A stretch of 64,000 nt of DNA from Deltaproteobacteria bacterium (GTDB lineage: Bacteria; Desulfobacterota; Binatia; UBA9968; JAJDTQ01): assembly GCA_026712905.1 (NCBI GenBank), contig JAPOPM010000073.1:1-64000 (forward strand), given 5' to 3'. Below, in pieces: positions 1 through 64,000 of this stretch. A program made the position numbers and the translations under genes. Numbering within the stretch: the first letter of the stretch is position 1; each line of letters begins with the position of its first letter. The notes beneath the pieces are model-generated. The model made no database searches. It was not told where the DNA came from and saw nothing but the letters and a program-made list of their open reading frames with translations.

Positions 1-1
1 C

Positions 2-190
2 GTCCTCATCGAGACCTTCGTCGAGACCCCGCGCTTCACCGGCGCCCTCTACAAGGCCTCCGGCTGGACACTCGTCGGTGTCACCCAGGGTCGGGGCCGA
101 TACGACCGCCATACCCGACGCGATCAGCCGAAAAAGGACATCTGGCTCCGACCCCTCCGCAAGGACTGGCGCCGGACTCTCAACCGGTGA
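2..190 (+). CDS. DUF4338 (DruA-type) protein, C-terminal fragment
   Basis: The gene enters from the left edge, so only its last 62 codons are visible. They read in one frame to a TGA at 188-190. The fragment carries the C-terminal signature I associate with DUF4338/DruA proteins: ETFVETPRFTG, then YKASGW, then VGVTQGRGR, and finally a basic KDIWLRPL segment. DruA is a component of the Druantia anti-phage systems. DUF4338 proteins also occur as stand-alone multicopy genes that behave like mobile elements. A CTAG-ended repeat starts about 150 bp downstream, with no other gene between them. That makes a mobile-element role at least as likely as a defence role. The N-terminus and any partner genes lie outside the window. 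Confidence 0.7.
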   Translation, partial: VLIETFVETPRFTGALYKASGWTLVGVTQGRGRYDRHTRRDQPKKDIWLRPLRKDWRRTLNR

Positions 191-341
191 TATCATGCTC
201 CTCCGTCACCCCTCGCGGTCCTTCATCACTCCGTAACCGAACAAAAACCCCGAAACCGGAGAAAATGCTATCAGGACCGTAATCGAAACGCAACCCACCG
301 GAATCGCAGCCTGGAGGGTCGAGGTCATCGGCTGGCGCGGC

Positions 342-630
342 TTGACCGAACAGCACAGGAGGATGAGTTATACGAAATCCACTATAAGGAACTGGAATAT
401 AAGGGGTTATTGCAGGGCTGACGTGATCAGGTTTGACATGGCAGCGCTTGTCCGCTATCCGAGAAATGGCGAGAAATCAGGTGTGATCACTACACAATAT
501 ATTGGTCTTTTTCGCCGTCGGCTGCGTTACTCTTCCTCGCGTGGTGCCCGCCACTGCTCGTCATCGCGCCTTGCCGACGACGAAAAATCCTGCGCAACTT
601 ATGCCAGGTATTTACGGGACACGACACTAG
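342..630 (-). repeat. CTAG-ended interspersed repeat, copy A (inverted relative to the copy at the right edge)
   Basis: Read on the minus strand, this begins with CTAGTGTCGTGTC at 630. It continues into a shared core (505-590) and then an arm (342-504). Core and arm are near-identical, in reverse complement, to 63733-64000. The core alone recurs at 32790-32875 and 51890-52000. The core ends are themselves roughly inverted (TCGTCGTCGGC against GCCGACGGCGA). The TAG of the terminal CTAG is the stop codon of rarA. ORFs within this segment are repeat-derived and not counted as genes. The stretch 191-341, between the DUF4338 gene and the repeat, holds no gene I can recognise. Confidence 0.85.
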
Positions 631-1952
631 CGTTTCCTCAACGCGATCCAGGCTTCGAGGCGTTCACGGATGACCCGTTCATACCCTTGGTCGCCGGGTT
701 CGTAATAGCGGCGGCCCGCGAGCTCGGACGGCAAGTGTTCCTGTTCCGTGACCTGGCCGGGTTCGTCGTGCGGATAGCGGTAGTCCGCGCCGTAGCCCAG
801 GGCCTTCATGAGCCCGGTGGGTGCGTTGCGCAGGTGGAGCGGGGTGGGCAGCGTGCCGTGCTCGCGCACGTCGCGGGTGGCCTCCAGCAGGGCGCGGTAG
901 GCGGCGTTGGACTTGGGTGCGGTGGCCAGGTAGGTGGCCGCCTGACTCATGGGAATCCGGCCCTCCGGCAGACCCACGAAGTGCACCGCGTCCCTGGCGG
1001 CCACGGCCACCTGGAGGGCGCGCGGATCGGCATTGCCCACGTCCTCGGCGGCGAAGATGACCATGCGCCGGCATAGGAAGAGCGGGTCCTCGCCGGCCTC
1101 GATCATCCGTACCATCCAGTAGACGGCGGCGTCGGGGTCGCTGCCGCGCAGGCTCTTGATGAAGGCCGAGATGAGGTTGTAGTGCTCCTCGCCGGACTTG
1201 TCGTAATGCAGTGGCGAGACCTGCAGCGCCTGTTCCACGTGGTTCAGCTCGATACGCTGCGCGCCGCCCGCGCCGCCCGCCAGCGTGGCGGCCCCCTCCA
1301 GGCCATTGAGCGCGACCCGCGCGTCACCCTGCGCCCGCTGCACCAGCAAGGCGCGCGCCTCGCCATCGATCTCCATGTCCGTGTCCCACAGCCCCCGGCC
1401 GCGCTCGGCCAGGGCGCGGGTGATGACTTGGTCGAGGGTGTCCTCGGTCAAGGGATGGAGCACGCACACCCGGCACCGGGACAGGAGCGGGGAGATGAGC
1501 TCGAATGAGGGGTTCTCGGTGGTGGCGCCGACGAGGGTCAGGAGCCCCGCCTCGACGTGCGGCAGAAAGGTGTCCTGCTGCGACTTGTTGAAGTGATGGA
1601 TCTCGTCCACCAGGAGCACGACCGGGACCGCGCCGCGCTGCAGGCGCCGGGCGTCGGGGAGGATCTTCTTGAGGTCGCGGGTGCCGGAGCTGACCGCGGA
1701 GAAATGGATGCAGTGGGCATGGCACGCGTCCGCCAGGAGGCGTGCCAGCGTGGTCTTGCCGCAGCCCGGCGGCCCCCACAGGATGATGGACTGGAGCCGG
1801 CCGCTGTCGGCCATGCCGCGCAGCAGCTTGCCGGGGCCGAGCAGGTGTTCCTGGCCCAGCACGTCGTCCAGCCGGGCCGGGCGCATGCGCTCAGCCAGCG
1901 GCGCGTTGCCGCCGCTGGCCGAGCGGGGACTCACGGTGTCGAAGAGGTCCAC
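627..1952 (-). CDS. rarA: Replication-associated recombination protein A (RarA/MgsA AAA+ ATPase)
   Basis: This 441-residue AAA+ ATPase belongs to the RarA/MgsA/WRNIP1 family, which acts at stalled replication forks with SSB and RecA. The Walker A motif GPPGCGKTT lies at residues 60-68. Walker B follows as LLVDEIHHF, with a sensor-1-type GATTENPSF. The C-terminal half has the family's tetramerisation region (KSLRGSDPDAA, YWMVRMIEAGEDP). The length is normal for the family. The start is GTG with no strong ribosome binding site, so an alternative start nearby is possible. The stop codon TAG falls exactly in the CTAG end of the adjacent repeat. The gene lies downstream of rplS on the same strand, after a gap of about 120 bp. 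Confidence 0.95.
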   Translation of the reverse strand: MDLFDTVSPRSASGGNAPLAERMRPARLDDVLGQEHLLGPGKLLRGMADSGRLQSIILWGPPGCGKTTLARLLADACHAHCIHFSAVSSGTRDLKKILPDARRLQRGAVPVVLLVDEIHHFNKSQQDTFLPHVEAGLLTLVGATTENPSFELISPLLSRCRVCVLHPLTEDTLDQVITRALAERGRGLWDTDMEIDGEARALLVQRAQGDARVALNGLEGAATLAGGAGGAQRIELNHVEQALQVSPLHYDKSGEEHYNLISAFIKSLRGSDPDAAVYWMVRMIEAGEDPLFLCRRMVIFAAEDVGNADPRALQVAVAARDAVHFVGLPEGRIPMSQAATYLATAPKSNAAYRALLEATRDVREHGTLPTPLHLRNAPTGLMKALGYGADYRYPHDEPGQVTEQEHLPSELAGRRYYEPGDQGYERVIRERLEAWIALRKR

Positions 1953-2072
1953 GAATCACAGTCCGTGCCGCGCGGGCGACGGGAGGGGTGCGTTGGTGGA
2001 AGCGGGCGCGAAGTCGGCGGCCCGATCCCGGCGGCGAGTTCGTACGTCAGCGGGCGGCGCGCCCGGTGGCAT

Positions 2073-2429
2073 TCAGCGCGACACCCGCGGCCGGCGGTCT
2101 TCCTCCAGACGGGCGCGTTTGCCCGAGAGGTTCCGCAGGTAGTACAGCTTGGCCCGGCGCACCCGGCCCTGGGTGACCACTTCGACCTTGTCGATGCGCG
2201 GCGAGTGGAGCGGAAAGATGCGTTCGACGCCGACCCCGTAGGAGGTCTTGCGCACGACGAAGGTCTCGCGGTTGCCGCTCCCGGAGATGGCGATGACCAC
2301 GCCCTCGAAGACCTGGATGCGCTCCTTCTCGCCTTCGATGATGCGCACGTGCACGCGCACGCGTTGCCCGGGCTTGAGCGCCGGCATTTCCCGCGTGTGC
2401 TCCTGTTCGATCTGGTCAATGACGTTCAT
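2073..2429 (-). CDS. rplS: 50S ribosomal protein L19
   Basis: This 118-residue protein matches bL19 of the large ribosomal subunit, which lies at the subunit interface. Diagnostic segments are [25 protein letters not shown], the [17 protein letters not shown] core and the basic ending [15 protein letters not shown]. Length is typical. A GGAAG ribosome binding site precedes the ATG. It is the last gene of the ffh-rpsP-khpA-rimM-trmD-rplS run and starts 13 bp after trmD, so co-transcription and translational coupling are likely. Confidence 0.98.
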
Positions 2430-2442
2430 TGAACACTTCCTT

Positions 2443-3708
2443 TCAGCCAGTATGTCCCAGTATACGATCCAGCATGATGGCGGAGGCGGCTCGTACGGAA
2501 AGATGATTGTAGTCGTCCCGGCCCGCGACAGGTTCGAGAATCAGGTCCGAACGGGCAAAGACGGCATCCGCCAGCCCCCAGCCCGTTCCCAGCAGGATCA
2601 TGCAAGGGACATCGTCCATTATTAGCATTTCCCGCATCTTTCCAAAAGTTGTGCGTTCCCTTCCGGCGACGGTACGCGCGGAGGTCGCCACCAGCCGGGG
2701 AGCAGTGCCGCATTCCGCCCGCACTTGCGCCACCGCGTCGTCCAGGGTGTGGCACACCCGCGCCAGGGAGAGTGCTTCCCTGCGCGTGCTGTTGTAGGCG
2801 CTGCCGTAGCCGCGCTCCCAATGATCGATGATCCGGGTCGCCAGCAACTGGAGCGTCTTCACCGGGTTCACCACGTAGAAGCCCTTCACGCCGTAGGTGC
2901 GGCAGGTACGGGCGATGTCGTGGATGTCCAGATTGGTGATGGACGAGGTCACCGTGTCGCCGCGGCGGTCGGACACCGGGTGGTGCAGCAGTGCCACGTA
3001 AACGTCCGCCAAGGGAATCCCGGCCGCCGTCGGGGCCTTCGCCAGCAGGTCCGGCCGTGCCCGCGCGGTGGTCTCCATGCTCGTCCGGCGGCGCCAGCGC
3101 CGGATCTTCTCATGGTCGCCGGACAGCAGCACCTCCGGCACCTTCATGCCCCGGTACTCCGCGGGGCGGGTGTACTGCGGATACTCCAGAAGGCCCTCGA
3201 CAAAGGAGTCGTCGCGCGCGGAATTCTCGTTCCCCAGCACTCCCGGCACCAGCCGCGTCACCGCGTCGATGACGGCCAGGGCGGGGATCTCGCCGCCGCT
3301 CAAGGTGTAGTCGCCGACGGACACCATGTCGTCGGCGTAGGCTGCCACCCGTTCGTCGAACCCCTCGTAGCGGCCGCAGACCAGGATCACTTCCCGGTCC
3401 TCCAGGAGTCGCGCGGCGGCGGCCTGGTCGAAGACGCGTCCGCGCGGGGAAAGCAGCACCACCCGAGGCTTCGTCAGCCGGCTTCGGCAGTCCTCGATGG
3501 CTTCGATGACGGGCTCCGGCTTGAGCACCATGCCCTGGCCGCCGCCGTAGGGGTAGTCGTCGGTGACGCGGTGCCGGTCCCGTGCGTATTGGCGCAGGTC
3601 CACCAGGTCGATGGACACGAGATCCTTTTCCCGGGCGCGCTTCAGGATGCTGTGCGCCAGGGGCGACTCGAAGATGTCGGGAAAGAGCGTGATGACCGAG
3701 AAGTGCAT
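2443..3708 (-). CDS. trmD: tRNA (guanine-N1)-methyltransferase TrmD fused to a C-terminal SPOUT-type RNA methyltransferase domain
   Basis: Residues 1 to about 230 are TrmD, which makes m1G37 in tRNAs and so protects the reading frame. The trefoil-knot signatures are visible: FPDIFESPL at the start, [22 protein letters not shown] and [11 protein letters not shown]. Residues from about 240 to 421 form a second domain ([46 protein letters not shown]) resembling the SAM-dependent RNA methyltransferase family Methyltrn_RNA_4. This fusion is known in delta-proteobacteria. The start is set at the ATG at 3708, 11 codons inside the longest ORF. It follows a GAGGAA ribosome binding site and matches the canonical TrmD N-terminus ([10 protein letters not shown]). 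The target of the second domain is not known to me. Confidence 0.93.
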
Positions 3709-3747
3709 CGAAACGGTTCCTCGCCCGCTCGTTCCATGCACGAACGG

Positions 3748-4260
3748 TCAGAGGTCCAGGAGTCCGTCGGGCGGGTCGATGGTGATGGTCCCTTCGACGA
3801 CGTCGATGTGCCGGACTACCTCCGGGATCGCGGGGACCAAGTGTTCCCGCTCGGCGCCGGCCACCACCAGCAGGTCGCCGCCCTGCTTCGCCCATATCCG
3901 GGTCACCGTGCCGACGCGTCCGCCGCCGGCGTCCCGCACCTCGAAACCCACCACTTCCGCATAGTAGTACTCTGACGAGCCGAGCGGCGCGAGCCGCTCG
4001 GCGGGCACCGACAGCCTGTACCCCACCATGTTTCGCGCCGCGTCCATGTCGTCGATGCCCCGAAGCTTGACGAGCGCGAACCCTCGGTGGGGTTTGGCCT
4101 GCTCCAGGTCAACGGTGAGCCGGCTCTCCCCCCGCGTCAACTCCACCTGGGCGCTCGAATAGAGCGTACGGCCCTCCGGGTTGAACAGCCGCACGCGCAC
4201 CCAGCCGGCCACGCCGTGCGTGCCCGCGATGTCGCCCAGGGCGATCTGCTGAATGGACAA
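3748..4260 (-). CDS. rimM: Ribosome maturation factor RimM
   Basis: This 170-residue RimM homologue binds S19 and assists late 30S (3-prime domain) maturation. The N-terminal half has the RimM beta-barrel signature (ALGDIAGTHGVAGWVRV, then LVKLRGIDDMDAARNM). The C-terminal half is the PRC-barrel-like domain (YYYAEVVGFEV, then GDLLVVAGAEREHLVPAIPE). Length is typical. It lies between khpA and trmD with short gaps in the usual translation-operon order, which supports the call. Confidence 0.95.
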   Translation of the reverse strand: MSIQQIALGDIAGTHGVAGWVRVRLFNPEGRTLYSSAQVELTRGESRLTVDLEQAKPHRGFALVKLRGIDDMDAARNMVGYRLSVPAERLAPLGSSEYYYAEVVGFEVRDAGGGRVGTVTRIWAKQGGDLLVVAGAEREHLVPAIPEVVRHIDVVEGTITIDPPDGLLDL

Positions 4261-4275
4261 CGGGAAAGGGAAGGG

Positions 4276-4512
4276 CTACTGCTCGTCGACGATCTCGAGG
4301 ACGACCTTCCGGTGGGTCCGCGCGGCCGCGGCGTTCAGTATCGTGCGCAGGGACTTGGCGGTGCGGCCCTGCTTACCGATGACCCGCCCCAAGTCTTCCT
4401 GGGCGACCTTGAGCTCCAGCACGGAGGCGTCGTCTTCCTGCGTCTCCGTGACTTCCACGGCGTCGGGGCGGTTCACGATGGATTCCGCCAGGTACTGTAC
4501 CAGTTCCTTCAA
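4276..4512 (-). CDS. khpA: KH-domain RNA-binding protein KhpA
   Basis: This small KH-domain protein has the RNA-contacting GxxG loop inside GRVIGKQGRTAKSLRT. It is the usual KhpA found between rpsP and rimM; KhpA partners with KhpB and binds many transcripts. I place the start at a TTG at 4512, reading (M)KELVQYLAESIV. It is preceded by a well-spaced AGGAG and gives the usual length of 78 residues. A GTG at 4557 would add a 15-residue N-terminus atypical of the family. Confidence 0.9.
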   Translation of the reverse strand: MKELVQYLAESIVNRPDAVEVTETQEDDASVLELKVAQEDLGRVIGKQGRTAKSLRTILNAAAARTHRKVVLEIVDEQ

Positions 4513-4575
4513 GAAGCCTGTCTCCTGGAGCGCGGACGTTGGCAGGGCTGTGGGCACGCGTCGCCCGGGACGGGC

Positions 4576-5145
4576 CTATTCCTTGGGCGCCTCTCCGGTT
4601 TCCGCTTCGGTTGGACTCTCCGCCGGGGTCGCGTCTTCCGCCGCGGCCGGGGTCTCCGCCGGGGCCGGGGTCTCCGCCGGGGTCGGGGCTTCCGCTTCGG
4701 CCGGACTCTCCGCGGAGGTCTCCGCCGCGGGGGTCTCCGCCGCGGGGGGCTCCGCCGTCGCGCTCTCCGTCACCGCGGGGCTCTCCGTCACCCCCTCCGC
4801 CGCCTCTGTCACGGCCTGGCTCTCCGCCGCCTCCGTCACCGCCGCGCTTGCCGTCGCCGCCGCGGGCGTCGCGCCGGTCTCGGCACTCTCCGCGACCGCT
4901 CCTGCTTCCTTGGCGGCCCGCCTGATGAGGTTGCGCACCGTCTGGGTCGGCTGCGCTCCCTTCTGAATCCAGTCGCTGACCTTGGCCTGATCCAGTTTCA
5001 GGGTGGCCGCGGGGGTCCGCGGATCGTAGGTGCCCAACTGCTCGATAAATCTTCCGTCGCGCGGGTCGCGCGCGTCCGCCACCACGATGCGGTAATACGG
5101 CCGCTTCTTGGCGCCGTGCCGGCTCAGTCTGATCTTTACGCTCAT
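4576..5145 (-). CDS. rpsP: 30S ribosomal protein S16 with a long Ala/Glu/Pro/Thr-rich C-terminal tail
   Basis: Residues 1 to about 84 are a normal bS16 ([52 protein letters not shown]), needed for 30S assembly. After that comes an extension of about 105 residues made almost only of A, E, P, T, S and V. It contains repeated units such as AETPA and PAVTES, and is acidic and probably disordered. The start is the ATG at 5145, because the longer ORF start would put 12 foreign residues before the invariant S16 N-terminus. The gene lies between ffh and khpA. Confidence 0.95.
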
Positions 5146-5191
5146 ACGGGTTTGTTCCTTGCGGTCCTTTCTGTAAACCAACCTTTTTAGT

Positions 5192-6538
5192 TCATTGGAA
5201 CGGCGTTGACAACCGGTTCATGAGCCCGCGGCGCTTGCCGCCGGACTTCTTCATCCGCTGCATCATCTTCCTCATCTCCATGTACTGCTTCATGAGCCGG
5301 TTGACGTCCGTCACGCTGGTGCCGCTTCCGTCGGCGATGCGCCGGCGCCGGCTGCCGTTCAGCAGCGCGGGGTTGCGGCGTTCCTTGAGCGTCATGGAGT
5401 TGATGATGGCCTCCACCCGCTTGAGTTCCTTCTCCGCCTGGCCCATGTCCACCTGCTGAGTCAACTTGCGGCCCCCGGGCACCATGTCCAGCAGGCTCCC
5501 GATGGAGCCCATCTTCTTGATGGCCTGCATCTGGGTCTGGAAGTCCTCCAGGGTGAACTCGCCCTTGCGCATGCGCTGCTCGAGCTTCGGCGCGGCCTTC
5601 TTGTCGACGGCCTGTTCCGCCTTCTCGATCAGCGACAACACGTCGCCCATGCCCAAGATGCGCGACGCCATGCGGTCCGGGAAAAAGGGCTCCAGCGCGT
5701 CCGCCTTCTCCCCGACCCCGACATAGAGCACCGGCTTGCCCACCACCGACCGCACCGAGAGCGCGGCGCCGCCGCGGGCATCGCCGTCCATCTTGGTAAG
5801 GACCACGCCGGTGAGGTCGAGGGCGTCGTTGAAGCCCTGGGCCTGGTTGACCGCGTCCTGGCCGATCATGGCGTCGACGGTAAGGATGGTGTTGCGCGGC
5901 TCCAGCGCGGCGCGGATCTCCACCAGCTCCTGCATCATCTCCTCGTCGATCTGGAGCCGCCCGGCGGTGTCGACGATCAGCACGTCGCACAGCCGCTGGT
6001 TCGCCTTGTCCACGGCGGCGCGGCAGATGTCCAGCGGCGCGTCGTTCTCGCCCGATTCGTACACCGGCAGCCCGTTCTCGTCACACAGGGTGCGCAGTTG
6101 CTCCCGCGCCGCCGGCCGGTACACGTCCGCCGACACGAGATAGGGTGCGCGCTTCTGCTGTTTCTTGAGGTGCAGCGCCAGCTTCACGGCGGTGGTAGTC
6201 TTGCCCGACCCCTGGAGCCCCACCAGCATCAGCACCACCGGCTGCCGCCCCTTGAGGTCCACCTGCGCGGCCTCGCCGCCGAGGATCTTGATCAGCTCCT
6301 CCCGGACGATCTTGATGAGCTGCTGGTCCGGCGTCAGGCTCTGGAGCACGTCCTGCCCCATGGCCTGGGACCGGACCGAGTCCGTGAAGCTCTTCACCAC
6401 CTTGAAGTTGACGTCCGCCTCCAAGAGCGCCGTGCGCACCTCGCGCAACGACTCCGCCACGTTGGCCTCGGTGATCCGCCCGTGCCCCCGCAGCCGCTTG
6501 AAAGTCTGCTCCAGCTTGTCGGTGAGGTTCTCGAACAT
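5192..6538 (-). CDS. ffh: Signal recognition particle GTPase Ffh (SRP54)
   Basis: This 448-residue protein is the complete bacterial SRP54, which binds 4.5S RNA and signal sequences and docks with FtsY at the membrane. The N domain is followed by the G domain, with a P-loop in [15 protein letters not shown], a DTAGRLQ motif and the [10 protein letters not shown] (G4) element. The Met-rich M domain follows ([28 protein letters not shown], then repeated M/K residues [10 protein letters not shown]). It is the first gene of the translation operon on this strand. Confidence 0.97.
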
Positions 6539-6612
6539 GGGTCCGTCACTGTATCCAATCCGGTTCCGAAGTCAAGCCGCCGGTCCGGGCCTCGACTTGC
6601 CGGGCGGTACAG

Positions 6613-6654
6613 AAAAAAAGGCCTGGAGCCCCACTCCGGAGACTCCAGGCCTTT
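6613..6654 (-). terminator. Rho-independent terminator downstream of groEL
   Basis: On the minus strand an 11-bp stem (GGCCTGGAGTC against a near-perfect return arm) closes a short loop and runs into a seven-U tract at 6613-6619. It lies about 25 bp after the groEL stop. It ends the groES-groEL transcript and separates it from ffh. Confidence 0.9.
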
Positions 6655-6677
6655 GAGCTGCCGCAACGGCAGGGTTG

Positions 6678-8363
<1,686 letters not shown>

Positions 8364-8654
8364 TTATTGCTCGACGATGCCGAGGATGTCGTCCTCGCGC
8401 ATGATGATGTGCTCTTCGCCGTCCAGTGTGATCTCGGTGCCGGCGTACTTGCCGAACAGCACCCGGTCGTTCACTTTCACGTCCAGCGGAGTGACCTTGC
8501 CGCCGTCCTCGGCCTTGCCCTTGCCCACCGCGACGACCTGACCCTCTTGGGGCTTTTCCTTCGCCGCGTCGGGGATGATGATGCCGCCCGCGGTCTTCTC
8601 TTCTTCCTCGATCCGCTTGACGATGACCCGGTCCTGTAAGGGCCTGATGCTCAT
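8364..8654 (-). CDS. groES: Co-chaperonin GroES (10 kDa)
   Basis: This 96-residue co-chaperonin caps GroEL. It starts [14 protein letters not shown], contains the mobile loop [14 protein letters not shown], and ends DILGIVEQ. The start at 8654 sits behind a strong AGGAGG-type ribosome binding site; a longer ORF start 22 codons upstream is rejected because it runs through the 5-prime leader. The gene is transcribed with groEL from the promoter at 8742-8769. Confidence 0.98.
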
Positions 8655-8741
8655 GTTCGCTCCTCCTCTTTTTAAGTATCGCCTGCAAGATTCCGATACA
8701 CTCGATACACCGATAGACACGCACCAAGCGGTGCGGCGGTA

Positions 8742-8769
8742 AATCTAAGCACGGTCCCGGCACTGTCAA
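8742..8769 (-). promoter_or_regulatory. groESL promoter (housekeeping sigma type)
   Basis: On the minus strand a perfect -35 TTGACA (8764-8769) is separated by 16 bp from a -10 TAGATT (8742-8747). This gives a leader of about 80 nt before groES. No CIRCE inverted repeat (TTAGCACTC type) is seen. The leader contains short direct repeats of CGATACA/CGATAGA (8695-8718), whose role is unknown. Confidence 0.65.
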
Positions 8770-8889
8770 GGGGGTGTGGATGACTTTTGTCGGAAATCGG
8801 ATGCCGCCACGGGTCCCGCGGCGCCCGTCCGCCGTTTGCCGTGCCATCGGAAACTTGACAGAATGGCGTGCAATACCCTGCAAGACGTG

Positions 8890-9816
8890 ATGAAACTCCT
8901 CAAACCGCCGCCCCTCAGGCCCGGCGACACCATCGGGGTCCTTGCCCCAGCCGGAGCCGTGTACGAGGACCTCCTGGCCAAGGGCGTCCACGCGCTGGAG
9001 TCGCGCGGGTTCCGTGTACTGCTCGCCGAGGGAATCCTCGCGCGCAAGGGCTACCTGGCCGGGAGCGAACGGCAGCGCGCGGCAACGCTGGAGAGCTTTT
9101 TCCTGCGGGACGACATCGCGGCCATCTTCTGCGCCCGCGGCGGGTTCGGCTCGATCCAGCTTCTGCCGGCTCTCGACGCCGAGCTCATTCGCACCCACCC
9201 CAAGATCTTCGTCGGCTTCAGCGACGTGACCGCCCTGCTCAACTGGATGTCCCAGAGCTGCGGCATCGTGGCCTTCCACGGGCCGATGGTCGCCGTCGAG
9301 TTCGCCGGTCAGCTCGAAGGCGGGGTGACCAGCAATTTCTGGGATGCGCTCACCGGAAAACGGCGGCTGTGGCAGATCAAGGGCACGGGCGTGCTGCGCG
9401 GCGGCAACGGACCGGCGCGGGGACCGTTGGCCGGAGGATGCCTCTCGGTGCTGGTGACCACTCTCGGGACGCCGTACGAGATCGATACCGCGGGGAAGAT
9501 CGTTTTTCTGGAGGACGTGGGCGAGCGGCCCTACCGCATCGAACGCATGCTGACCCACCTGCGCATGGCGGGAAAGCTGGACGGCGTCGCCGGCGTGGTG
9601 ACCGGCGCCTTCAACGACTGCGACACCGGCGCCGAGCGGGACGTCACCGAGGTCCTGGCCGACGTTTTCGCCGACGCTCCCTACCCAGTGGTGACGGGTC
9701 TGCCCTGCGGCCACGCCACCCCGAACACACTGCTTCCCATCGGGCTCGACGCCGAGCTGGACGGCCGCAACGGCGTGCTGATGCTGGTGGAACCCGCGAC
9801 CCGGGCGGCGTGCTGA
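8890..9816 (+). CDS. LD-carboxypeptidase (peptidase S66, LdcA/MccF family)
   Basis: This is a Ser-Glu-His peptidase of the S66 family. LdcA members trim the terminal D-Ala from murein tetrapeptides in the cytoplasm during peptidoglycan recycling. The N-terminal lobe begins LKPPPLRPGDTIGV and APAG. The nucleophile Ser lies in FVGFSDVTALL, after the glycine-rich CARGGFGS. Later elements (AFHGPM, LEDVGERPYRIERML, GLPCGHATPN) match the family. I chose the ATG at 8890 (308 residues, the usual length); an in-frame ATG at 8863 is possible. Neither has a clear ribosome binding site. It overlaps the next gene by one base (TGATG). Proximity to mpl supports a murein-recycling role. Confidence 0.85.
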   Translation: MKLLKPPPLRPGDTIGVLAPAGAVYEDLLAKGVHALESRGFRVLLAEGILARKGYLAGSERQRAATLESFFLRDDIAAIFCARGGFGSIQLLPALDAELIRTHPKIFVGFSDVTALLNWMSQSCGIVAFHGPMVAVEFAGQLEGGVTSNFWDALTGKRRLWQIKGTGVLRGGNGPARGPLAGGCLSVLVTTLGTPYEIDTAGKIVFLEDVGERPYRIERMLTHLRMAGKLDGVAGVVTGAFNDCDTGAERDVTEVLADVFADAPYPVVTGLPCGHATPNTLLPIGLDAELDGRNGVLMLVEPATRAAC

Positions 9817-11183
9817 TGCGGGCGGCGCGCCACGTCGGCCAAGGGCACGGCGCGCGAGCGTGGCGCGCGCTCGACGCGACCTGCCGGCGAGGCGTGTCCG
9901 AAGGCGTTGCGCCCGGCATCGTGATGCTGGTGGGCAACAGCCACGAAATCCTCTTTCATCGCGCCTACGGCAGCCGGGCGCTGGTCCCCACGCGGTTGCC
10001 GATGCTGCCCGACACCGTGTTCGACGTAGCCTCGCTCACAAAGCCCATCGCCACCACCACCGCCATGATGCTGCTGGCGCGGGATGGGCGGGTGCGCTTG
10101 GATGACCCGGTGAGCGCCGTCGTCCCCGAGTTCAGCGAAGGCGCCAAGTCCGCGGTGACGTTCCGCCAACTCCTGAACCACACGTCGGGCCTTCCGGCAT
10201 GGAAGCCATACTACGAGGCCGCGCCGCACGTCGTTCCCGCCCCTCTCACCAGCGGCACAGTTCCCGTCTCCGGCAGCGTCCGCCCTGTCCCCGGCAGTGC
10301 CCACCCTGTCTCCGGCATTCCCGCGAAAGCGGCTGTGTCAAAACCGATGAGGCACAGCCCCCCCGAGTCGTCATTCCCGCGGAAGCGGGAATCCAGGGGT
10401 GGCGAGGCGGGGAAACGCTTCAGTAGTGCCCCACCACCGCCCCTGGATTCCCGCTTCCGCGGGAATGACGACTCGGAGGGGTGGCGCCATCGAGTCCATG
10501 CGGAACCGCTGGTAGCCGCGCCCGGGGACAAGGCTTGTTACAGCGACCTCGGGTTCATCCTCCTGGGAGAGGCCGTCGAGCGACTCACCGGCACCTCCTT
10601 GGACCGGTTCTGCGGTGACGAGATCTTCGGGCCGCTCGGGTTGTCGGCGACTTTCTTTGTAGACCTGGACGCCTCTTGTCATCGGGCGCGGCCCTCGGCC
10701 GTCCACACCCTCGCCGCCACCGAGGACTGCCCCTGGCGCGGGAGGATCCTCTGCGGCGACGTGCATGACGACAATGCCTTTGCCATGGGCGGCGTGGCCG
10801 GCCACGCCGGGCTGTTCTCATCGGCACCGGACATCCACCGTTTCCTGCGCTTTCTCGGCCGCTGCCGCGAAGACGGCGAGCCGGACTTCCTGCCCGGCGC
10901 CATCGTGCGCGAGTTCCTGGAAGCGGAGCGGCCTCTCCCCGGACAGACCCACGTGCTGGGTTGGGACACGCCGTCGCCGCGGGGCTCCTCCAGCGGCGCC
11001 CGCTTCTCCGCCCGCACCGTCGGTCACCTGGGCTTCACCGGCACCTCCATGTGGTGGGACATGGAGCGCGACGTCCACGTCATTCTGCTGACCAACCGGG
11101 TTCACCCTTCGCGTGACAACGACGCCATCCGGGAGTTCCGCCCGCGTGTGCACGACGCGGCCATGGAGGCGCTGGTCTCATGA
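9816..11183 (+). CDS. Serine hydrolase of the beta-lactamase/EstB family, interrupted in frame by a palindromic repeat
   Basis: This is a beta-lactamase-fold (class C/PBP4-type) hydrolase of 455 residues; the substrate is unknown. The nucleophile motif SLTK is at residues 73-76 (VASLTKPIA). HTSGLPAW follows, then the second motif YSD in YSDLGFILLG at residues 242-244, and a late HLGFTG that resembles the third motif. The SxxK-to-Y gap is about 166 residues, against roughly 105 in family VIII esterases. The excess coincides with a repeat at about 10312-10480 that is translated as SSFPRKRESR and DSRFRGNDDS. The reading frame is kept through it. The gene couples with ldcA upstream and with mpl downstream (ATGA overlap), so it may belong to murein recycling. 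No signal peptide is obvious. Confidence 0.85.
   Translation: MRAARHVGQGHGARAWRALDATCRRGVSEGVAPGIVMLVGNSHEILFHRAYGSRALVPTRLPMLPDTVFDVASLTKPIATTTAMMLLARDGRVRLDDPVSAVVPEFSEGAKSAVTFRQLLNHTSGLPAWKPYYEAAPHVVPAPLTSGTVPVSGSVRPVPGSAHPVSGIPAKAAVSKPMRHSPPESSFPRKRESRGGEAGKRFSSAPPPPLDSRFRGNDDSEGWRHRVHAEPLVAAPGDKACYSDLGFILLGEAVERLTGTSLDRFCGDEIFGPLGLSATFFVDLDASCHRARPSAVHTLAATEDCPWRGRILCGDVHDDNAFAMGGVAGHAGLFSSAPDIHRFLRFLGRCREDGEPDFLPGAIVREFLEAERPLPGQTHVLGWDTPSPRGSSSGARFSARTVGHLGFTGTSMWWDMERDVHVILLTNRVHPSRDNDAIREFRPRVHDAAMEALVS
10312..10480. repeat. Palindromic repeat inserted in frame within the serine hydrolase gene
   Basis: Two arms at 10364-10398 and 10441-10475 are perfect 35-bp inverted copies (core TCATTCCCGCGGAAGCGGGA) around a 42-bp spacer. 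A preceding module at about 10318-10360 (GGCTGTGTCAAAAC and following bases) is also found at 28640-28668, so it belongs to the same repeat. Related paired arms occur at 32966-33080 and 53755-53862, and a single arm at 28669-28702. Confidence 0.9.
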
Positions 11184-12610
11184 TCCCGGACCTGCGCCCC
11201 GGAGCGCACGTTCATTTCGTCGCCGTCTGTGGCGTCGGCACCGGCTCCCTGGCCGGCCTGCTGCGAGAGCGGGGCTACCGCGTCACCGGCTCGGACGAGA
11301 ACGTATATCCGCCCATGAGCACCTTCCTGGAAGGCATCGGCATCGACATCATGCCCGGCTTCAGCGAGGCCCACGTGGCCGAGCGTCCCGACCTGGTGGT
11401 CATCGGCAACGCCGTCTCCCGAGGCAACCCCGAGGCCGAGGCGGTGCTGCGCCAGGGCATCCCTTACGTGTCCCTGCCCCAGGCCCTGGGCCGGTTCCTC
11501 ATCGACGACAAGCGCTCGGTGGTGGTGGCCGGCACCCACGGCAAGACCACCACCACCTCGTTGATGTCCTGGGTGCTGGTGGCAGCCGGGCTGGACCCGA
11601 GCTTCTTCATCGGCGGGATCCCGGTGAACTTCTCCAGCGGCTTCCGCTGCGGCAACGGACCGTGGGTGGTGATGGAGGGGGACGAGTACGACAGCGCCTT
11701 TTTCGACAAGGGGCCCAAGTTCCTTCACTACCAACCTGAACGGGTGATCCTCACGAGCCTGGAGTTCGACCACGCGGACATCTACCGGGATCTCGATCAC
11801 GTGAAGGACGCCTTCCGGCGCCTGGTGGAGATCATCGCGCCCGGCGGCGGCCTGCTGGTGTGCGACGAGGCCGTCCATGCCCGGGATCTCCTGGACGGCG
11901 CCACCTGTCCGGTGCTGTCCTACGGCGTCGGCGAGTCGGCCGACTGGCGGGCCATGGACGTCCGGGCCGCCGGAGGCCGGATGACCTTCACTCCTTGCTA
12001 CAACGGCGCCGCCGAAGGCGCGGTGGAGGTGCCGTTGATCGGCCGCCACAACGCCAAGAACGCGCTGGCGGTCTACGCCACCGCCAGGGAGATCGGCTTG
12101 AGCCCGTCCGTGGTCCGCTCGGCCATGGCGAGCTTCCGCGGCGTGCGGCGGCGGCAGGAGACCGTCGGCGAGGCGGCCGGCGTCCTCGTCATCGACGACT
12201 TCGCCCACCACCCCACCGCGGTGGCGGACACCATCGCCGCGGTGCGGGAGGCCTGGCCCGGGCGGCGGCTCTGGGCCGTCTTCGAGCCCCGCAGCCAGAC
12301 CAGCCGCCGGCGGGTCTTCCTCACGGAGTTTACCCGGGCGCTGGCGCGGGCCGATCGTGTCGTCCTCCCCGACCTCTACCACCCTGAAAAGATCCCCGAG
12401 GAGGAGCGCCTCGCCCCCGCGGAACTGGTGCACTGCATCAACAGGCACCGGGGAGACCGGGCCGCGTGCCATCTCGCCGGGGTGGACGAAATCGCCGCGG
12501 TGGTGGTCCGGGATGCGGTGGAGGGGGACGTGGTCCTGGTAATGTCCAACGGCAGCTTCGGCGACCTGCCGCACAAGATCGTGGCCGGACTCGGGCGGCG
12601 GGAATCTTGA
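11180..12610 (+). CDS. mpl: UDP-N-acetylmuramate:L-alanyl-gamma-D-glutamyl-meso-diaminopimelate ligase
   Basis: Mpl reattaches recycled murein tripeptide to UDP-MurNAc in the cytoplasm. This 476-residue Mur-ligase-type enzyme starts with the UDP-binding domain (FVAVCGVGTGSLAGLL, GSDENVYPPM). The ATP P-loop is VVAGTHGKTTTTS at about residue 114. The central motif is MEGDEYDSAFFDKGPKF, followed by LEFDHADIY. The FEPRSQTSRR segment in the C-terminal domain is typical of Mpl rather than MurC. The ATGA overlap with the upstream hydrolase indicates an operon ldcA-hydrolase-mpl. Confidence 0.95.
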   Translation: MIPDLRPGAHVHFVAVCGVGTGSLAGLLRERGYRVTGSDENVYPPMSTFLEGIGIDIMPGFSEAHVAERPDLVVIGNAVSRGNPEAEAVLRQGIPYVSLPQALGRFLIDDKRSVVVAGTHGKTTTTSLMSWVLVAAGLDPSFFIGGIPVNFSSGFRCGNGPWVVMEGDEYDSAFFDKGPKFLHYQPERVILTSLEFDHADIYRDLDHVKDAFRRLVEIIAPGGGLLVCDEAVHARDLLDGATCPVLSYGVGESADWRAMDVRAAGGRMTFTPCYNGAAEGAVEVPLIGRHNAKNALAVYATAREIGLSPSVVRSAMASFRGVRRRQETVGEAAGVLVIDDFAHHPTAVADTIAAVREAWPGRRLWAVFEPRSQTSRRRVFLTEFTRALARADRVVLPDLYHPEKIPEEERLAPAELVHCINRHRGDRAACHLAGVDEIAAVVVRDAVEGDVVLVMSNGSFGDLPHKIVAGLGRRES

Positions 12611-12642
12611 CTTGCCCGTAGCCGTTGACTAGACTCCATGTT

Positions 12643-12984
12643 GTGGAAAATGACGTCAACAAACTTCGCCTGACCGATTCCGCCATCGCCCACGTCAAGA
12701 AGATCCGCGAACGGGAGAAGCTCGCCGGCCGGGGACTGCGGGTGTCCGTGATGCCGGGAGGATGTTCCGGCTACTCCTACAAGCTGGATTTCGACGACGG
12801 CCCCAAGGCCGAGGACGTGGTGCTCGACATGGGAGGCCTGCAGGTCTACGTGGAGACGGCCATCCTGCAACAGCTCGAAGGGACGGTCATCGACTACGTG
12901 AGCGAGCTTCAGGGCGCCAGCTTCCGTTTCTCCAATCCTAACGCCACGGGCACCTGCGGGTGCGGCACCTCCTTTTCGGCCTGA
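12643..12984 (+). CDS. A-type iron-sulfur carrier protein (HesB/IscA/ErpA family)
   Basis: This small Fe-S carrier keeps the three conserved cysteines: one in PGGCSGYSYKL and two in the C-terminal TCGCGTSFS. Such proteins pass Fe-S clusters to apo-enzymes. I place the start at GTG 12643 (113 residues); a TTG at 12625 in the same frame is the alternative, and neither has a clear ribosome binding site. The gene stands alone 32 bp after mpl, without isc or suf genes nearby. ErpA and IscA cannot be separated from sequence alone. Confidence 0.9.
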   Translation: MENDVNKLRLTDSAIAHVKKIREREKLAGRGLRVSVMPGGCSGYSYKLDFDDGPKAEDVVLDMGGLQVYVETAILQQLEGTVIDYVSELQGASFRFSNPNATGTCGCGTSFSA

Positions 12985-13036
12985 CGGCCGGCCGCATCCC
13001 CTTTAACCGAACCAACCCATCTCCGAGGTCGTAGTC

Positions 13037-14071
13037 TTGAAAGCGGTCCAGATTTACGAGCATGGCGGGGCCGACAAGCTCCGCTACGAGGAGGCTCCCG
13101 ACCCGGTCCTGCGTTCGCCGGGAGACGTGATCGTGCGCCTCGAGGCGGCGTCCCTGAATCACATCGACCTGTGGAACCGCAAGGGGCTCACCGGCATGAA
13201 GGTGGAGTTCCCGCACATCCTGGGCGCCGACGGCGCGGGCGTGGTGGCGGAGGTGGGGAGCGAGGTGACCCACTTGAAGAAGGGCGACGCGGTCTGCCTC
13301 TATCCGCCGGTGGGCTGCGGCGCCTGCGAGTTCTGCCGCACCAGCCGCGACTACATGTGCGTCCGGCTGCGGGTCCTGGGCGAGGGCATGAAAGGGTCGT
13401 ACGCCGAGTACGTGGCGATTCCCGCCGCCAACTGCTTCGCCATCCCCGGGGGTTACGGTTTCGAGGAGGCGGCGGCGTTTCCGCTGGTGTTCATCACGGT
13501 CTGGCGCATGCTGGTGACCAACGCGAGGCTCGCGCCCGGGGAGACGGTGCTCATCCTGGGCATCGGCGGCGGCGTGGCCATGGCGGCGCTGCAGATCGCC
13601 AAGGCCATGAACGCCTGGGTGGCGGTGACCTCGAGCAGCGGCGAAAAGCTCGAAAGGGCGCGGGAGCTGGGCGCCGACCACGGGTTGAACTACCGGGAGT
13701 GCGATTTCACCCGGGAGATCCGCAACGTCACCGGCAAGCGGGGGGTGGACGTGGTGGTGGACTGCGTGGGGGGCGAGAGCTGGGCCAAGAGCCTCGCGGC
13801 GCTGGTGAAGGGCGGGCGGCTCGTGACCTGCGGCGCCACCACTGGCGCCACGCCGCCGACGGACATCCGGCGGATCTTCTGGAACCATCTCAGCATCTTC
13901 GGCTCCACGCTGGGCAGCCGGGAGGAGTTCGAGCAGGTGCTGCGGTTCGTGGGGACGGCAGGGGTCAGGCCGGTGATCGACCAGAGCTTTCCGCTGGCCG
14001 AGGCCGCGGCGGCGCAGACCAGGCTGGAGACCGGACAGCAATTCGGCAAGATCACCCTGGTCCCGGGCTGA
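13037..14071 (+). CDS. Zinc-type alcohol dehydrogenase/quinone oxidoreductase family protein
   Basis: This 344-residue MDR-superfamily NAD(P)-dependent oxidoreductase has the GroES-like N-terminal domain. The catalytic-zone HILGADGAGVV and the structural-zinc lobe GCGACEFCRTSRDYMC (C..C..C..C spacing) are visible. The Rossmann fold has the nucleotide motif LGIGGGVAMAALQIA. The TTG start at 13037 is preceded by GAGG at suitable spacing. The substrate cannot be predicted. It is followed by rsmD after a short hairpin repeat. Confidence 0.88.
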   Translation: MKAVQIYEHGGADKLRYEEAPDPVLRSPGDVIVRLEAASLNHIDLWNRKGLTGMKVEFPHILGADGAGVVAEVGSEVTHLKKGDAVCLYPPVGCGACEFCRTSRDYMCVRLRVLGEGMKGSYAEYVAIPAANCFAIPGGYGFEEAAAFPLVFITVWRMLVTNARLAPGETVLILGIGGGVAMAALQIAKAMNAWVAVTSSSGEKLERARELGADHGLNYRECDFTREIRNVTGKRGVDVVVDCVGGESWAKSLAALVKGGRLVTCGATTGATPPTDIRRIFWNHLSIFGSTLGSREEFEQVLRFVGTAGVRPVIDQSFPLAEAAAAQTRLETGQQFGKITLVPG

Positions 14072-14119
14072 ATCCTTGGCGGAGGGTTCGTTGCGGCCGG
14101 CGAGGTGCAACGACTTGTA

Positions 14120-14140
14120 GGGGCGGGTCCCAACCCGCCC
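14120..14140. repeat. Short hairpin repeat (GGGCGGGT type) between the dehydrogenase and rsmD
   Basis: GGGCGGGT (14121-14128) and ACCCGCCC (14133-14140) are perfect inverted arms around four bases. They are preceded by CTTGTAG. The same CTTGTAGGGGCG leader with its own inverted arms is embedded in the CTAG repeat at 51921-51946, so this is an interspersed repeat and not just a local terminator. No T-tract follows. Confidence 0.65.
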
Positions 14141-14178
14141 GTGCGGCGGCACCACGCCCGGAGGAACCACCCGGCGGC

Positions 14179-14733
14179 ATGCGCATCATCGGAGGGACAG
14201 CGCGGGGAAGAAGGATCAAGGCGCCCAAGGGAAGCGCCGTCCGCCCGACGGCCGACCGGGTCCGGGAGGCCTTGTTCAATATCCTCCCCCGGGATTTCTC
14301 CGGCAGGCAAGTGCTGGACCTCTTCGCCGGCACGGGGAGCCTGTCGCTGGAGGCCCTCAGCCGTGGGGCGGCGTCGGCGCTGCTGGTGGACGAATCGACG
14401 GAGGCGGCGGGCCTGATTCGCGGGAACCTCGAAACGCTCGGTTTCATGGACCGGGCGCGAATATGGTCGACACCCGTGGGCAAGGCCCTGAGCCGGCTGG
14501 CGGACGAGGGCGCGGCGTACGATGCGATATTTCTGGACCCTCCCTACGACGGCGGCTGGGTGAGCAGGACGATGCCGATCCTATCCCGGGCGGGAATACT
14601 CAATGCGGGCGGCTCCGCCGTGGCGGAGCACAGCCTGCGGGAACGAGTCGACGAAAAGTACGGCGGGCTGGTGCGCCGTGACTGCCGTCGGTACGGCGGC
14701 ACGGTGCTCTCCTTCTTCGAATTGAGCAACTGA
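14179..14733 (+). CDS. rsmD: 16S rRNA (guanine(966)-N(2))-methyltransferase RsmD
   Basis: RsmD methylates G966 in 16S rRNA of the assembled 30S subunit. The 184-residue protein begins MRIIGGTARGRRI, a family hallmark. The PTADRVREALFNIL block and the SAM-binding motif VLDLFAGTGSLSLEALSRG follow. The catalytic motif is DPPY in IFLDPPYDGG. The ATG at 14179 gives the standard length. It sits 13 bp upstream of coaD, a common pairing. Confidence 0.95.
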   Translation: MRIIGGTARGRRIKAPKGSAVRPTADRVREALFNILPRDFSGRQVLDLFAGTGSLSLEALSRGAASALLVDESTEAAGLIRGNLETLGFMDRARIWSTPVGKALSRLADEGAAYDAIFLDPPYDGGWVSRTMPILSRAGILNAGGSAVAEHSLRERVDEKYGGLVRRDCRRYGGTVLSFFELSN

Positions 14734-14746
14734 GGCGGGTCTTTAC

Positions 14747-15241
14747 ATGGCGGAAATCAGCATAGCGGTCTATCCGGGGTCCTTCGACCCCATCACCAAC
14801 GGCCACGTGGACCTGGTGCAAAGGACGCTACGCATCTTCGACCAAGTGATCATCGCCATCGCGTACAACCAGGAGAAGGGAGGCTCCCTCTTCTCGGTGG
14901 AAGAACGCATGGCCACGGTGCGCAAGGTCTTCGAGTCCGAGGAGCGGGTGCGCGTGGACAGCTTCCAGGGCCTGCTGGTGGACTATGCGGAGGCCGTGTC
15001 GGCCAAGGTGGTGATCCGGGGCCTGCGGGCGGTCTCGGACTTCGAGTACGAGTTCCAGATGGCGACGATGAACCGCCGGCTCAAGCCCGATATCGAGACT
15101 TTGTTCATGATGACGAGCGAGTCGTCCTTCTATATCAGCTCACGGCTGGTCAAGGAGGTCGCCGGACTGGGCGGTGACGTGACCGCGTTCGTCCCCGAGG
15201 TCGTGCTCGAACAACTTCGGGAGAAGTTCCCCATACACTGA
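14747..15241 (+). CDS. coaD: Phosphopantetheine adenylyltransferase
   Basis: CoaD transfers AMP to 4-phosphopantetheine to make dephospho-CoA, the fourth step of CoA synthesis. The 164-residue protein shows the nucleotidyltransferase T/HxGH motif in YPGSFDPITNGHVDLV. VIRGLRAVSDFEYEFQMA and the C-terminal FYISSRLVKEVAGLGGDV (ISSxxV-type ATP loop) also match. The length is typical and the gene follows rsmD closely. Confidence 0.97.
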   Translation: MAEISIAVYPGSFDPITNGHVDLVQRTLRIFDQVIIAIAYNQEKGGSLFSVEERMATVRKVFESEERVRVDSFQGLLVDYAEAVSAKVVIRGLRAVSDFEYEFQMATMNRRLKPDIETLFMMTSESSFYISSRLVKEVAGLGGDVTAFVPEVVLEQLREKFPIH

Positions 15242-15263
15242 ACACGGCCTGCCGCCATCCTTG

Positions 15264-15292
15264 TTGACACTGCCGCACCAACGGGCTACAAA
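15264..15292 (+). promoter_or_regulatory. Promoter of the tRNA-Met gene
   Basis: TTGACA (15264-15269) and TACAAA (15287-15292) are separated by 17 bp. The predicted start of transcription lies at or just before the mature tRNA 5-prime end. Confidence 0.6.
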
Positions 15293-15297
15293 CATCC

Positions 15298-15374
15298 TGC
15301 GGGGTGGAGCAGTCCGGTAGCTCGCAAGGCTCATAACCTTGAGGTCGCAGGTTCAAATCCTGCCCCCGCATCCA
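15298..15374 (+). tRNA. tRNA-Met (CAT), initiator type
   Basis: The 77-nt sequence folds as a full cloverleaf: acceptor TGCGGGG/CCCCGCA, D arm GAGC/GCTC, anticodon loop CTCATAA, T arm GCAGG/CCTGC with TTCAAAT, and an encoded CCA. The D arm and T loop match bacterial initiator tRNA almost base for base. Three positions differ from the classical initiator: base 1 is U and can pair with A72, the anticodon stem has only two of the three G-C pairs (A29-U41 replaces the first), and the discriminator is U73. I call it initiator-like. A tRNA-associated recombinase remnant lies just downstream. Confidence 0.92.
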
Positions 15375-15478
15375 CGGAGACCACATCATCCCCCGAACCA
15401 CCGCGACCGGCCTCGCGCCGGCGGCGAACTCCCGGAAGCCACGGGCAGGCGCTTCGCCTTCGCTTCGTTGACCGTGCC

Positions 15479-15700
15479 TCACCCCGCACGGGATCGCCCG
15501 AGCCGCCGAACCACATCACCGTAGCAGAGCCCACCACCTGAGCGGCCCTTTTCGACCCGGCCCCTGAGGCCCCGGCGGGTCCTTGCCGCGAGGTCCTTCC
15601 GGAACAGCGCCTTCATCGTCCCCCTGAGCCCTACATGGAGCTCGTCGAGCTCGCCTTCCGACAGGGTAACGATCATGACCCGCGGCGAAGCGCAGGTCAC
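15479..15700 (-). pseudogene. Serine recombinase (resolvase/invertase family) remnant
   Basis: One minus-strand frame reads VTLSEGELDELHVGLRGTM, ALFRKDLAARTRRGL and RGRVEKGRSGGGLCYG. This matches the part of large serine recombinases just after the catalytic domain, normally followed by a DNA-binding region. The catalytic N-terminus with the nucleophilic serine is missing, and the frame ends about 17 residues later. It is a decayed fragment. It starts about 100 bp downstream of the tRNA-Met gene. The rest of 15375-15879 holds no recognisable gene. Confidence 0.75.
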
Positions 15701-15879
15701 AGGTGCATGTCGCGGGTCGCCACGTCCGCCTGGTCGTGAGCTCCTTCCCTGGAAAGTTCCCGACCCCCCCCAGCTGACCGTCCGCGTGCCCCGCCCGCAT
15801 CGCCTACTTCATTGACACCTCGTCCCCTGTTGTATATGATCTACCGATCGTTATCCGTCTGGAGAGAGGCGAGTGCAAG

Positions 15880-16878
15880 ATGAAGTTTTTGTTGATTCTG
15901 GCCGCCATGCTCGCGACATCACTTGTACCGTCCGTTAGCCAGGCCCAGACCACACCCACATTGACGACTGAAGTCGGTGACGGAGACCGTTCAGAATCGA
16001 ATAGTCACATAAGTTTCGGGATTCTTTGTAGATACAATGGAGATCCCTGTTCCTTCGACTACCCAATTGCAGTAAGATATCGAATCACTGAATCAGGAGA
16101 TATGCTCGCCCCAGGTGTCAAAGGCGTCAAGACCTGTACCATTGACGCCACCGGCGACTTTTGTTCCGTCAATGTCTCTGCCATCGATGATCTGGTCAAC
16201 GAACGTGACAGTAGAGTCGACTTCAGAATAATATCCGCCCAAGGGGTGCCATATGATGATGAACCGGTCACCCCATTTCGTATCGGGTCACCAGCAACTC
16301 AGTCCATAACTGTAACCGATGACGATATGAGGGTGGTCGCCCTTGAAGCTTCGGCTTCCACAGTTTTCCATGGCCAATCAATTCGCTTTACAGTGAAACA
16401 TGACGGCACAACCGGTCAACCCGTCACCGTCAGTTTGAATATCGACGATTACGCCAATGTCGTCACCAATAGCAAACCGACCTCAATTACCATTCCACGT
16501 AACCGGAATTCGACGTCCTTCACCTTGGGTACACGGTCGGGTGCCACGACCTCTGCCGAAATTGGCGTCACCGTAAATGCGGGTAAAGGATATATCACCG
16601 ATACATACGCCAGCAAAAGTGTCTCGGTGACTCCGGCCGCATTCTCGCAGCGGGTCTCAATTGATGGCGATGGTGCGATTCCTGAAGGGAATGATGTTAT
16701 CTTTTCGATCAGCCGCAGCATTCGAAGTTCAGATGACATGCCCGTCAACGTGTATTTAAGCACCGCGGCCGCCCAGGCCTATACCTCTGAAACAACAGGT
16801 CTTCGAACGGTTACAATTCCCGCCAATGAATCGTTGGTTTTTTTTGAAGATAACGACTCGAGAGAGCGAGACCAATGA
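15880..16878 (+). CDS. Calx-beta repeat surface protein, N-terminal part (frameshifted at a T8 tract)
   Basis: This ORF starts with a Sec signal peptide (MKFLLILAAMLATSLV, cleavage near SQAQ). It continues as Calx-beta-like immunoglobulin-fold modules, recognisable by strands such as VTIPANES and by TDDD/TDND endings. It stops at 16876-16878, shortly after a run of eight T at 16838-16845. Removing one T joins it without loss to the ORF that ends at 20461, and the joined sequence (SLVFLKITTRESETND) fits the module consensus. The combined protein would be about 1,526 residues. GC content is near 53 percent in a sampled stretch, clearly below the neighbours. It is probably exported and calcium-binding or adhesive. 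Confidence 0.8.
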   Translation: MKFLLILAAMLATSLVPSVSQAQTTPTLTTEVGDGDRSESNSHISFGILCRYNGDPCSFDYPIAVRYRITESGDMLAPGVKGVKTCTIDATGDFCSVNVSAIDDLVNERDSRVDFRIISAQGVPYDDEPVTPFRIGSPATQSITVTDDDMRVVALEASASTVFHGQSIRFTVKHDGTTGQPVTVSLNIDDYANVVTNSKPTSITIPRNRNSTSFTLGTRSGATTSAEIGVTVNAGKGYITDTYASKSVSVTPAAFSQRVSIDGDGAIPEGNDVIFSISRSIRSSDDMPVNVYLSTAAAQAYTSETTGLRTVTIPANESLVFFEDNDSRERDQ

Positions 16879-19800
16879 CTATGGCGGCAGGATCACCGCA
16901 ACGATTCGATCGGGGGGTCGATATTCCGTCGGCCGCCTGTCGACCAAGACCACTTTCATCACGGACAACGACATTGCCGCGCCACGTTTCGATATCAGTG
17001 GCCCGAACGAGATATCAGAGGGTAGTACTATCGCGATGGTCGTTTCTCGCACGGATGACCGCCATGCGCTGACGCAAAACTACCCGCCCCTTTCCGCTGT
17101 ACAGATTATGGTACACGAGTCGGGCGATATGATCCCGGGAGCCTTTGCCAAAACCTTCGAGACTACCTTTGCCCGCGGTCAGAATAGACAAACGATAGTT
17201 ATTCCGACTTCGTCGGATGACGCGTTTGAACATGATAGTGAGGTACGGATCGACGTAAAACACCCGGATTACGGGCACCACATTTCCGATGTCGTGACCG
17301 TCGTGGACAATGACCTGCCCGGCGTGACCCTTCGAGACGATCAATCAGGCTTCGCCTTGGTGGACCATGAGGACTATTTCGACTTCACACTTCAAGTGGA
17401 GCGGGCGACGGAGTCCCCGCGAAACCGGTTTCTGTCAGTCAATTTCGGAACCAATGCGGGCGTTTGCGACAGGGTGACTAAGAACGCAGATGATGAATAT
17501 GTCTGGGAAAGCGGGTCGTGCTCGAGTGTCGATGTCGAACCGACCATGAGTTCCGTCAGACTTCGTGTCCGGGCCGATCGAACCAGCGGGAATATCACCG
17601 CACGAATATTGCCGGGCAACGGTTATCGAGTTGGCCCGGTTTCAACGGTATCGGCCACGATCAACGATACTGACCCAACCAGGAACATAATTTCCATCGG
17701 GGCCCCGCGTCGCGCCATTACGGAAGGGCAATCCGTCACCTATACGCTGGTCCGCTGTATCAAGGCCCGGGACAATTCCGGCGTCAATCTGGGAACCGCG
17801 GGAAGCGAGACGTGGCATGGCAATTTACAAACGAATTGCCTGCCGGCATCGCGGACCAATTATCCGAGGAATGTGACGGTTCGATATTCGACAAACCTCA
17901 ACGGCGCAAGATGGCGAGGTTTCACGACCCCATTGCGGACTGTGACCTTCGGTCCAGGTGTGACGACCCGGCGCATTACCGCGTCTGTGCCGAATGACTC
18001 GGACGATGTAGACTTCGAATGTCATGCGGAAGAGACGCCCGAGGATGTCCGGCGATGTGAGGACAAATATGTGGCACGGTTGGTGACTCATCTGGTGGGA
18101 AATGATGAGTCGGGAACCCACTATCCGGACCAACAACTGGCGCGGGGACAACACGTGATATCCACCCTGGTGAAGGACAACGATACCACAAGTTTGCCAC
18201 AACTCTCATTGACGAACGTCGGTTCGCGTTGTCCCGGGGACGAGGACAGTTATTGTGTGGAAGAAGGATCGGATATCAGTTTCGTTGTAACGAGAACCGG
18301 ATCCACGAGGAGAAGCCTGTCGGACATCGGTATCTTCGCCAAGGAAACGGGCGACACATTGGACCGTGACTATCCAACGGGACAGCCGGGAGATCCTCAA
18401 GATGAAGCTATTGCCACCGTCGTTTCTTTTGCAGCCGGTCGGCGTACTGTACGGGGGCGTATCAGGACAGTCGCCGATCGTGTCATTGAAACGGATCCGA
18501 GTACGGTAACCGTCCGATTGAAACTAAAGTATCCTCATCGGTATAGCGTCGCGGGCAATCACACGATAGAGGCTCACGTTGTTGAATCGGGAGTGCGGGA
18601 CGCAAATGCTCCTGTTCTCGCCATTGCCAGGGCGAATGACAATCCAGTCGTCGAAGGGGGCACCGCTGTCTTTGAGATCAGCAGAGTCGGCGGCCCTGAT
18701 GATGAGGAGGTCGCAGCGGTGGTTGACGTTCAAAACCTCAATTCGAGACACAAATCGAGGACCACTGTAATTGTGCCGGCCGGGCAGGCTTCCGTTACGT
18801 TTGATGTGACGGTGGCGGACGATGATGGTATTACCAGCCCCGAGTTGAGGCGTGTCGTAGCTGCCCTGGTCGGCGATGCCGCTTATTATGTCAACGGTCA
18901 GACAGCGAGGGTTGAACAAATAGCGGGAAATGACTCACAAGTCAGAGTTGTCGGGCGGGATTTCTATGAACCGGGCCATCCACATTCCGGTACTTCTCGT
19001 GAAGGAGTCGCCTTGACCTTTGTATCCGATGATCCGAACGCGACGCCGCCGGTTGTGGAATTCAAAACGGAGGTTTGTGGTGGAGCCTGCGTTGTCGATG
19101 CCACGGCAGGAACGGATTACACGGCGATCACCACCCTCATGCCGGTGGTTTGGGAAAATCGGGGCGCCCGGGTGAGTATTGCCATTTTACCTGATGATCA
19201 TGATGACAGTGGCGAAGGGTTTCGCGTTGTGTTCAATGCGGGAACAAGTGTCAAATGGGCGAATGCCAATGGCTTCCCCCTCGCGACGGGTACGAGTTAC
19301 ACCGTGCTCGCCATCATTTGGAACGAGGGCCCGTTGCCGGCGAAATGGCTGGCGGAATTTAGTCATCGGTCGGGGCTGATGACAGTAGATGCGGTCATGG
19401 AGCGTTTTGGATTGGATGACGAGGGAACCAGCGCTTGGGTCAAGCTTGTCGACGATAGTGTGAGGACGGACGGAATCAATGCCGACGTGACAGGCGGGAT
19501 GTTCGGTATCGAGACCAAGAGGGGAGATTATCGGATCGGTGCGGCGCTCGCGGGCAATCAATCGAGTGGCACCTATGGAGATTCGCGGCACTCATATGAG
19601 GTGGGGGGCCGACAGGCGGGTGTTTACCCTTATATACAGTGGTTTCTTGGAGATGGATCGTGGCTTTGGGGAATCGGGGGGCTGGCCTATGGTGAGACGT
19701 CGCTTGAATCGGTTGATCTATCGAAGACTGATTCTGAGTTTACAAGCAGGTTAGTCGCCATTGGCAACCGCGCAGAAGGTTTTGGAACCAAACATTGGCA

Positions 19801-20461
19801 AGTCGATCTCGATAATGATGCGGTGTGGATCTGGTCGGAAAGTGAGACTAATTCCGAATTCAGGGCAACTGACACGCACTCATACCGTTATCGCACGCGA
19901 TTGACGGGTAGCCGGCCGTTCAACTATGAGAATATTGAGTTTGTCTTGCACGGAAGTACGAGATTCGAACGCCATGGGGGCGACATTGAGGAGAGAAACG
20001 AGTTCTATGTGGGCGGCGGGGTTGCAGGACAGGTCGACGAGGTCAGCTTCAAGACGGGCATTGAACGAGAAGCGGGCGGTCTGATCACGGTGGCACTTGG
20101 GCTCGGTTTCCAGAATGAACACCTCCTCACTGCCATTGAAGTTAGGGGGAACCTGACGGAAAAATTCGGCCCTGTTATTGATGGAACGATAGCTTATCAC
20201 CACGGCAGCGGTGATGAAGGGATGGTGGTTGAAATCGGTCCAACACTTTCAATTGAGGGTCGGCATCAAATGGCGGTCAAGGTGGGTTACGGTTTCGCCG
20301 CCGGGAAGAATGAGGTCGTGATGCCAATCGTGGAGTATGAAGAGGAAAGCCGGAAAGTTGGTCTTGAGTTGATCAGCCAAGGTCAGACAAGACTCGGTGT
20401 CTATGGTATCCGGCGTCCGGATGAATACCTTTACATGTTGCGGTTTGGTACGACATTTTGA
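16826..20461 (+). CDS. Calx-beta repeat surface protein, C-terminal part with autotransporter-like beta-barrel
   Basis: This is the continuation of the preceding ORF in the +1 frame; the true junction is the T8 tract, so its own ATG is probably not used. It holds at least five more Calx-beta-like modules, marked by endings such as FITDNDIAAP, VVDNDLPGV, INDTDP and VKDNDTT. The last 370 or so residues, from about MTVDAVMERFGLDD, have alternating aromatic/hydrophobic strands and short polar turns. The protein ends LRFGTTF with a terminal Phe, as outer-membrane autotransporter barrels do. The inferred product is an outer-membrane-anchored repeat adhesin. Base composition suggests transfer. Confidence 0.75.
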   Translation: MNRWFFLKITTRESETNDYGGRITATIRSGGRYSVGRLSTKTTFITDNDIAAPRFDISGPNEISEGSTIAMVVSRTDDRHALTQNYPPLSAVQIMVHESGDMIPGAFAKTFETTFARGQNRQTIVIPTSSDDAFEHDSEVRIDVKHPDYGHHISDVVTVVDNDLPGVTLRDDQSGFALVDHEDYFDFTLQVERATESPRNRFLSVNFGTNAGVCDRVTKNADDEYVWESGSCSSVDVEPTMSSVRLRVRADRTSGNITARILPGNGYRVGPVSTVSATINDTDPTRNIISIGAPRRAITEGQSVTYTLVRCIKARDNSGVNLGTAGSETWHGNLQTNCLPASRTNYPRNVTVRYSTNLNGARWRGFTTPLRTVTFGPGVTTRRITASVPNDSDDVDFECHAEETPEDVRRCEDKYVARLVTHLVGNDESGTHYPDQQLARGQHVISTLVKDNDTTSLPQLSLTNVGSRCPGDEDSYCVEEGSDISFVVTRTGSTRRSLSDIGIFAKETGDTLDRDYPTGQPGDPQDEAIATVVSFAAGRRTVRGRIRTVADRVIETDPSTVTVRLKLKYPHRYSVAGNHTIEAHVVESGVRDANAPVLAIARANDNPVVEGGTAVFEISRVGGPDDEEVAAVVDVQNLNSRHKSRTTVIVPAGQASVTFDVTVADDDGITSPELRRVVAALVGDAAYYVNGQTARVEQIAGNDSQVRVVGRDFYEPGHPHSGTSREGVALTFVSDDPNATPPVVEFKTEVCGGACVVDATAGTDYTAITTLMPVVWENRGARVSIAILPDDHDDSGEGFRVVFNAGTSVKWANANGFPLATGTSYTVLAIIWNEGPLPAKWLAEFSHRSGLMTVDAVMERFGLDDEGTSAWVKLVDDSVRTDGINADVTGGMFGIETKRGDYRIGAALAGNQSSGTYGDSRHSYEVGGRQAGVYPYIQWFLGDGSWLWGIGGLAYGETSLESVDLSKTDSEFTSRLVAIGNRAEGFGTKHWQVDLDNDAVWIWSESETNSEFRATDTHSYRYRTRLTGSRPFNYENIEFVLHGSTRFERHGGDIEERNEFYVGGGVAGQVDEVSFKTGIEREAGGLITVALGLGFQNEHLLTAIEVRGNLTEKFGPVIDGTIAYHHGSGDEGMVVEIGPTLSIEGRHQMAVKVGYGFAAGKNEVVMPIVEYEEESRKVGLELISQGQTRLGVYGIRRPDEYLYMLRFGTTF
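16838..16845 (+). repeat. T8 homopolymer at the frameshift point
   Basis: Eight consecutive T residues sit where the two halves of the Calx-beta gene change frame. A T7 allele would restore a single open frame. It may be a phase-variation tract, a transcription-slippage site, a fixed mutation or a sequencing error. Confidence 0.7.
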
Positions 20462-20735
20462 TGTGGGTCCACGATGTCGACGGTCCGTCGCCCGGCCAGC
20501 GCGAGACCCGGGCGCGTCAAGCGGTCCGTGATTCCGGGAAGGGTACGGCGGGGTCTGGTGAACGGGCCGGGGTTCGGCCCGGTAGGCCGGCGGTCAACGT
20601 GCCAAAGGGGGCTTTGAGGGCGTGGCGGCTGATGGAATCGGAGCGGACGGATGGGCGATTCCGGGATTGCGGTTGACTTGAGACCGGAGAGTTGATTCGC
20701 TCCGTTGGAGCGGTTAGGATGGTCCGCCTCAAATC

Positions 20736-21488
20736 ATGAAGGTACACGAACGCACCCTTACCCCCGAAAGGGACGGGATTTACGGTTATCTGGCGGCGCC
20801 GGAGCGCGCCGAGCCCGGCCCGGCCCTGCTCATGACCCACCAGAACACGGGCCTCACCGACTATCTCAAGGTCGAGGCGCTGAAGTTCGCCCATCTCGGA
20901 TACACCGTGGTGGTGCCCGAGCTGTACTCGCTGCTGGGTTACCCCGACGTGACCCACATCCACACGGGGCGGCAGATCCAGGCGCGCACCAGGGACGGGG
21001 ACTTCGTCCGGGTTATACGGCAGGGCTGGGATTACCTCACTTCCCGGGACGACGTGGACGCCGGCCGCGTGGCCGTGTCCGGCTACTGCATGGGCGGACG
21101 CATCGCCATCCACTTCGTCGCCGCCACTCCCGAGGTCAGGGCCTTCGTCGGCTACTATCCGACGGTTCGCGAAGAGCCCACCACCGAGATCCGGCCGGTC
21201 CATCCCTACGATGCCGCCCGCAAGATCCAGTGCCCGTCCATCATCCTGTACGGCGTCGACGACCGCATCTCCACCGTGCCCATCCAGCAAAAGGTGTGGG
21301 AGAGCTTCCTCGCCAACGGGCAGCCGCTGGAGTGGCACTTCTTTCCCTTCGGCGGCCACGGCTTCGTGGACCCCGGCACCGAGGGCTACCATCCGCACAC
21401 GGCCAGGCTCGCCTGGCCGCTGGTGGTGGACTTCATGGACAGGGAACTCGACAACGAGCGCGACGGCCTGACGTTCTCGGAAAACTGA
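20736..21488 (+). CDS. Dienelactone hydrolase family protein
   Basis: This 250-residue alpha/beta hydrolase belongs to the DLH family, which uses a Cys-Asp-His triad. The nucleophile elbow is SGYCMGGRIA, with Cys in place of Ser. The later segment CPSIILYGVDDR gives the Asp, and FPFGGHGFVDPG gives the His. The length is typical. It leads a same-strand group with the ASST-like gene (27 bp gap) and creatinase (33 bp gap). The substrate is unknown; DLH proteins hydrolyse lactones, esters or related compounds. Confidence 0.88.
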   Translation: MKVHERTLTPERDGIYGYLAAPERAEPGPALLMTHQNTGLTDYLKVEALKFAHLGYTVVVPELYSLLGYPDVTHIHTGRQIQARTRDGDFVRVIRQGWDYLTSRDDVDAGRVAVSGYCMGGRIAIHFVAATPEVRAFVGYYPTVREEPTTEIRPVHPYDAARKIQCPSIILYGVDDRISTVPIQQKVWESFLANGQPLEWHFFPFGGHGFVDPGTEGYHPHTARLAWPLVVDFMDRELDNERDGLTFSEN

Positions 21489-21515
21489 ACGTCAAGCCCC
21501 TGTCCCCGAGCGGGT

Positions 21516-22580
21516 ATGCGACATCTTCGGACCGGACTCACGATCTTCGACGAGGCGCGCGCGACGCCGGGTTACACCATCTTCAGCCCCCTCGGCCGCA
21601 GGGCCACCCACCTGATCGACCTGCGGGGGAACGTGGTGCACGAATGGCGTTTGCCGGGTTTCGCGGGGCTTTACGGTCACCTCTTGCCCAGCGGCAATCT
21701 GCTGGCCGCCGTTCAGACCACCGACGGCCCGAGCGGCCTGCGCGGCAAGGGCGGACATCTCCTGGAGCTCGACTGGGACGGCAACATCGTCTGGGAACAC
21801 GTCGATCCTTACCATCACCATGACCAGCGGCGTTGTCCCAACGGCAACACCGTGTACGCTTCGTGGAAGCTCTTGTCCGACGGGCAGGCCCGACGAGTGA
21901 AGGGCGGGCGCGAGGGGAGCGAACACCCGGACGGCATCTACAGCGATGTGCTGCGGGAGATCGACCGTGACGGCAACCCGGTCTGGGAATGGGACGCCGC
22001 CGCCTCGGAGGAGATGTACCGTTACCCCCTCAATCCCATCGTCTCGCGCGTCGAGTTCAGTCACGCGAACTCACTCTGGCCGCTGGACAACGGCGATCTG
22101 CTGGTGAACTTCCGGTACAACCACCTGATGGCGATCATCGACCGGGAGACCAAGGCGTTCAAGTGGGAGCATTGCGACTGGTCCTACGGGCAGCAGCACA
22201 ACGTGCACTTTCTGGACAACGGCAACCTGCTGTTCTTCGCCAACGGCGCCGACGTACTCTATGGCGGGCCGGGCGCGGGGTCGCGGGTGATCGAGCTGGA
22301 CCCCGCGACGAAGGAGATCGTCTGGCAGTACCAGGGCTCCCCGCCGGGGACCTTCTTCAGTTGGTTCATCAGCGGCGCGCAGCGGCTGGCGTCGGGCAAC
22401 ACGTTGATCTGCGAAGGTGTCTGGGGAAGGTTCTTCGAGGTAACCTCGGCGGGCGAGATCGTCTGGGAGTACGTCTCGCCATACTTCTCCGAAGAGCACC
22501 CCTCGTACATCGGAGGAAATTACGTCTTCCGCGCCTACCGCTACACCGCCGATTCACCGGAGCTCGCCGGACGAGTCTAG
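21516..22580 (+). CDS. Arylsulfotransferase (ASST)-like beta-propeller protein
   Basis: This 354-residue protein consists of repeated blades with the signature D-G-N-x-V-W-E (for example WDGNIVWEHV, RDGNPVWEWD, AGEIVWEYV) and His-rich spots (YHHHDQ, HNVHFLDNGN). This pattern is typical of the arylsulfotransferase/PQQ-like propeller family. Classical ASST is periplasmic, but no signal peptide is visible here, so it may act in the cytosol. The start MRHLRTGLTIFDEA leads directly into the first blade (GYTIFSPLG). Catalysis of sulfate transfer is not established for such short members. Confidence 0.75.
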   Translation: MRHLRTGLTIFDEARATPGYTIFSPLGRRATHLIDLRGNVVHEWRLPGFAGLYGHLLPSGNLLAAVQTTDGPSGLRGKGGHLLELDWDGNIVWEHVDPYHHHDQRRCPNGNTVYASWKLLSDGQARRVKGGREGSEHPDGIYSDVLREIDRDGNPVWEWDAAASEEMYRYPLNPIVSRVEFSHANSLWPLDNGDLLVNFRYNHLMAIIDRETKAFKWEHCDWSYGQQHNVHFLDNGNLLFFANGADVLYGGPGAGSRVIELDPATKEIVWQYQGSPPGTFFSWFISGAQRLASGNTLICEGVWGRFFEVTSAGEIVWEYVSPYFSEEHPSYIGGNYVFRAYRYTADSPELAGRV

Positions 22581-22613
22581 TCACAGTCCGGTGAAACGTT
22601 GGGGGTGACGAGC

Positions 22614-23816
22614 ATGGAACAACTCAAGACGATCCCCAACGGGGAGAAGGTCAGACCGACCTTCTCCGCCAAGGAAATGAACCGCCGGCTCGCGGCCCTG
22701 CGCGCCCACATGGCGGAGAGGCAGATCGATGTCTGCCTCTTCACCTCGCATCACAACATCCACTACTTCAGCGACTTCCTCTACTGTTCGTTCGGACGCC
22801 CCTACGGCCTGGTGGTCACGCACGAGGGCCAGACCACGATCTCGGCCAACATCGACGCCGGTCAACCCTGGCGGCGCACCGTCGGCGACAATCTGGTCTA
22901 CACGGACTGGCATCGGGACAACTACTTCGTTGCCGTGAAGAGGCTGGTCCAGGATGGTTGCCGGGTCGGCATCGAGTTCGACCACATCAGCGTGGAGAAC
23001 TTCCGCAAGCTACAGGGAGCGTTGCCCACGGCGGACCTTGTGGACGTGGGCAAGCCGGCCATGCGCATGCGCATGGTCAAGTCCGACGAGGAGGTCGCCT
23101 GGATCCGCGAGAGCGCGCGCATCGCCGACATCGGCGGTGCGGCGTGCGTCGAGGCCATCGGGGTCGGAGTCCCGGAGTACGAGGTAGCCCTGCACGCGAC
23201 CCAGGCCATGGTGCGCGAGATCGGCGGGAGCCAGCCCCACGTGGAGCTGATGGACACGTGGACCTGGTTCCAGTCCGGCATCAACACCGACGGCGCCCAC
23301 AACCCGGTTACTTCCCGGAAGATCGAACGCGGCGACATCCTGAGCCTCAACTGCTTTCCCATGCCCGCGGGCTACTACACGGCGCTCGAGCGCACGCTGT
23401 TCGCCGAGGAGTGCTCCGACGAGCACTTGCGGTTGTGGAAGATCAACATCGAAGTGCACGAGGCGGGAATCGAACTGATCAAGCCCGGGGTGCGGTGCTG
23501 CGACATCGCCGCCGCGCTCAACGAGATCTACGAGGGCTACGGCCTGCTCGGCAACCGCACCTTCGGCTACGGCCACAGCTTCGGCGTGCTGAGCCACTAC
23601 TACGGCCGCGAGGCCGGCCTCGAGCTTCGCGAGGACGTCACGACGGTGCTCGAGCCCAACATGGTGGTGTCCATGGAGCCGATGATCATGATCCCCGTGG
23701 GCCGGCCCGGCGCCGGGGGATACCGCGAGCACGACATCCTGGTGGTGAAGGAAGACGGCTCCGAGGACATCACCGGGTTCCCGTACGGACCGGAGCACAA
23801 CATCGTACGGCACTGA
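22614..23816 (+). CDS. Creatinase (creatine amidinohydrolase)
   Basis: The 400-residue protein aligns closely with Pseudomonas creatinase, the M24 pita-bread enzyme that splits creatine into sarcosine and urea without metal. Segments that match nearly identically are TSHHNIHYFSDFLYCSFGRP, NIDAGQPWRRTVG, MDTWTWFQSGINTDGAHNPV and GYGHSFGVLSHYYGREAGLE. The catalytic His corresponds to residue 229 in TDGAHNP. Metal ligands of true Xaa-Pro peptidases are not recognisable. ATG 22614 is preferred over 22599 because it matches the family N-terminus. The Pot-type ABC transporter downstream could supply creatine or a related guanidino compound. Confidence 0.9.
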   Translation: MEQLKTIPNGEKVRPTFSAKEMNRRLAALRAHMAERQIDVCLFTSHHNIHYFSDFLYCSFGRPYGLVVTHEGQTTISANIDAGQPWRRTVGDNLVYTDWHRDNYFVAVKRLVQDGCRVGIEFDHISVENFRKLQGALPTADLVDVGKPAMRMRMVKSDEEVAWIRESARIADIGGAACVEAIGVGVPEYEVALHATQAMVREIGGSQPHVELMDTWTWFQSGINTDGAHNPVTSRKIERGDILSLNCFPMPAGYYTALERTLFAEECSDEHLRLWKINIEVHEAGIELIKPGVRCCDIAAALNEIYEGYGLLGNRTFGYGHSFGVLSHYYGREAGLELREDVTTVLEPNMVVSMEPMIMIPVGRPGAGGYREHDILVVKEDGSEDITGFPYGPEHNIVRH

Positions 23817-24026
23817 CACGTGGCAGCGGGTTCGAGTGCCGCGGCGGGGAATCCGAGGGCCCCGATCATTCTTCGTGATCGCTCGTTCCGCCAGGGGTTG
23901 TGGCTCGACCCTATCTGATATATCGTCGTGCATTCACTGGGCCGAGTTCGCAGGGTGTAGAGGCCGGTTGCCGCATAGTCGAGCTCGCCTTTCTCGTAAC
24001 GTCCCTCGGGGACCGTTATAGTCGAA

Positions 24027-25142
24027 ATGCTTGAGACCAAGCCCAGGATAGTCAGGTTCGATCGCGTTCAGAAGAGTTATGACGGTGAGACCCTGGTTAT
24101 CCAGGATCTCAATCTGGACATCGAAGCGGGCGAGTTCCTGACCATGCTGGGGCCGTCCGGATCGGGCAAGACCACCTGCCTGATGATGCTCGCCGGTTTC
24201 GAGCCGGCGACTTACGGCGAAATCTATCTCAACGATCAGCCCATCAACCATGTGGCGCCGCACCGGCGCGACATCGGCATGGTGTTCCAGAACTATGCGC
24301 TGTTTCCACACATGACGGTAGGCGAAAACCTGGCGTTTCCCCTGCAGGTCCGCAAGATTCCCAAGCCGGAGATCCGCGGCAAGGTGGAGCGGATACTCGA
24401 TATGGTCCGGCTGTCCGGCTTCGAGAACCGGCGGCCCGCCCAGCTCTCCGGCGGCCAGCAACAGCGTGTGGCGGTGGCGCGCGCACTCGTTTTCGAGCCG
24501 GCCCTGGTGTTGATGGACGAGCCCCTCGGTGCGCTGGACAAGAACCTGCGCGAGGAAATGCAGTACGAGATCAAGCGCATTCACGAGAATCTCGGCGTCA
24601 CCGTCATCTACGTGACCCACGATCAATCCGAAGCGCTGACCATGTCCAGCCGTATCGCGGTCTTCAACGACGGCGTCATTCAGCAACTGGCGACGCCCAA
24701 CGTTCTCTATGAAGAGCCGGAGAATGCCTTCGTCGCGCAGTTCATCGGCGAGAACAACCGCTTGCGGGGCAAGGTGGCCTCCGTTGACGGGGACTATTGC
24801 GAGGTGGTGCTGCAGGATGGGGCGACCGTTCGCGCCCTGAAAGTGAATGTGAGCGGAGAAGGCGCGTCAACCTGTCTGTCCCTGCGCCCTGAACGGGTTG
24901 CCATCGAACGGAATGGCGGCGCCGAAGAGAATGTCGTGAGCGGTCGCGTGGAGGAGTTGATCTATCTGGGGGACCACATTCGTGCGCGGCTGACCGTCGC
25001 CGGAGACGACGAGTTCATCGTCAAGGTACCGAACGCCCCTCACCACGCCTCCCTTTCGGAAGGCACGTGGATTCAACTCGCCTGGGCCGCCGAGGATTGC
25101 AGGGCGCTCGATGCGTCCGGTAAGGAGGCCGCTCCCGCGTAA
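24027..25142 (+). CDS. ABC transporter ATP-binding protein, PotA (spermidine/putrescine) type
   Basis: This 371-residue ATPase energises the importer formed with the next three genes. It has Walker [10 protein letters not shown] near residue 43, the signature [15 protein letters not shown], Walker [13 protein letters not shown] and the H-loop [10 protein letters not shown]-terminal TOBE-type domain follows ([18 protein letters not shown]), as in PotA/MalK-type ATPases. A TATAGT box five bases upstream of the ATG and the lack of a ribosome binding site hint at a leaderless transcript, which is weak evidence. The gap after creatinase is 210 bp. Confidence 0.9.
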
Positions 25143-25240
25143 CCGGGCCCCGGGATTCGTCCCGCGGGAGGGAAGGCGGCAGCCGGAGACAAAGGATGTC
25201 CCGTCACCAACGACAGGGACAATAGCATTGGAGGAAATCG

Positions 25241-26344
25241 ATGAAGCGAATACTGAGTTCCTTGGCAATCGCGGCCGCGTTCGTGCTGGCGGCCGGCAGT
25301 GCCCAGGCGCAGAATCTGAACGTCGTGTCGTGGGGCGGGGCCTATACCGCCAGCCAGCAGCAGGCCTACCACGACCCCTACATGGCCGCGAACCCCGGTG
25401 TGAAGATCGTCAATCACGACCTGGGGTCGGGCGCGTTGGCCAAACTGAGGGCCGAGATCGAATCCGGCAAGGTGACACTGGACCTCATCGACATGACCGC
25501 CGCCGATGCCATCGTCGCCTGTGACGAAGGGTTGGTCGAAGCCATTGACGCCGACACGTGGCTGGCTTCGGCTCCCGACGGCACGCCCGCGTCCAAGGAC
25601 TTCTTTGCCGGGACGCTCACGGTTGGGGGAACCAATTGCTTCATTCCGCAGATCGTCTATTCGACGACCTTCGGTTACCGCACCGATGTCTTCAAGGGCA
25701 AGCAGCCCTCCAGCCTGCTCGACGTGTTCGACCTGAAGGCCTTTCCCGGCAAGAGGGCGCTGGAAAAGAGGCCGAACAACAACATGGAATGGGCCCTTGT
25801 CGCCGATGGCGTTGCCGCCAAGGACGTCTACAAGGTGCTGAGTACCGACGAGGGCGTGGCCCGCGCGTTCGCCAAGCTGGATACCATCAAGGACCAGGTC
25901 GTCTGGTGGACCAAGGGGGCTCAGCCGCCGCAGTTGCTGGCGGACGGCGAGGTCGCGATCGCGTCGGCGTACAACGGCCGGCTGTTTTCCGCCATCGCCG
26001 AAAAGAAGCAGCCCATCGCGATCATGTGGGACTGGCAGGCTTTCGATCTGGACGGATGGGTGGTGCCGAAAGGCAACAAGAATCTCGCCGCGGTGAAGAA
26101 ATATGTGCGTTTCGCCACCGACACGCAGAGGCTGGCCGACCAGGCGAAGTACATTTCCTATGGGCCCGCGCGGCACTCTTCCGCCGGTCTGGTGGGTAAG
26201 CATGCCAAGCTCGGCGTCGATATGAAGCCGCACATGCCCACGAGCCCCGAAAATTCCAAGACCGTCCTCATTTCCGACTATGTCTGGTGGGCGGACCACC
26301 AGGCCGAACTCAACGACAAGTTCAACGCCTGGCTCGCCAAGTAG
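25241..26344 (+). CDS. ABC transporter substrate-binding protein (PotD/PotF-like)
   Basis: This 367-residue periplasmic binding protein starts with a Sec signal peptide (MKRILSSLAIAAAFVLAAG, cleaved near AQAQ). The mature part begins LNVVSWGGAYTASQQQAY, typical of the polyamine-type SBP family. Later landmarks are TNCFIPQIVYSTTFGYRTD and IMWDWQAFDLDGWVVPKG. Ligand specificity cannot be read from the sequence; context suggests a guanidino or amino compound. A GGAGG ribosome binding site precedes the ATG. Confidence 0.9.
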   Translation: MKRILSSLAIAAAFVLAAGSAQAQNLNVVSWGGAYTASQQQAYHDPYMAANPGVKIVNHDLGSGALAKLRAEIESGKVTLDLIDMTAADAIVACDEGLVEAIDADTWLASAPDGTPASKDFFAGTLTVGGTNCFIPQIVYSTTFGYRTDVFKGKQPSSLLDVFDLKAFPGKRALEKRPNNNMEWALVADGVAAKDVYKVLSTDEGVARAFAKLDTIKDQVVWWTKGAQPPQLLADGEVAIASAYNGRLFSAIAEKKQPIAIMWDWQAFDLDGWVVPKGNKNLAAVKKYVRFATDTQRLADQAKYISYGPARHSSAGLVGKHAKLGVDMKPHMPTSPENSKTVLISDYVWWADHQAELNDKFNAWLAK

Positions 26345-26422
26345 GCGTTTCCTTGCCGGGCGGGGCCAACGGTGTTCCGCCCGGCAAACCTTCCCTTTTT
26401 GCCCAACGCCAGGCCGATCCGC

Positions 26423-27685
26423 ATGTCCACGACAACCCACGAGGTGATGCGAACCGCGGACGGCACCCCGCTGAAGATCAGCCTTCAGAAGGCCTTGGTA
26501 CGCAACAGGCTGCGAGCGCTGTTGCTGGTCCTGCCCTTGCTGGGCTTCGTGCTGGTCTTCTTCCTGTTTCCCATCGGCCACATGCTGTTTCGCAGCGTCG
26601 ACAACCGGATCGTCGTATCCGTGTTGCCGCGCACGGTTGCGTCCATCCAGGACTGGGACCCCGATCGTGAGAGGTTGCCCGACGAGGCGGTCTTCGAAGC
26701 CCTGGTGCGCGATATTCACACCGCCTTCAAGGACAGGGCGCTGGGCCGTGTCGGCCGCCGGCTGAACTACGAGAAGTCCGGCATGTCGAGCCTGTTCAGG
26801 AAGTCCGGCAGGGGGGCGGCGCGCATCACCGGGGCTCCCTACCGGGATCAGGTGATAGCCATGGACAAACGCTGGGGAGACCCAAGCACCTGGCGCCTGA
26901 TCCATCGGGAGTCGGGGGCGTTGACAAACGCTTACTTCCTCGCCGCCGCCGACTTGAAAACGAGTGAGCGCGGCGCCATCGTCAGGCAGCCGGAGCCGCG
27001 CCGCATTTACTTTACGCTGTTCTACCGCACTCTGTGGATGAGCGGTTTGATTACCGTGCTGTGCCTGCTGCTGGGCTATCCCGTCTCCTATCTGCTGGCC
27101 ACGTTGCCGCTGCGCATCAGCAATCTGCTGATGATCCTCGTCCTGTTGCCGTTCTGGACATCCCTGCTCGTGCGCACCACGGCCTGGATCGCGCTCCTGC
27201 AGACCGAAGGGGTGCTGAACGACCTGATGGTTTTCGTCGGGCTCATATCCGAGGACGGCCGGCTGCAGATGATCCACAACAAGTTCGGCACGGTGGTGGC
27301 GATGGTTCACATCCTGTTGCCGTTCATGATCCTGCCGCTGTACTCCGTGATGAAAACGATTCCTCCGTCCTTGATGCGCGCCGCCCGCTCACTCGGCGCG
27401 ACACCCTTCACCGCGTTCGTAAGGGTATACATGCCCAATACGGTCGCGGGCATCGGGGCTGGTTGCATCATGGTGTTCATACTTTCCATCGGCTACTACA
27501 TCACGCCGGCGCTGGTCGGAGGCCGCACCGGCACCTTCATCTCCAATTTCATCGCCTTGCATGTCGGTGAAACGCTGAACTGGGGCCTCGCGGCCGCGCT
27601 CGGAGCCCTGTTGCTCGGTCTGGTCTTGGCACTCTACCTGATCTACGACCGGATCGTCGGCGTCGACAACATGAAGCTGGGTTGA
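26423..27685 (+). CDS. ABC transporter permease, PotB type, with a large loop after TM1
   Basis: This 420-residue permease has one N-terminal membrane segment (LLLVLPLLGFVLVFFLF). A soluble stretch of about 130 residues follows, then the usual set of membrane helices starting near WMSGLITVLCLLLGYPVSY. The cytoplasmic EAA-like loop is RAARSLGATPFTAFVRVYMP. The start at 26423 is chosen because the upstream 17 codons are Pro-rich and unlike the family. The extended loop occurs in a subset of Pot-type permeases; its role is unknown. Confidence 0.87.
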   Translation: MSTTTHEVMRTADGTPLKISLQKALVRNRLRALLLVLPLLGFVLVFFLFPIGHMLFRSVDNRIVVSVLPRTVASIQDWDPDRERLPDEAVFEALVRDIHTAFKDRALGRVGRRLNYEKSGMSSLFRKSGRGAARITGAPYRDQVIAMDKRWGDPSTWRLIHRESGALTNAYFLAAADLKTSERGAIVRQPEPRRIYFTLFYRTLWMSGLITVLCLLLGYPVSYLLATLPLRISNLLMILVLLPFWTSLLVRTTAWIALLQTEGVLNDLMVFVGLISEDGRLQMIHNKFGTVVAMVHILLPFMILPLYSVMKTIPPSLMRAARSLGATPFTAFVRVYMPNTVAGIGAGCIMVFILSIGYYITPALVGGRTGTFISNFIALHVGETLNWGLAAALGALLLGLVLALYLIYDRIVGVDNMKLG

Positions 27686-27693
27686 GTCTTTCC

Positions 27694-28545
27694 ATGCCCC
27701 TGCCGATATATGCATCGCCGCTGGAACGGGTATGGCACTACACGTACCGAGGGATCTGTGCCGTCATCTTCGTGTTTCTGATCGGCCCCATCTTCGTGAT
27801 CATCCCGTTGAGCTTCAACGAACTGCCCTATTTCACGTTCACCCCGGAGATGCTGTCCCTGGATCCCGCCGGCTACAGCACCAAGTGGTATTACGAGTTC
27901 TTCACCGAGGCTTCCTGGCAGGACGCGGTGCGCAACAGCCTTGTCATCGCCGTCTTCGCAACGCTGATCTCGACGGTTCTCGGAACACTGGCGGCCCTGG
28001 GCCTGAGCCGCTCCGAGATGCCGTTCAAGACGGCCTTCATGGCGCTCTTGATATCCCCGATGATCGTGCCGTTGATCATCTCCGCCACGGGCATGTACTT
28101 TTTCTATGCGCTCATCGGCATCTCGTCGACGCACCTGGGCGTCATACTCGCCCACGCGGCGCTGGGCACGCCGTTCGTGTTGATCACGGTGACCGCCACA
28201 CTAGCCGGTTTCGATCAGTCCCTGCCCCAGGTCGCGGCCACGCTCGGAGCGAACCCTGTCCAGACGTTCTTCAAGGTGACGATGCCGCTGATCCTCCCCG
28301 GCGTGGTGTCCGGCGCCCTGTTCGCCTTCATCACGTCGTTCGACGAAGTCGTGGTGGTGCTGTTCGTCGGTTCCGTGGAACAGCGCACCATCCCGTGGAA
28401 GATGTTCTCGGGCATCCGGGAAGAGATCCGCCCGACCATCCTCGCGGTAGCCACTCTCCTGGTCTGTGTCTCGATCCTGCTCCTGACGACGCTCGAGTTG
28501 TTACGCCGGCGCAGCGAGCGGCTGCGCGGCATCAGGCCGAGTTGA
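27694..28545 (+). CDS. ABC transporter permease, PotC type
   Basis: The second permease has 283 residues and about six membrane helices (for example ICAVIFVFLIGPIFVIIPL and ALLISPMIVPLIISATGMYF). The EAA loop is QVAATLGANPVQTFFKVTMP. I chose the ATG at 27694; an in-frame TTG at 27682 overlaps the previous stop. It completes the ATPase-SBP-permease-permease operon. A repeat follows directly. Confidence 0.87.
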   Translation: MPLPIYASPLERVWHYTYRGICAVIFVFLIGPIFVIIPLSFNELPYFTFTPEMLSLDPAGYSTKWYYEFFTEASWQDAVRNSLVIAVFATLISTVLGTLAALGLSRSEMPFKTAFMALLISPMIVPLIISATGMYFFYALIGISSTHLGVILAHAALGTPFVLITVTATLAGFDQSLPQVAATLGANPVQTFFKVTMPLILPGVVSGALFAFITSFDEVVVVLFVGSVEQRTIPWKMFSGIREEIRPTILAVATLLVCVSILLLTTLELLRRRSERLRGIRPS

Positions 28546-28564
28546 GACCGAACTCGTCGGTCCC

Positions 28565-28702
28565 GCGGAACAGGCTGTCAAGGCTCCACTTGGAAGGAAT
28601 TTGGCACCGACGCCCCGAAGCGTCTCCCGCGGAACAGGCTGTGTCAAAACTGATGAGGCAGAGCCCCCCGATTCGTCATTCCCGCGGAAGCGGGAATCCA
28701 GG
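28565..28702. repeat. Interspersed palindromic repeat, single arm plus leader module
   Basis: The leader CCCGCGGAACAGGCTGT occurs twice (28563-28580 and 28627-28644). The second copy is followed by GTCAAAACTGATGAGGCAGAG and then by the arm TTCGTCATTCCCGCGGAAG to about 28702. The same leader-plus-arm order lies inside the serine hydrolase gene at 10318-10398. The opposite arm is missing here. The rest of 28546-28723 shows nothing else. Confidence 0.8.
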
Positions 28703-28723
28703 GGCGGGGAGGGGCCGGAGTCG

Positions 28724-29239
28724 TTACAACTTGGCGAGGCGTTCCCGGCGCACCCGCTCGGCTTTCGAGAGCCGCCACGGGTTGCCTTTCTTGCGCCCGT
28801 CGCGTCCCCGCGGAAGCGGCTCCAAGTCGTCGTCCTCCTCGTCGGAACAAGGCGCGTCCGGGTTCACCCTCATCTTCGCGAGGAACTCGCCCACGTAGAC
28901 GGCCACGGCGCCGCTGCTCTCCACGCCGCGGCGCAGGTCGCGGTCGGAGGTCACCACGATGCAGGTTTCCCCGATCTCGTGCGCCATGCGCTCGATGACC
29001 GCGTCGGCCTTCTCGCCGTAGCGCGAGAACACCACCGTCACGTCACCCACCTGCTGGCGCGTCTCCTCGTCCCGGCCGTTGCGCCAACCGTCGAAGACGG
29101 TGGTCAGGGAGTGGCCCGTGCGCGTCTGGTACGCGGCGACCTCCTTGACGAGCGCGTTGCGCTTCTGCTCCAGGTCGCCGCGAAGACCCTCTTCACTGCC
29201 GATGACGTTGTAGCCGTCTACGACGATATGGAACGGCAT
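28724..29239 (-). CDS. NYN-domain ribonuclease-like protein (YacP/Rae1 family)
   Basis: This 171-residue protein has a PIN-like NYN fold: the opening HIVVDGYNVIG provides the first Asp, FDGWRNG the second region, and CIVVTSDRDLRRGV the third acidic cluster. In Bacillus the YacP/Rae1 relative is a ribosome-associated endoribonuclease. The C-terminus is acidic and then very basic (EEDDDLEPLPRGRDG, ERVRRERLAKL), possibly for RNA binding. It is transcribed alone, divergent from dapL. Confidence 0.85.
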   Translation of the reverse strand: MPFHIVVDGYNVIGSEEGLRGDLEQKRNALVKEVAAYQTRTGHSLTTVFDGWRNGRDEETRQQVGDVTVVFSRYGEKADAVIERMAHEIGETCIVVTSDRDLRRGVESSGAVAVYVGEFLAKMRVNPDAPCSDEEDDDLEPLPRGRDGRKKGNPWRLSKAERVRRERLAKL

Positions 29240-29314
29240 GGGTGGGGCCTCCGTCAGGGGTTCTCGTGAGAAAATGAAAGTAGAGTGTCAAGATATAGCC
29301 GTTTCCACCGGTTG

Positions 29315-29335
29315 CCGCGAACACCGTGTTCGCGG
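29315..29335. promoter_or_regulatory. Perfect 10-bp inverted repeat, candidate operator
   Basis: CCGCGAACAC and GTGTTCGCGG are exact inverted arms around one C, in the 216-bp divergent region between the NYN gene and dapL. No T-tract follows, so it is more like a protein-binding site than a terminator. It resembles a Gram-positive LexA box but has five bases between CGAAC and GTTCG instead of four. Confidence 0.5.
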
Positions 29336-29455
29336 GATTTCGCTAGCGGGCGGGAAATGTTGTAAGCTGGCGGGTTCAAGTTGGCCTCGGATCCCGGTTT
29401 ACGGGGGGAACCGTCGTAGACCCGATCCATCAACCGAGAAAGCGAGTCGCCCGTA

Positions 29456-30619
29456 ATGTTCAGCAAGGCCAAACGCATCCAGGAGTTGCCACCGTACCTG
29501 TTCGCCGAGATCGACCGGAAGAAACGCGCCGCCCAGGCCAAGGGAGTCGACCTCATCGACCTGGGCATCGGGGACCCCGACCTGCCCACGCCCGGAAGGA
29601 TTATCCAACGCTTGTCGGAGACCGCGACCCAGCCGGCCAACCACCGGTACCCCAGCAGTTCGGGCATGATGGAGTTCCGCCAGGCGGTGGCGGACTGGTA
29701 CGCGCGGCGCTTCGGGGTCACCCTGGACCCCGCCACCGAGGTGGTCTCCCTCATCGGCTCCAAGGAAGGCGTGGCCAACATGGCGGTGGCCTACGTGGAC
29801 CCGGGCGACGTGGTGCTCGTGCCCACACCCGCCTATCCGGTTTACGAGATCGGCACCAAGTTCAACGGAGGTTCGGTCCACTTCCTGCCGTTGCACCGGG
29901 AGAACGGCTTTCTGCCGGACCTTTCGAGCATACCGTCCGACGTGCTCAAGCGCGCGAAGATGCTGTGGATCAACTATCCCAACAATCCCACCGGTGCGGT
30001 GGCGGATGAGAGCTTTTTCAAGGAAGCGGTGGAGTTCGCCCACAAGCACAACATCGTTTTGTGCCATGACGCGGCGTACACGGAGATGGGCTTCGACGGG
30101 TATCGCGCGCCGAGCATTCTGCAGGTGGATGGCGCCAAGGACGTGGCCATCGAGTTCCACTCCTTGTCCAAGACCTTCAACATGACCGGCTGGCGTATCG
30201 CCATGGCGGTAGGCTGCGCGGAACTCGTGGGAACCCTGGGCCAGGTGAAATCCAACGTGGACTCGGGGGTCTTCCAGCCGGTCCAGGAAGCGGCCATCGT
30301 CGCCCTGGAGCACGCGGAGGAGTTCCTTGAGCCGATCCGCGAAGTGTACCAGGAGCGGCGGGACACGGTGGTGGACGGCCTGCACCGCGCCGGCTTCGAG
30401 CTTCCTCCGCCCCGGGCGACCTTCTACGTGTGGCTGCCCGTGCCCGGGGGATGGACTTCCACGGACTTCACCGCCCGGCTGCTCGACGAAGCAGGCATCG
30501 TGACGACACCCGGAAACGGATTCGGCGAGCCCGGCGAAGGCTTCATCCGGATGACCCTGTGCTCGCCGGCGGAACGCTTGAAGGAAGCCGTGGAGCGGCT
30601 CCAGCAACTCAGCCTTTAG
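29456..30619 (+). CDS. dapL: LL-diaminopimelate aminotransferase (DapL-type)
   Basis: This 387-residue class I/II PLP aminotransferase fits DapL, which converts tetrahydrodipicolinate to LL-DAP in one step for lysine and meso-DAP. The N-terminus LPPYLFAEIDRKKR and DLIDLGIGDPDLPTP are typical. The PLP lysine lies in SLSKTFNMTGWRIA. Substrate elements NYPNNPTGAVA and GFGEPGEGFIRMTL fit. Closely related aminotransferases acting on aspartate or alanine cannot be fully excluded. Confidence 0.85.
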   Translation: MFSKAKRIQELPPYLFAEIDRKKRAAQAKGVDLIDLGIGDPDLPTPGRIIQRLSETATQPANHRYPSSSGMMEFRQAVADWYARRFGVTLDPATEVVSLIGSKEGVANMAVAYVDPGDVVLVPTPAYPVYEIGTKFNGGSVHFLPLHRENGFLPDLSSIPSDVLKRAKMLWINYPNNPTGAVADESFFKEAVEFAHKHNIVLCHDAAYTEMGFDGYRAPSILQVDGAKDVAIEFHSLSKTFNMTGWRIAMAVGCAELVGTLGQVKSNVDSGVFQPVQEAAIVALEHAEEFLEPIREVYQERRDTVVDGLHRAGFELPPPRATFYVWLPVPGGWTSTDFTARLLDEAGIVTTPGNGFGEPGEGFIRMTLCSPAERLKEAVERLQQLSL

Positions 30620-30656
30620 GTCGCGTGCGAATGGACCGGACAGGACGCCGACGTCC

Positions 30657-31196
30657 ATGACGAAGCGCGCCTACATCGGGGTGGGTTCGAACCAAGGAGA
30701 CAAGGAGCGGAACTGCCGCCGCGCCGTCGGCGAGATCGGGGAGTTCCCGGAAACTTGGGTGCGCGAAGTCTCGTCCTGGTTCGCCACCGAGCCGTGGGGC
30801 GCGGCGAGCACCGAATGGTACGTCAACGGCGTCGCGGCCGTGGACACGGGCCTGGAGCCGCACATCCTGCTGCAACATTGCCAGACCGTCGAGAGGAAGA
30901 TGGGCCGCCCGGCCGCGCGCCCGCACTGGGCGGACCGGGTCATCGATCTGGACATCCTGTTCTATGATGATACGGTGTTGGAAGGACCCGACTTGATCAT
31001 TCCGCACCCCGAGTTGCACCGGCGCCGGTTCGTGCTGTCTCCGCTGTGCGAGATCGCACCGGAACTGAAGCACGCGCGTCTGGGAGTCAGCATCCGGGAG
31101 CTGTTGGCCCAGGTGGAAGATGACAACCGCGTGCGCCCGATCGCCGGTCCCGACGCACAGGAGACGCCGCGAGTCCCAACGGTGCCGATGAGATGA
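30657..31196 (+). CDS. folK: 2-amino-4-hydroxy-6-hydroxymethyldihydropteridine diphosphokinase
   Basis: FolK (HPPK) transfers pyrophosphate from ATP to the pterin in folate synthesis. The 179-residue protein starts with IGVGSNQGDKERN and has the substrate/Mg motif ADRVIDLDILFYDD. HPELHRRRFVLSPLCEIAPEL matches the C-terminal signature. It follows dapL by about 37 bp and overlaps the next small gene by four bases (ATGA). Confidence 0.95.
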   Translation: MTKRAYIGVGSNQGDKERNCRRAVGEIGEFPETWVREVSSWFATEPWGAASTEWYVNGVAAVDTGLEPHILLQHCQTVERKMGRPAARPHWADRVIDLDILFYDDTVLEGPDLIIPHPELHRRRFVLSPLCEIAPELKHARLGVSIRELLAQVEDDNRVRPIAGPDAQETPRVPTVPMR

Positions 31197-31420
31197 TCCT
31201 AAAATTTCTCATACTGGGCCTGCTCGTCTACCTCTTCGTGGTGCTGCTCTACTCGAGCCTCAAACGCAAGGGGGGCAACACCGACCCGTCCCAGGGCGAA
31301 TCCATGGTCCTGGACCCCCACTGCAAGAGCTACGTCCCCAAGAACGAAGCCTACCGCTCCGGCGAGAACTACTTCTGCAGCGAAGAGTGCGCCCGAGCGT
31401 ACGCGGCGCAGCAGGTTTAG
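31193..31420 (+). CDS. Small membrane-anchored zinc-finger-like protein (PP0621 type)
   Basis: This 75-residue protein has one N-terminal membrane helix (ILKFLILGLLVYLFVVLLY). A short soluble tail follows with MVLDPHCKSYVPKNEAY and FCSEECARAYAA. The Cys-x(n)-Cys-x3-Cys pattern resembles a YHS/TRASH-type metal-binding finger and the PP0621 family. Function is unknown. It is translationally coupled to folK. Confidence 0.8.
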   Translation: MILKFLILGLLVYLFVVLLYSSLKRKGGNTDPSQGESMVLDPHCKSYVPKNEAYRSGENYFCSEECARAYAAQQV

Positions 31421-31430
31421 GTTTACATAC

Positions 31431-31459
31431 TTTACAAACTGGACATCTTGCCTTATCCT
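31431..31459 (+). promoter_or_regulatory. Promoter of the RES/Xre toxin-antitoxin operon
   Basis: TTTACA (31431-31436) and TATCCT (31454-31459) are 17 bp apart, giving a leader of about 30 nt with an AGGAGGAGG ribosome binding site. A second TTTACA just upstream (31422-31427) forms a direct repeat that could take part in autoregulation. Confidence 0.55.
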
Positions 31460-31494
31460 GGTCCGTGTTCTGTCATGAACAGGAGGAGGGTAAG

Positions 31495-32055
31495 ATGGCT
31501 GGGTCCATCGGATCGATGAAACAGGCGATGGGGTTGCTCGCGGAGGGTTTGCCGGGCTTGTCGAGCAGCGCCAGGCATTTTGTCCGCGATCACCCGCGTG
31601 AGGCGCATCTTGCAGTCGCAGTCGCCCTGGAAACGGCCGCTGCGCAATGCGAGGTCGAAGAACGAGACGCTGTCGTTGACATACCGGAAAGGCTGCGCCC
31701 GTTCGTCGTTCGTCGAGGCGGAGAGGACATTCTGGGCGTTTCGGAGGCGGCGGCGCGGCTCAAGGTTTCCCGGACCACCATCTACGACTGGGTGGAAAGG
31801 AGAATTCTCCTCGCCTGGAGGTCGACGAAGCGAGGATTGAACATTCCCGCGGCACAGATCCTCGGTCCCGGACGGGTGGTCGCCGGCTTGGCGGATGTCG
31901 CCGCTGCTGTCGGAGACCCGGAACTGGCCTGGGCGTTCCTCACCCAGGAATGGCCGTTCGAAGACACCGCCGCCCTACCCCTTGAGTTGCTGAAAGCAGG
32001 ACACATCGAAGATGTCCTCGGCGCGGCACCCGGCTTCGGTTCCTCCTTCACGTGA
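31495..32055 (+). CDS. Antitoxin of a RES/Xre-type toxin-antitoxin pair (DUF2384-like)
   Basis: This 186-residue protein has an HTH in its middle (ILGVSEAAARLKVSRTTIYDW). Its C-terminus resembles the MbcA/ParS/Xre toxin-binding (DUF2384) region (WAFLTQEWPFEDTAA). Such antitoxins neutralise RES-domain toxins and repress their own promoter. The start at 31495 is set by a strong AGGAGGAGG. The stop overlaps the RES start by four bases (GTGA), so the two are coupled. Confidence 0.85.
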   Translation: MAGSIGSMKQAMGLLAEGLPGLSSSARHFVRDHPREAHLAVAVALETAAAQCEVEERDAVVDIPERLRPFVVRRGGEDILGVSEAAARLKVSRTTIYDWVERRILLAWRSTKRGLNIPAAQILGPGRVVAGLADVAAAVGDPELAWAFLTQEWPFEDTAALPLELLKAGHIEDVLGAAPGFGSSFT

Positions 32056-32645
32056 GCGTGCCCAGTTATCCTCGGCACAGGATTCGGCCTGTGCTCCTCA
32101 AGGCGGCGTTTCCCGAAAACTACCGGATCGTACCAAGCCGCTATCAGGCATCTCCGCTTGGAACCGGCCGCGGCGATTCGCGGTTCTGTACTCTCACCGC
32201 GGGGTACACGGTCCTATATTCCTCTCCGGACTTCGCAACCGTCTTCATCGAAACCGTGGTGAGAGACCGGTTCACGCGGCGGCGCAGCCGCGAGGTCGGT
32301 CTGAAGGAGATCACGGAACGCGTTTGGGTGCGTATCTCCCCGAGGTCTGGAGGGTTGCTGACGTTGCTCGATCTGCGCGGCGACGGATGCGCCCGGATCG
32401 GCGCTCCGACCGATGTCGTTCGTGCCAGGAATCATGCGGCGGGACGCGCGTTCGCGGAAACGATCTACGCCGAACACGCCGAGATCGACGGCCTGCTCTA
32501 TCCCTCTCGTTTGACCGGGAAGGATGTTTACGGAGTGTTCGACCGCGGGATAGAGAAGTTACAATCGACTGAAAAGGGAACGTTGGTGGATCATCCGCAA
32601 TTGCCGGACCTCTTGGCTCGGCACGGAATCAGTCTCGTGGCGTAA
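32052..32645 (+). CDS. RES-domain toxin
   Basis: This 197-residue RES protein keeps the conserved blocks YRIVPSRYQ, GRGDSRFC, YSSPDFATVFIETVVRDRF and DVYGVFDRG. RES toxins (MbcT, Res) degrade NAD+. The R-E-S arrangement is visible as R in IVPSR, E in FIETVV and S in LLYPSR. The GTG start lies inside the end of the antitoxin gene. A MITE follows about 105 bp downstream. Confidence 0.88.
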   Translation: MSVPSYPRHRIRPVLLKAAFPENYRIVPSRYQASPLGTGRGDSRFCTLTAGYTVLYSSPDFATVFIETVVRDRFTRRRSREVGLKEITERVWVRISPRSGGLLTLLDLRGDGCARIGAPTDVVRARNHAAGRAFAETIYAEHAEIDGLLYPSRLTGKDVYGVFDRGIEKLQSTEKGTLVDHPQLPDLLARHGISLVA

Positions 32646-32750
32646 ACGCCTCCGAGGGCTGGCATCCTTCCCTTGATTGGCCTCTCAACCGCAGAAGCCT
32701 ATTGGATGCGGACCTGATGAGCAGGATTATCGAGCACAGCCAAACCACAA

Positions 32751-32915
32751 CTAGTGTGGTGTCTGGTTAATTCGCGTCATAATATGCGGAAGATTTTTTG
32801 TCGTGGGCAAGGCGCGATGACGAGGAGTGGCGGGCACCACGCGAGGAAGAGCAACGCAGCCGACGGCGAAAAAGACCCGCAGATTATGATGCGAATTGGC
32901 CAGACACCACACTAG
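32751..32915. mobile_element. CTAG-ended MITE (165 bp, complete copy C)
   Basis: The element has 39-bp terminal inverted repeats starting CTAGTGTGGTGTCTGG at both ends, with only a handful of mismatches. Inside is the core shared with the repeats at 505-590, 51890-52000 and 63733-63843. No ORF is large enough for a transposase, so it is a miniature element. CTAG could be a 4-bp target duplication, as for some IS5-family elements. The enclosing gene-free stretch 32646-33128 contains this MITE and the palindromic repeat at 32966-33080. Confidence 0.85.
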
Positions 32916-32965
32916 CCTCAATGTTGCAATAATAGTTCTGTGGAGAGCGATCCGAAGCCATCCCT

Positions 32966-33080
32966 TACGAATCGTCATTCCCGCGAAAGCGGGAATCCAG
33001 GGGTGGAGCGGGGTCAACTGGCCAGTGTCTCTGCCCACGCCCCGCCTGGATTCCCGCTTTCGCGGGAATGACGATTCGTA
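32966..33080. repeat. Paired palindromic repeat
   Basis: Arms 32966-33001 and 33045-33080 are perfect 36-bp inverted copies (core TCATTCCCGCGAAAGCGGGA) around a 43-bp spacer. It belongs to the same family as 10364-10475 and 53755-53862. It lies 48 bp from the stop of the HEPN gene. Confidence 0.9.
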
Positions 33081-33128
33081 GGGAGTGTGCTTCGGACCGC
33101 TCTTCACAGACTTTCTGCAACATTGGGA

Positions 33129-33875
33129 CTAAGTCACCGCATTCTTGGTGGCTCCCGAGAAGCCACATCTGCCGATGTACTCCGGAAATTCGTTGACGAA
33201 GGCTTCGTGGCAGCGATTGACCAGGAACTCTATGTCCTCAATAGCTTTTTTGACTCCTGCCACACTAGTTTGCTGAAGGGCAGCTTTCGGCCGGTCGCAA
33301 TTATGAATACAATCGTGACGACGCTGGAAAATGTTGGACATTCGTTCTCCGAACTTCCTTACGGCTGCACGGCACGCGGCAGGCTTATCGTTCCCACGCC
33401 GATAAGTCGTCTTCGAGAATCCCCACAAGCGTTGCCGAGAGTCCTTGTGCAGGATCCAAGGCTCTATTGTGGTTGGGTTCATTAGTTTCCTCTGTTCGTC
33501 GAAGAAGTGGTTGAACAGCTCTTTTATCCGGTCGATTGAAAGGACGTTTTCTCGTTCCATCAGGCCTCTGGCAGCCATTCTCCAACGCCAACCGCTAGAC
33601 TCACGGATGACTGCAGTGACCGGGACTTGCAAGCTTCCTAGGCGGTGAGGAAGCTCGATGTTTGGCTCGGAGTCTTTAGCTCGTAGGGTTCTGGCAACGA
33701 GATCAGCATACGCGTCACAGAAATAGGCGTCGCTTGCTCCGACGGCTATCATCCACGCCGACCGAAGAACATCATCCTTCAACAGCCCCTGCTCAAGGTC
33801 GCTGGCGTGACTCGTAAGTAGCCGTGCTCTCTGTTTATCTTCATCAAAGTGTTTTCTCGCAGTGACCAGTATCAT
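33129..33875 (-). CDS. HEPN-domain-like protein, possible ribonuclease
   Basis: This 248-residue, mostly helical protein has the sequence RRHDCIHNCDRP at about residue 200. That fits the HEPN catalytic motif R-x4-H. HEPN proteins often act as RNases in toxin, abortive-infection or RNA-processing systems. The start at 33875 is preferred because AGGCACAGAA with a GGAGG core precedes it; the longer ORF adds nine residues. No nucleotidyltransferase (MNT) or other antitoxin partner lies next to it, and trpG lies on the upstream side. The target is unknown. Confidence 0.65.
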   Translation of the reverse strand: MILVTARKHFDEDKQRARLLTSHASDLEQGLLKDDVLRSAWMIAVGASDAYFCDAYADLVARTLRAKDSEPNIELPHRLGSLQVPVTAVIRESSGWRWRMAARGLMERENVLSIDRIKELFNHFFDEQRKLMNPTTIEPWILHKDSRQRLWGFSKTTYRRGNDKPAACRAAVRKFGERMSNIFQRRHDCIHNCDRPKAALQQTSVAGVKKAIEDIEFLVNRCHEAFVNEFPEYIGRCGFSGATKNAVT

Positions 33876-34013
33876 TTCTGTGCCTCCATGTTCGACAGAC
33901 ATCCTGGAACAGTCCGCTGGTTTGGTGGTCGCTCGATGTTGACAGCGGAGGTCGGAGTGACTGGCCGGATCGCGATGGTTGCTCGTGTCTGTTCCCGAGG
34001 CCCGTGGGAAGGG

Positions 34014-34583
<570 letters not shown>

Positions 34584-34594
34584 GTGGCCGTCTG

Positions 34595-36085
34595 TTACCG
34601 CTCCTTGCGCCAGGATTCCGCCAGTTCGATGGCCTTGAGCATGCCGCGGGCCTTGTTGAGGGTCTCCTCGTACTCGGTGGCGGGGTCGGAGTCGGCGACG
34701 ATGCCGGCGCCGGCCTGGATCACGGCGGTGCCGTTGTGGAGAGTGATGGTGCGGATGGCGATGCAGGTGTCGAGGTTGCCGTTGAAGCTCAGGTAGCCCA
34801 CGGCGCCGGCGTAGAGTCCGCGCCGCTCCGGCTCCAGCTCGCTGATGATCTGCATGGCCCGGACCTTGGGCGCGCCCGACACCGTGCCCGCCGGGAAGCA
34901 GGAGCCGAACAGATCAAGCGGCGTCTTGTCCGGGGCCAGCTCACCCTTGACGTTGGAGACGATGTGCATGACGTGGGAATAGCGCTCCACGACCATGAGC
35001 TGGTCCACTTCCACCGAGCCCACCTCGGCCACGCGTCCCACGTCGTTGCGCCCGAGGTCCACCAGCATGATGTGCTCGGCGCGCTCCTTTGGGTCGGCGA
35101 GAAGGTCTTCCTCAAGCTCCCGTTCCTCCCGCGCGTCCTTGCCCCGCGGCCGCGTGCCGGCGATGGGCCGGTACTCGATCCGGCGGCCGGTCAGGCGCAC
35201 CAGGATCTCGGGCGAAGAGCCGATGATCTTGAGATCGCCCAGCTCCAGGTAGAACATGTAGGGAGACGGGTTGGTGAAGCGCAGAGCGCGGTAGATCTCC
35301 AGCGGCTCGGCCCGGGTCTTCGCCTCCAGCCGCTGGGACAGCACCACCTGGATGACGTCGCCCGCGGCGATGTACTCTTTCCCCTGGCGCACCATGGCGC
35401 GGAACGTGTGCGGCGTGACGTTGGAACGGTACCGGACGCCGTCTCCGGTCGCGGTGAGGCTTCTGGCCTCCAGGGCGTCGGGGGACTTCCGCAGGGAGGT
35501 CCTTACCCGCTCGATGCGGGCCACCGCTTCGCCGTAAAGGACGCGCAGGCTCTTGCTGGTGTCGATGTGGACGTTGTCGATGATCGTGATGGTGTGCTTG
35601 AGGTTGTCGAAGCTCACCAGCGTGCGCACCAACATGAAGTAGATGTCGGGATAGCGGTTGGAGCTCCGGTCCGGGTTGGCCACCCCGTGCACCCGCTCCA
35701 CCGCGTCGTAGGAGACGTAGCCCAAGGCACCGCCGGTAAACGGCAGATCCGGAATTGTGTTGGCGGGCCGGTACCCTTCGAGGATTTCCGTGAGCGCCCT
35801 CAACGGATCATCGCAGGTCCACTTTCTCTTCTTCCGCCCCTCGGTCACCTCCACCTCGTTGCCCCAGGCCTTGAACACCATCTCCGGCTCGGTGCCGAGG
35901 AACGAATAGCGCGCCCAGCGCTCGCTCCCTTCCACGCTTTCCAGCAGGAACGAGTGCCGGCTCTTCTTCAGGCGGTTGTAGAACGACACCGGCGTCTCGA
36001 GGTCCATAAGGGTTTCCTCGTACACCGGAACGACGTTTCCCTGCTTGGCGAGTGCCGCGAATTCGCGGTACGAAGGTTGGATCAT
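34595..36085 (-). CDS. trpE: Anthranilate synthase component I
   Basis: This 496-residue protein converts chorismate with ammonia to anthranilate, the first committed step of tryptophan synthesis. The N-terminal region has LLESVEGSERWARYSFLG, corresponding to the tryptophan feedback site. The catalytic domain shows IAGTRPRGKD, ELLADPKERAEH-like EEDLLADPKERAEHIM, LVDLGRNDVGRV and GTVSGAPKVRAMQ. Length is typical. It precedes trpG in a two-gene operon; no leader peptide or attenuator was seen in the 120 bp upstream. Confidence 0.95.
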   Translation of the reverse strand: MIQPSYREFAALAKQGNVVPVYEETLMDLETPVSFYNRLKKSRHSFLLESVEGSERWARYSFLGTEPEMVFKAWGNEVEVTEGRKKRKWTCDDPLRALTEILEGYRPANTIPDLPFTGGALGYVSYDAVERVHGVANPDRSSNRYPDIYFMLVRTLVSFDNLKHTITIIDNVHIDTSKSLRVLYGEAVARIERVRTSLRKSPDALEARSLTATGDGVRYRSNVTPHTFRAMVRQGKEYIAAGDVIQVVLSQRLEAKTRAEPLEIYRALRFTNPSPYMFYLELGDLKIIGSSPEILVRLTGRRIEYRPIAGTRPRGKDAREERELEEDLLADPKERAEHIMLVDLGRNDVGRVAEVGSVEVDQLMVVERYSHVMHIVSNVKGELAPDKTPLDLFGSCFPAGTVSGAPKVRAMQIISELEPERRGLYAGAVGYLSFNGNLDTCIAIRTITLHNGTAVIQAGAGIVADSDPATEYEETLNKARGMLKAIELAESWRKER

Positions 36086-36231
36086 GGCTGGATTCGTGGA
36101 GGGTGATGGGTGACTCCGATGATCGTTTCAACTCCAGCCGCCTAACTTAGCTGAAACTCTCTTGTAGCGCCAATCTCGACCCTGAACCCGCGGAATAGCA
36201 GGATGATTGACAGATAGGCTGTTGGTTGTCA

Positions 36232-36262
36232 TGATAATCCACAACTTACTTGCGGATTGTCA
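36232..36262. promoter_or_regulatory. Inverted repeat upstream of the first DUF4143 ATPase gene
   Basis: TGATAATCC (36232-36240) and GGATTGTCA (36254-36262) form 9-bp arms with one mismatch and a 13-bp spacer, ending four bases before the proposed ATG. It may be an operator or a translation-blocking hairpin. A TTGACA at 36207 lies 20 bp before GATAAT, too far for a good promoter. Confidence 0.35.
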
Positions 36263-36266
36263 TCAA

Positions 36267-37415
36267 ATGCTTCCTCCGGTCATAGCGCGTCACCTCAATG
36301 CCAGGGAGTTGTTGCGGCAGAGGTCCTGCTTCCTTTTCGGTCCGCGCCAGACCGGCAAATCCACGCTGATCCGCCAGCAGCTCGCGGACGTCCGCACCTA
36401 CAATCTGCTGGACCAGACACTCTTCATCCGCCTCTCCCGAAATCCGGCGTTGATCAGGGAGGCCCTGACACCGGAGACCCGGATGATCGTGATCGACGAA
36501 ATTCAGAAGTTGCCGGCGCTCCTGAACGAAGTCCAACTCATGATCGAAGAGCACGGCGTCCGCTTCTTCCTGACCGGCTCCAGTGCGCGCGCTCTGCGAC
36601 GCAAGGGCGTTAACCTGCTCGGTGGCCGGGCGCGTTCTCGCGTGCTGCATCCATTCGTCAGTGCCGAACTGGGCGAAGACTTCCGTCTGCCGCGGGCGCT
36701 GGAGTACGGTCTGTTGCCGTCGATCTATTTCTCCGACGAACCCGCCGAAGACCTTGCCGCATACGCGGGTGACTACCTCAAGGAGGAGGTCGCGGCCGAG
36801 GCCGTGGTTCGCAATATCGGGGCCTTCAGTCGATTCCTTGAAGTGGCCGCGCTGTCACACGGACGGATGGTCAACTACACTCAGATCGCTAGCGATGCAC
36901 AAGTCCCCGCGTCCACGGTCCGCGAGTATTATGGAATCCTTAAGGATACGTTCATTGCGAGTGAGGTAGCCGCTTATACTGAAACCCGTAAACGCAAGGC
37001 GGTCTCGACGTCCAAGTATTACCTGTTCGACATTGGCTTGGCGCGGCATCTGCAAGGGCGTCGCGGTCTGCCGCCGGGCACAACCGAGTACGGCGAGGCA
37101 TTCGAGAGCTTCTTGTTCCAGGAGATCAGCGCTTATTGTGACTACCATCTGCTTGGCCTGCCGAAATACTGGCGGTCGAGATCCCAGTTCGAAGTGGATT
37201 TCGTCGTCGGACGACTCGCGGTCGAAGTGAAGGCCAAAAGGACGGTCTCGAACCGGGACCTGAGGGGATTGCAGGCGCTCCGTCAGGAGAACATCCTTTC
37301 GCATTATGTAGTCGTATCCCTGGAGCCCGCGGCTCGTCGCGTCGACGGCATCGACATCCTGCCGTGGCGCGAGTTTCTCACCCGGCTGTGGGGCGGCGCG
37401 TGGCCGATGTCATGA
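36267..37415 (+). CDS. ATPase with AAA_14 and DUF4143 domains (first copy)
   Basis: This 382-residue protein has the AAA_14-type N-terminal ATPase with Walker A GPRQTGKST and Walker B MIVIDEIQK. The FLTGSSARALRR sensor segment follows, then a C-terminal DUF4143 domain (KYYLFDIGLARHL, then FEVDFVVGRLAVEVKAKR). The last part, with D..E.K residues, looks like a nuclease-type fold. Cellular roles of this family are unknown, though it is common in accessory regions. The start at 36267 excludes 20 codons that lie in the inverted repeat and promoter-like DNA. A paralogue is at 42128. Confidence 0.85.
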   Translation: MLPPVIARHLNARELLRQRSCFLFGPRQTGKSTLIRQQLADVRTYNLLDQTLFIRLSRNPALIREALTPETRMIVIDEIQKLPALLNEVQLMIEEHGVRFFLTGSSARALRRKGVNLLGGRARSRVLHPFVSAELGEDFRLPRALEYGLLPSIYFSDEPAEDLAAYAGDYLKEEVAAEAVVRNIGAFSRFLEVAALSHGRMVNYTQIASDAQVPASTVREYYGILKDTFIASEVAAYTETRKRKAVSTSKYYLFDIGLARHLQGRRGLPPGTTEYGEAFESFLFQEISAYCDYHLLGLPKYWRSRSQFEVDFVVGRLAVEVKAKRTVSNRDLRGLQALRQENILSHYVVVSLEPAARRVDGIDILPWREFLTRLWGGAWPMS

Positions 37416-37870
37416 AGTCATTCGGGATGGGTGCGCGGTGGCGGTTGTTGCCGGTCTGCGTGCTGCTGTTCTGCCTTCAGGCGGCGTGCGACCGGGCGCC
37501 TTCGGTCATCTTCGAAGGCCCCGACGGGGTCAAGGCCACCTTCAGCGTCGAGGTGGCACGTACCCCCGAGAAGCGGCGTTGGGGGTTGATGTACCGGCAG
37601 GATCTCGGGAACGACGAAGGCATGTTGTTCATTTTCCCGGACGAGAGCGATCACTCCTTCTGGATGAAGAATACGCCCCTGTCCCTGGACATGATCTTCA
37701 TGGACCGGCGCCGGCGGGTGGTGGGGATCATCCACGACACCGTGCCCTTCTCGACGCGTTCGGTCAGAGTGGGAGTTGCCAGCCGGTACGTGCTGGAAGT
37801 TCGCGCCGGCGTGGCGCGGCGCCACCACATCGCGGTGGGCGACGTGGCCCGCTTCGAGCGATTGCCGTAG
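37412..37870 (+). CDS. DUF192 domain lipoprotein
   Basis: This 152-residue protein begins with a lipoprotein signal (LLPVCVLLFCLQAAC, lipobox LQAAC with Cys for lipidation). The DUF192 fold follows: VEVARTPEKRRWGLMYRQDL, then GMLFIFP and SFWMKNTPLSLDMIFMD. DUF192 proteins are small periplasmic or surface beta-proteins of uncertain function. Its start overlaps the preceding stop (ATGA). An in-frame ATG at 37427 also exists. Confidence 0.82.
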   Translation: MKSFGMGARWRLLPVCVLLFCLQAACDRAPSVIFEGPDGVKATFSVEVARTPEKRRWGLMYRQDLGNDEGMLFIFPDESDHSFWMKNTPLSLDMIFMDRRRRVVGIIHDTVPFSTRSVRVGVASRYVLEVRAGVARRHHIAVGDVARFERLP

Positions 37871-37923
37871 ACAGGGCAGGGCCCGTGACAGGCCCGGGCC
37901 GGACGTTGCGATGGCGGTCCGGG

Positions 37924-38991
37924 TCAGATTTCCCGGAAGAAGTACGGCCGGATGGGCTGGAGCCGCTCCTCATACGTGTCGGGATTGAGCAGCCACAGGG
38001 TGGCGGCGATGCTGCTCAAGAGCGAGTTCCCGTCCTGGGACGTGAAGCACATGCCCACGACTTCGCGGTCCCCGCGCAGCGCGATGCTCTGGGTGACGAT
38101 GGCCGTGTGGTTCAGGATGCGCCCGAACAGTCCGTGGTCCCGTCCGAACGAGAACACCGACGCCGACGACTTCTTGCTGGTGACGGCGATGCGGCGGTTG
38201 GAGCGGATGCGCTGCATGAGCTGCTCCATGTCGATGGCGCGCTTGAGCATCAGGTTGAAGTGGATGGTGTGCATGTACTGGGTGTTGAGCTTGAGCGCGG
38301 ACGAGTAGATGTCGAGGTCCAGGCCCAGCGACTTGAAGAGGTAGTAGGCGTCGCGCCCCTGGTGGGTGCCGAACCTTTCGTCGTCGTGGCGCCCCACCTC
38401 GGGCGCCGGGATGAAGTCGCCCTCCTGGCTGATGTCGTTGGCCCGGCGCATGCACACGAACCGTCCCGCATCGAGGTTGTCTTCCTTCTCCGGTCCCAGG
38501 GCCAGGGTGTCGATGAGCACCGCGAGATTGTGGGTGTTGCAGCTCACCACCTGGACGAAGCGGTCCTCGTCCCGGTCGAGCGCGGCGTCGTTGATGCCGC
38601 GGGCGTACATCTTCCCGAACCCGAACTCGCTGCCCTGGGCGATGAAGCCCTTGCCGTTCTTGCCGGCGTAGTGCTGGTAGTACTTCTCCTTGTTCTCGTT
38701 TCCGACGGGGGTGCAGTCGATGACCACGGAAGCCCGCTCGATGGCGGCTTCGGAGTCGAACGACGGGTTCATGCCGAGCTTGGCGAACTCGTCCCAGTGG
38801 TCCTTGTCCACGCTCAGCTTGGCGCCCTTGCCCTCGAGTGCGGTGATCTTGGAGCGGTCGGTGACCCGCGGGGTCTGCTTGTTGAACGTCACTTCGTCGA
38901 TACCGAAGGCTTCCCTGAAGCTCGCCAGGATACCGATGAGCGGCTCGCCTATGGTCCCCGTACCGACAACGTGAACGATTTTCTGGTCCAT
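37924..38991 (-). CDS. Type II glyceraldehyde-3-phosphate dehydrogenase-like protein
   Basis: This 355-residue protein resembles the archaeal-type (type II) GAPDH more than the bacterial GapA. The N-terminal Rossmann fold has VVGTGTIGEPL. The catalytic Cys is residue 151 in VQVVSCNTHNL (CNTTGL in archaea). CMRRAND follows, and a His-rich segment (YMHTIHFNLM) matches MHTLMV-type strands. The coding strand is opposite to both neighbours. Related homoserine-dehydrogenase-like or phosphorylating dehydrogenases cannot be excluded. Confidence 0.65.
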   Translation of the reverse strand: MDQKIVHVVGTGTIGEPLIGILASFREAFGIDEVTFNKQTPRVTDRSKITALEGKGAKLSVDKDHWDEFAKLGMNPSFDSEAAIERASVVIDCTPVGNENKEKYYQHYAGKNGKGFIAQGSEFGFGKMYARGINDAALDRDEDRFVQVVSCNTHNLAVLIDTLALGPEKEDNLDAGRFVCMRRANDISQEGDFIPAPEVGRHDDERFGTHQGRDAYYLFKSLGLDLDIYSSALKLNTQYMHTIHFNLMLKRAIDMEQLMQRIRSNRRIAVTSKKSSASVFSFGRDHGLFGRILNHTAIVTQSIALRGDREVVGMCFTSQDGNSLLSSIAATLWLLNPDTYEERLQPIRPYFFREI

Positions 38992-39147
38992 CGGATCAAC
39001 TCCTCGAAACTGTGTCCGGCCGCTCCCCGCATCCTTTCATGTTGTGTGTGTTGCCGTTACACTGTTCTTGTGGTGGTTGCGGAGGGGAGCGACGGCACCC
39101 GATCTAATAGTGTACAGGCAAGTCCGATATAAGGAAAGAGAGGGATC

Positions 39148-40635
39148 TTGGACAAGAGCCAAGGAGGACCGCCCGCTTTCTCGCCGGCGGCGTTCTTCGA
39201 CGAGCGGTTCGGCGTCACGGCGCCGGATCTGGACCGGGTGCTGGGCAGGGCCATGGCTCGGCACGCGGACTACGCCGACCTCTATTTCGAGTACCGCACC
39301 CACGACCAGGTCCACCTGGAAGAGGGACTCGTCAAGCATGCGTCGGTATCCACCGCCAACGGTGTCGGCGCGCGCGTGCTCGCCGAAGCCAGGACCGGAT
39401 ACGCGTTCACCGACGACGTGACCATCAAGAACCTGGACACGGCGGTGCGGACGGCCAACGTCATCGCCCACGACCGGGGCTCGGACCGGCCGGCGCGGGT
39501 TCCGACCCCGGCGGCTTCGCGCCACGACCTTTATCCCGTGCCCCGCTCCTTCTCGGATGTTCCCCTGGAGCGCAAGATCGGCCTTTTGCAGGACCTGGAC
39601 CGGTTCGCGCGCAAGGCCGACCCGCGCGTCAAGGGCGTGTTCGCCAACCTGTCGCTGGAGAACAAGGTGGTGCTCATCGCCTCGTCGCAGGGTTGGGTGC
39701 TGGGGGACTTCCAGCCGCTGGTGCGTTGCAACATCCGCTGCATCGTGGAGGACAAGGGCAACCGGCAGGCCGGCGACTTCGGCTGGGGCGGACGCCTGGC
39801 GCTGGACGACTGCGTCGACGCGGAGCGTTGCGAGGCCAGCGCCCGCGAGGCCGTGCGCCGGGCGCTGGTGAACCTTGACGCGGTGGCCGCGCCCGCGGGT
39901 CCCATGGACGTGGTGCTGGGTCCGGGCTGGCCCGGCATCCTGCTGCACGAGGCCATCGGACACGGCCTCGAGGCGGACTTCAACCGGCGCAAGACCTCGG
40001 CCTTCTCCGGCCGCATCGGCGAGCGCGTGGCCACGGAGCTGTGCACGGTGGTGGACGACGGCACCATCCCCTGGCGGCGCGGCTCCCTCAACGTGGACGA
40101 CGAGGGCACGCCCACGCAGCGCACGGTGCTAATCGAGGACGGGATCCTGCGCGGGTACCTGCACGACCGCCTGAACGCCGCTCTGCTGGGCATGGGGCTC
40201 ACGGGCAACGGCCGGCGCGAGAGCTACGCCCACGTCCCCATGCCGCGCATGACCAACACCTTCATGCTGGCGGGGGAGGAGGACCCCATGGACATCATCC
40301 GCTCGGTCAAGGACGGCATCTACGCGGTGTCCTTCGGCGGCGGACAGGTGGACATCACCAGCGGCAAGTTCGTCTTTTCCGCCAACGAGGCGTACCGCAT
40401 CGAGGACGGCAAGGTGACCCATCCGGTGCGCGACGCCACGCTCATCGGCAACGGGCCGGACGTGTTGACGCGGGTGAGCCGGGTGGGCGCGGACCTGGCG
40501 CTGGACGCCGGCATCGGCACCTGCGGCAAGGACGGCCAGGGCGTGCCCGTGGGCGTGGGCCTGCCCACCATCCGCGTGGACCAGCTCGTGGTGGGCGGCA
40601 CGTCCGTACGCGGGCCGAGCGGCTCTCAAGGCTGA
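39148..40635 (+). CDS. tldD: Metalloprotease TldD
   Basis: TldD and TldE form a heterodimeric Zn-dependent endopeptidase that matures modified peptides (microcin B17, for example) and degrades unfolded peptides. This 495-residue subunit carries the zinc motif HEAIGHGLEAD (HExxxH, His at residue 267). Other typical blocks are GRIGERVATELCTVVDDGT, GNGRRESYAHVPMPRMTN and CGKDGQGVPVGVG. The TTG start at 39148 follows a purine-rich GGAAAGAGAGGG site. It is seven bases upstream of tldE. Confidence 0.95.
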   Translation: MDKSQGGPPAFSPAAFFDERFGVTAPDLDRVLGRAMARHADYADLYFEYRTHDQVHLEEGLVKHASVSTANGVGARVLAEARTGYAFTDDVTIKNLDTAVRTANVIAHDRGSDRPARVPTPAASRHDLYPVPRSFSDVPLERKIGLLQDLDRFARKADPRVKGVFANLSLENKVVLIASSQGWVLGDFQPLVRCNIRCIVEDKGNRQAGDFGWGGRLALDDCVDAERCEASAREAVRRALVNLDAVAAPAGPMDVVLGPGWPGILLHEAIGHGLEADFNRRKTSAFSGRIGERVATELCTVVDDGTIPWRRGSLNVDDEGTPTQRTVLIEDGILRGYLHDRLNAALLGMGLTGNGRRESYAHVPMPRMTNTFMLAGEEDPMDIIRSVKDGIYAVSFGGGQVDITSGKFVFSANEAYRIEDGKVTHPVRDATLIGNGPDVLTRVSRVGADLALDAGIGTCGKDGQGVPVGVGLPTIRVDQLVVGGTSVRGPSGSQG

Positions 40636-40642
40636 GGCGGAC

Positions 40643-41998
40643 ATGGAGCGTTTGCCGATGGACCGGGAACTGGCGCTGGGCTTGCTGGCGCGGGCGAAGG
40701 AGAAGGGCGCCTCTCAGGGCGACGTGACGCTGATCGAGCACGAGGGCGTGCAGGTGAAGGTGCGGCTCGGCGAGGTGGAAACCGTGAGCCAGGCGCACGA
40801 GATGCGGCTCGGGCTGCGGCTGTTCTACGGCCAGAGCGCCGCCGGCACCTCCACTTCCGACCTGTCGCGAGCCTCGCTGGACCGCCTGGTGGACGAGACC
40901 TGTGCCATGGCCCGGGCCACGGCCAAGGATGAGTTCGGCGGCCTGCCGGAAGCCGGCGAGATGGCCGCCGAGGTGCCGGACCTGGACCTGCTGGACCAGG
41001 AGGCTCGGGGACTTCCCATCGAGGACGGCATCGAGGCGGCGCGCACGGCCGAGGAGCACGCGCTGCAATACGACCCGCGGGTGACCAACTCCGAGGGCGC
41101 CGAGTTCGCCAGCTCGTTCAACCGCCTCATCCACGCCAATTCCCAGGGCTTTTCCGGCGAGTACGCCACCTCCAGCTTTCATCTCTCTTTGGCGCCGGTG
41201 GCGACCTCCAACGGCTCCATGGAGCGGGATCACTGGTATACGGCCGCGCGGCGCCGCGACGCGCTGGATTCCCCGGAGGACGTGGGCCGGGAGGCAGGGC
41301 GCCGCGTCACCCGCCGGCTGGGCGCCCGCAAGGTGCGTACCCGCGAAGTACCGGTGGTCTTCGACGCGTCCATCGCGGGCACGCTGGTGCGGCACGTGGC
41401 GCAAGCCGTCTCCGGCTACGCCCTCTATCGGCGCGCTTCCTTCCTGTGCGACCGGCTCGGCGAGCGCGTGGCCTCCGACCTCGTGGACATCGTCGACGAC
41501 GGCACGATTCCGCGGGCATTGGGGTCGCGTCCGTTCGACGCCGAGGGCGTCGGCGTCCGGCGCAAGCACGTGGTCGAGGCCGGCCTCCTGCGAAGCTACC
41601 TCCTGGACGCATACAGCGCGCGCAAGCTCGGCGCCAAGTCCACGGGCAACGCCGCCCGCGGCGTGGGCCAGCCCTCCGGGGTTTCCCCCATGAACCTCCG
41701 CCTCATCCCCGGCGAGCACAGCCCCGAGGACATCATCGCCTCGGTGGAGGACGGCTTCTACGTCACCGAGCTGATGGGCTTCGGCTTCAACGCCGTCACC
41801 GGCAACTATTCCAGGGGCGCCGCCGGCATCTGGATCGAGAACGGCGAGCTTGCCTACCCCGTGTCCGAGCTCACCATCGCCGGCAACCTGAACGACATGC
41901 TGAGCCGGATAGAAATGGTCGGCAACGACCTCCGCCCGCAGAGCCCGGTGGCCGCCCCCACGGTGAAGGTGGGGCGCATGACCGTGGCCGGGGAGTAG
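40643..41998 (+). CDS. pmbA: TldE/PmbA, partner subunit of TldD protease
   Basis: This 451-residue protein belongs to the same U62 family but has no HExxxH motif, as expected for TldE/PmbA. Features are SFHLSLAPVATSNGSMERDHW, LGARKVRTREVPVVFDASIAG and STGNAARGVGQPSGVSPMN. It is translated from an ATG seven bases after the tldD stop. No peptide substrate gene is obvious in the operon. Confidence 0.93.
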   Translation: MERLPMDRELALGLLARAKEKGASQGDVTLIEHEGVQVKVRLGEVETVSQAHEMRLGLRLFYGQSAAGTSTSDLSRASLDRLVDETCAMARATAKDEFGGLPEAGEMAAEVPDLDLLDQEARGLPIEDGIEAARTAEEHALQYDPRVTNSEGAEFASSFNRLIHANSQGFSGEYATSSFHLSLAPVATSNGSMERDHWYTAARRRDALDSPEDVGREAGRRVTRRLGARKVRTREVPVVFDASIAGTLVRHVAQAVSGYALYRRASFLCDRLGERVASDLVDIVDDGTIPRALGSRPFDAEGVGVRRKHVVEAGLLRSYLLDAYSARKLGAKSTGNAARGVGQPSGVSPMNLRLIPGEHSPEDIIASVEDGFYVTELMGFGFNAVTGNYSRGAAGIWIENGELAYPVSELTIAGNLNDMLSRIEMVGNDLRPQSPVAAPTVKVGRMTVAGE

Positions 41999-42127
41999 GT
42001 CGGCGGTCAACTGAAGGGCGCTTACCTGTCAAAAACTTAGATTCGCCTGGATATTTTCAGTTTTGGACTTCATTTTGCGTCAACTTGCCCTATATGCTGG
42101 TGCAAAAGGTATCCGAGCTGGACGACT

Positions 42128-43279
42128 GTGTTCGAGCGACTCATCAAGAAACCCCTGGAATCGCGCAAGAGCTTCTTCCTCTTCGGCCCCAGAGGCACGG
42201 GCAAGACCACGTGGTTGAAGCACCGGCTGCCCGAGGCGCTTTTCGTCAACTTGCTCCAGTCGGAGTACTACAATCGTCTGTCCGCAAATCCCGGGCACCT
42301 TCGGCAACTCATTGCCCCCGACCACACCGGCTGGACCGTCATCGACGAGGTCCAGCGCATACCCGCGCTGCTGAACGAGGTCCATGACCTGATCGAAGCA
42401 CGCGGACTGGTCTTTGTCCTGACCGGTTCCAGCGCCAGGACCCTTCGACGAAGCGGGGTCAATCTGCTGGCCGGCCGCGCCCTGACCTATCGCATGCATC
42501 CTGTGACGGCGGTGGAACAGCGGGAGGCCTTCAACCTGCGCGACTCTGTCCAGTTGGGCCATCTGCCCGCGCGATTTAGCGAAAGCGATCCCGCCAAATA
42601 CTTGAAGGACTATGTGCAGACATACCTGCGGGAAGAGGTGATGCAGGAAAGCCTGACGCGCAACATCGGGCACTTCTCGCGTTTCCTGGAGGTGGCGAGC
42701 TTTTCCCAAGGGGCTACCATCAACACCAGTGCCGTCGCCCGAGAGGCGCACATTGAGCGGTCAGTCGCGGAAAACTACTTCTCCATCCTGGAAGACCTGC
42801 TCATCGCCGTCCGCCTGCCGGTGTTCTCCCGCAAGGTCAAACGGAAACTCGTCTCGCAAAAGAAGTTCTATTTCTTTGACGCGGGCGTATTTCGGGCGAT
42901 CCGGCCCATGGGGCCGCTGGACTCCGACGCGGAGATAAACGGTCCCGCCCTTGAGACGCTCGTGCTCCAGGAACTGAGGGCGGTAAACGACTACCGCGAC
43001 TACGGCTACCAGATCTCTTTCTGGCGTACCCGGAGTGGCACCGAAGTCGATTTCGTTCTGTACGGGCCGCGTGGCCTGCTGGCCATCAAGATCAAGCGCT
43101 CGACTCAGATACAGCACAAGGACACAAGGGCACTCCGGGAATTCAAGAAGGACTATCCTCCCGCCAAGTGTTTTGTCTTCTACGGTGGATCGAGTCCTGT
43201 CTACATGGATGATGTCACCGTTCTTCCCGTTGAGCACGCACTGAGAAGACTTGGTCAAATCTTGGGTAACGCCTCGTAG
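42128..43279 (+). CDS. ATPase with AAA_14 and DUF4143 domains (second copy)
   Basis: This 383-residue protein is a diverged paralogue of the one at 36267: Walker A GPRGTGKTT, Walker B TVIDEVQRI, FVLTGSSARTLRRSGVN, and the C-terminal EVDFVLYGPRGLLAIKIKR. Both copies lie between unrelated metabolic genes, separated by DUF192, GAPDH-II and tldDE. The GTG start is preceded by no strong ribosome binding site. Function is unknown. Confidence 0.85.
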   Translation: MFERLIKKPLESRKSFFLFGPRGTGKTTWLKHRLPEALFVNLLQSEYYNRLSANPGHLRQLIAPDHTGWTVIDEVQRIPALLNEVHDLIEARGLVFVLTGSSARTLRRSGVNLLAGRALTYRMHPVTAVEQREAFNLRDSVQLGHLPARFSESDPAKYLKDYVQTYLREEVMQESLTRNIGHFSRFLEVASFSQGATINTSAVAREAHIERSVAENYFSILEDLLIAVRLPVFSRKVKRKLVSQKKFYFFDAGVFRAIRPMGPLDSDAEINGPALETLVLQELRAVNDYRDYGYQISFWRTRSGTEVDFVLYGPRGLLAIKIKRSTQIQHKDTRALREFKKDYPPAKCFVFYGGSSPVYMDDVTVLPVEHALRRLGQILGNAS

Positions 43280-43282
43280 GTG

Positions 43283-43912
43283 CTAAGTAAGGAAGCGGAC
43301 AAAGAGGAAGACGCCGGCCACAAGGACCAACCCGATCACCGTGGCTGCGCCCAGGTGACGCTCGATTAGCACACGCGCCGCGGGGCCGAAGTACCAGAGG
43401 AGCGTGGCTTCGACGTAGAAACGCAGGCCGCGGGAGAGCAGGGATGCGAGGATGAAGACGCCGACGTCGAGCCGGGCAGCGCCGTACGCGACGGCAACCA
43501 GCTTGTACGGCAGCGGGGTGAGGGCGCCGGCAACGATGATCCACGCTCCCCACTCCTGCCGGTGTGCCTCGAACGCTTCGAGCTTCCCCCCATACCCCCA
43601 CAGACCGAGCAGGGGCTCGCCTACCGCTTCGTAGAGAAAGTAGCCGATGGCATACCCGGTCAGCCCGCCGGCAGTCGATGACAGGGTAGAGATGGTGGCG
43701 AACAGCAACGCCTTGGCGCGCCGCGCCAGCACCATCGGGATGAGAAGCAGATCCGGCGGTACCGGCAGGATCAGACTCTGGAGAAAACACACCACGGCCA
43801 GCGCCCAGACCACATGCCGCGTCCCGGCGTTGCGGAGCGTCCAGTTGTACAGGTATCGGAGTGTCCGGGGGTCGCCCGTACCGGGTAAAGCCGAGTCCGT
43901 GCGCCTTACCAT
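43283..43912 (-). CDS. VTT-domain (YqaA/DedA-related) membrane protein
   Basis: This 209-residue protein has several hydrophobic helices (for example VVWALAVVCFLQSLILP, ATISTLSSTAGGLTGYAIGYF, AATVIGLVLVAGVFLFVRF). The VTT-type segment has PVPPDLLLIPMVL, GALTPLPYKLVAVAYGAARL and a SRGLRFYVEATLLWYFGP end typical of YqaA proteins. It is likely an inner-membrane lipid- or ion-linked protein of undefined role. It faces the DUF4143 gene tail to tail. Confidence 0.85.
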   Translation of the reverse strand: MVRRTDSALPGTGDPRTLRYLYNWTLRNAGTRHVVWALAVVCFLQSLILPVPPDLLLIPMVLARRAKALLFATISTLSSTAGGLTGYAIGYFLYEAVGEPLLGLWGYGGKLEAFEAHRQEWGAWIIVAGALTPLPYKLVAVAYGAARLDVGVFILASLLSRGLRFYVEATLLWYFGPAARVLIERHLGAATVIGLVLVAGVFLFVRFLT

Positions 43913-43974
43913 GCCTGTCTGCCGTAGGCTTGCCGGAATGGCAGCCGAGTGGTTTGATCTTCCATGGCCTAGGG

Positions 43975-44014
43975 CCTAGAATAGGGACCTAAGAATAGGG
44001 TCTAGAATAGGCCC
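43975..44014 (+). promoter_or_regulatory. Triple direct repeat, candidate operator of the RHH/MazF operon
   Basis: Three consecutive units with the core TAGAATAGG or AAGAATAGG lie at 43975-43987, 43988-44001 and 44002-44014, with a period of 13-14 bp. TAGAAT in the units resembles -10 boxes. The array ends 18 bases before the antitoxin ATG, which has a GGAGGG ribosome binding site. RHH antitoxins typically bind such repeats to repress their own operon. Confidence 0.6.
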
Positions 44015-44031
44015 TGTTCCGGAGGGTCATC

Positions 44032-44265
44032 ATGCTTCAAGCCAAGTTCAGTCTTGACGAATCTCAGGTCCAGTTTCTCGCACAATTCAAGCGGTACGGA
44101 TTCAAGGACAAGAGTGATGTCGTGCGGAAGGCCCTCGACCGATTGCAGATGGAGTTAGCCCAGCAGCGTTTGCGCGAATCGGCTGAACTGTATGCCGAAG
44201 TCTATGCGGGTGATGGCGAAACACAAGAATGGACCGATGCGGCGCTATCGGAGTGGCCGACTTGA
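44032..44265 (+). CDS. Ribbon-helix-helix antitoxin
   Basis: This 77-residue protein has an N-terminal RHH-like segment (LQAKFSLDESQVQFLAQF, SDVVRKALDRLQMEL), typical of antitoxins paired with MazF-like toxins. The C-terminus is acidic (YAGDGETQEW), for toxin capture. The stop overlaps the MazF-like TTG start. It is preceded by the triple repeat at 43975-44014. Confidence 0.8.
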   Translation: MLQAKFSLDESQVQFLAQFKRYGFKDKSDVVRKALDRLQMELAQQRLRESAELYAEVYAGDGETQEWTDAALSEWPT

Positions 44266-44621
44266 ACCGGTTAACGCGAGGAATGGTCATCGACATTGAT
44301 CTTGATCCCACCAAGGGGTCGGAGACCGGGAAGGTTCGGCCTTGTGTGATCGTCACAAACAATACCTACAATGCTCGCGTCCCGGTCGTCCAGGTCGTGC
44401 CGCTAACGGCATGGAGTGGACGAAAGGCCCGCATCGTAACCAATGTGGAAATCGCGCCTTCGTCCCGCAACGGATTGACCAAGAAGTCGGTGGCGGACTG
44501 TCTGCAAACCCGTCCGGTTGATCACCGAGCTCGTTTGGTCAGCGTGCGTGGCAATCTGGAAGACGAGGACCTGGCCAGGATCGACGACGCTTTGAGAATT
44601 GTATTCGACATCGGTGGATGA
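44262..44621 (+). CDS. MazF/PemK-family endoribonuclease toxin
   Basis: This 119-residue protein matches the MazF/PemK fold: RGMVIDIDLDPTKGSETGK, RPCVIVTNNTYN, VVQVVPLTAW and QTRPVDHRARLV. MazF toxins cut single-stranded mRNA at short motifs. I chose the TTG at 44262, which follows GGAG at eight bases and overlaps the antitoxin stop (TTGA); a GTG at 44253 is possible. Confidence 0.85.
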   Translation: MNRLTRGMVIDIDLDPTKGSETGKVRPCVIVTNNTYNARVPVVQVVPLTAWSGRKARIVTNVEIAPSSRNGLTKKSVADCLQTRPVDHRARLVSVRGNLEDEDLARIDDALRIVFDIGG

Positions 44622-44625
44622 CCGG

Positions 44626-44835
44626 TCACAGGACCTTGTACCCCTTGCCCAGCACCACCCGCATCAGGGCGTCGATGTGGGTGACCTCGGGGTCGAACTC
44701 GACGACGGCGACCTGGCGCTCCACCGAGAAATCCACCTCGGCGACGCCGGCGGTGCTTCCGAAGACTTCGGTAAGGTCGGCCACGGCGGCCTCCGTCAGA
44801 TCGCCGATGGAGATGATGGCGGTCTTGGTGCTCAT
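44626..44835 (-). CDS. Heavy-metal-associated-like small protein lacking the CxxC motif
   Basis: This 69-residue protein has the beta-alpha-beta-beta-alpha-beta pattern of HMA domains (GVAEVDFSVERQVAVVEFDPE, IDALMRVVLGKGYKV). The metal-binding loop where CxxC would be reads IGDLTEAAVADL, with no Cys at all. Metal carriage is therefore unlikely; it may act as a regulatory or adaptor domain. It overlaps the hemerythrin gene by four bases, so the two are co-expressed. Confidence 0.75.
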   Translation of the reverse strand: MSTKTAIISIGDLTEAAVADLTEVFGSTAGVAEVDFSVERQVAVVEFDPEVTHIDALMRVVLGKGYKVL

Positions 44836-45329
44836 GGGGTGTCGGGTTTCGCGTCCGAGCCGGAGGGCTGATTCCGCCTCAGTACTCGGTCGATCTCCAC
44901 GCCGGCGCGTTCGGCGTCCGCCTCGGGTATGTACAGCTCGAAGGCGGCGAAGAGCTGACGCTCCTCGCTGCGGATGTGCTGCTCCAGCAGGTCGCCGAAG
45001 TCGAAAAGGAACTTCCGCATCTCCTTCGCGTCGCTCGACCGGGCGACCATGTCGCGGAACTTCCGGTGATCGCTTTCGAGCCGGGCCACCAACTCCCGAG
45101 AGTCTTCAAGGCTTGTCATCAGCGGAAAGAGCACCGTCTCTTCGGCCTCGAAATGGGTTTGCAGGTTCTCGCCGAAGAAGCGCGCCGCCTCAGCCGCGCA
45201 TGCCTCCATGGCCGCCGGGTCGCCGGGGTTGAGCTGGCCGAGGGCGTGCTTGCGGCAGCGCAGTGCCAGCGCCAGGCCGTGGTGGTGGTCGTGGGAGAGC
45301 GGTATCAGTGCGGGATGTCGTTTGGCCAT
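44832..45329 (-). CDS. Hemerythrin HHE-domain protein
   Basis: This 165-residue four-helix protein has the HHE-type ligands: HDHHHGLALALR, HFEAEETVLFP, ESDHRKF and EQHIRSEERQLF. It should bind a di-iron centre for O2, NO or redox sensing or storage. The start MAKRHPALIPLSHDHH is canonical. It is divergent from the OsmC-type gene, with 75 bp between the two starts. Confidence 0.9.
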   Translation of the reverse strand: MAKRHPALIPLSHDHHHGLALALRCRKHALGQLNPGDPAAMEACAAEAARFFGENLQTHFEAEETVLFPLMTSLEDSRELVARLESDHRKFRDMVARSSDAKEMRKFLFDFGDLLEQHIRSEERQLFAAFELYIPEADAERAGVEIDRVLRRNQPSGSDAKPDTP

Positions 45330-45404
45330 GGATTGCCACGCAAATTGACGGTGCCGGGTCTATCGGCTACCCTTCGTGCCACAAAGTTCCTGGAGGGTTG
45401 TTAT

Positions 45405-45890
45405 ATGGCGGACGACATGATCGTCAAACGCGAAGTGGTGATGGAGGCCGACGCCGAGATGATGGGGCGGCAGCAGAAGCGCGGCGAGGCGCGGGGTTTC
45501 ACGGTGATGTGCGACGAGGGCGGACACATCGGTGGCGACAACACGGCGCCGCCGCCCATGGCGTATTTCGCGCTGTCCATCGGATTTTGACTGCTCACCC
45601 AGCTTTCCCGGTACGGGGAAATGATGAAGGTGAAGATCGACAAGGCGCGCATCCACGTGACCGCGCGCTTCAAGAACGAAGGCTCGGTGTTGCGGGAGAC
45701 GGTGCATGCCGAGGGCGTCGGCGTCGAGACCAAGCTCGAGGTGGAGTCCGACGAGCCGCCGGAACGCGTGGCCGCGGTGATCCGCAACTCGGAGCAGGGC
45801 TGCTACATCATCCAGACGATCAAGAGTCCGACCCCGGTGGAAACGCACGTGACACTCAACGGAGCGGATTTCGATCCGAGCAGGAAGTAG
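45405..45890 (+). CDS. OsmC-family protein with in-frame TGA, probable selenoprotein (Sec at residue 62)
   Basis: One continuous frame from ATG 45405 (ribosome binding site GGAGGG) to a stop at 45888-45890 is interrupted only by TGA at 45588-45590. It encodes 161 residues. The flanks [17 protein letters not shown] and [16 protein letters not shown] are OsmC-family sequence. In homologues, as I recall them, the position is Cys (GFCLMTQLSR-like), the first redox Cys of the family. The second Cys is residue 133 in [15 protein letters not shown]-like hairpin lies four bases after the TGA. The downstream half would start at an internal Met with no ribosome binding site, so two separate genes are unlikely. 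The inferred role is peroxide or electrophile reduction in the cytosol. Confidence 0.82.
45595..45633 (+). promoter_or_regulatory. SECIS-like stem-loop downstream of the Sec codon
   Basis: The upper stem TTTCCC/GGGAAA (45604-45609 with 45616-45621) closes the 6-nt loop GGTACG. A lower stem TCACC/GGTGA (45595-45599 with 45629-45633) closes an internal loop. The apical loop begins 19 nt after the TGA, about as in fdhF-type bacterial SECIS, and contains the expected GG-start. I folded it by eye. Confidence 0.7.
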
Positions 45891-45942
45891 TCGAGCAAGA
45901 TCGGGCCGAAGCGGGATCGACTCCTGGGACGGGGAAAGGACC

Positions 45943-46812
45943 ATGGAGGTTTCTCTGGAAGGGACGGAAGCGCTGGTTTTCGACGTCGACCAGTCCGAGT
46001 TCGAGGCGCGGGTGCTGGAGCGCTCCCGGGAGACGCCGGTGGCGGTGGACTTCTGGGCGCCGTGGTGCGGGCCGTGCCGGGTCCTGGGGCCGGTGCTGGA
46101 GCGGCTCGCCGAGGAATACGGCGGCAAGTTCCTCCTGGCCAAGGTCAACGTGGACGAGAACCAGGAGCTGGCGGCCGCCTTTGGCATCCAGGGAATCCCC
46201 GCCGTCAAGGTGTTCAAGGACGGCGCTCTGGCCGCGGAGTTCACCGGGGCGCTGCCCGAAACGGGCGTGCGCGAGATCCTGGAGCGCGTGGTGCCTTCGC
46301 GCGAGGACGAGCTGGCCGCCGAGGCGGATCGATTGTGGTCCGAGGGTGAGGCCGAGAAGGCGCTGGCCATCTACGCGCAGGTGCTGGAAGACGTGCCGAA
46401 CCATGCCGGCGCGCTCCTGGGACTGGGGCGGGGTCTGCTGGAGACGGATGAGGAACGCGCCCTGCCGCTGCTTGAAAGAGTTCCCTTGGGTGACCCGGAA
46501 CGCAACGAGGCCGACCGGCTGATCGCCCGTCAGAAACTCAGCGCGGGCGAGGGCGCCGACATCGAGTCCCTGCGCGGGGAGTTGGCGGCGGCCCCGGACC
46601 GCCTCGACCTCCGCTTCCGCCTGGCCCAGGCGCTGGCCGCCGAAGAGCGCTACGAGGCCGCCCTCGGAGAATTCCTGGCGGTGCTCAAACAGGACCGCGC
46701 CTTCGAGGACGACGGCGCCCGCAAGGCGATGGTGCAGATCTTCGAAGTGCTGGGACGGAACGAACTCGCCGACCGCTTCCGCTCGGAGATGGCGAAGGTC
46801 CTGTTCAGCTAG
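45943..46812 (+). CDS. Thioredoxin-TPR co-chaperone (CnoX/YbbN family)
   Basis: Residues to about 125 are a thioredoxin fold with the redox motif WCGPC in [14 protein letters not shown]. The C-terminal half has TPR-like helical repeats ([32 protein letters not shown]). CnoX proteins protect GroEL clients from oxidation; here the CxxC is complete, as in the thiol-active members. Length 289 fits. It is 52 bp after the Sec-OsmC gene on the same strand, in a redox cluster. Confidence 0.9.
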
Positions 46813-47921
46813 CCCGCCGCCCCGGCCGCCTCCGCCGACGCCACCGACGTGGAATCCAGCCGCGCCCGCAGACGCGGGTAGAACTGCAACGGGTTCTCGA
46901 ACAGGATCTTGTGCTTCAGCTCTTCGCTGAGGTCGTCCCGCCCCATGAGGTGCGGGATGTCCTGGCTGAAGTCCCGCTGGTCCCGTTCGTGGGGATAGTC
47001 GGACGCCCACAGCAGCGTGTGCTCCGGTACCAGCCGGGCGGTCTCGGGCAGCAGCGTCTCCTCCACCTCGGCGGCGAAGTAGATGTTGCCTTCCCGGAAA
47101 TACTCGCTGGGCTTGCGCTTGCAGTTCGGCGAGTAGTGTCCCTTGCGCTCGTACTCCTCGTCCAGGCGGTCCATCAGGTAGGGGACCCAGCCCGCGCCGC
47201 ACTCCAGCACGCCGAAGCGCAGCCTGGGAAACAGCTCGAACACGCCTTCACAGATCATCGCCACGATTTGCCGGAACTGCGCGAACGGATGCTCCAGGGT
47301 GTGGGCCACCATGAAGTTGCGGGTGTCGTCGATGCCCAGGTCCGGAAAGCTCATGCCGCCATGGGGTGACACGGGCACGTCCAGCCGCTGGGCCTCCTCC
47401 CACAAGGGGTGGAAGTCGGGGCCGCTGAAGAGCTTCCCGCCCGGGGTGGCGGAAGGCAACACGGCGCCCACCATCCCCAGTTCCTCGACCGCCCGGCGAA
47501 GCTCCTTGACGGCCTCGTCGATGTCCTGGATAGGCAACAGCGCCACGCCCACCAGGCGCGGGCTCACCCGCATAAAGCGGTCGTGCAGCCAGTCGTTGTA
47601 GGCCCGGGCCATGGTGATGGCCCATTCGTGGTCCCGGATGGCCGCGTGGGTCAGCCCCTGGGTCGGGTACAGCACAGTCAGCTCGATGCCGTTCTTGTCG
47701 AGGAAGTCGAGCCAATGCCCGGCGTTGGGTCCGGTGCCGCCGCCGACCCAGCCGCCCGGCTGCCTCAACGAGCGCAGGTAGCCGTCCATGGTAAGGCCCG
47801 GCCAGAAGCCGTAGGACCGGTGCCATTCCAGTTCGGCGTACGGGCCGCCGATGTAGTCGCGAAGCTCGTCGTCGAGCTCCATCACGTGTCCGTCGGCGTC
47901 GATGATGCGTGTGTCGGCCAT
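46809..47921 (-). CDS. Amidohydrolase family protein (ACMSD-like)
   Basis: This 370-residue TIM-barrel amidohydrolase opens with the metal-binding type [25 protein letters not shown] supplies a further His, and [10 protein letters not shown] supplies the late Asp/His. Paralogues of this family (amidohydrolase 2) act on aromatic carboxylates or lactones. The exact substrate is unknown. The stop overlaps the thioredoxin-TPR stop by four bases, and the genes are convergent. Confidence 0.85.
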
Positions 47922-48157
47922 GGCATTCTCCTTCGGTTCAAGGGCGTTTCGATGGCGTAGATAGTAGCCCGGATGTCATGGTCGGGCAAGGCTGGAAAGT
48001 GCCCGCGGCGTGCGCCTATTGGTGGGTGTGTGCGTGACCCGGCGTTCCGGTAACTTGTTCGTTCCTCCCGGTACTGGCACACTCGACTTGCGGTCGGGAA
48101 TGGGTCAACGGGTACTTTTGTGCCGGTTCGCCTCTACCCATGTCAAAATTGATTCTC

Positions 48158-48163
48158 TATAAT
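48158..48163 (+). promoter_or_regulatory. TATAAT -10 box upstream of the peptide SBP gene
   Basis: A perfect TATAAT lies 36 bp before the ATG of the solute-binding protein, in the 277-bp divergent region with the amidohydrolase gene. No good -35 box is visible at 16-18 bp, so the promoter may need an activator. Confidence 0.5.
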
Positions 48164-48198
48164 CGCAACGGGTGCATTCAGGCGAGGAGGTACGTGTG

Positions 48199-49908
48199 AT
48201 GTCGAAACTTCGCGGTTTGATGCTGATGGCGGCCGTCCTGGCCGTGTTCGCCACCGCGGCCTACGCGCAACGCGGCGCCGACGGCGAGTTGAAGATGCTC
48301 TACTGGCAGGCGCCCTCGGTCCCGAACCCGTTCCTCTCCGGGGGGACCAAGGACATCCACGCCGCGGCGTTCGTCATCGAGCCGCTGGCACGCTACGACG
48401 ACAGCGCCAACATGGTTCCGGCGCTGGCGGCGGAGATCCCCACCGTTGAGAACGGCGGCATCGCGGCCGACCTCAAGTCCGTCACATGGAAGCTCCGGAA
48501 GGACGTCACCTGGTCCGACGGGACGCCGTTCACCGCCGCCGACGTTGAATTCACGGCGGCCTACTGCATGCATCCGGACGGGGGCTGCAACGCCGCGCCC
48601 CGGTTCGAGAACGTGGCCGCGGTGGAGGCGGTGGACGACCACACCGTACGGATCTCCTTCACCGTACCGATGCCGTTCCCCTACGCGCCGTTCGTGGGCT
48701 CCACCTGCCCGGTGATCCAGAAGAAGCAGTTCGAGGGCTGCCTGGGAGCCAAGGCGCCCGAGTGCACGGATCAGAACTTCGGCCCCATCGGCACCGGCCC
48801 CTTCAAGGTGAAGGAGTTCCGGCCCAACGACGTGGTGCGCTACGAGATGAACGAACGCTACCGCAACCCGGACCAGCCGGCCTTTGCGTCGATTTTGGTG
48901 AAGGGCGGCGGCGACGCCGTGTCGGCCGCCCGGGCGGTACTTGAAACAGGGGAGTTCGACTACGCTTGGAACCTCCAGGTGGAGCCCGAGATCCTCGGCG
49001 CAATGGAAAAGGCAGGCAAGGGCAAGGTGGTGTCGGCCTTCGGCACCCTGGTGGAGCGGCTGATCGTGCAGCTCTCCAATCCCGATCCGGCCCTGGGCGA
49101 CAAGCGGTCCACCTACCAGGACGGCAAGAACCCGCACCCCTTCCTCTCGGACCCGGCCGTGCGGCGCGCCCTTTCCCTGGCCATCGACCGCAACATCCTG
49201 GTGGAGGCCGGCTACGGCCAGGCGGGCCGGGTGACCTGCAACGTCCTGCCGGCGCCGCCGGTGTACGCCTCTACGGCCAACGACTGGTGCAAGACCCAGG
49301 ACGTCGCGGCCGCCAACAAGCTGCTGGACGAAGCGGGCTGGGTGCGCGGCTCCGACGGCATCCGCGCCAAAAACGGGGTGCGCCTTTCGATCCTGTACCA
49401 GACCTCCACCAATTCCGTGCGCCAGGGCGCCCAGGCGCTGATCAAGCAGATGTGGCGGCAGATCGGCGTCGAAACCGAGCTTAAGAACATCAGCGCTTCG
49501 GTGTTCTTCGGCAGCGACCCGGGGAGCCCGGACACCTACCAGAAGTTCTACGCCGACATCCAGATGTACGCCAACCAGTTCAACGGCACCGATCCCCAGG
49601 CCTACTTGCAGGGCTGGCTGTGCAAGGAGATCCCCGGACCCGACAACCAGTGGATAGGCAACAACATGCCGCGCTACTGCGATGCGGAATACGAAAAGCT
49701 CGCGGCGCAGTTGGCCGAGACCGCGGGCATCGAGAAGCGTGCGGCCATCGCCAGGCGCCTGAATGACATGCTGATGGACTACGGCGCGTTGATCCCGCTG
49801 GTCCACCGCGGCGAGGTGGGCGCGCACGCGCTCTCCCTGGGCGGGGTGCGGATCAATGCCTGGGACGCCTTGCAGTGGAACATCCAAGAGTGGCACCGGC
49901 GGAAGTAG
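48199..49908 (+). CDS. ABC transporter substrate-binding protein, peptide/nickel type (SBP_bac_5)
   Basis: This 569-residue exported protein begins with a signal peptide (MSKLRGLMLMAAVLAVFATAA, cut near AYAQR). The family hallmarks are TWKLRKDVTWSDGTPFTAADV and GPIGTGPFKVKEF, with RRALSLAIDRN further on. The start at 48199 has a GGAGG site. It begins an SBP-permease-permease operon that lacks ATPase genes in this window. Confidence 0.9.
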   Translation: MSKLRGLMLMAAVLAVFATAAYAQRGADGELKMLYWQAPSVPNPFLSGGTKDIHAAAFVIEPLARYDDSANMVPALAAEIPTVENGGIAADLKSVTWKLRKDVTWSDGTPFTAADVEFTAAYCMHPDGGCNAAPRFENVAAVEAVDDHTVRISFTVPMPFPYAPFVGSTCPVIQKKQFEGCLGAKAPECTDQNFGPIGTGPFKVKEFRPNDVVRYEMNERYRNPDQPAFASILVKGGGDAVSAARAVLETGEFDYAWNLQVEPEILGAMEKAGKGKVVSAFGTLVERLIVQLSNPDPALGDKRSTYQDGKNPHPFLSDPAVRRALSLAIDRNILVEAGYGQAGRVTCNVLPAPPVYASTANDWCKTQDVAAANKLLDEAGWVRGSDGIRAKNGVRLSILYQTSTNSVRQGAQALIKQMWRQIGVETELKNISASVFFGSDPGSPDTYQKFYADIQMYANQFNGTDPQAYLQGWLCKEIPGPDNQWIGNNMPRYCDAEYEKLAAQLAETAGIEKRAAIARRLNDMLMDYGALIPLVHRGEVGAHALSLGGVRINAWDALQWNIQEWHRRK

Positions 49909-49929
49909 AGCCCGCACGAGTGAGCGCCC

Positions 49930-50943
49930 ATGGCACGGTACGTGGCCAGACGCCTGCTCTTCGCGATCCCGACGCTCCTGGTCATCAGCTTCATCGTTTT
50001 CGCGCTGCTGGACCTCGCCCCTAGTGACCCCACGGCCCAGCTTCCGCCGACCATCCCGCCCGAGACCCGGCAAGCCATCCGCGAGAGCCTGGGTCTCGGG
50101 CAGCCGTTCCACATCCGCTACATCAAGTGGCTCGACCAGTTCCTGGTGAACGAGCCCCTCAACCTGTTGGAGCGGATGTGGGGCATCGAGATCGGCGACT
50201 CCGCCGGGCGCCTGCGGGTGCGTTCCTGGGCCACGCGCGCGCCGGTGGTGGACCTGATCGCGTCGCGCCTTCCGCAGACCCTGACCGTCGTCGGCATCTC
50301 CTACATCGTCGCGATGCTCATCGCCGTGCCGGTGGGTGTCTATTCCGCCTACCGGCAGTACTCGGTCTTCGACCAGGCAGGCACTTTCATCACCATGGTG
50401 GGGTTCTCGGTGCCGACCTTCTTCACCGGGACCGTCCTCATCGTGGTCTTCAGCGTGTGGCTCGATTGGTTCCCGTCCATCTATGATACCACCCACCGGG
50501 TCACGGACCTGGAGAGCCTTTTCGTCCAGGTGCGCCAGATGGTGATGCCGGTGATGGTGCTCGGGCTCTTCAACGCGGCCCAGCTCAGCCGCTTCACCCG
50601 CTCGTCGGTGCTCGAGAACCTGAACCAGGACTACGTGCGCACGGCCCGGGCCAAAGGGGTGGCCGAACGCAGCGTCATACTCGTCCACGTGCTGCGCAAC
50701 AGCCTGATCCCGGTGGTGACGGTCATCGCCCTCGGGCTGCCCACGACCTTCGCCGGGGCCATCATCACCGAGCAGATCTTCCGCATCAACGGCGTCGGCC
50801 AGTTGCTCATCGGCGCCATCGAGGGCGGCGACATTCCCACGGTCCAGACGGTGACCTTCATATTCGCGGTGCTGATCGTAGGGTTCAACCTCGTGGCGGA
50901 CGTGCTCTACGGCGTGCTGGATCCGAGGATTCGCTATGATTGA
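49930..50943 (+). CDS. ABC transporter permease, DppB type
   Basis: This 337-residue permease has about six membrane spans. The signature TRSSVLENLNQDYVRTARAKG leads into the EAA loop, with VLRNSLIPVVTVIALGL following. The N-terminus MARYVARRLLFAIPTLLVI is typical of DppB/OppB. It overlaps the next gene by eight bases. Confidence 0.9.
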   Translation: MARYVARRLLFAIPTLLVISFIVFALLDLAPSDPTAQLPPTIPPETRQAIRESLGLGQPFHIRYIKWLDQFLVNEPLNLLERMWGIEIGDSAGRLRVRSWATRAPVVDLIASRLPQTLTVVGISYIVAMLIAVPVGVYSAYRQYSVFDQAGTFITMVGFSVPTFFTGTVLIVVFSVWLDWFPSIYDTTHRVTDLESLFVQVRQMVMPVMVLGLFNAAQLSRFTRSSVLENLNQDYVRTARAKGVAERSVILVHVLRNSLIPVVTVIALGLPTTFAGAIITEQIFRINGVGQLLIGAIEGGDIPTVQTVTFIFAVLIVGFNLVADVLYGVLDPRIRYD

Positions 50944-51853
50944 CGCCTCGGCGGATCTCATGACCGGCGCACCCGAACATCGCCCGCCCGCCCATGGCGT
51001 GTGGCAGCAGTTCCGGCGCCACAAGGGCGCGGTGGCCGGCGCCGCCGTGTTCGCGTTGACGGCGCTGGCGGTGTTGCTAGGCGCCGCGGTCTACGGTGTC
51101 GATCCCCAGTATCTCGACTACCTGTCGCGGAACCAGGGCTTTTCGCTGGCGCATCCTATGGGAACCGACAACCTCGGCCGCGACACGCTGGCGCGGGTGC
51201 TGGCGGGCGGACAGATCTCCCTGGCCGTGGGGGTCGCCGCCATGGTCCTGTCGTTGACGCTCGGCACCTTCGTAGGCGTCATGGCCGGGTTCTTCCGCCG
51301 GTTCGACGGTCCGCTCATGCGCTTCACCGACCTGTTCCTGGCGTTGCCGGTGCTGCCGCTGCTGCTGGTGGGCATCATGCTGTTCCGGGATCCGCTGCGC
51401 GCGGCCCTGGGACCCGAGGCCGGCATCTTCATCCTGATCGTGGCGGTCATCGGCCTGACGAGTTGGATGCAGACCGCTCGGCTGGTGCGCGGCGAGGTGC
51501 TGGCCGTCAAGGAGCGCGAGTTTGTCATCGCCGCCCGCGGCGTGGGTGCCGCCCCACGCTACATCATCCTGCGGCACGTCTTGCCCAACGCCCTGAGTCC
51601 CATCACCGTCGCCGCCACCCTGGGCATCGCCAACGCCATCATCACGGAGAGCGCCCTGAGCTTCCTGGGCCTGGGCTTCCCGTCCGATTTCCCCACCTGG
51701 GGCCGGCTGCTGTTCGACGGCGTCCCGTTCATCGAGATCGCTCCCGCGCGGGTGCTCTGGCCGGGCCTGGCGATCTCCCTTACCGTATTGAGCGTGAACT
51801 ACATGGGCGACGGGCTGCGCGATGCGCTGGACCCGCGCGTTCGGCGGCACTAG
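50936..51853 (+). CDS. ABC transporter permease, DppC type
   Basis: This 305-residue permease has the DppC/OppC layout: a cytosolic N-terminus, then a first helix (GAVAGAAVFALTALAVLLGAA), HPMGTDNLGRDTLARVLAGG and the EAA loop AARGVGAAPRYIILRHVLPNA. The final codon is TAG at 51851-51853, part of the CTAG that begins a repeat. The C-terminus DALDPRVRRH is normal for the family, so the repeat did not truncate the protein. Confidence 0.9.
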   Translation: MIDASADLMTGAPEHRPPAHGVWQQFRRHKGAVAGAAVFALTALAVLLGAAVYGVDPQYLDYLSRNQGFSLAHPMGTDNLGRDTLARVLAGGQISLAVGVAAMVLSLTLGTFVGVMAGFFRRFDGPLMRFTDLFLALPVLPLLLVGIMLFRDPLRAALGPEAGIFILIVAVIGLTSWMQTARLVRGEVLAVKEREFVIAARGVGAAPRYIILRHVLPNALSPITVAATLGIANAIITESALSFLGLGFPSDFPTWGRLLFDGVPFIEIAPARVLWPGLAISLTVLSVNYMGDGLRDALDPRVRRH

Positions 51854-52000
51854 TGTCCTGTGTCACAAATAGCTTGATGAAACCGCGAGGGCATTTTTGT
51901 CGTCGGCAAGGCGCGATGACTTGTAGGGGCGACCTGCGGTCGCCCCGGTGGCGGGCACCACGCGAGAAAGACCCCGGGTCAAAGCCCGGGGTCACGTAAC
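51850..52000 (+). repeat. CTAG-ended interspersed repeat, copy B, with nested hairpins
   Basis: It begins CTAGTGTCCTGTGTCA at the permease stop and continues through the shared core (GTCGTCGGCAAGGCGCGATG). Two hairpin modules interrupt the core. One is GGGGCGACC/GGTCGCCCC at 51926-51946, the other CCCCGGG/CCCGGGG at about 51971-51990. The right end is not clear. Only about 50 bp then separate it from the TPR gene. Confidence 0.75.
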
Positions 52001-52055
52001 GCAGCAGTCAGTGATTCATGCGAGACCATGACGCACGACGCCAGGACGGTATGAC

Positions 52056-53711
52056 GTGAGCTACGAATTCGACCTCGGCGCCCATGCCCGGCGAGTCACC
52101 ACCGACAACCGCGACGCCCAACGCTGGTTCGACCGTGGGCTTCTATGGCTCTACGGCTTCAACCGCGAGGAGGCGGCGCACTGCTTCCGGGAGGCGCTAC
52201 GCGCCGACCCGTCCTGCGCCATGGCCTTCTGGGGCGAGGCTTTTGCCGCCGGGCCGTTCATCAACCTGCCCTGGCAGTGGCAGGGCGAAGCGGAGCGCCA
52301 AACGGCCCTCGCCACGTGCTTTGCCGCCACCGAGGCGGCCATGGCACGGCGCCAGAGCGCGACCCCCATCGAGCGCGCGCTCATCGAGGCGTTGCCGGTG
52401 CGGTATCCGCGCGAGGCGGCGGGTCCGGTGGAGGAGTTCTCGGCGTGGGACGACGCGTTCGCCGCCGCCATGCGCGGCGTCCATCGCCGGTTCCCCGATG
52501 ATTCGGACGTGGCCGCTTTCTTCGCCGAGGCCCTCATTACGCGCACGCCCTGGCAGCTATGGGACCTCGACACGGGCAAACCCGCGGACGGCGCCGACAC
52601 GCTGGAAGCCCGGGAAGTGCTCGAAGCGGGCATGCGAGAACGGCGCGACCGAGGGCAGCCGCCGCATCCGGGCATGCTGCACATGTTCATCCACGTGATG
52701 GAGATGTCGCGGATCCCCGAGCACGCCCTCGCCGCGGCCGACCAATTGCGCGGCCTGTGTTCCGACAACGGCCACCTCAACCACATGCCAACGCACATCT
52801 ACTTCCAGTGCGGCCGCCACGCGGATGCGCTGGAGGTGAGCCGGAAGGCGGCGGCCGCCGACGAGAAGTACGCGCGCCGCGCGGGTCCGTTCAACTTCTA
52901 CACCACCGCCCGCTGCCACCACCTCCACGCCATGATGAACGCGGCGATGCTGCTGGGGGATCACGGCGCGGCGACCGAGGCGGCGCGGAAGATCGAAGAG
53001 GCGGTGACCCCGGAGCTGCTCCGTCAGGACCGGCCCACCCTCGTCCAGGCCCTGGATTACTTCCGTTCCGGAACGGTCCACGTGCCCGTGCGCTTCGGGC
53101 GCTGGCGCGAAATCGTGGACGCCCCGATGCCCCCGCACCCCGAGCTCTACGTGACCACGACCCTCATGGCCTTCTACGCCAAGGGGGTTGCCCACGCCGC
53201 CCTCGGCGAGTTCGAGGCGGCCGACCGGGAACGCGCGCGCTTCGATGCCGGCTACGCCGCTCTGCCGGAGGACCGCATCTACGCCAACGACACCGCGCCC
53301 AACGTCATGGCCGTGGCCCGGGAAATGCTCTACGGGGAAATGGCCTACCACCGGGGCGACCACGAGGCCGGCTTCGCCCACCTGCGAGCGGCCGTCCGCC
53401 TGAACGACCGCCTGCGCTACAGCGAGCCCTGGCCGTGGATGCATCCGCCCCGCCACGCCCTCGGCGCCCTGCTCCTGGAGCAAGGCCAAGTGGCGGAGGC
53501 CGAGCAGGTCTACCGCGCCGACCTCGGCCTCGACGACACCGTCAGACGCTGCCTGCAGAACCGCGAAAACGTCTGGAGCCTGCACGGCCGCCACGAGTGC
53601 CTGCAACGCCTGGGCCGCGACCGCGAGGCGGCCGCCGTGGCGCCGTCGCTGGCGGCGGCCCTTGCCCGAAGCGACGTGGAGATCGCTTCGTCGTGCCATT
53701 GCCGGAAGTAG
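52056..53711 (+). CDS. TPR-repeat protein
   Basis: This 551-residue, all-helical protein has TPR-like units (WLYGFNREEAAHCFREALRAD, GRHADALEVSRKAAAADEKY, EQGQVAEAEQVYRADLGLD). Long His- and Met-rich helices lie between them (GMLHMFIHVMEMS, HLNHMPTHIYFQC). The start is GTG. The C-terminus SSCHCRK has a CxC pair. There is no signal peptide or catalytic motif, so it is probably a scaffold. The function is unknown. Confidence 0.75.
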   Translation: MSYEFDLGAHARRVTTDNRDAQRWFDRGLLWLYGFNREEAAHCFREALRADPSCAMAFWGEAFAAGPFINLPWQWQGEAERQTALATCFAATEAAMARRQSATPIERALIEALPVRYPREAAGPVEEFSAWDDAFAAAMRGVHRRFPDDSDVAAFFAEALITRTPWQLWDLDTGKPADGADTLEAREVLEAGMRERRDRGQPPHPGMLHMFIHVMEMSRIPEHALAAADQLRGLCSDNGHLNHMPTHIYFQCGRHADALEVSRKAAAADEKYARRAGPFNFYTTARCHHLHAMMNAAMLLGDHGAATEAARKIEEAVTPELLRQDRPTLVQALDYFRSGTVHVPVRFGRWREIVDAPMPPHPELYVTTTLMAFYAKGVAHAALGEFEAADRERARFDAGYAALPEDRIYANDTAPNVMAVAREMLYGEMAYHRGDHEAGFAHLRAAVRLNDRLRYSEPWPWMHPPRHALGALLLEQGQVAEAEQVYRADLGLDDTVRRCLQNRENVWSLHGRHECLQRLGRDREAAAVAPSLAAALARSDVEIASSCHCRK

Positions 53712-53754
53712 CCGGCGGAGGGGAGCGCTTGAACAGGAAATGGTGCAAACCCCT

Positions 53755-53862
53755 GAATCGTCATTCCCGCGGAAGCGGGAATCCATGGGTGGGGTGGGGG
53801 CAAACGGGCGTATCCCCCGCCACACCCCGCCTGGATTCCCGCTTCCGCGGGAATGACGATTC
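53755..53862. repeat. Paired palindromic repeat
   Basis: Arms 53755-53785 and 53832-53862 are perfect 31-bp inverted copies with the core TCATTCCCGCGGAAGCGGGA. A related module (TTTTGACACGGCCTGTTCCG) follows at 53899-53918; it matches the leader at 28563-28650 in reverse. The stretch 53712-53952 is otherwise empty. Confidence 0.9.
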
Positions 53863-53952
53863 GGGGCGTGGGTGCCCGTTCTCATCCAACTGGAGTTTTG
53901 ACACGGCCTGTTCCGCGGGAATGACGTTCCGGGACGTTAGTACCTCACGAGG

Positions 53953-54660
53953 CTAGGACGCTGGCCTGGCCTGCGAGCGAACCCCGGCTTCGTCATCCAG
54001 GGCATACCAGAATTGCGCGCCGTTCAAGGCCAGACACGCCGGACGAAAAGAGACGGGTATGCGCTCCACGACCTGTTCGCGCGCCGGATCGTAGCGGAGA
54101 AAGGCGTAGGCCGCCTGGCGCTCATCGCTCCAGTCCCCGAGGGGTCCGGGGTCGCATTCGACGCACCAGAACTCGTCGCCGTACGAGGTGGGGCTCAGGA
54201 CTTGGTGGTCCATGCGGATGGTCCACAGGTTGCGGCCCTTCTCCGGGTCCAGGCAGAAGAGCTTGCGGTTGCGCCGGTGACTCAGCCACAGCTTGCCGTT
54301 CACGACCGTGACGCCGGAGGCCGCGCCGTCCGGGCAGTCGAAACGGCGCAACAACCGATTCGTTTCGGGAGACCAAAGCAGCAGTTGCTGTCCCAGCCGA
54401 CCGCCGCCGGCGATGAGCCACAGGCCCTCGCGGGATGGGCACACGTGCCGGACCCCCGGCAGCGATAGGACCTCGTCGCATGATTCGTGGACGGGATCGT
54501 ACACCACCACCATGGACTTGTCGGCGCACGCGAGCCACAAGTGGTCCTGGTGCCACTGCATGCTCGTAACAGTAAGGGATCGAATGTCGATCATGCGTGT
54601 GGGCAACGCGTAACGGTTACCTCCTGCCTCCAGATAGTTCCGAGACACGCCGTGGTCCAC
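53953..54660 (-). CDS. Predicted beta-propeller protein of unknown function
   Basis: This 235-residue protein consists of short blades with the pattern W-x2-x-LWLACAD, GLWLIAGG, GKLWLSHRR and QFWYALD. The pattern fits a small beta-propeller or a part of one. No signal peptide or catalytic residues are seen. Its ATG lies 9 bp after the stop of the KGGVGR ATPase gene, so it is probably the last member of that cassette. Confidence 0.65.
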   Translation of the reverse strand: MDHGVSRNYLEAGGNRYALPTRMIDIRSLTVTSMQWHQDHLWLACADKSMVVVYDPVHESCDEVLSLPGVRHVCPSREGLWLIAGGGRLGQQLLLWSPETNRLLRRFDCPDGAASGVTVVNGKLWLSHRRNRKLFCLDPEKGRNLWTIRMDHQVLSPTSYGDEFWCVECDPGPLGDWSDERQAAYAFLRYDPAREQVVERIPVSFRPACLALNGAQFWYALDDEAGVRSQARPAS

Positions 54661-54669
54661 GTGCGCCGT

Positions 54670-56529
54670 TTATCCTGAATAATGGTTGGCGATTGACCCA
54701 TCCGCCCGTTCCGGGGCGTTCATGAACGGCGGCGTTGGTGGGTTCTCGCCTCTGACAAGTGAACGGATTTCTTCCAAATCCGCAACGAAGACGGCGGCAC
54801 TCACGCGACAGTAACGCCAGCAACTGAACTCGAAAGCCCAGCGCATCGCATCGAGCGCACGTTCTGCCTCGTCTGCGTATCGGGTCGCTTCGCTCCGGTC
54901 GCCGGTAGCCCAGTAGGCGATTGCCATGCACTGAAAGTAGTTGGCGCCCTTGTCCGAAGTCACTGCCGCTTCGTCCAGTTCAACTACGTGTGAGAAGGCT
55001 GCTTTCGTTAGCTCCCCGGTGTTGCCCCATGATGCCATCCCAAAATTGAAAGCGTCCTGGATGGTCATATCCTTGATCGACTTGTCATGACCTTCAAGTA
55101 TTCTCATGGCATTGGAGAATCCGCCGGTTCCGATATGGCACAGGATCAACTGTAGCCGTGCATGCTCGCGCCGGGTCGGCGAAAGTTCTGCGCTCTCGAT
55201 GAGCCGTTCCCAAATCGGGATGGCGATGCGCATGGTCCCGAAAGAACGGTCCAGACCGTCCGCAAGCCACATCTGGTCGTGCGGTTCCAACGATGTCACC
55301 GCGACGGCGTTGGCGACTCGTTCCGGTGCTTGTGACCTTATTCGTGATATGGCCTCCCGTACGATGGGGGGAGGAAGTTGATGGGATTGCAGCACTTCCA
55401 GGGCGTCCTGCTCTGCGCCGACGTTGTCGTTACATTGAGCGCGACTCCGCGACCGTTGCAGAAATACTTCCGGCTCGGCATATCCTGCTTCGATTGCGCG
55501 TGACGCGAGCGCGCCGGCCAAAGCTGTTTCACCGTCGTGTTCGCGGAGTCCCGCAAGCCGGTACAGGACCTCGCCGTCGGTCGGATGCGCCTTCTCGATT
55601 TTATCGAGCATCTCATCTCTTGTCTGTATGGACTCGCCCCGGATTCGTAGTCTGCCCGTGGCTCGGTGTATGTAGTCCAATGCCCCGTCACGGTCGTTCG
55701 AGTTGCGTCGGGAGATCTCGCGGACCAACTCTACGTACTCCTGCGCGAGGCGGCTTCTTGGGCGGTCCTTTGTGAACACGACCTGGTTCAGCAACGAGAG
55801 GCTGTCGTACCTGTGAATCATCAATGGCTCACGCCGGAAGCGGAGTTGCTTTTGGAACGCCTTGATCTTATCGTCGAGAATCCTGTCCTCGTCGTCCAGG
55901 TCCGGGACGTTCGACATGACGAAGTGGAGTTCGATGTTCTTGTTGCGCGGTTCCTCGGCTTCGCTTCTTAGTTCCCGGACCACCCGTGTCAGCCCACGCA
56001 GGTTCTGTTCGTTGGGAAAGAACAGGATTACGACCGCGTCTGGAAGCTGGCGGGTGCAAATGCCGCCGATGTCGGTATGTCCGGTGCGCGAGTCGATCAG
56101 AACGTAGTCGGGGTTGATGGCTTGTCTCCATTGCTCCTTGAGATCCTCGAACAGCAGGTAGCCGTCGCGTTCCGCATAGAGCGTGCCCCAGTCGATCTGA
56201 TTGAGTCGTTGCGCGTATGTTGCGTGCCGGCCGGACGGCATGATCCACAATCTGCCTCCGGCGTCACCGAAATCGGCGGGCGTCTCACTAACAAAACGAG
56301 CGGCGTCTGGGGCCTGACCCGAATCCAGGTATTCGCTGACGAAGTCAACCATTCCTGGAACCGGATCCCGTGGTGTGGTGACGTCGAAGGTATCAAGTCC
56401 GGGAGCTTCCAGGTCGAAATCCACGACAAGCACGGCGCGTCCCCGGTTGGCCAGTTCCACGGCCACGTTCACCAAGGCCATGGAGCGGCCGACGCCACCC
56501 TTGAAGGAGTAGAAGGAGGTCAAGTACAT
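54670..56529 (-). CDS. KGGVGR-variant MinD/ParA-type ATPase with C-terminal helical repeats
   Basis: The N-terminus FYSFKGGVGRSMALVNVA has the deviant Walker A with Gly-Arg-Ser in place of GKT (K10). VLVVDFDLEAPGLD, then YVLIDSRTGHTDIGG, supply the Walker B and switch regions. After about residue 300 it becomes TPR/SEL1-like helices (SRAIEAGYAEPEVF, FGTMRIAIPIWERLIES). Total length is 619. I recall an NCBI family of KGGVGR-motif variant AAA ATPases in conflict-type loci. It lies four bases after the MqsA-like gene. The partner or target is unknown. GC is about 55 percent. Confidence 0.8.
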   Translation of the reverse strand: MYLTSFYSFKGGVGRSMALVNVAVELANRGRAVLVVDFDLEAPGLDTFDVTTPRDPVPGMVDFVSEYLDSGQAPDAARFVSETPADFGDAGGRLWIMPSGRHATYAQRLNQIDWGTLYAERDGYLLFEDLKEQWRQAINPDYVLIDSRTGHTDIGGICTRQLPDAVVILFFPNEQNLRGLTRVVRELRSEAEEPRNKNIELHFVMSNVPDLDDEDRILDDKIKAFQKQLRFRREPLMIHRYDSLSLLNQVVFTKDRPRSRLAQEYVELVREISRRNSNDRDGALDYIHRATGRLRIRGESIQTRDEMLDKIEKAHPTDGEVLYRLAGLREHDGETALAGALASRAIEAGYAEPEVFLQRSRSRAQCNDNVGAEQDALEVLQSHQLPPPIVREAISRIRSQAPERVANAVAVTSLEPHDQMWLADGLDRSFGTMRIAIPIWERLIESAELSPTRREHARLQLILCHIGTGGFSNAMRILEGHDKSIKDMTIQDAFNFGMASWGNTGELTKAAFSHVVELDEAAVTSDKGANYFQCMAIAYWATGDRSEATRYADEAERALDAMRWAFEFSCWRYCRVSAAVFVADLEEIRSLVRGENPPTPPFMNAPERADGSIANHYSG

Positions 56530-56533
56530 GGCG

Positions 56534-57094
56534 TCAGGCCACCTTAAGCAACCTGAAGTTTTCTTGGTCGCTGCGCAACTTGTCGGAGACCTTCAACGTC
56601 CGAAACCGTCGTTCGCCAGTGATCGGCGTCGCTTCAGTCGCAGACTTGCCTGGCTTGATGATATCCATGAGGCGTTCCAGCATTCCTGGCAATGCCAGTA
56701 GCCGGAGGTACCTGTCGTATGCGTGGGTCTGGATGTTGATGCCCTTTTCCCAGCGATTCAGCGACGCTTTTCCCAGGCCCGTGACTTCGGCAAACTTGGC
56801 CCGCGTCATCCCGTGGTCCTCCCTGATGCGGCGGATCTCATGCGGGGCGAGCACGCCAAAGTGTTTGCAGACCGCTTCGTGTTCCAGGTCCTCGGCAACC
56901 TCGTCCAGATACTCGTAGTCGCAGGGCGCGCAGCGGCGCACGGGCAACTCCACGGTCAATTCAATCGCTGACGCCCCTGTCCCATAGTCGAAAGTATGGC
57001 AGTGCATGGTGGTGGTCACCGTGTCTCTGCCGCACAATGGGCACTGAAGATTGCGTTGGCTGCCTTCTCTCGGCGTCGTCTTTGCCAAATCCAT
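56534..57094 (-). CDS. MqsA-like zinc-finger/HTH protein (putative antitoxin or regulator)
   Basis: This 186-residue protein has an N-terminal zinc finger (C18, C21 in CPLCGRD and C55, C58 in CAPCDYE). The Xre-type HTH follows at about residues 95-117 (MTRAKFAEVTGLGKASLNRW). This arrangement is that of MqsA/YgiT antitoxins. A C-terminal basic tail of about 40 residues is extra. It follows the small 57106 gene by 11 bp and precedes the KGGVGR ATPase gene. Confidence 0.82.
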   Translation of the reverse strand: MDLAKTTPREGSQRNLQCPLCGRDTVTTTMHCHTFDYGTGASAIELTVELPVRRCAPCDYEYLDEVAEDLEHEAVCKHFGVLAPHEIRRIREDHGMTRAKFAEVTGLGKASLNRWEKGINIQTHAYDRYLRLLALPGMLERLMDIIKPGKSATEATPITGERRFRTLKVSDKLRSDQENFRLLKVA

Positions 57095-57105
57095 TCCAGG
57101 TTCCC

Positions 57106-57462
57106 TCAGTCGTTCGGTTCCGAATAGTGAAAGCTTCGTCCAATGATCTGCCCGGAACCCAGTTGAAGTTTGATGTAGAGTTGGGGTTGCCCAGGTTCCA
57201 GATCGACCAACATGACGTAGCCCGTTGCTCCAGGCGGTTTGTCCAATCTGATCTCTTCCACAGGATGACCCTCCTCAATCTTGGAGGCAATCAGGTCCCA
57301 TGCGGCGGAGTCTGAAAAGTGCGTGTCCAGCAATCCGTTCGGGTTGCGCACCTGTCGAGGTCGCCAGTCCGTTGGGCGAACGGGGGTGAAGTCTTTGCGA
57401 CGAGCGTCCTTTCGCTTGGCGAGCACGATCAAATGATGTCGTGTTGCCTCGTCTACAGGCAA
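57106..57462 (-). CDS. Small protein, possible MqsR/RelE-like toxin partner
   Basis: This 118-residue protein has no family I can name with confidence. The C-terminal strands (YVMLVDLEPGQPQLYIKLQL, IIGRSFHYSE) resemble the closing strands of MqsR-like toxins (VYLKITV, VSFKEK). Position upstream of an MqsA-like gene fits toxin-first TA operons. The TTG start at 57462 has a GGAG site six bases upstream, and no ATG is available in the frame. It is the first gene after the promoter at 57502-57530. Confidence 0.6.
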   Translation of the reverse strand: MPVDEATRHHLIVLAKRKDARRKDFTPVRPTDWRPRQVRNPNGLLDTHFSDSAAWDLIASKIEEGHPVEEIRLDKPPGATGYVMLVDLEPGQPQLYIKLQLGSGQIIGRSFHYSEPND

Positions 57463-57501
57463 AGTCCACTCCGGGAAGTCGCGAGGGGTTCATTCATGGG
57501 A

Positions 57502-57530
57502 ATCATATGATTGCGTTCGGTCGTTGTCAA
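57502..57530 (-). promoter_or_regulatory. Near-consensus promoter of the MqsA-like/KGGVGR cassette
   Basis: On the minus strand TTGACA (57525-57530) is followed by 17 bp and TATGAT (57502-57507), eleven of twelve consensus bases. It should give transcription from about 57495. The rest of 57531-57863 has no recognisable gene. Confidence 0.8.
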
Positions 57531-57863
57531 GGGTAGCAGCCCATCATTTGATTGTCTTTATGTCTGATCGGCAACATGTCGTCTCTTTGCCGTCCACGTT
57601 GACGTCGTATCTCTTGAGGGTTGTTCATGCCTCAAGTCTTCCACGTTCGGTTGGTCGTGCCAAGCCGGGAAAGTCCCGGGTTCACCTGCTCGTTGTCTTC
57701 TCGCTTTCGCGGGGCCTCGACGAGATGAAAACGGAATTCTCTGCTCGTCTGTCGCCAAAGATTTGACTCGTGACGAGGGTTGCGTTATCAACTGGCGCAT
57801 TCGCGTTGGACGAGGGTTGCGAAGTCAGCCTTGGTCGCGTCGTCGTTCCATACCACCTACGCC

Positions 57864-58766
57864 ATGTACCCCGCCGCCTTCGATTACACCGTCGCTGAAT
57901 CCTTGGATCACGCCATCGAACTCCTCCAGCGTTCGGGGGAGGGGGGCAAGCTGTTGTCCGGCGGGCAGAGTCTCGTACCGCTGATGAAGCTGCGGCTGGT
58001 GCAGCCGACCCATGTCATCGACATCGGGCGCGTCGGCGGGTTGTCGGACGTGCGCGTCGACGACGCGGCTGGGGTGGTGCGCATCGGCGCGCTGGCCACC
58101 CACGCGCAGGTGGGCGCCTCCGCGGTCGTCCGGGAGAAGCTGCCGCTGATGACGGAAGCGGCGGGGGTCATCGGTGACGCGCAGGTGAGGGGCTGGGGGA
58201 CCTTGGGTGGGGCGTTGGCGGAGGCGGACCCGGCGGGGGACTGGGGTCCGGTGGTTCAGGCGTTGGAGGGTCAGGTGGAGTGCACCGGGCCGTCGGGCGT
58301 CCGGGTGGTGGATGCGGCGGCGTTCTTCGTGGACGCCTATACGACGGTGCTGGCGGACGACGAGGTGGTTACCGAGCTTCACGTGCCCGTGCCGTCAGGT
58401 GGCAGCGCGTGGGCCTATCTCAAGATGGAGCGCCGGGCCGGGGATTTCGCGGTGGCCAGCGTGGCGGTGCAGTTCGAGCTGGACGGCGCGGGGAACTGCA
58501 CGAAGGCCGGCGTGGCGTTGGGGGCGGCGGGTCTGACGCCCATCAAGGCGGGCGCGGCCGAGGAAGCCCTGCGCGGGCAAACGTTGTCTCCGGAGGTGGT
58601 GGAGGCCGCGGCCGAGCGAGTCATGGAAGCGGCGAGCCCGCTGGCGGACGTGCGCGGGTCGAGCGACTACAAGCGCGCGGTGTGCGGGGCGTTGTTCAAG
58701 AAAGCCGTGGACGTCGCGCTGCGACGCCGTCAGGGCGAGAACGTGAAGGGCGGTCATGTCCGTTAG
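57864..58766 (+). CDS. Xanthine dehydrogenase/CO dehydrogenase-family FAD-binding (M) subunit
   Basis: This 300-residue subunit carries the FAD domain of a molybdenum hydroxylase: AIELLQRSGEGGKLLSGGQS, then LMKLRLVQPTHVIDIGRV, and the RGWGTLGGALAEADPAGDW loop (normally RNRGTIGG-like). The C-terminus has the CO-dehydrogenase flavoprotein C-terminal domain (YLKMERRAGDFAVASVA). ATG 57864 is chosen over 57780 because MYPAAFDY matches the family start. The S and L subunit genes follow in order. Substrate is unknown. Confidence 0.92.
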   Translation: MYPAAFDYTVAESLDHAIELLQRSGEGGKLLSGGQSLVPLMKLRLVQPTHVIDIGRVGGLSDVRVDDAAGVVRIGALATHAQVGASAVVREKLPLMTEAAGVIGDAQVRGWGTLGGALAEADPAGDWGPVVQALEGQVECTGPSGVRVVDAAAFFVDAYTTVLADDEVVTELHVPVPSGGSAWAYLKMERRAGDFAVASVAVQFELDGAGNCTKAGVALGAAGLTPIKAGAAEEALRGQTLSPEVVEAAAERVMEAASPLADVRGSSDYKRAVCGALFKKAVDVALRRRQGENVKGGHVR

Positions 58767-58825
58767 AGGGAGAAGCCGCATGGCCGTTGGCCACGGAACC
58801 GGGGCCGGCCGTGCAGGGTATTTCC

Positions 58826-59317
58826 ATGTCCGATAAGGCGAAGATCCGCATCACCATCAACGGCGTCGCGCACGAGGGCGAGGCCCCGCCGCGCATGCTG
58901 CTGGTGGACTATATCCGCGACGTGGTCGGCCTCAAGGGCACGCGTTACGGCTGCGACACCAGCAACTGCGGCTCGTGCACCATCGTCATGGACGGCAGGA
59001 GCGCCAAGTCCTGCACCTTCCTGGCGGTGCAGGCGGACGGGCGCGAGGTGACCACCATCGAGGGACTCGCCGAGGGGAGCGAGTTGAATCCGCTGCAGGC
59101 GGCCTTTCAGGAGGCGCACGCGCTCCAGTGCGGCTTCTGCACCTCGGGTATGGTCATGTCGGCGCACGCCCTGCTGGCGCACAATCCCGCCCCTTCGGTG
59201 GACGAGATACGCGAGGGGATCATCGGCAACCTGTGCCGTTGCACCGGCTACGTGCCCGTGATCGAGGCGGTGCGGTTGGCGGCGCGCCGGCTGGATCCCA
59301 AGGGAGGGACCCCATGA
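58826..59317 (+). CDS. Molybdenum hydroxylase 2Fe-2S (S) subunit
   Basis: This 163-residue iron-sulfur subunit binds two clusters. The first is in GCDTSNCGSCTI, a plant-ferredoxin-type motif. The second uses QCGFCTSGMVM and NLCRCTGY. It passes electrons from Mo to FAD. Length is typical for CoxS-type subunits. The end overlaps the L-subunit start by four bases (ATGA). Confidence 0.95.
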   Translation: MSDKAKIRITINGVAHEGEAPPRMLLVDYIRDVVGLKGTRYGCDTSNCGSCTIVMDGRSAKSCTFLAVQADGREVTTIEGLAEGSELNPLQAAFQEAHALQCGFCTSGMVMSAHALLAHNPAPSVDEIREGIIGNLCRCTGYVPVIEAVRLAARRLDPKGGTP

Positions 59318-61731
59318 GCGTCGCTCCGCGCCCGCCCCTGGTGGGCACTCCGGTCCCGCGCAAGGAGGACCCGGACATCCTCCGGGGTCAGGCGCGCTAC
59401 ACCTTCGACATCGAGTTGCCGGACATGCTGCACGTGGCGGTGTACCGGAGCCCCGCCGCCCACGCGCGCATCCGTAGCGTGGACCTGTCCAAGGCGCTGG
59501 CGCTGCCCGGCGTGGTGACCGGGCTGACCGGCGAGCAGGTGCGGCAGTTGGGCTACGTGAATCCGCTGTCGCCGTTCCCGTTCCAGAGCCGGGACCCGTT
59601 CCGGCGCGGCAACCCCACCATCAAGTTTTTCGACCACTACTGCCTGGCGTGGGACAAGGTGCGCTTCGTGGGCGAGCCCGTGGCCGCGGTGGTGGCCACG
59701 GACCGCTACATCGCCGAGGACGCGCTGGACCTGATCGAAGTGGAACTCGACCCGCTGCCGCCGGTGGTGGACTCGGCCACCGCCATGGAGCCCGGCTCTG
59801 AGCGCCTGTACGAGGACTGGGACGACAACGTCATGCTGACGTTCCGGGTGTCCGGCGGCGACGTGGACGCCGCGTTCAAGGAAGCCGAGGTCATCGTCAG
59901 CGAGACCATCCACAGCGGCCGTTTCACCGGTACCCCCATAGAGACCCGCGCGGTGGTGGCCGATTACGACGCGAGCGTCAAGACCCTGGGCCTGTGGAGC
60001 ACGACCCAGATCGGCCACGCCATCGGCACGCTGGTGGAGAACACCATCGCGCTGCCGGAGCTCAAGGTGCACGTGATGTTCCGGCGCATCGGCGGCGGCT
60101 ACGGACAGAAGTGGGCCTTCTACCCGGAAGAGATCCTGGTGCCGCTGCTGTCGATCCTCACGAACCGCCCGATGAAGTGGGTGGAGACCCGGCGCGAGCA
60201 CATGACCGGCACCATCCACGCGCGCGAGCAGACCCATCACATCGAGGCGGCGGTGCGCCGGGACGGCACCATCCTGGGGGTCAAGGACCGTATCGTGGCC
60301 AACATCGGCGCGGCCTATCCCACCGGCGGGCTGGCCTCCATCGTCACCACAGGCATGTTCGTGCCCGGGGCCTACCAGATCGCCAACTACGAGGGACAGG
60401 TCCAAGGGGTGGTGACCAACAAGACGCCTTACGGCGCGCACCGGGGCTTCGGGAAGTCGGAAGCCTGCTTCGTCATCGAGCGCATGGTGGATCGCATCGC
60501 CGCGAACCTCGGCCTCGACCCGGTGGAGGTACGCCGGCGCAACTTCATCCCCCCGGATGCCTTCCCCTACCGCTCCGTCACCGGCCCGCGCTACGACAGC
60601 GGCCGCTACGGGGAGGCCCTGGACAGGGCGTTGGAGCTGCTGGACGTAGACCACTGGCGCAACGCCCAGAAAGAAGCGGTGGCCGCGGGCCGCTACCTCG
60701 GTATCGGCACCTGCCTGGTCATCGAGCCGTCGAGCTCCACGCGCATGGGTTCCTACAACGCCGGCTACTACAGCGTGCGCATGCGCATGGATCCCAACGG
60801 CAAGGTCTACGTGTTCCCCGGCGGCAGCGACGAGGGCCAGGGCCACGCCACCTCCATCTCGCAGCTCGTGGGCGACGAGCTGCAGGTGTCGTTCAACGAC
60901 GTCATGGTGGTGGAAGGAGACAGCCTGGCCTGTCCCTACGGCTCCGGCTCCTACTCCAGCCGCTTCTCGGTGGTGGGTACCACCGCCGTGACGCTGGCGG
61001 CGCGGGCGCTACGGGAAAAGATCACCCAGATCGCCTCGGTGATGCTGCGGCACCCGCCGGGCGGGCTGGTGTTCGCCGACGGCAAGGTCTCGGTGGAAGG
61101 GCGCCCGGCGGAGGCGGTGTCTCTTCCGGAGATTGCGCGGGTCGCGTATTTCTACCCGTTCCAGTTGCCCGAGGGCATGGACCCGGGGTTGGAGACGCTG
61201 TACCACTTCCGCGATCCCAACATCGAGTTCGAGGCGGACGAGCGCGGCCGCGTGGCCATGTTCAGCAGCTTCCCCTACGACGCCGAGGCGGCGGTGGTGG
61301 AGGTGGAGGCGGACACCGGGCTGCTCAGGATCCTGAAGTTCGTCTCGGTACACGACTGCGGCAACATGCTCAATCCGCTCATCGTGAGGGGCCAGCACGT
61401 GGGCGCCCTGGCCCACGGCTTCGGCGGCGCCCTGTACGAGGAGTTGCCGTACAGCGAGGAAGGGCAGCCGTTGGCGGCCACCTTCAAGGACTATTTCCTG
61501 CCCACGGCCATGGAGATTCCCGAGATGGTGCTGGATCACATCGAGACGCCCAACCCGTTCACGCCCGGCGGCTTCAAGGGCGCCGGCGAGACCGGCACGG
61601 TGGGGCCCCCGGCGGTGCTGGCCAACGCGGTGGAGGACGCGCTCAACCCCCTGGGCATCGCCGTCCGGCGCCTGCCGCTCACGCCCCAATACCTGTGGTC
61701 GCTCATACAGGAGGCCAAGGGAGGCCGGTAG
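59314..61731 (+). CDS. Molybdenum hydroxylase catalytic (L) subunit
   Basis: This 805-residue subunit binds Mo-pterin cytosine dinucleotide. Family blocks include YTFDIELPDMLHVAVYRSP, FVGEPVAAVVATD, FRRIGGGYGQKW, and YGAHRGFGKSEACFVIERM in place of AYRGAGRPEA. Near the C-terminus GGFKGAGETGTVGP contains the catalytic Glu. The CoxL active-site VAYRCSFR signature is absent, so it is not a classical CO dehydrogenase but a related hydroxylase, substrate unknown. The M-S-L order is the usual operon. Confidence 0.92.
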   Translation: MSVAPRPPLVGTPVPRKEDPDILRGQARYTFDIELPDMLHVAVYRSPAAHARIRSVDLSKALALPGVVTGLTGEQVRQLGYVNPLSPFPFQSRDPFRRGNPTIKFFDHYCLAWDKVRFVGEPVAAVVATDRYIAEDALDLIEVELDPLPPVVDSATAMEPGSERLYEDWDDNVMLTFRVSGGDVDAAFKEAEVIVSETIHSGRFTGTPIETRAVVADYDASVKTLGLWSTTQIGHAIGTLVENTIALPELKVHVMFRRIGGGYGQKWAFYPEEILVPLLSILTNRPMKWVETRREHMTGTIHAREQTHHIEAAVRRDGTILGVKDRIVANIGAAYPTGGLASIVTTGMFVPGAYQIANYEGQVQGVVTNKTPYGAHRGFGKSEACFVIERMVDRIAANLGLDPVEVRRRNFIPPDAFPYRSVTGPRYDSGRYGEALDRALELLDVDHWRNAQKEAVAAGRYLGIGTCLVIEPSSSTRMGSYNAGYYSVRMRMDPNGKVYVFPGGSDEGQGHATSISQLVGDELQVSFNDVMVVEGDSLACPYGSGSYSSRFSVVGTTAVTLAARALREKITQIASVMLRHPPGGLVFADGKVSVEGRPAEAVSLPEIARVAYFYPFQLPEGMDPGLETLYHFRDPNIEFEADERGRVAMFSSFPYDAEAAVVEVEADTGLLRILKFVSVHDCGNMLNPLIVRGQHVGALAHGFGGALYEELPYSEEGQPLAATFKDYFLPTAMEIPEMVLDHIETPNPFTPGGFKGAGETGTVGPPAVLANAVEDALNPLGIAVRRLPLTPQYLWSLIQEAKGGR

Positions 61732-61755
61732 AGTCCTTCGAAGGGGAGACGCCAA

Positions 61756-62472
61756 ATGTCCGACAAGGTTTTGCTTGAAAAGACGGGCGACATCGCTGCT
61801 CTGACCCTGAACCGCCCCGAGAAAGGAAACGCCGTCGACCTGGAGTTGATGTTGGCGCTGACGGAAAAGCTCGCGGAAGCCGCGGCCGACAAGACCCTCC
61901 GGCTCATGGTCATCGAGGGCAGGGGAGACGACTTCTGCGCCGGGCGTGAGCCCGACGTCCCGCGCCCGGAGAACGCGGCGCAGTTCGCCGAGGCCCTGGG
62001 CCGGATCGTGCGCGTCAACGAGCTTCTGCAATCATTTCCGGGGATCAGCCTCGCGGTGGTACGAGGGAGGGCGTTCGGGTTCGGTTGCGGCGTGGCGGTC
62101 CAGAGCGATGTGACCCTGGCCGCGGCCGACGCGCGCTTCGCGTTTCCGGAGATCAAGGCCGGATTCCCGCCCACCATCGTCATGTCCTACCTGAGTCGCT
62201 GGATCCACCGGAAGAAGGCCCTGGAGTTGGTGATGACCGGCGGCGAGCTCAGTGCCGAGGAGGCCGAGCGGCAGGGTCTGGTGAACCGGGTGGTGCCGGC
62301 GGATCAGTTGGAGGACGAGAAGACGCGTTGGACCGAGATGCTCACGGGCCGGGACCTTGACGGGCTTCAGGCCACCAAGGCGTTTTTCAGGGACACGGCC
62401 GAATGGTCCACCGGTGCGGCGGCACAGTACGGCATCACGCGGTTGGCGAATTTCTTTGCGAGCCGGAGATAG
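61756..62472 (+). CDS. Enoyl-CoA hydratase/isomerase family protein
   Basis: This 238-residue crotonase-fold protein has the oxyanion-hole segments DDFCAGRE and GRAFGFGCGVAVQSD. The start TGDIAALTLNRPEKGNAVD is typical. Located 24 bp after the molybdenum hydroxylase L subunit, it may act in the same catabolic route on CoA thioesters. It lacks enough features to say hydratase or isomerase. Confidence 0.9.
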   Translation: MSDKVLLEKTGDIAALTLNRPEKGNAVDLELMLALTEKLAEAAADKTLRLMVIEGRGDDFCAGREPDVPRPENAAQFAEALGRIVRVNELLQSFPGISLAVVRGRAFGFGCGVAVQSDVTLAAADARFAFPEIKAGFPPTIVMSYLSRWIHRKKALELVMTGGELSAEEAERQGLVNRVVPADQLEDEKTRWTEMLTGRDLDGLQATKAFFRDTAEWSTGAAAQYGITRLANFFASRR

Positions 62473-62475
62473 GGT

Positions 62476-62658
62476 CTAGCGTCTCACGTCGACCTTGCGT
62501 CCGAAGCTGACCTCGCCCTTGTCGATCCTGAGGGAGAAACCGCAGTCCGGGTTGGTGCACACCCAAGCCTTGAACATGACCGATGCCCCATCCTGGCCGT
62601 AGTCCGATAGCGGGATCAAAATGCCATTGTCGCATTTCTGACACTTCGGCAGTTCCAT
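62476..62658 (-). CDS. Small zinc-ribbon protein
   Basis: This 60-residue protein has one CxxC knuckle near the N-terminus (LPKCQKCDNG) and a second Cys pair (WVCTNPDCGFS), a complete zinc ribbon. The C-terminus is basic (SFGRKVDVRR). Function is unknown. An AGGAGGAG site precedes ATG 62658. It converges with the enoyl-CoA hydratase, three bases apart. The 62659-62967 gap upstream shows no gene or clear promoter. Confidence 0.75.
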   Translation of the reverse strand: MELPKCQKCDNGILIPLSDYGQDGASVMFKAWVCTNPDCGFSLRIDKGEVSFGRKVDVRR

Positions 62659-62967
62659 CTCCACTCCTCCTTTGCGGCGAAACCGGCTCCCGGGCTCGCC
62701 ATAGAACCGTTCTTGCCTGCCCTGCTCGCTACGACTTGGCAAGTTGACAGATAATTCCACCATATAGAAGTTTGGTCTCGAAAGCAACTTCCCGGCGGAA
62801 TCCCAGGCGGATCCGGTCGGGTCCACGGAGGTCTCGCGCGCGAGGGTGTGAATCACCCTTCGCGATTTGACAGCTTCGCCCGGCCGGGGATATGATGGAC
62901 TAGTGCCTCTCGCGGGTGCCGCCACCCTCTCGATGAGGCATTCCCTCGCTCCGTTGACATTGCATTC

Positions 62968-63711
62968 ATGTCCGTTGTGGCCATCATACCGGCGCGTTAC
63001 GGGTCCACGCGGTTTCCGGGGAAACCGCTGGCCAGGATCGGCACGAAGCCGATGATCCAGCACGTCTACGAGAGCACCGCGGCGGCGGCGGTTGTCGGGC
63101 GCACGCTCGTGGCCACCGACGATGGGCGAATTCTGGACGCGGTCCGGGGTTTCAACGGGGAGGCGGTGATGACCTCCGGTAAGCACGTGAGCGGAACCGA
63201 CCGCTTGGCCGAGGTGGCCGCCGGCCTTGACGCGGAGTGGATCGTCAACGTCCAGGGCGACCTCCCGTTCGTTCAGCCGGAGACCATCCGTGCGAGCGTG
63301 GACTGTCTGCTGCGGGATCCGGCCGTGCCCATGGCCACGGCGTGTACCCCCATCACCTCGGAGAACGAGTTTCTCGATCGGAACGTGGTCAAGGTGGTGA
63401 TCGACCAACAGGGCTTCGCCTGTTACTTTTCACGCGCGCCCATCCCCTTCCACCGGGAGCCGTCGGCCGGACCGGGTGTATGGGGGCGCCGACACTTGGG
63501 ACTCTATGTATACCGGCGGGACTTTCTCCTGCGCTTCGCCGCCATGCCGGCCGCGGAACTGGAGCTCATCGAGGGTTTGGAGCAGTTGCGCGCCCTCTAT
63601 CACGGTTTCCGTATTCGGGTCGTGGACGTGGCGGAACCCGGCGTGGAGGTAAACACTCCGGACGACCTGGAACGGGCCGAGGCCTACTGGACTAGTGTGG
63701 TGTCTTGTTAA
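62968..63711 (+). CDS. kdsB: 3-deoxy-manno-octulosonate cytidylyltransferase, last residues encoded by a repeat
   Basis: KdsB activates Kdo as CMP-Kdo for lipid A/LPS core in the cytosol. The 247-residue protein has the start VVAIIPARYGSTRFPGKPLA and the motifs VNVQGDLPFV, YFSRAPIPF and GLYVYRRDFLLRF. The natural C-terminus is replaced: after ERAEAYW the codons for TSVVSC and the TAA come from the CTAG repeat that starts at 63692. Length stays normal, so the enzyme is probably intact. Confidence 0.95.
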   Translation: MSVVAIIPARYGSTRFPGKPLARIGTKPMIQHVYESTAAAAVVGRTLVATDDGRILDAVRGFNGEAVMTSGKHVSGTDRLAEVAAGLDAEWIVNVQGDLPFVQPETIRASVDCLLRDPAVPMATACTPITSENEFLDRNVVKVVIDQQGFACYFSRAPIPFHREPSAGPGVWGRRHLGLYVYRRDFLLRFAAMPAAELELIEGLEQLRALYHGFRIRVVDVAEPGVEVNTPDDLERAEAYWTSVVSC

Positions 63712-64000
63712 TTCGCATAATAATATGCGGAGGATTTTTCGTTGTCGGCAAGGCGCGATGACGAGCAGTGGCGGGTACCACGCGAGGAAGACCCCGGGTC
63801 AAGGCCCGGGGGGACGTAACGCAGCCGACGGCGAAAAAGACCCATATATTGTGCAGTGATCTCACCTGATTTCTCACCATTTCTCGCATAGCGGACAAGC
63901 GCCGCCATGTCAAACCTGATCACGACAGATCTGCAATAACTCCCTATATTACAGTAGGTTATTGTGGATTTCGAATGACTCATGCTCCTGTGCCGTCCGG
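63692..64000 (+). repeat. CTAG-ended interspersed repeat, copy D, runs off the right edge
   Basis: It begins CTAGTGTGGTGTCTTG, with a terminal 39 bp like that of the MITE at 32751. A core follows (63733-63843) with a nested CCCCGGGTC hairpin at 63789-63812, then an arm (63844-64000) that is near-identical in reverse complement to 342-504. It lies inverted to copy A at the other edge. The element continues beyond the window. Confidence 0.85.

Follow-up and report, generated by a model that had tools for sequence, protein, structure and literature searches.

A gene on the forward strand of the 64,000-nucleotide stretch of DNA analysed here (referred to as the window), at positions 45405..45890, is predicted to encode an OsmC-like selenoprotein of 161 amino acids, followed by a TAG stop, with selenocysteine (Sec) at residue 62. 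In the explanation as a whole, which is drawn from sequence and to which we assign a probability of about 96%, SelB-mediated insertion of Sec at UGA62 would give a selenoprotein of the OsmC family that has a peroxidase or thiol-redox role and is recycled by a dithiol. What the first-pass annotation observed here is confirmed, and its interpretation is supported.

OsmC-like selenoproteins with a UxxT motif were described in 2005 (PMC1088965) and 2008 (PMC2398784) from the Sargasso Sea and GOS selenoproteomes, with 3 and 5 sequences in these first surveys, and are also listed in a 2026 review (PMC13188914). The first-pass annotation of this DNA had mentioned such reports, and the two earlier papers bear it out. 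This selenoprotein family, its UxxT motif and the NCBI model (NF041052, OsmC_like_Se) are already known and the gene in the window is a further member. It shares with the family an OsmC domain, Sec in place of the first redox Cys, the UxxT motif, a bacterial SECIS element directly downstream and the existence of Cys homologues. It differs in coming from genomes of Candidatus Binatia and their relatives rather than from marine fragments, in that a genome may have a single Sec copy or several, and in an adjacency to a thioredoxin-TPR gene that is kept in the genus. A literature search combining Binatota with selenocysteine turned up a single paper, whose subject is methane cycling in sponges. 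With this gene and its relatives, a selenoprotein family of which few sequences had been reported extends to a whole order with Sec and Cys copies side by side, and the exchange of Cys and Sec, together with SECIS loss, is therefore directly comparable in close relatives.

The reading frame and its internal TGA

The frame at 45405-45890 (+) is interrupted only once, by a TGA at 45588-45590 (+; codon 62). A six-frame scan of the 64 kb window for TGA codons flanked on either side by coding-like sequence places this one first, well above the rest. Read through the TGA, the protein matches the Pfam OsmC family (PF02566) at 57.3 bits and the NCBIfam model NF041052, ‘OsmC-related (seleno)protein’, with a score of 179.2 bits (cut-off 95). 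The predicted Sec, which is also indicated by the conservation of its column, is the first residue of the sequence ULLT, an instance of the published UxxT motif. A second conserved redox Cys is encoded by the TGC of codon 133 (45801..45803, +) in the context GCYI. Residues 62 and 133 are both invariant columns in an alignment of 11 sequences and both are aligned with Cys in the solved OsmC-like structure 3CJE. By sequence the protein belongs to the same family as the Cys OsmC/Ohr peroxidases (PF02566; 3CJE), with both redox positions aligned, although the residue that is Cys in those enzymes is predicted to be Sec here. The alignment to 3CJE is the sole basis on which Sec62 and Cys133 may be placed in proximity; structure prediction with seven closely related sequences as input reached a mean pLDDT of only 37.5.

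A putative ribosome binding site, GGAGG, was read in the sequence at 45392..45396 (+) and recognised by resemblance, 8 nt before the ATG at 45405. The alternative start, an internal ATG at 45621 that overlaps the hairpin described below, is preceded by a G-run only, 2 nt upstream, and has no properly spaced site, in agreement with the first-pass annotation, in which a ribosome binding site was placed before the upstream ATG alone. This bears on the possibility that the TGA is an ordinary stop, leaving either a pseudogene or two short proteins (residues 1-61 and a product restarting at ATG 45621). Under the standard code the frame does end at 45590 and an 89-amino-acid open reading frame does begin at 45621. 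The first-pass annotation had anticipated that gene callers would split or truncate the gene. The lack of a properly spaced site at the restart is at odds with an ordinary stop, as are the retention of the same TGA down to approximately 30% protein identity, with the remainder of the frame under protein constraint, and the observation that Cys is the sole alternative codon seen at column 62. We regard an ordinary stop as very unlikely. Because ordinary gene callers truncate at the TGA, the annotation of this gene and of its relatives is probably wrong in the genomes of uncultured bacteria.

The comparison across homologues covered 44 TGA-containing gene copies, aligned or read, which come from genomes of Candidatus Binatia and its relatives. 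In all 44 the TGA lies in the residue-62 column. It is present in 9/9 genomes of the genus. In the order, 31 of the 35 genomes searched contain a match over cut-off; these matches number 62, of which 54 contain a single TGA, three have both TGA and TAG and five have neither, giving a TGA-bearing total of 57/62. The five without (L101-L105), which occur within the same taxonomic order as the Sec copies, have TGC or TGT at column 62 in the context IA(S/A)IGFC, and Cys is also found at this column in more distant homologues. The proposal that the TGA falls exactly at the first redox Cys of an OsmC-type frame is upheld by this alignment. A divergent second OsmC gene (approximately 29% identical) is present in the genome from which the window comes (G000:C143:50542-50964), with a TGA in the same column and a hairpin of its own, and is found in 8/9 genomes of the genus. 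The three OsmC_like_Se copies in which a TAG accompanies the TGA (G420:C189, G412:C90 and G419:C302) are probably decaying paralogues.

The same comparison addresses the idea that a TGC, TGT or TGG was turned into TGA by an error of sequencing or assembly. The genome from which the window comes is indeed a draft, in 280 contigs. However, nine separate members of the genus carry the TGA, as do many further genomes of the order, among them the single-contig chromosome G007, and since the identical codon occurs in independently assembled genomes it is not a sequencing error; the likelihood of such an error is next to negligible. Misreading of TGC or TGT as TGA, which the first-pass annotation had raised against its own proposal, can be set aside on these grounds.

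A predicted SECIS element downstream of the TGA

A predicted bacterial SECIS element was located at 45598..45630 (+), with a folding energy of -8.5 kcal/mol. Its apical loop, GGTACG (45610-45615), starts 19 nt after the TGA, where the first-pass annotation had placed a SECIS-like structure, and its upper stem is formed by TTTCCC (45604-45609) with GGGAAA (45616-45621). In an alternative register 45604-45609 pairs with 45615-45620 around a 5-nt loop, GGTAC. The published bacterial SECIS model (PMC13188914, Fig. 2) describes a loop of 3-9 nt with a G within its first two positions, an upper stem of 4-16 bp, a distance of 16-37 nt from the UGA and a minimum free energy of at most -7.5 kcal/mol. 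The hairpin agrees with this geometry, having a loop of 6 (or 5) nt that opens with GG, 6 bp and a distance of 19 nt. Its minimum free energy is -7.3 kcal/mol for the bare hairpin, slightly above the published limit, and -8.1 to -14.7 kcal/mol with flanking bases. Folding of the single sequence 45588-45640, which had been suggested as a check, was unimpressive (z = -1.34). An equally good hairpin follows approximately 11-14% of the codons in neighbouring genes, and the hairpin by itself is for this reason weak evidence rather than proof.

Comparison between genes is more informative. In a covariation test on ten distinct sequences the six stem pairs were kept in 100% of cells, with 15 double-changed cells, and 0/500 shuffles reached the observed pairing or covariation score; every slid register scored far lower. 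Three of the six pairs are changed on both sides between paralogues, being TTTCCC/GGGGAA in the group of this gene (the register that is common to this group and the paralogues) and TGACGC/GCGTCA in the other. These three double changes trace mainly to one deep split between paralogue groups and there are therefore few independent covariation events. All six upper-stem pairs are intact in 40/44 Sec copies, whereas the stem is largely absent (1 to 4 pairs) from 4/5 of the closest Cys copies. Silent differences among ten orthologues point in the same direction, with 2/12 informative codons affected in the hairpin region against 93/139 elsewhere (Fisher p = 0.0009). The 12-codon segments in which silent conservation is strongest within the gene begin at codons 64-68. 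The case for this putative SECIS element is settled by conservation, in the form of pairing, covariation and silent-site constraint, and not by the fold of a single sequence.

Selenocysteine machinery in the genome and its relatives

The genes needed for Sec decoding, selA, selB, selC and selD, are all over cut-off in the genome from which the window comes, a check that the first-pass annotation had proposed. By profile matches selD, selB and selA lie in tandem on C102 (16403-20843), with scores of 370, 381 and 578 bits respectively, and a tRNA-Sec gene is present on C263 (73.1 bits; ARAGORN tRNA-SeC tca). The selD gene (G000:C102:16403-17329) has an in-frame TGA of its own in the context VKAAG*AAKLG. 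This fits a Sec-containing SelD, for which a UxxK motif is listed (PMC13188914), and judged by sequence the SelD of this genome is likely to be a selenoprotein itself.

In the genome G006 selA, selB and selD were found and tRNA-Sec was without a match over cut-off, a gap that fits the incompleteness of this genome (76% complete). The related genome G206 (L048, L096) is an exception. It contains a TGA-OsmC gene with an identical SECIS stem and is estimated to be 100% complete, and selA, selB, selD and tRNA-Sec were all without a match over cut-off. This could reflect missing contigs, mis-binning or a trait that was lost only recently.

The machinery also bears on readthrough of a kind other than Sec insertion, whether by genome-wide decoding of TGA as Trp or Gly or by plain near-cognate readthrough. 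Any code in which TGA stands for an amino acid would keep the frame open, but no other TGA in the window has comparable coding sequence on both sides, the homologues carry Cys and not Trp or Gly, the hairpin follows the TGA and the genome has the full Sec machinery. Readthrough of this kind is extremely improbable. Pseudogene formation, sequencing error and an alternative genetic code were rejected on the conservation of the TGA, the independent assemblies and the Cys homologues.

Proposed mechanism and gene neighbourhood

In the proposed selenoprotein mechanism SelB and Sec-tRNA-Sec, the machinery being recognised by sequence, would bind the hairpin just downstream of UGA62 so that Sec is inserted and termination does not occur. 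The mature protein would most likely act as an OsmC/Ohr-type peroxidase or thiol-redox enzyme, in which the Sec62 selenolate may attack a hydroperoxide or other oxidant and Cys133 may resolve the product to form a selenenylsulfide. Only the pair of conserved redox positions points to hydroperoxide reduction. The presence of Sec in place of Cys would be expected to increase the reactivity of the attacking residue. The selenenylsulfide would then be reduced by a dithiol, for example that of the neighbouring thioredoxin-TPR protein or of a lipoylated protein.

The thioredoxin-TPR protein is encoded at 45943..46812 (+), has a WCGPC motif and matches PF00085 at 93 bits and TPR_20 at 76 bits. Its gene adjoins the OsmC gene, downstream on the same strand, in 9/9 genomes of the genus; at L048, outside the genus, a thioredoxin-TPR gene is nearby and not adjacent. 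Family and gene order make this protein a candidate reductant of the OsmC-like protein. Lipoylated proteins are the reductant of classical OsmC/Ohr. It is conceivable, though we think it rather unlikely, that in this genus, unlike classical OsmC/Ohr, the Sec-containing OsmC protein and its WCGPC thioredoxin-TPR neighbour are partners in a selenenylsulfide peroxidase pair dedicated to this purpose. On the other side of the OsmC gene a divergent neighbour at 44832..45329 (-) encodes a hemerythrin HHE-domain protein (PF01814, 54 bits). Its position is kept in 9/9 genomes of the genus, and at L048 a hemerythrin was not found within the stretch examined. The two neighbours that the first-pass annotation grouped into a putative redox cluster, hemerythrin and thioredoxin-TPR, are present as named.

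A search of a phage collection gave zero matches, and Rfam on the window gave one tRNA and nothing else. Next to the hemerythrin gene, at 44229-44621 (+), the window encodes a PemK/MazF-type toxin-like protein (PF02452, 87.6 bits), and an AAA_14/DUF4143 ATPase-like protein is encoded at 42128-43279 (+).
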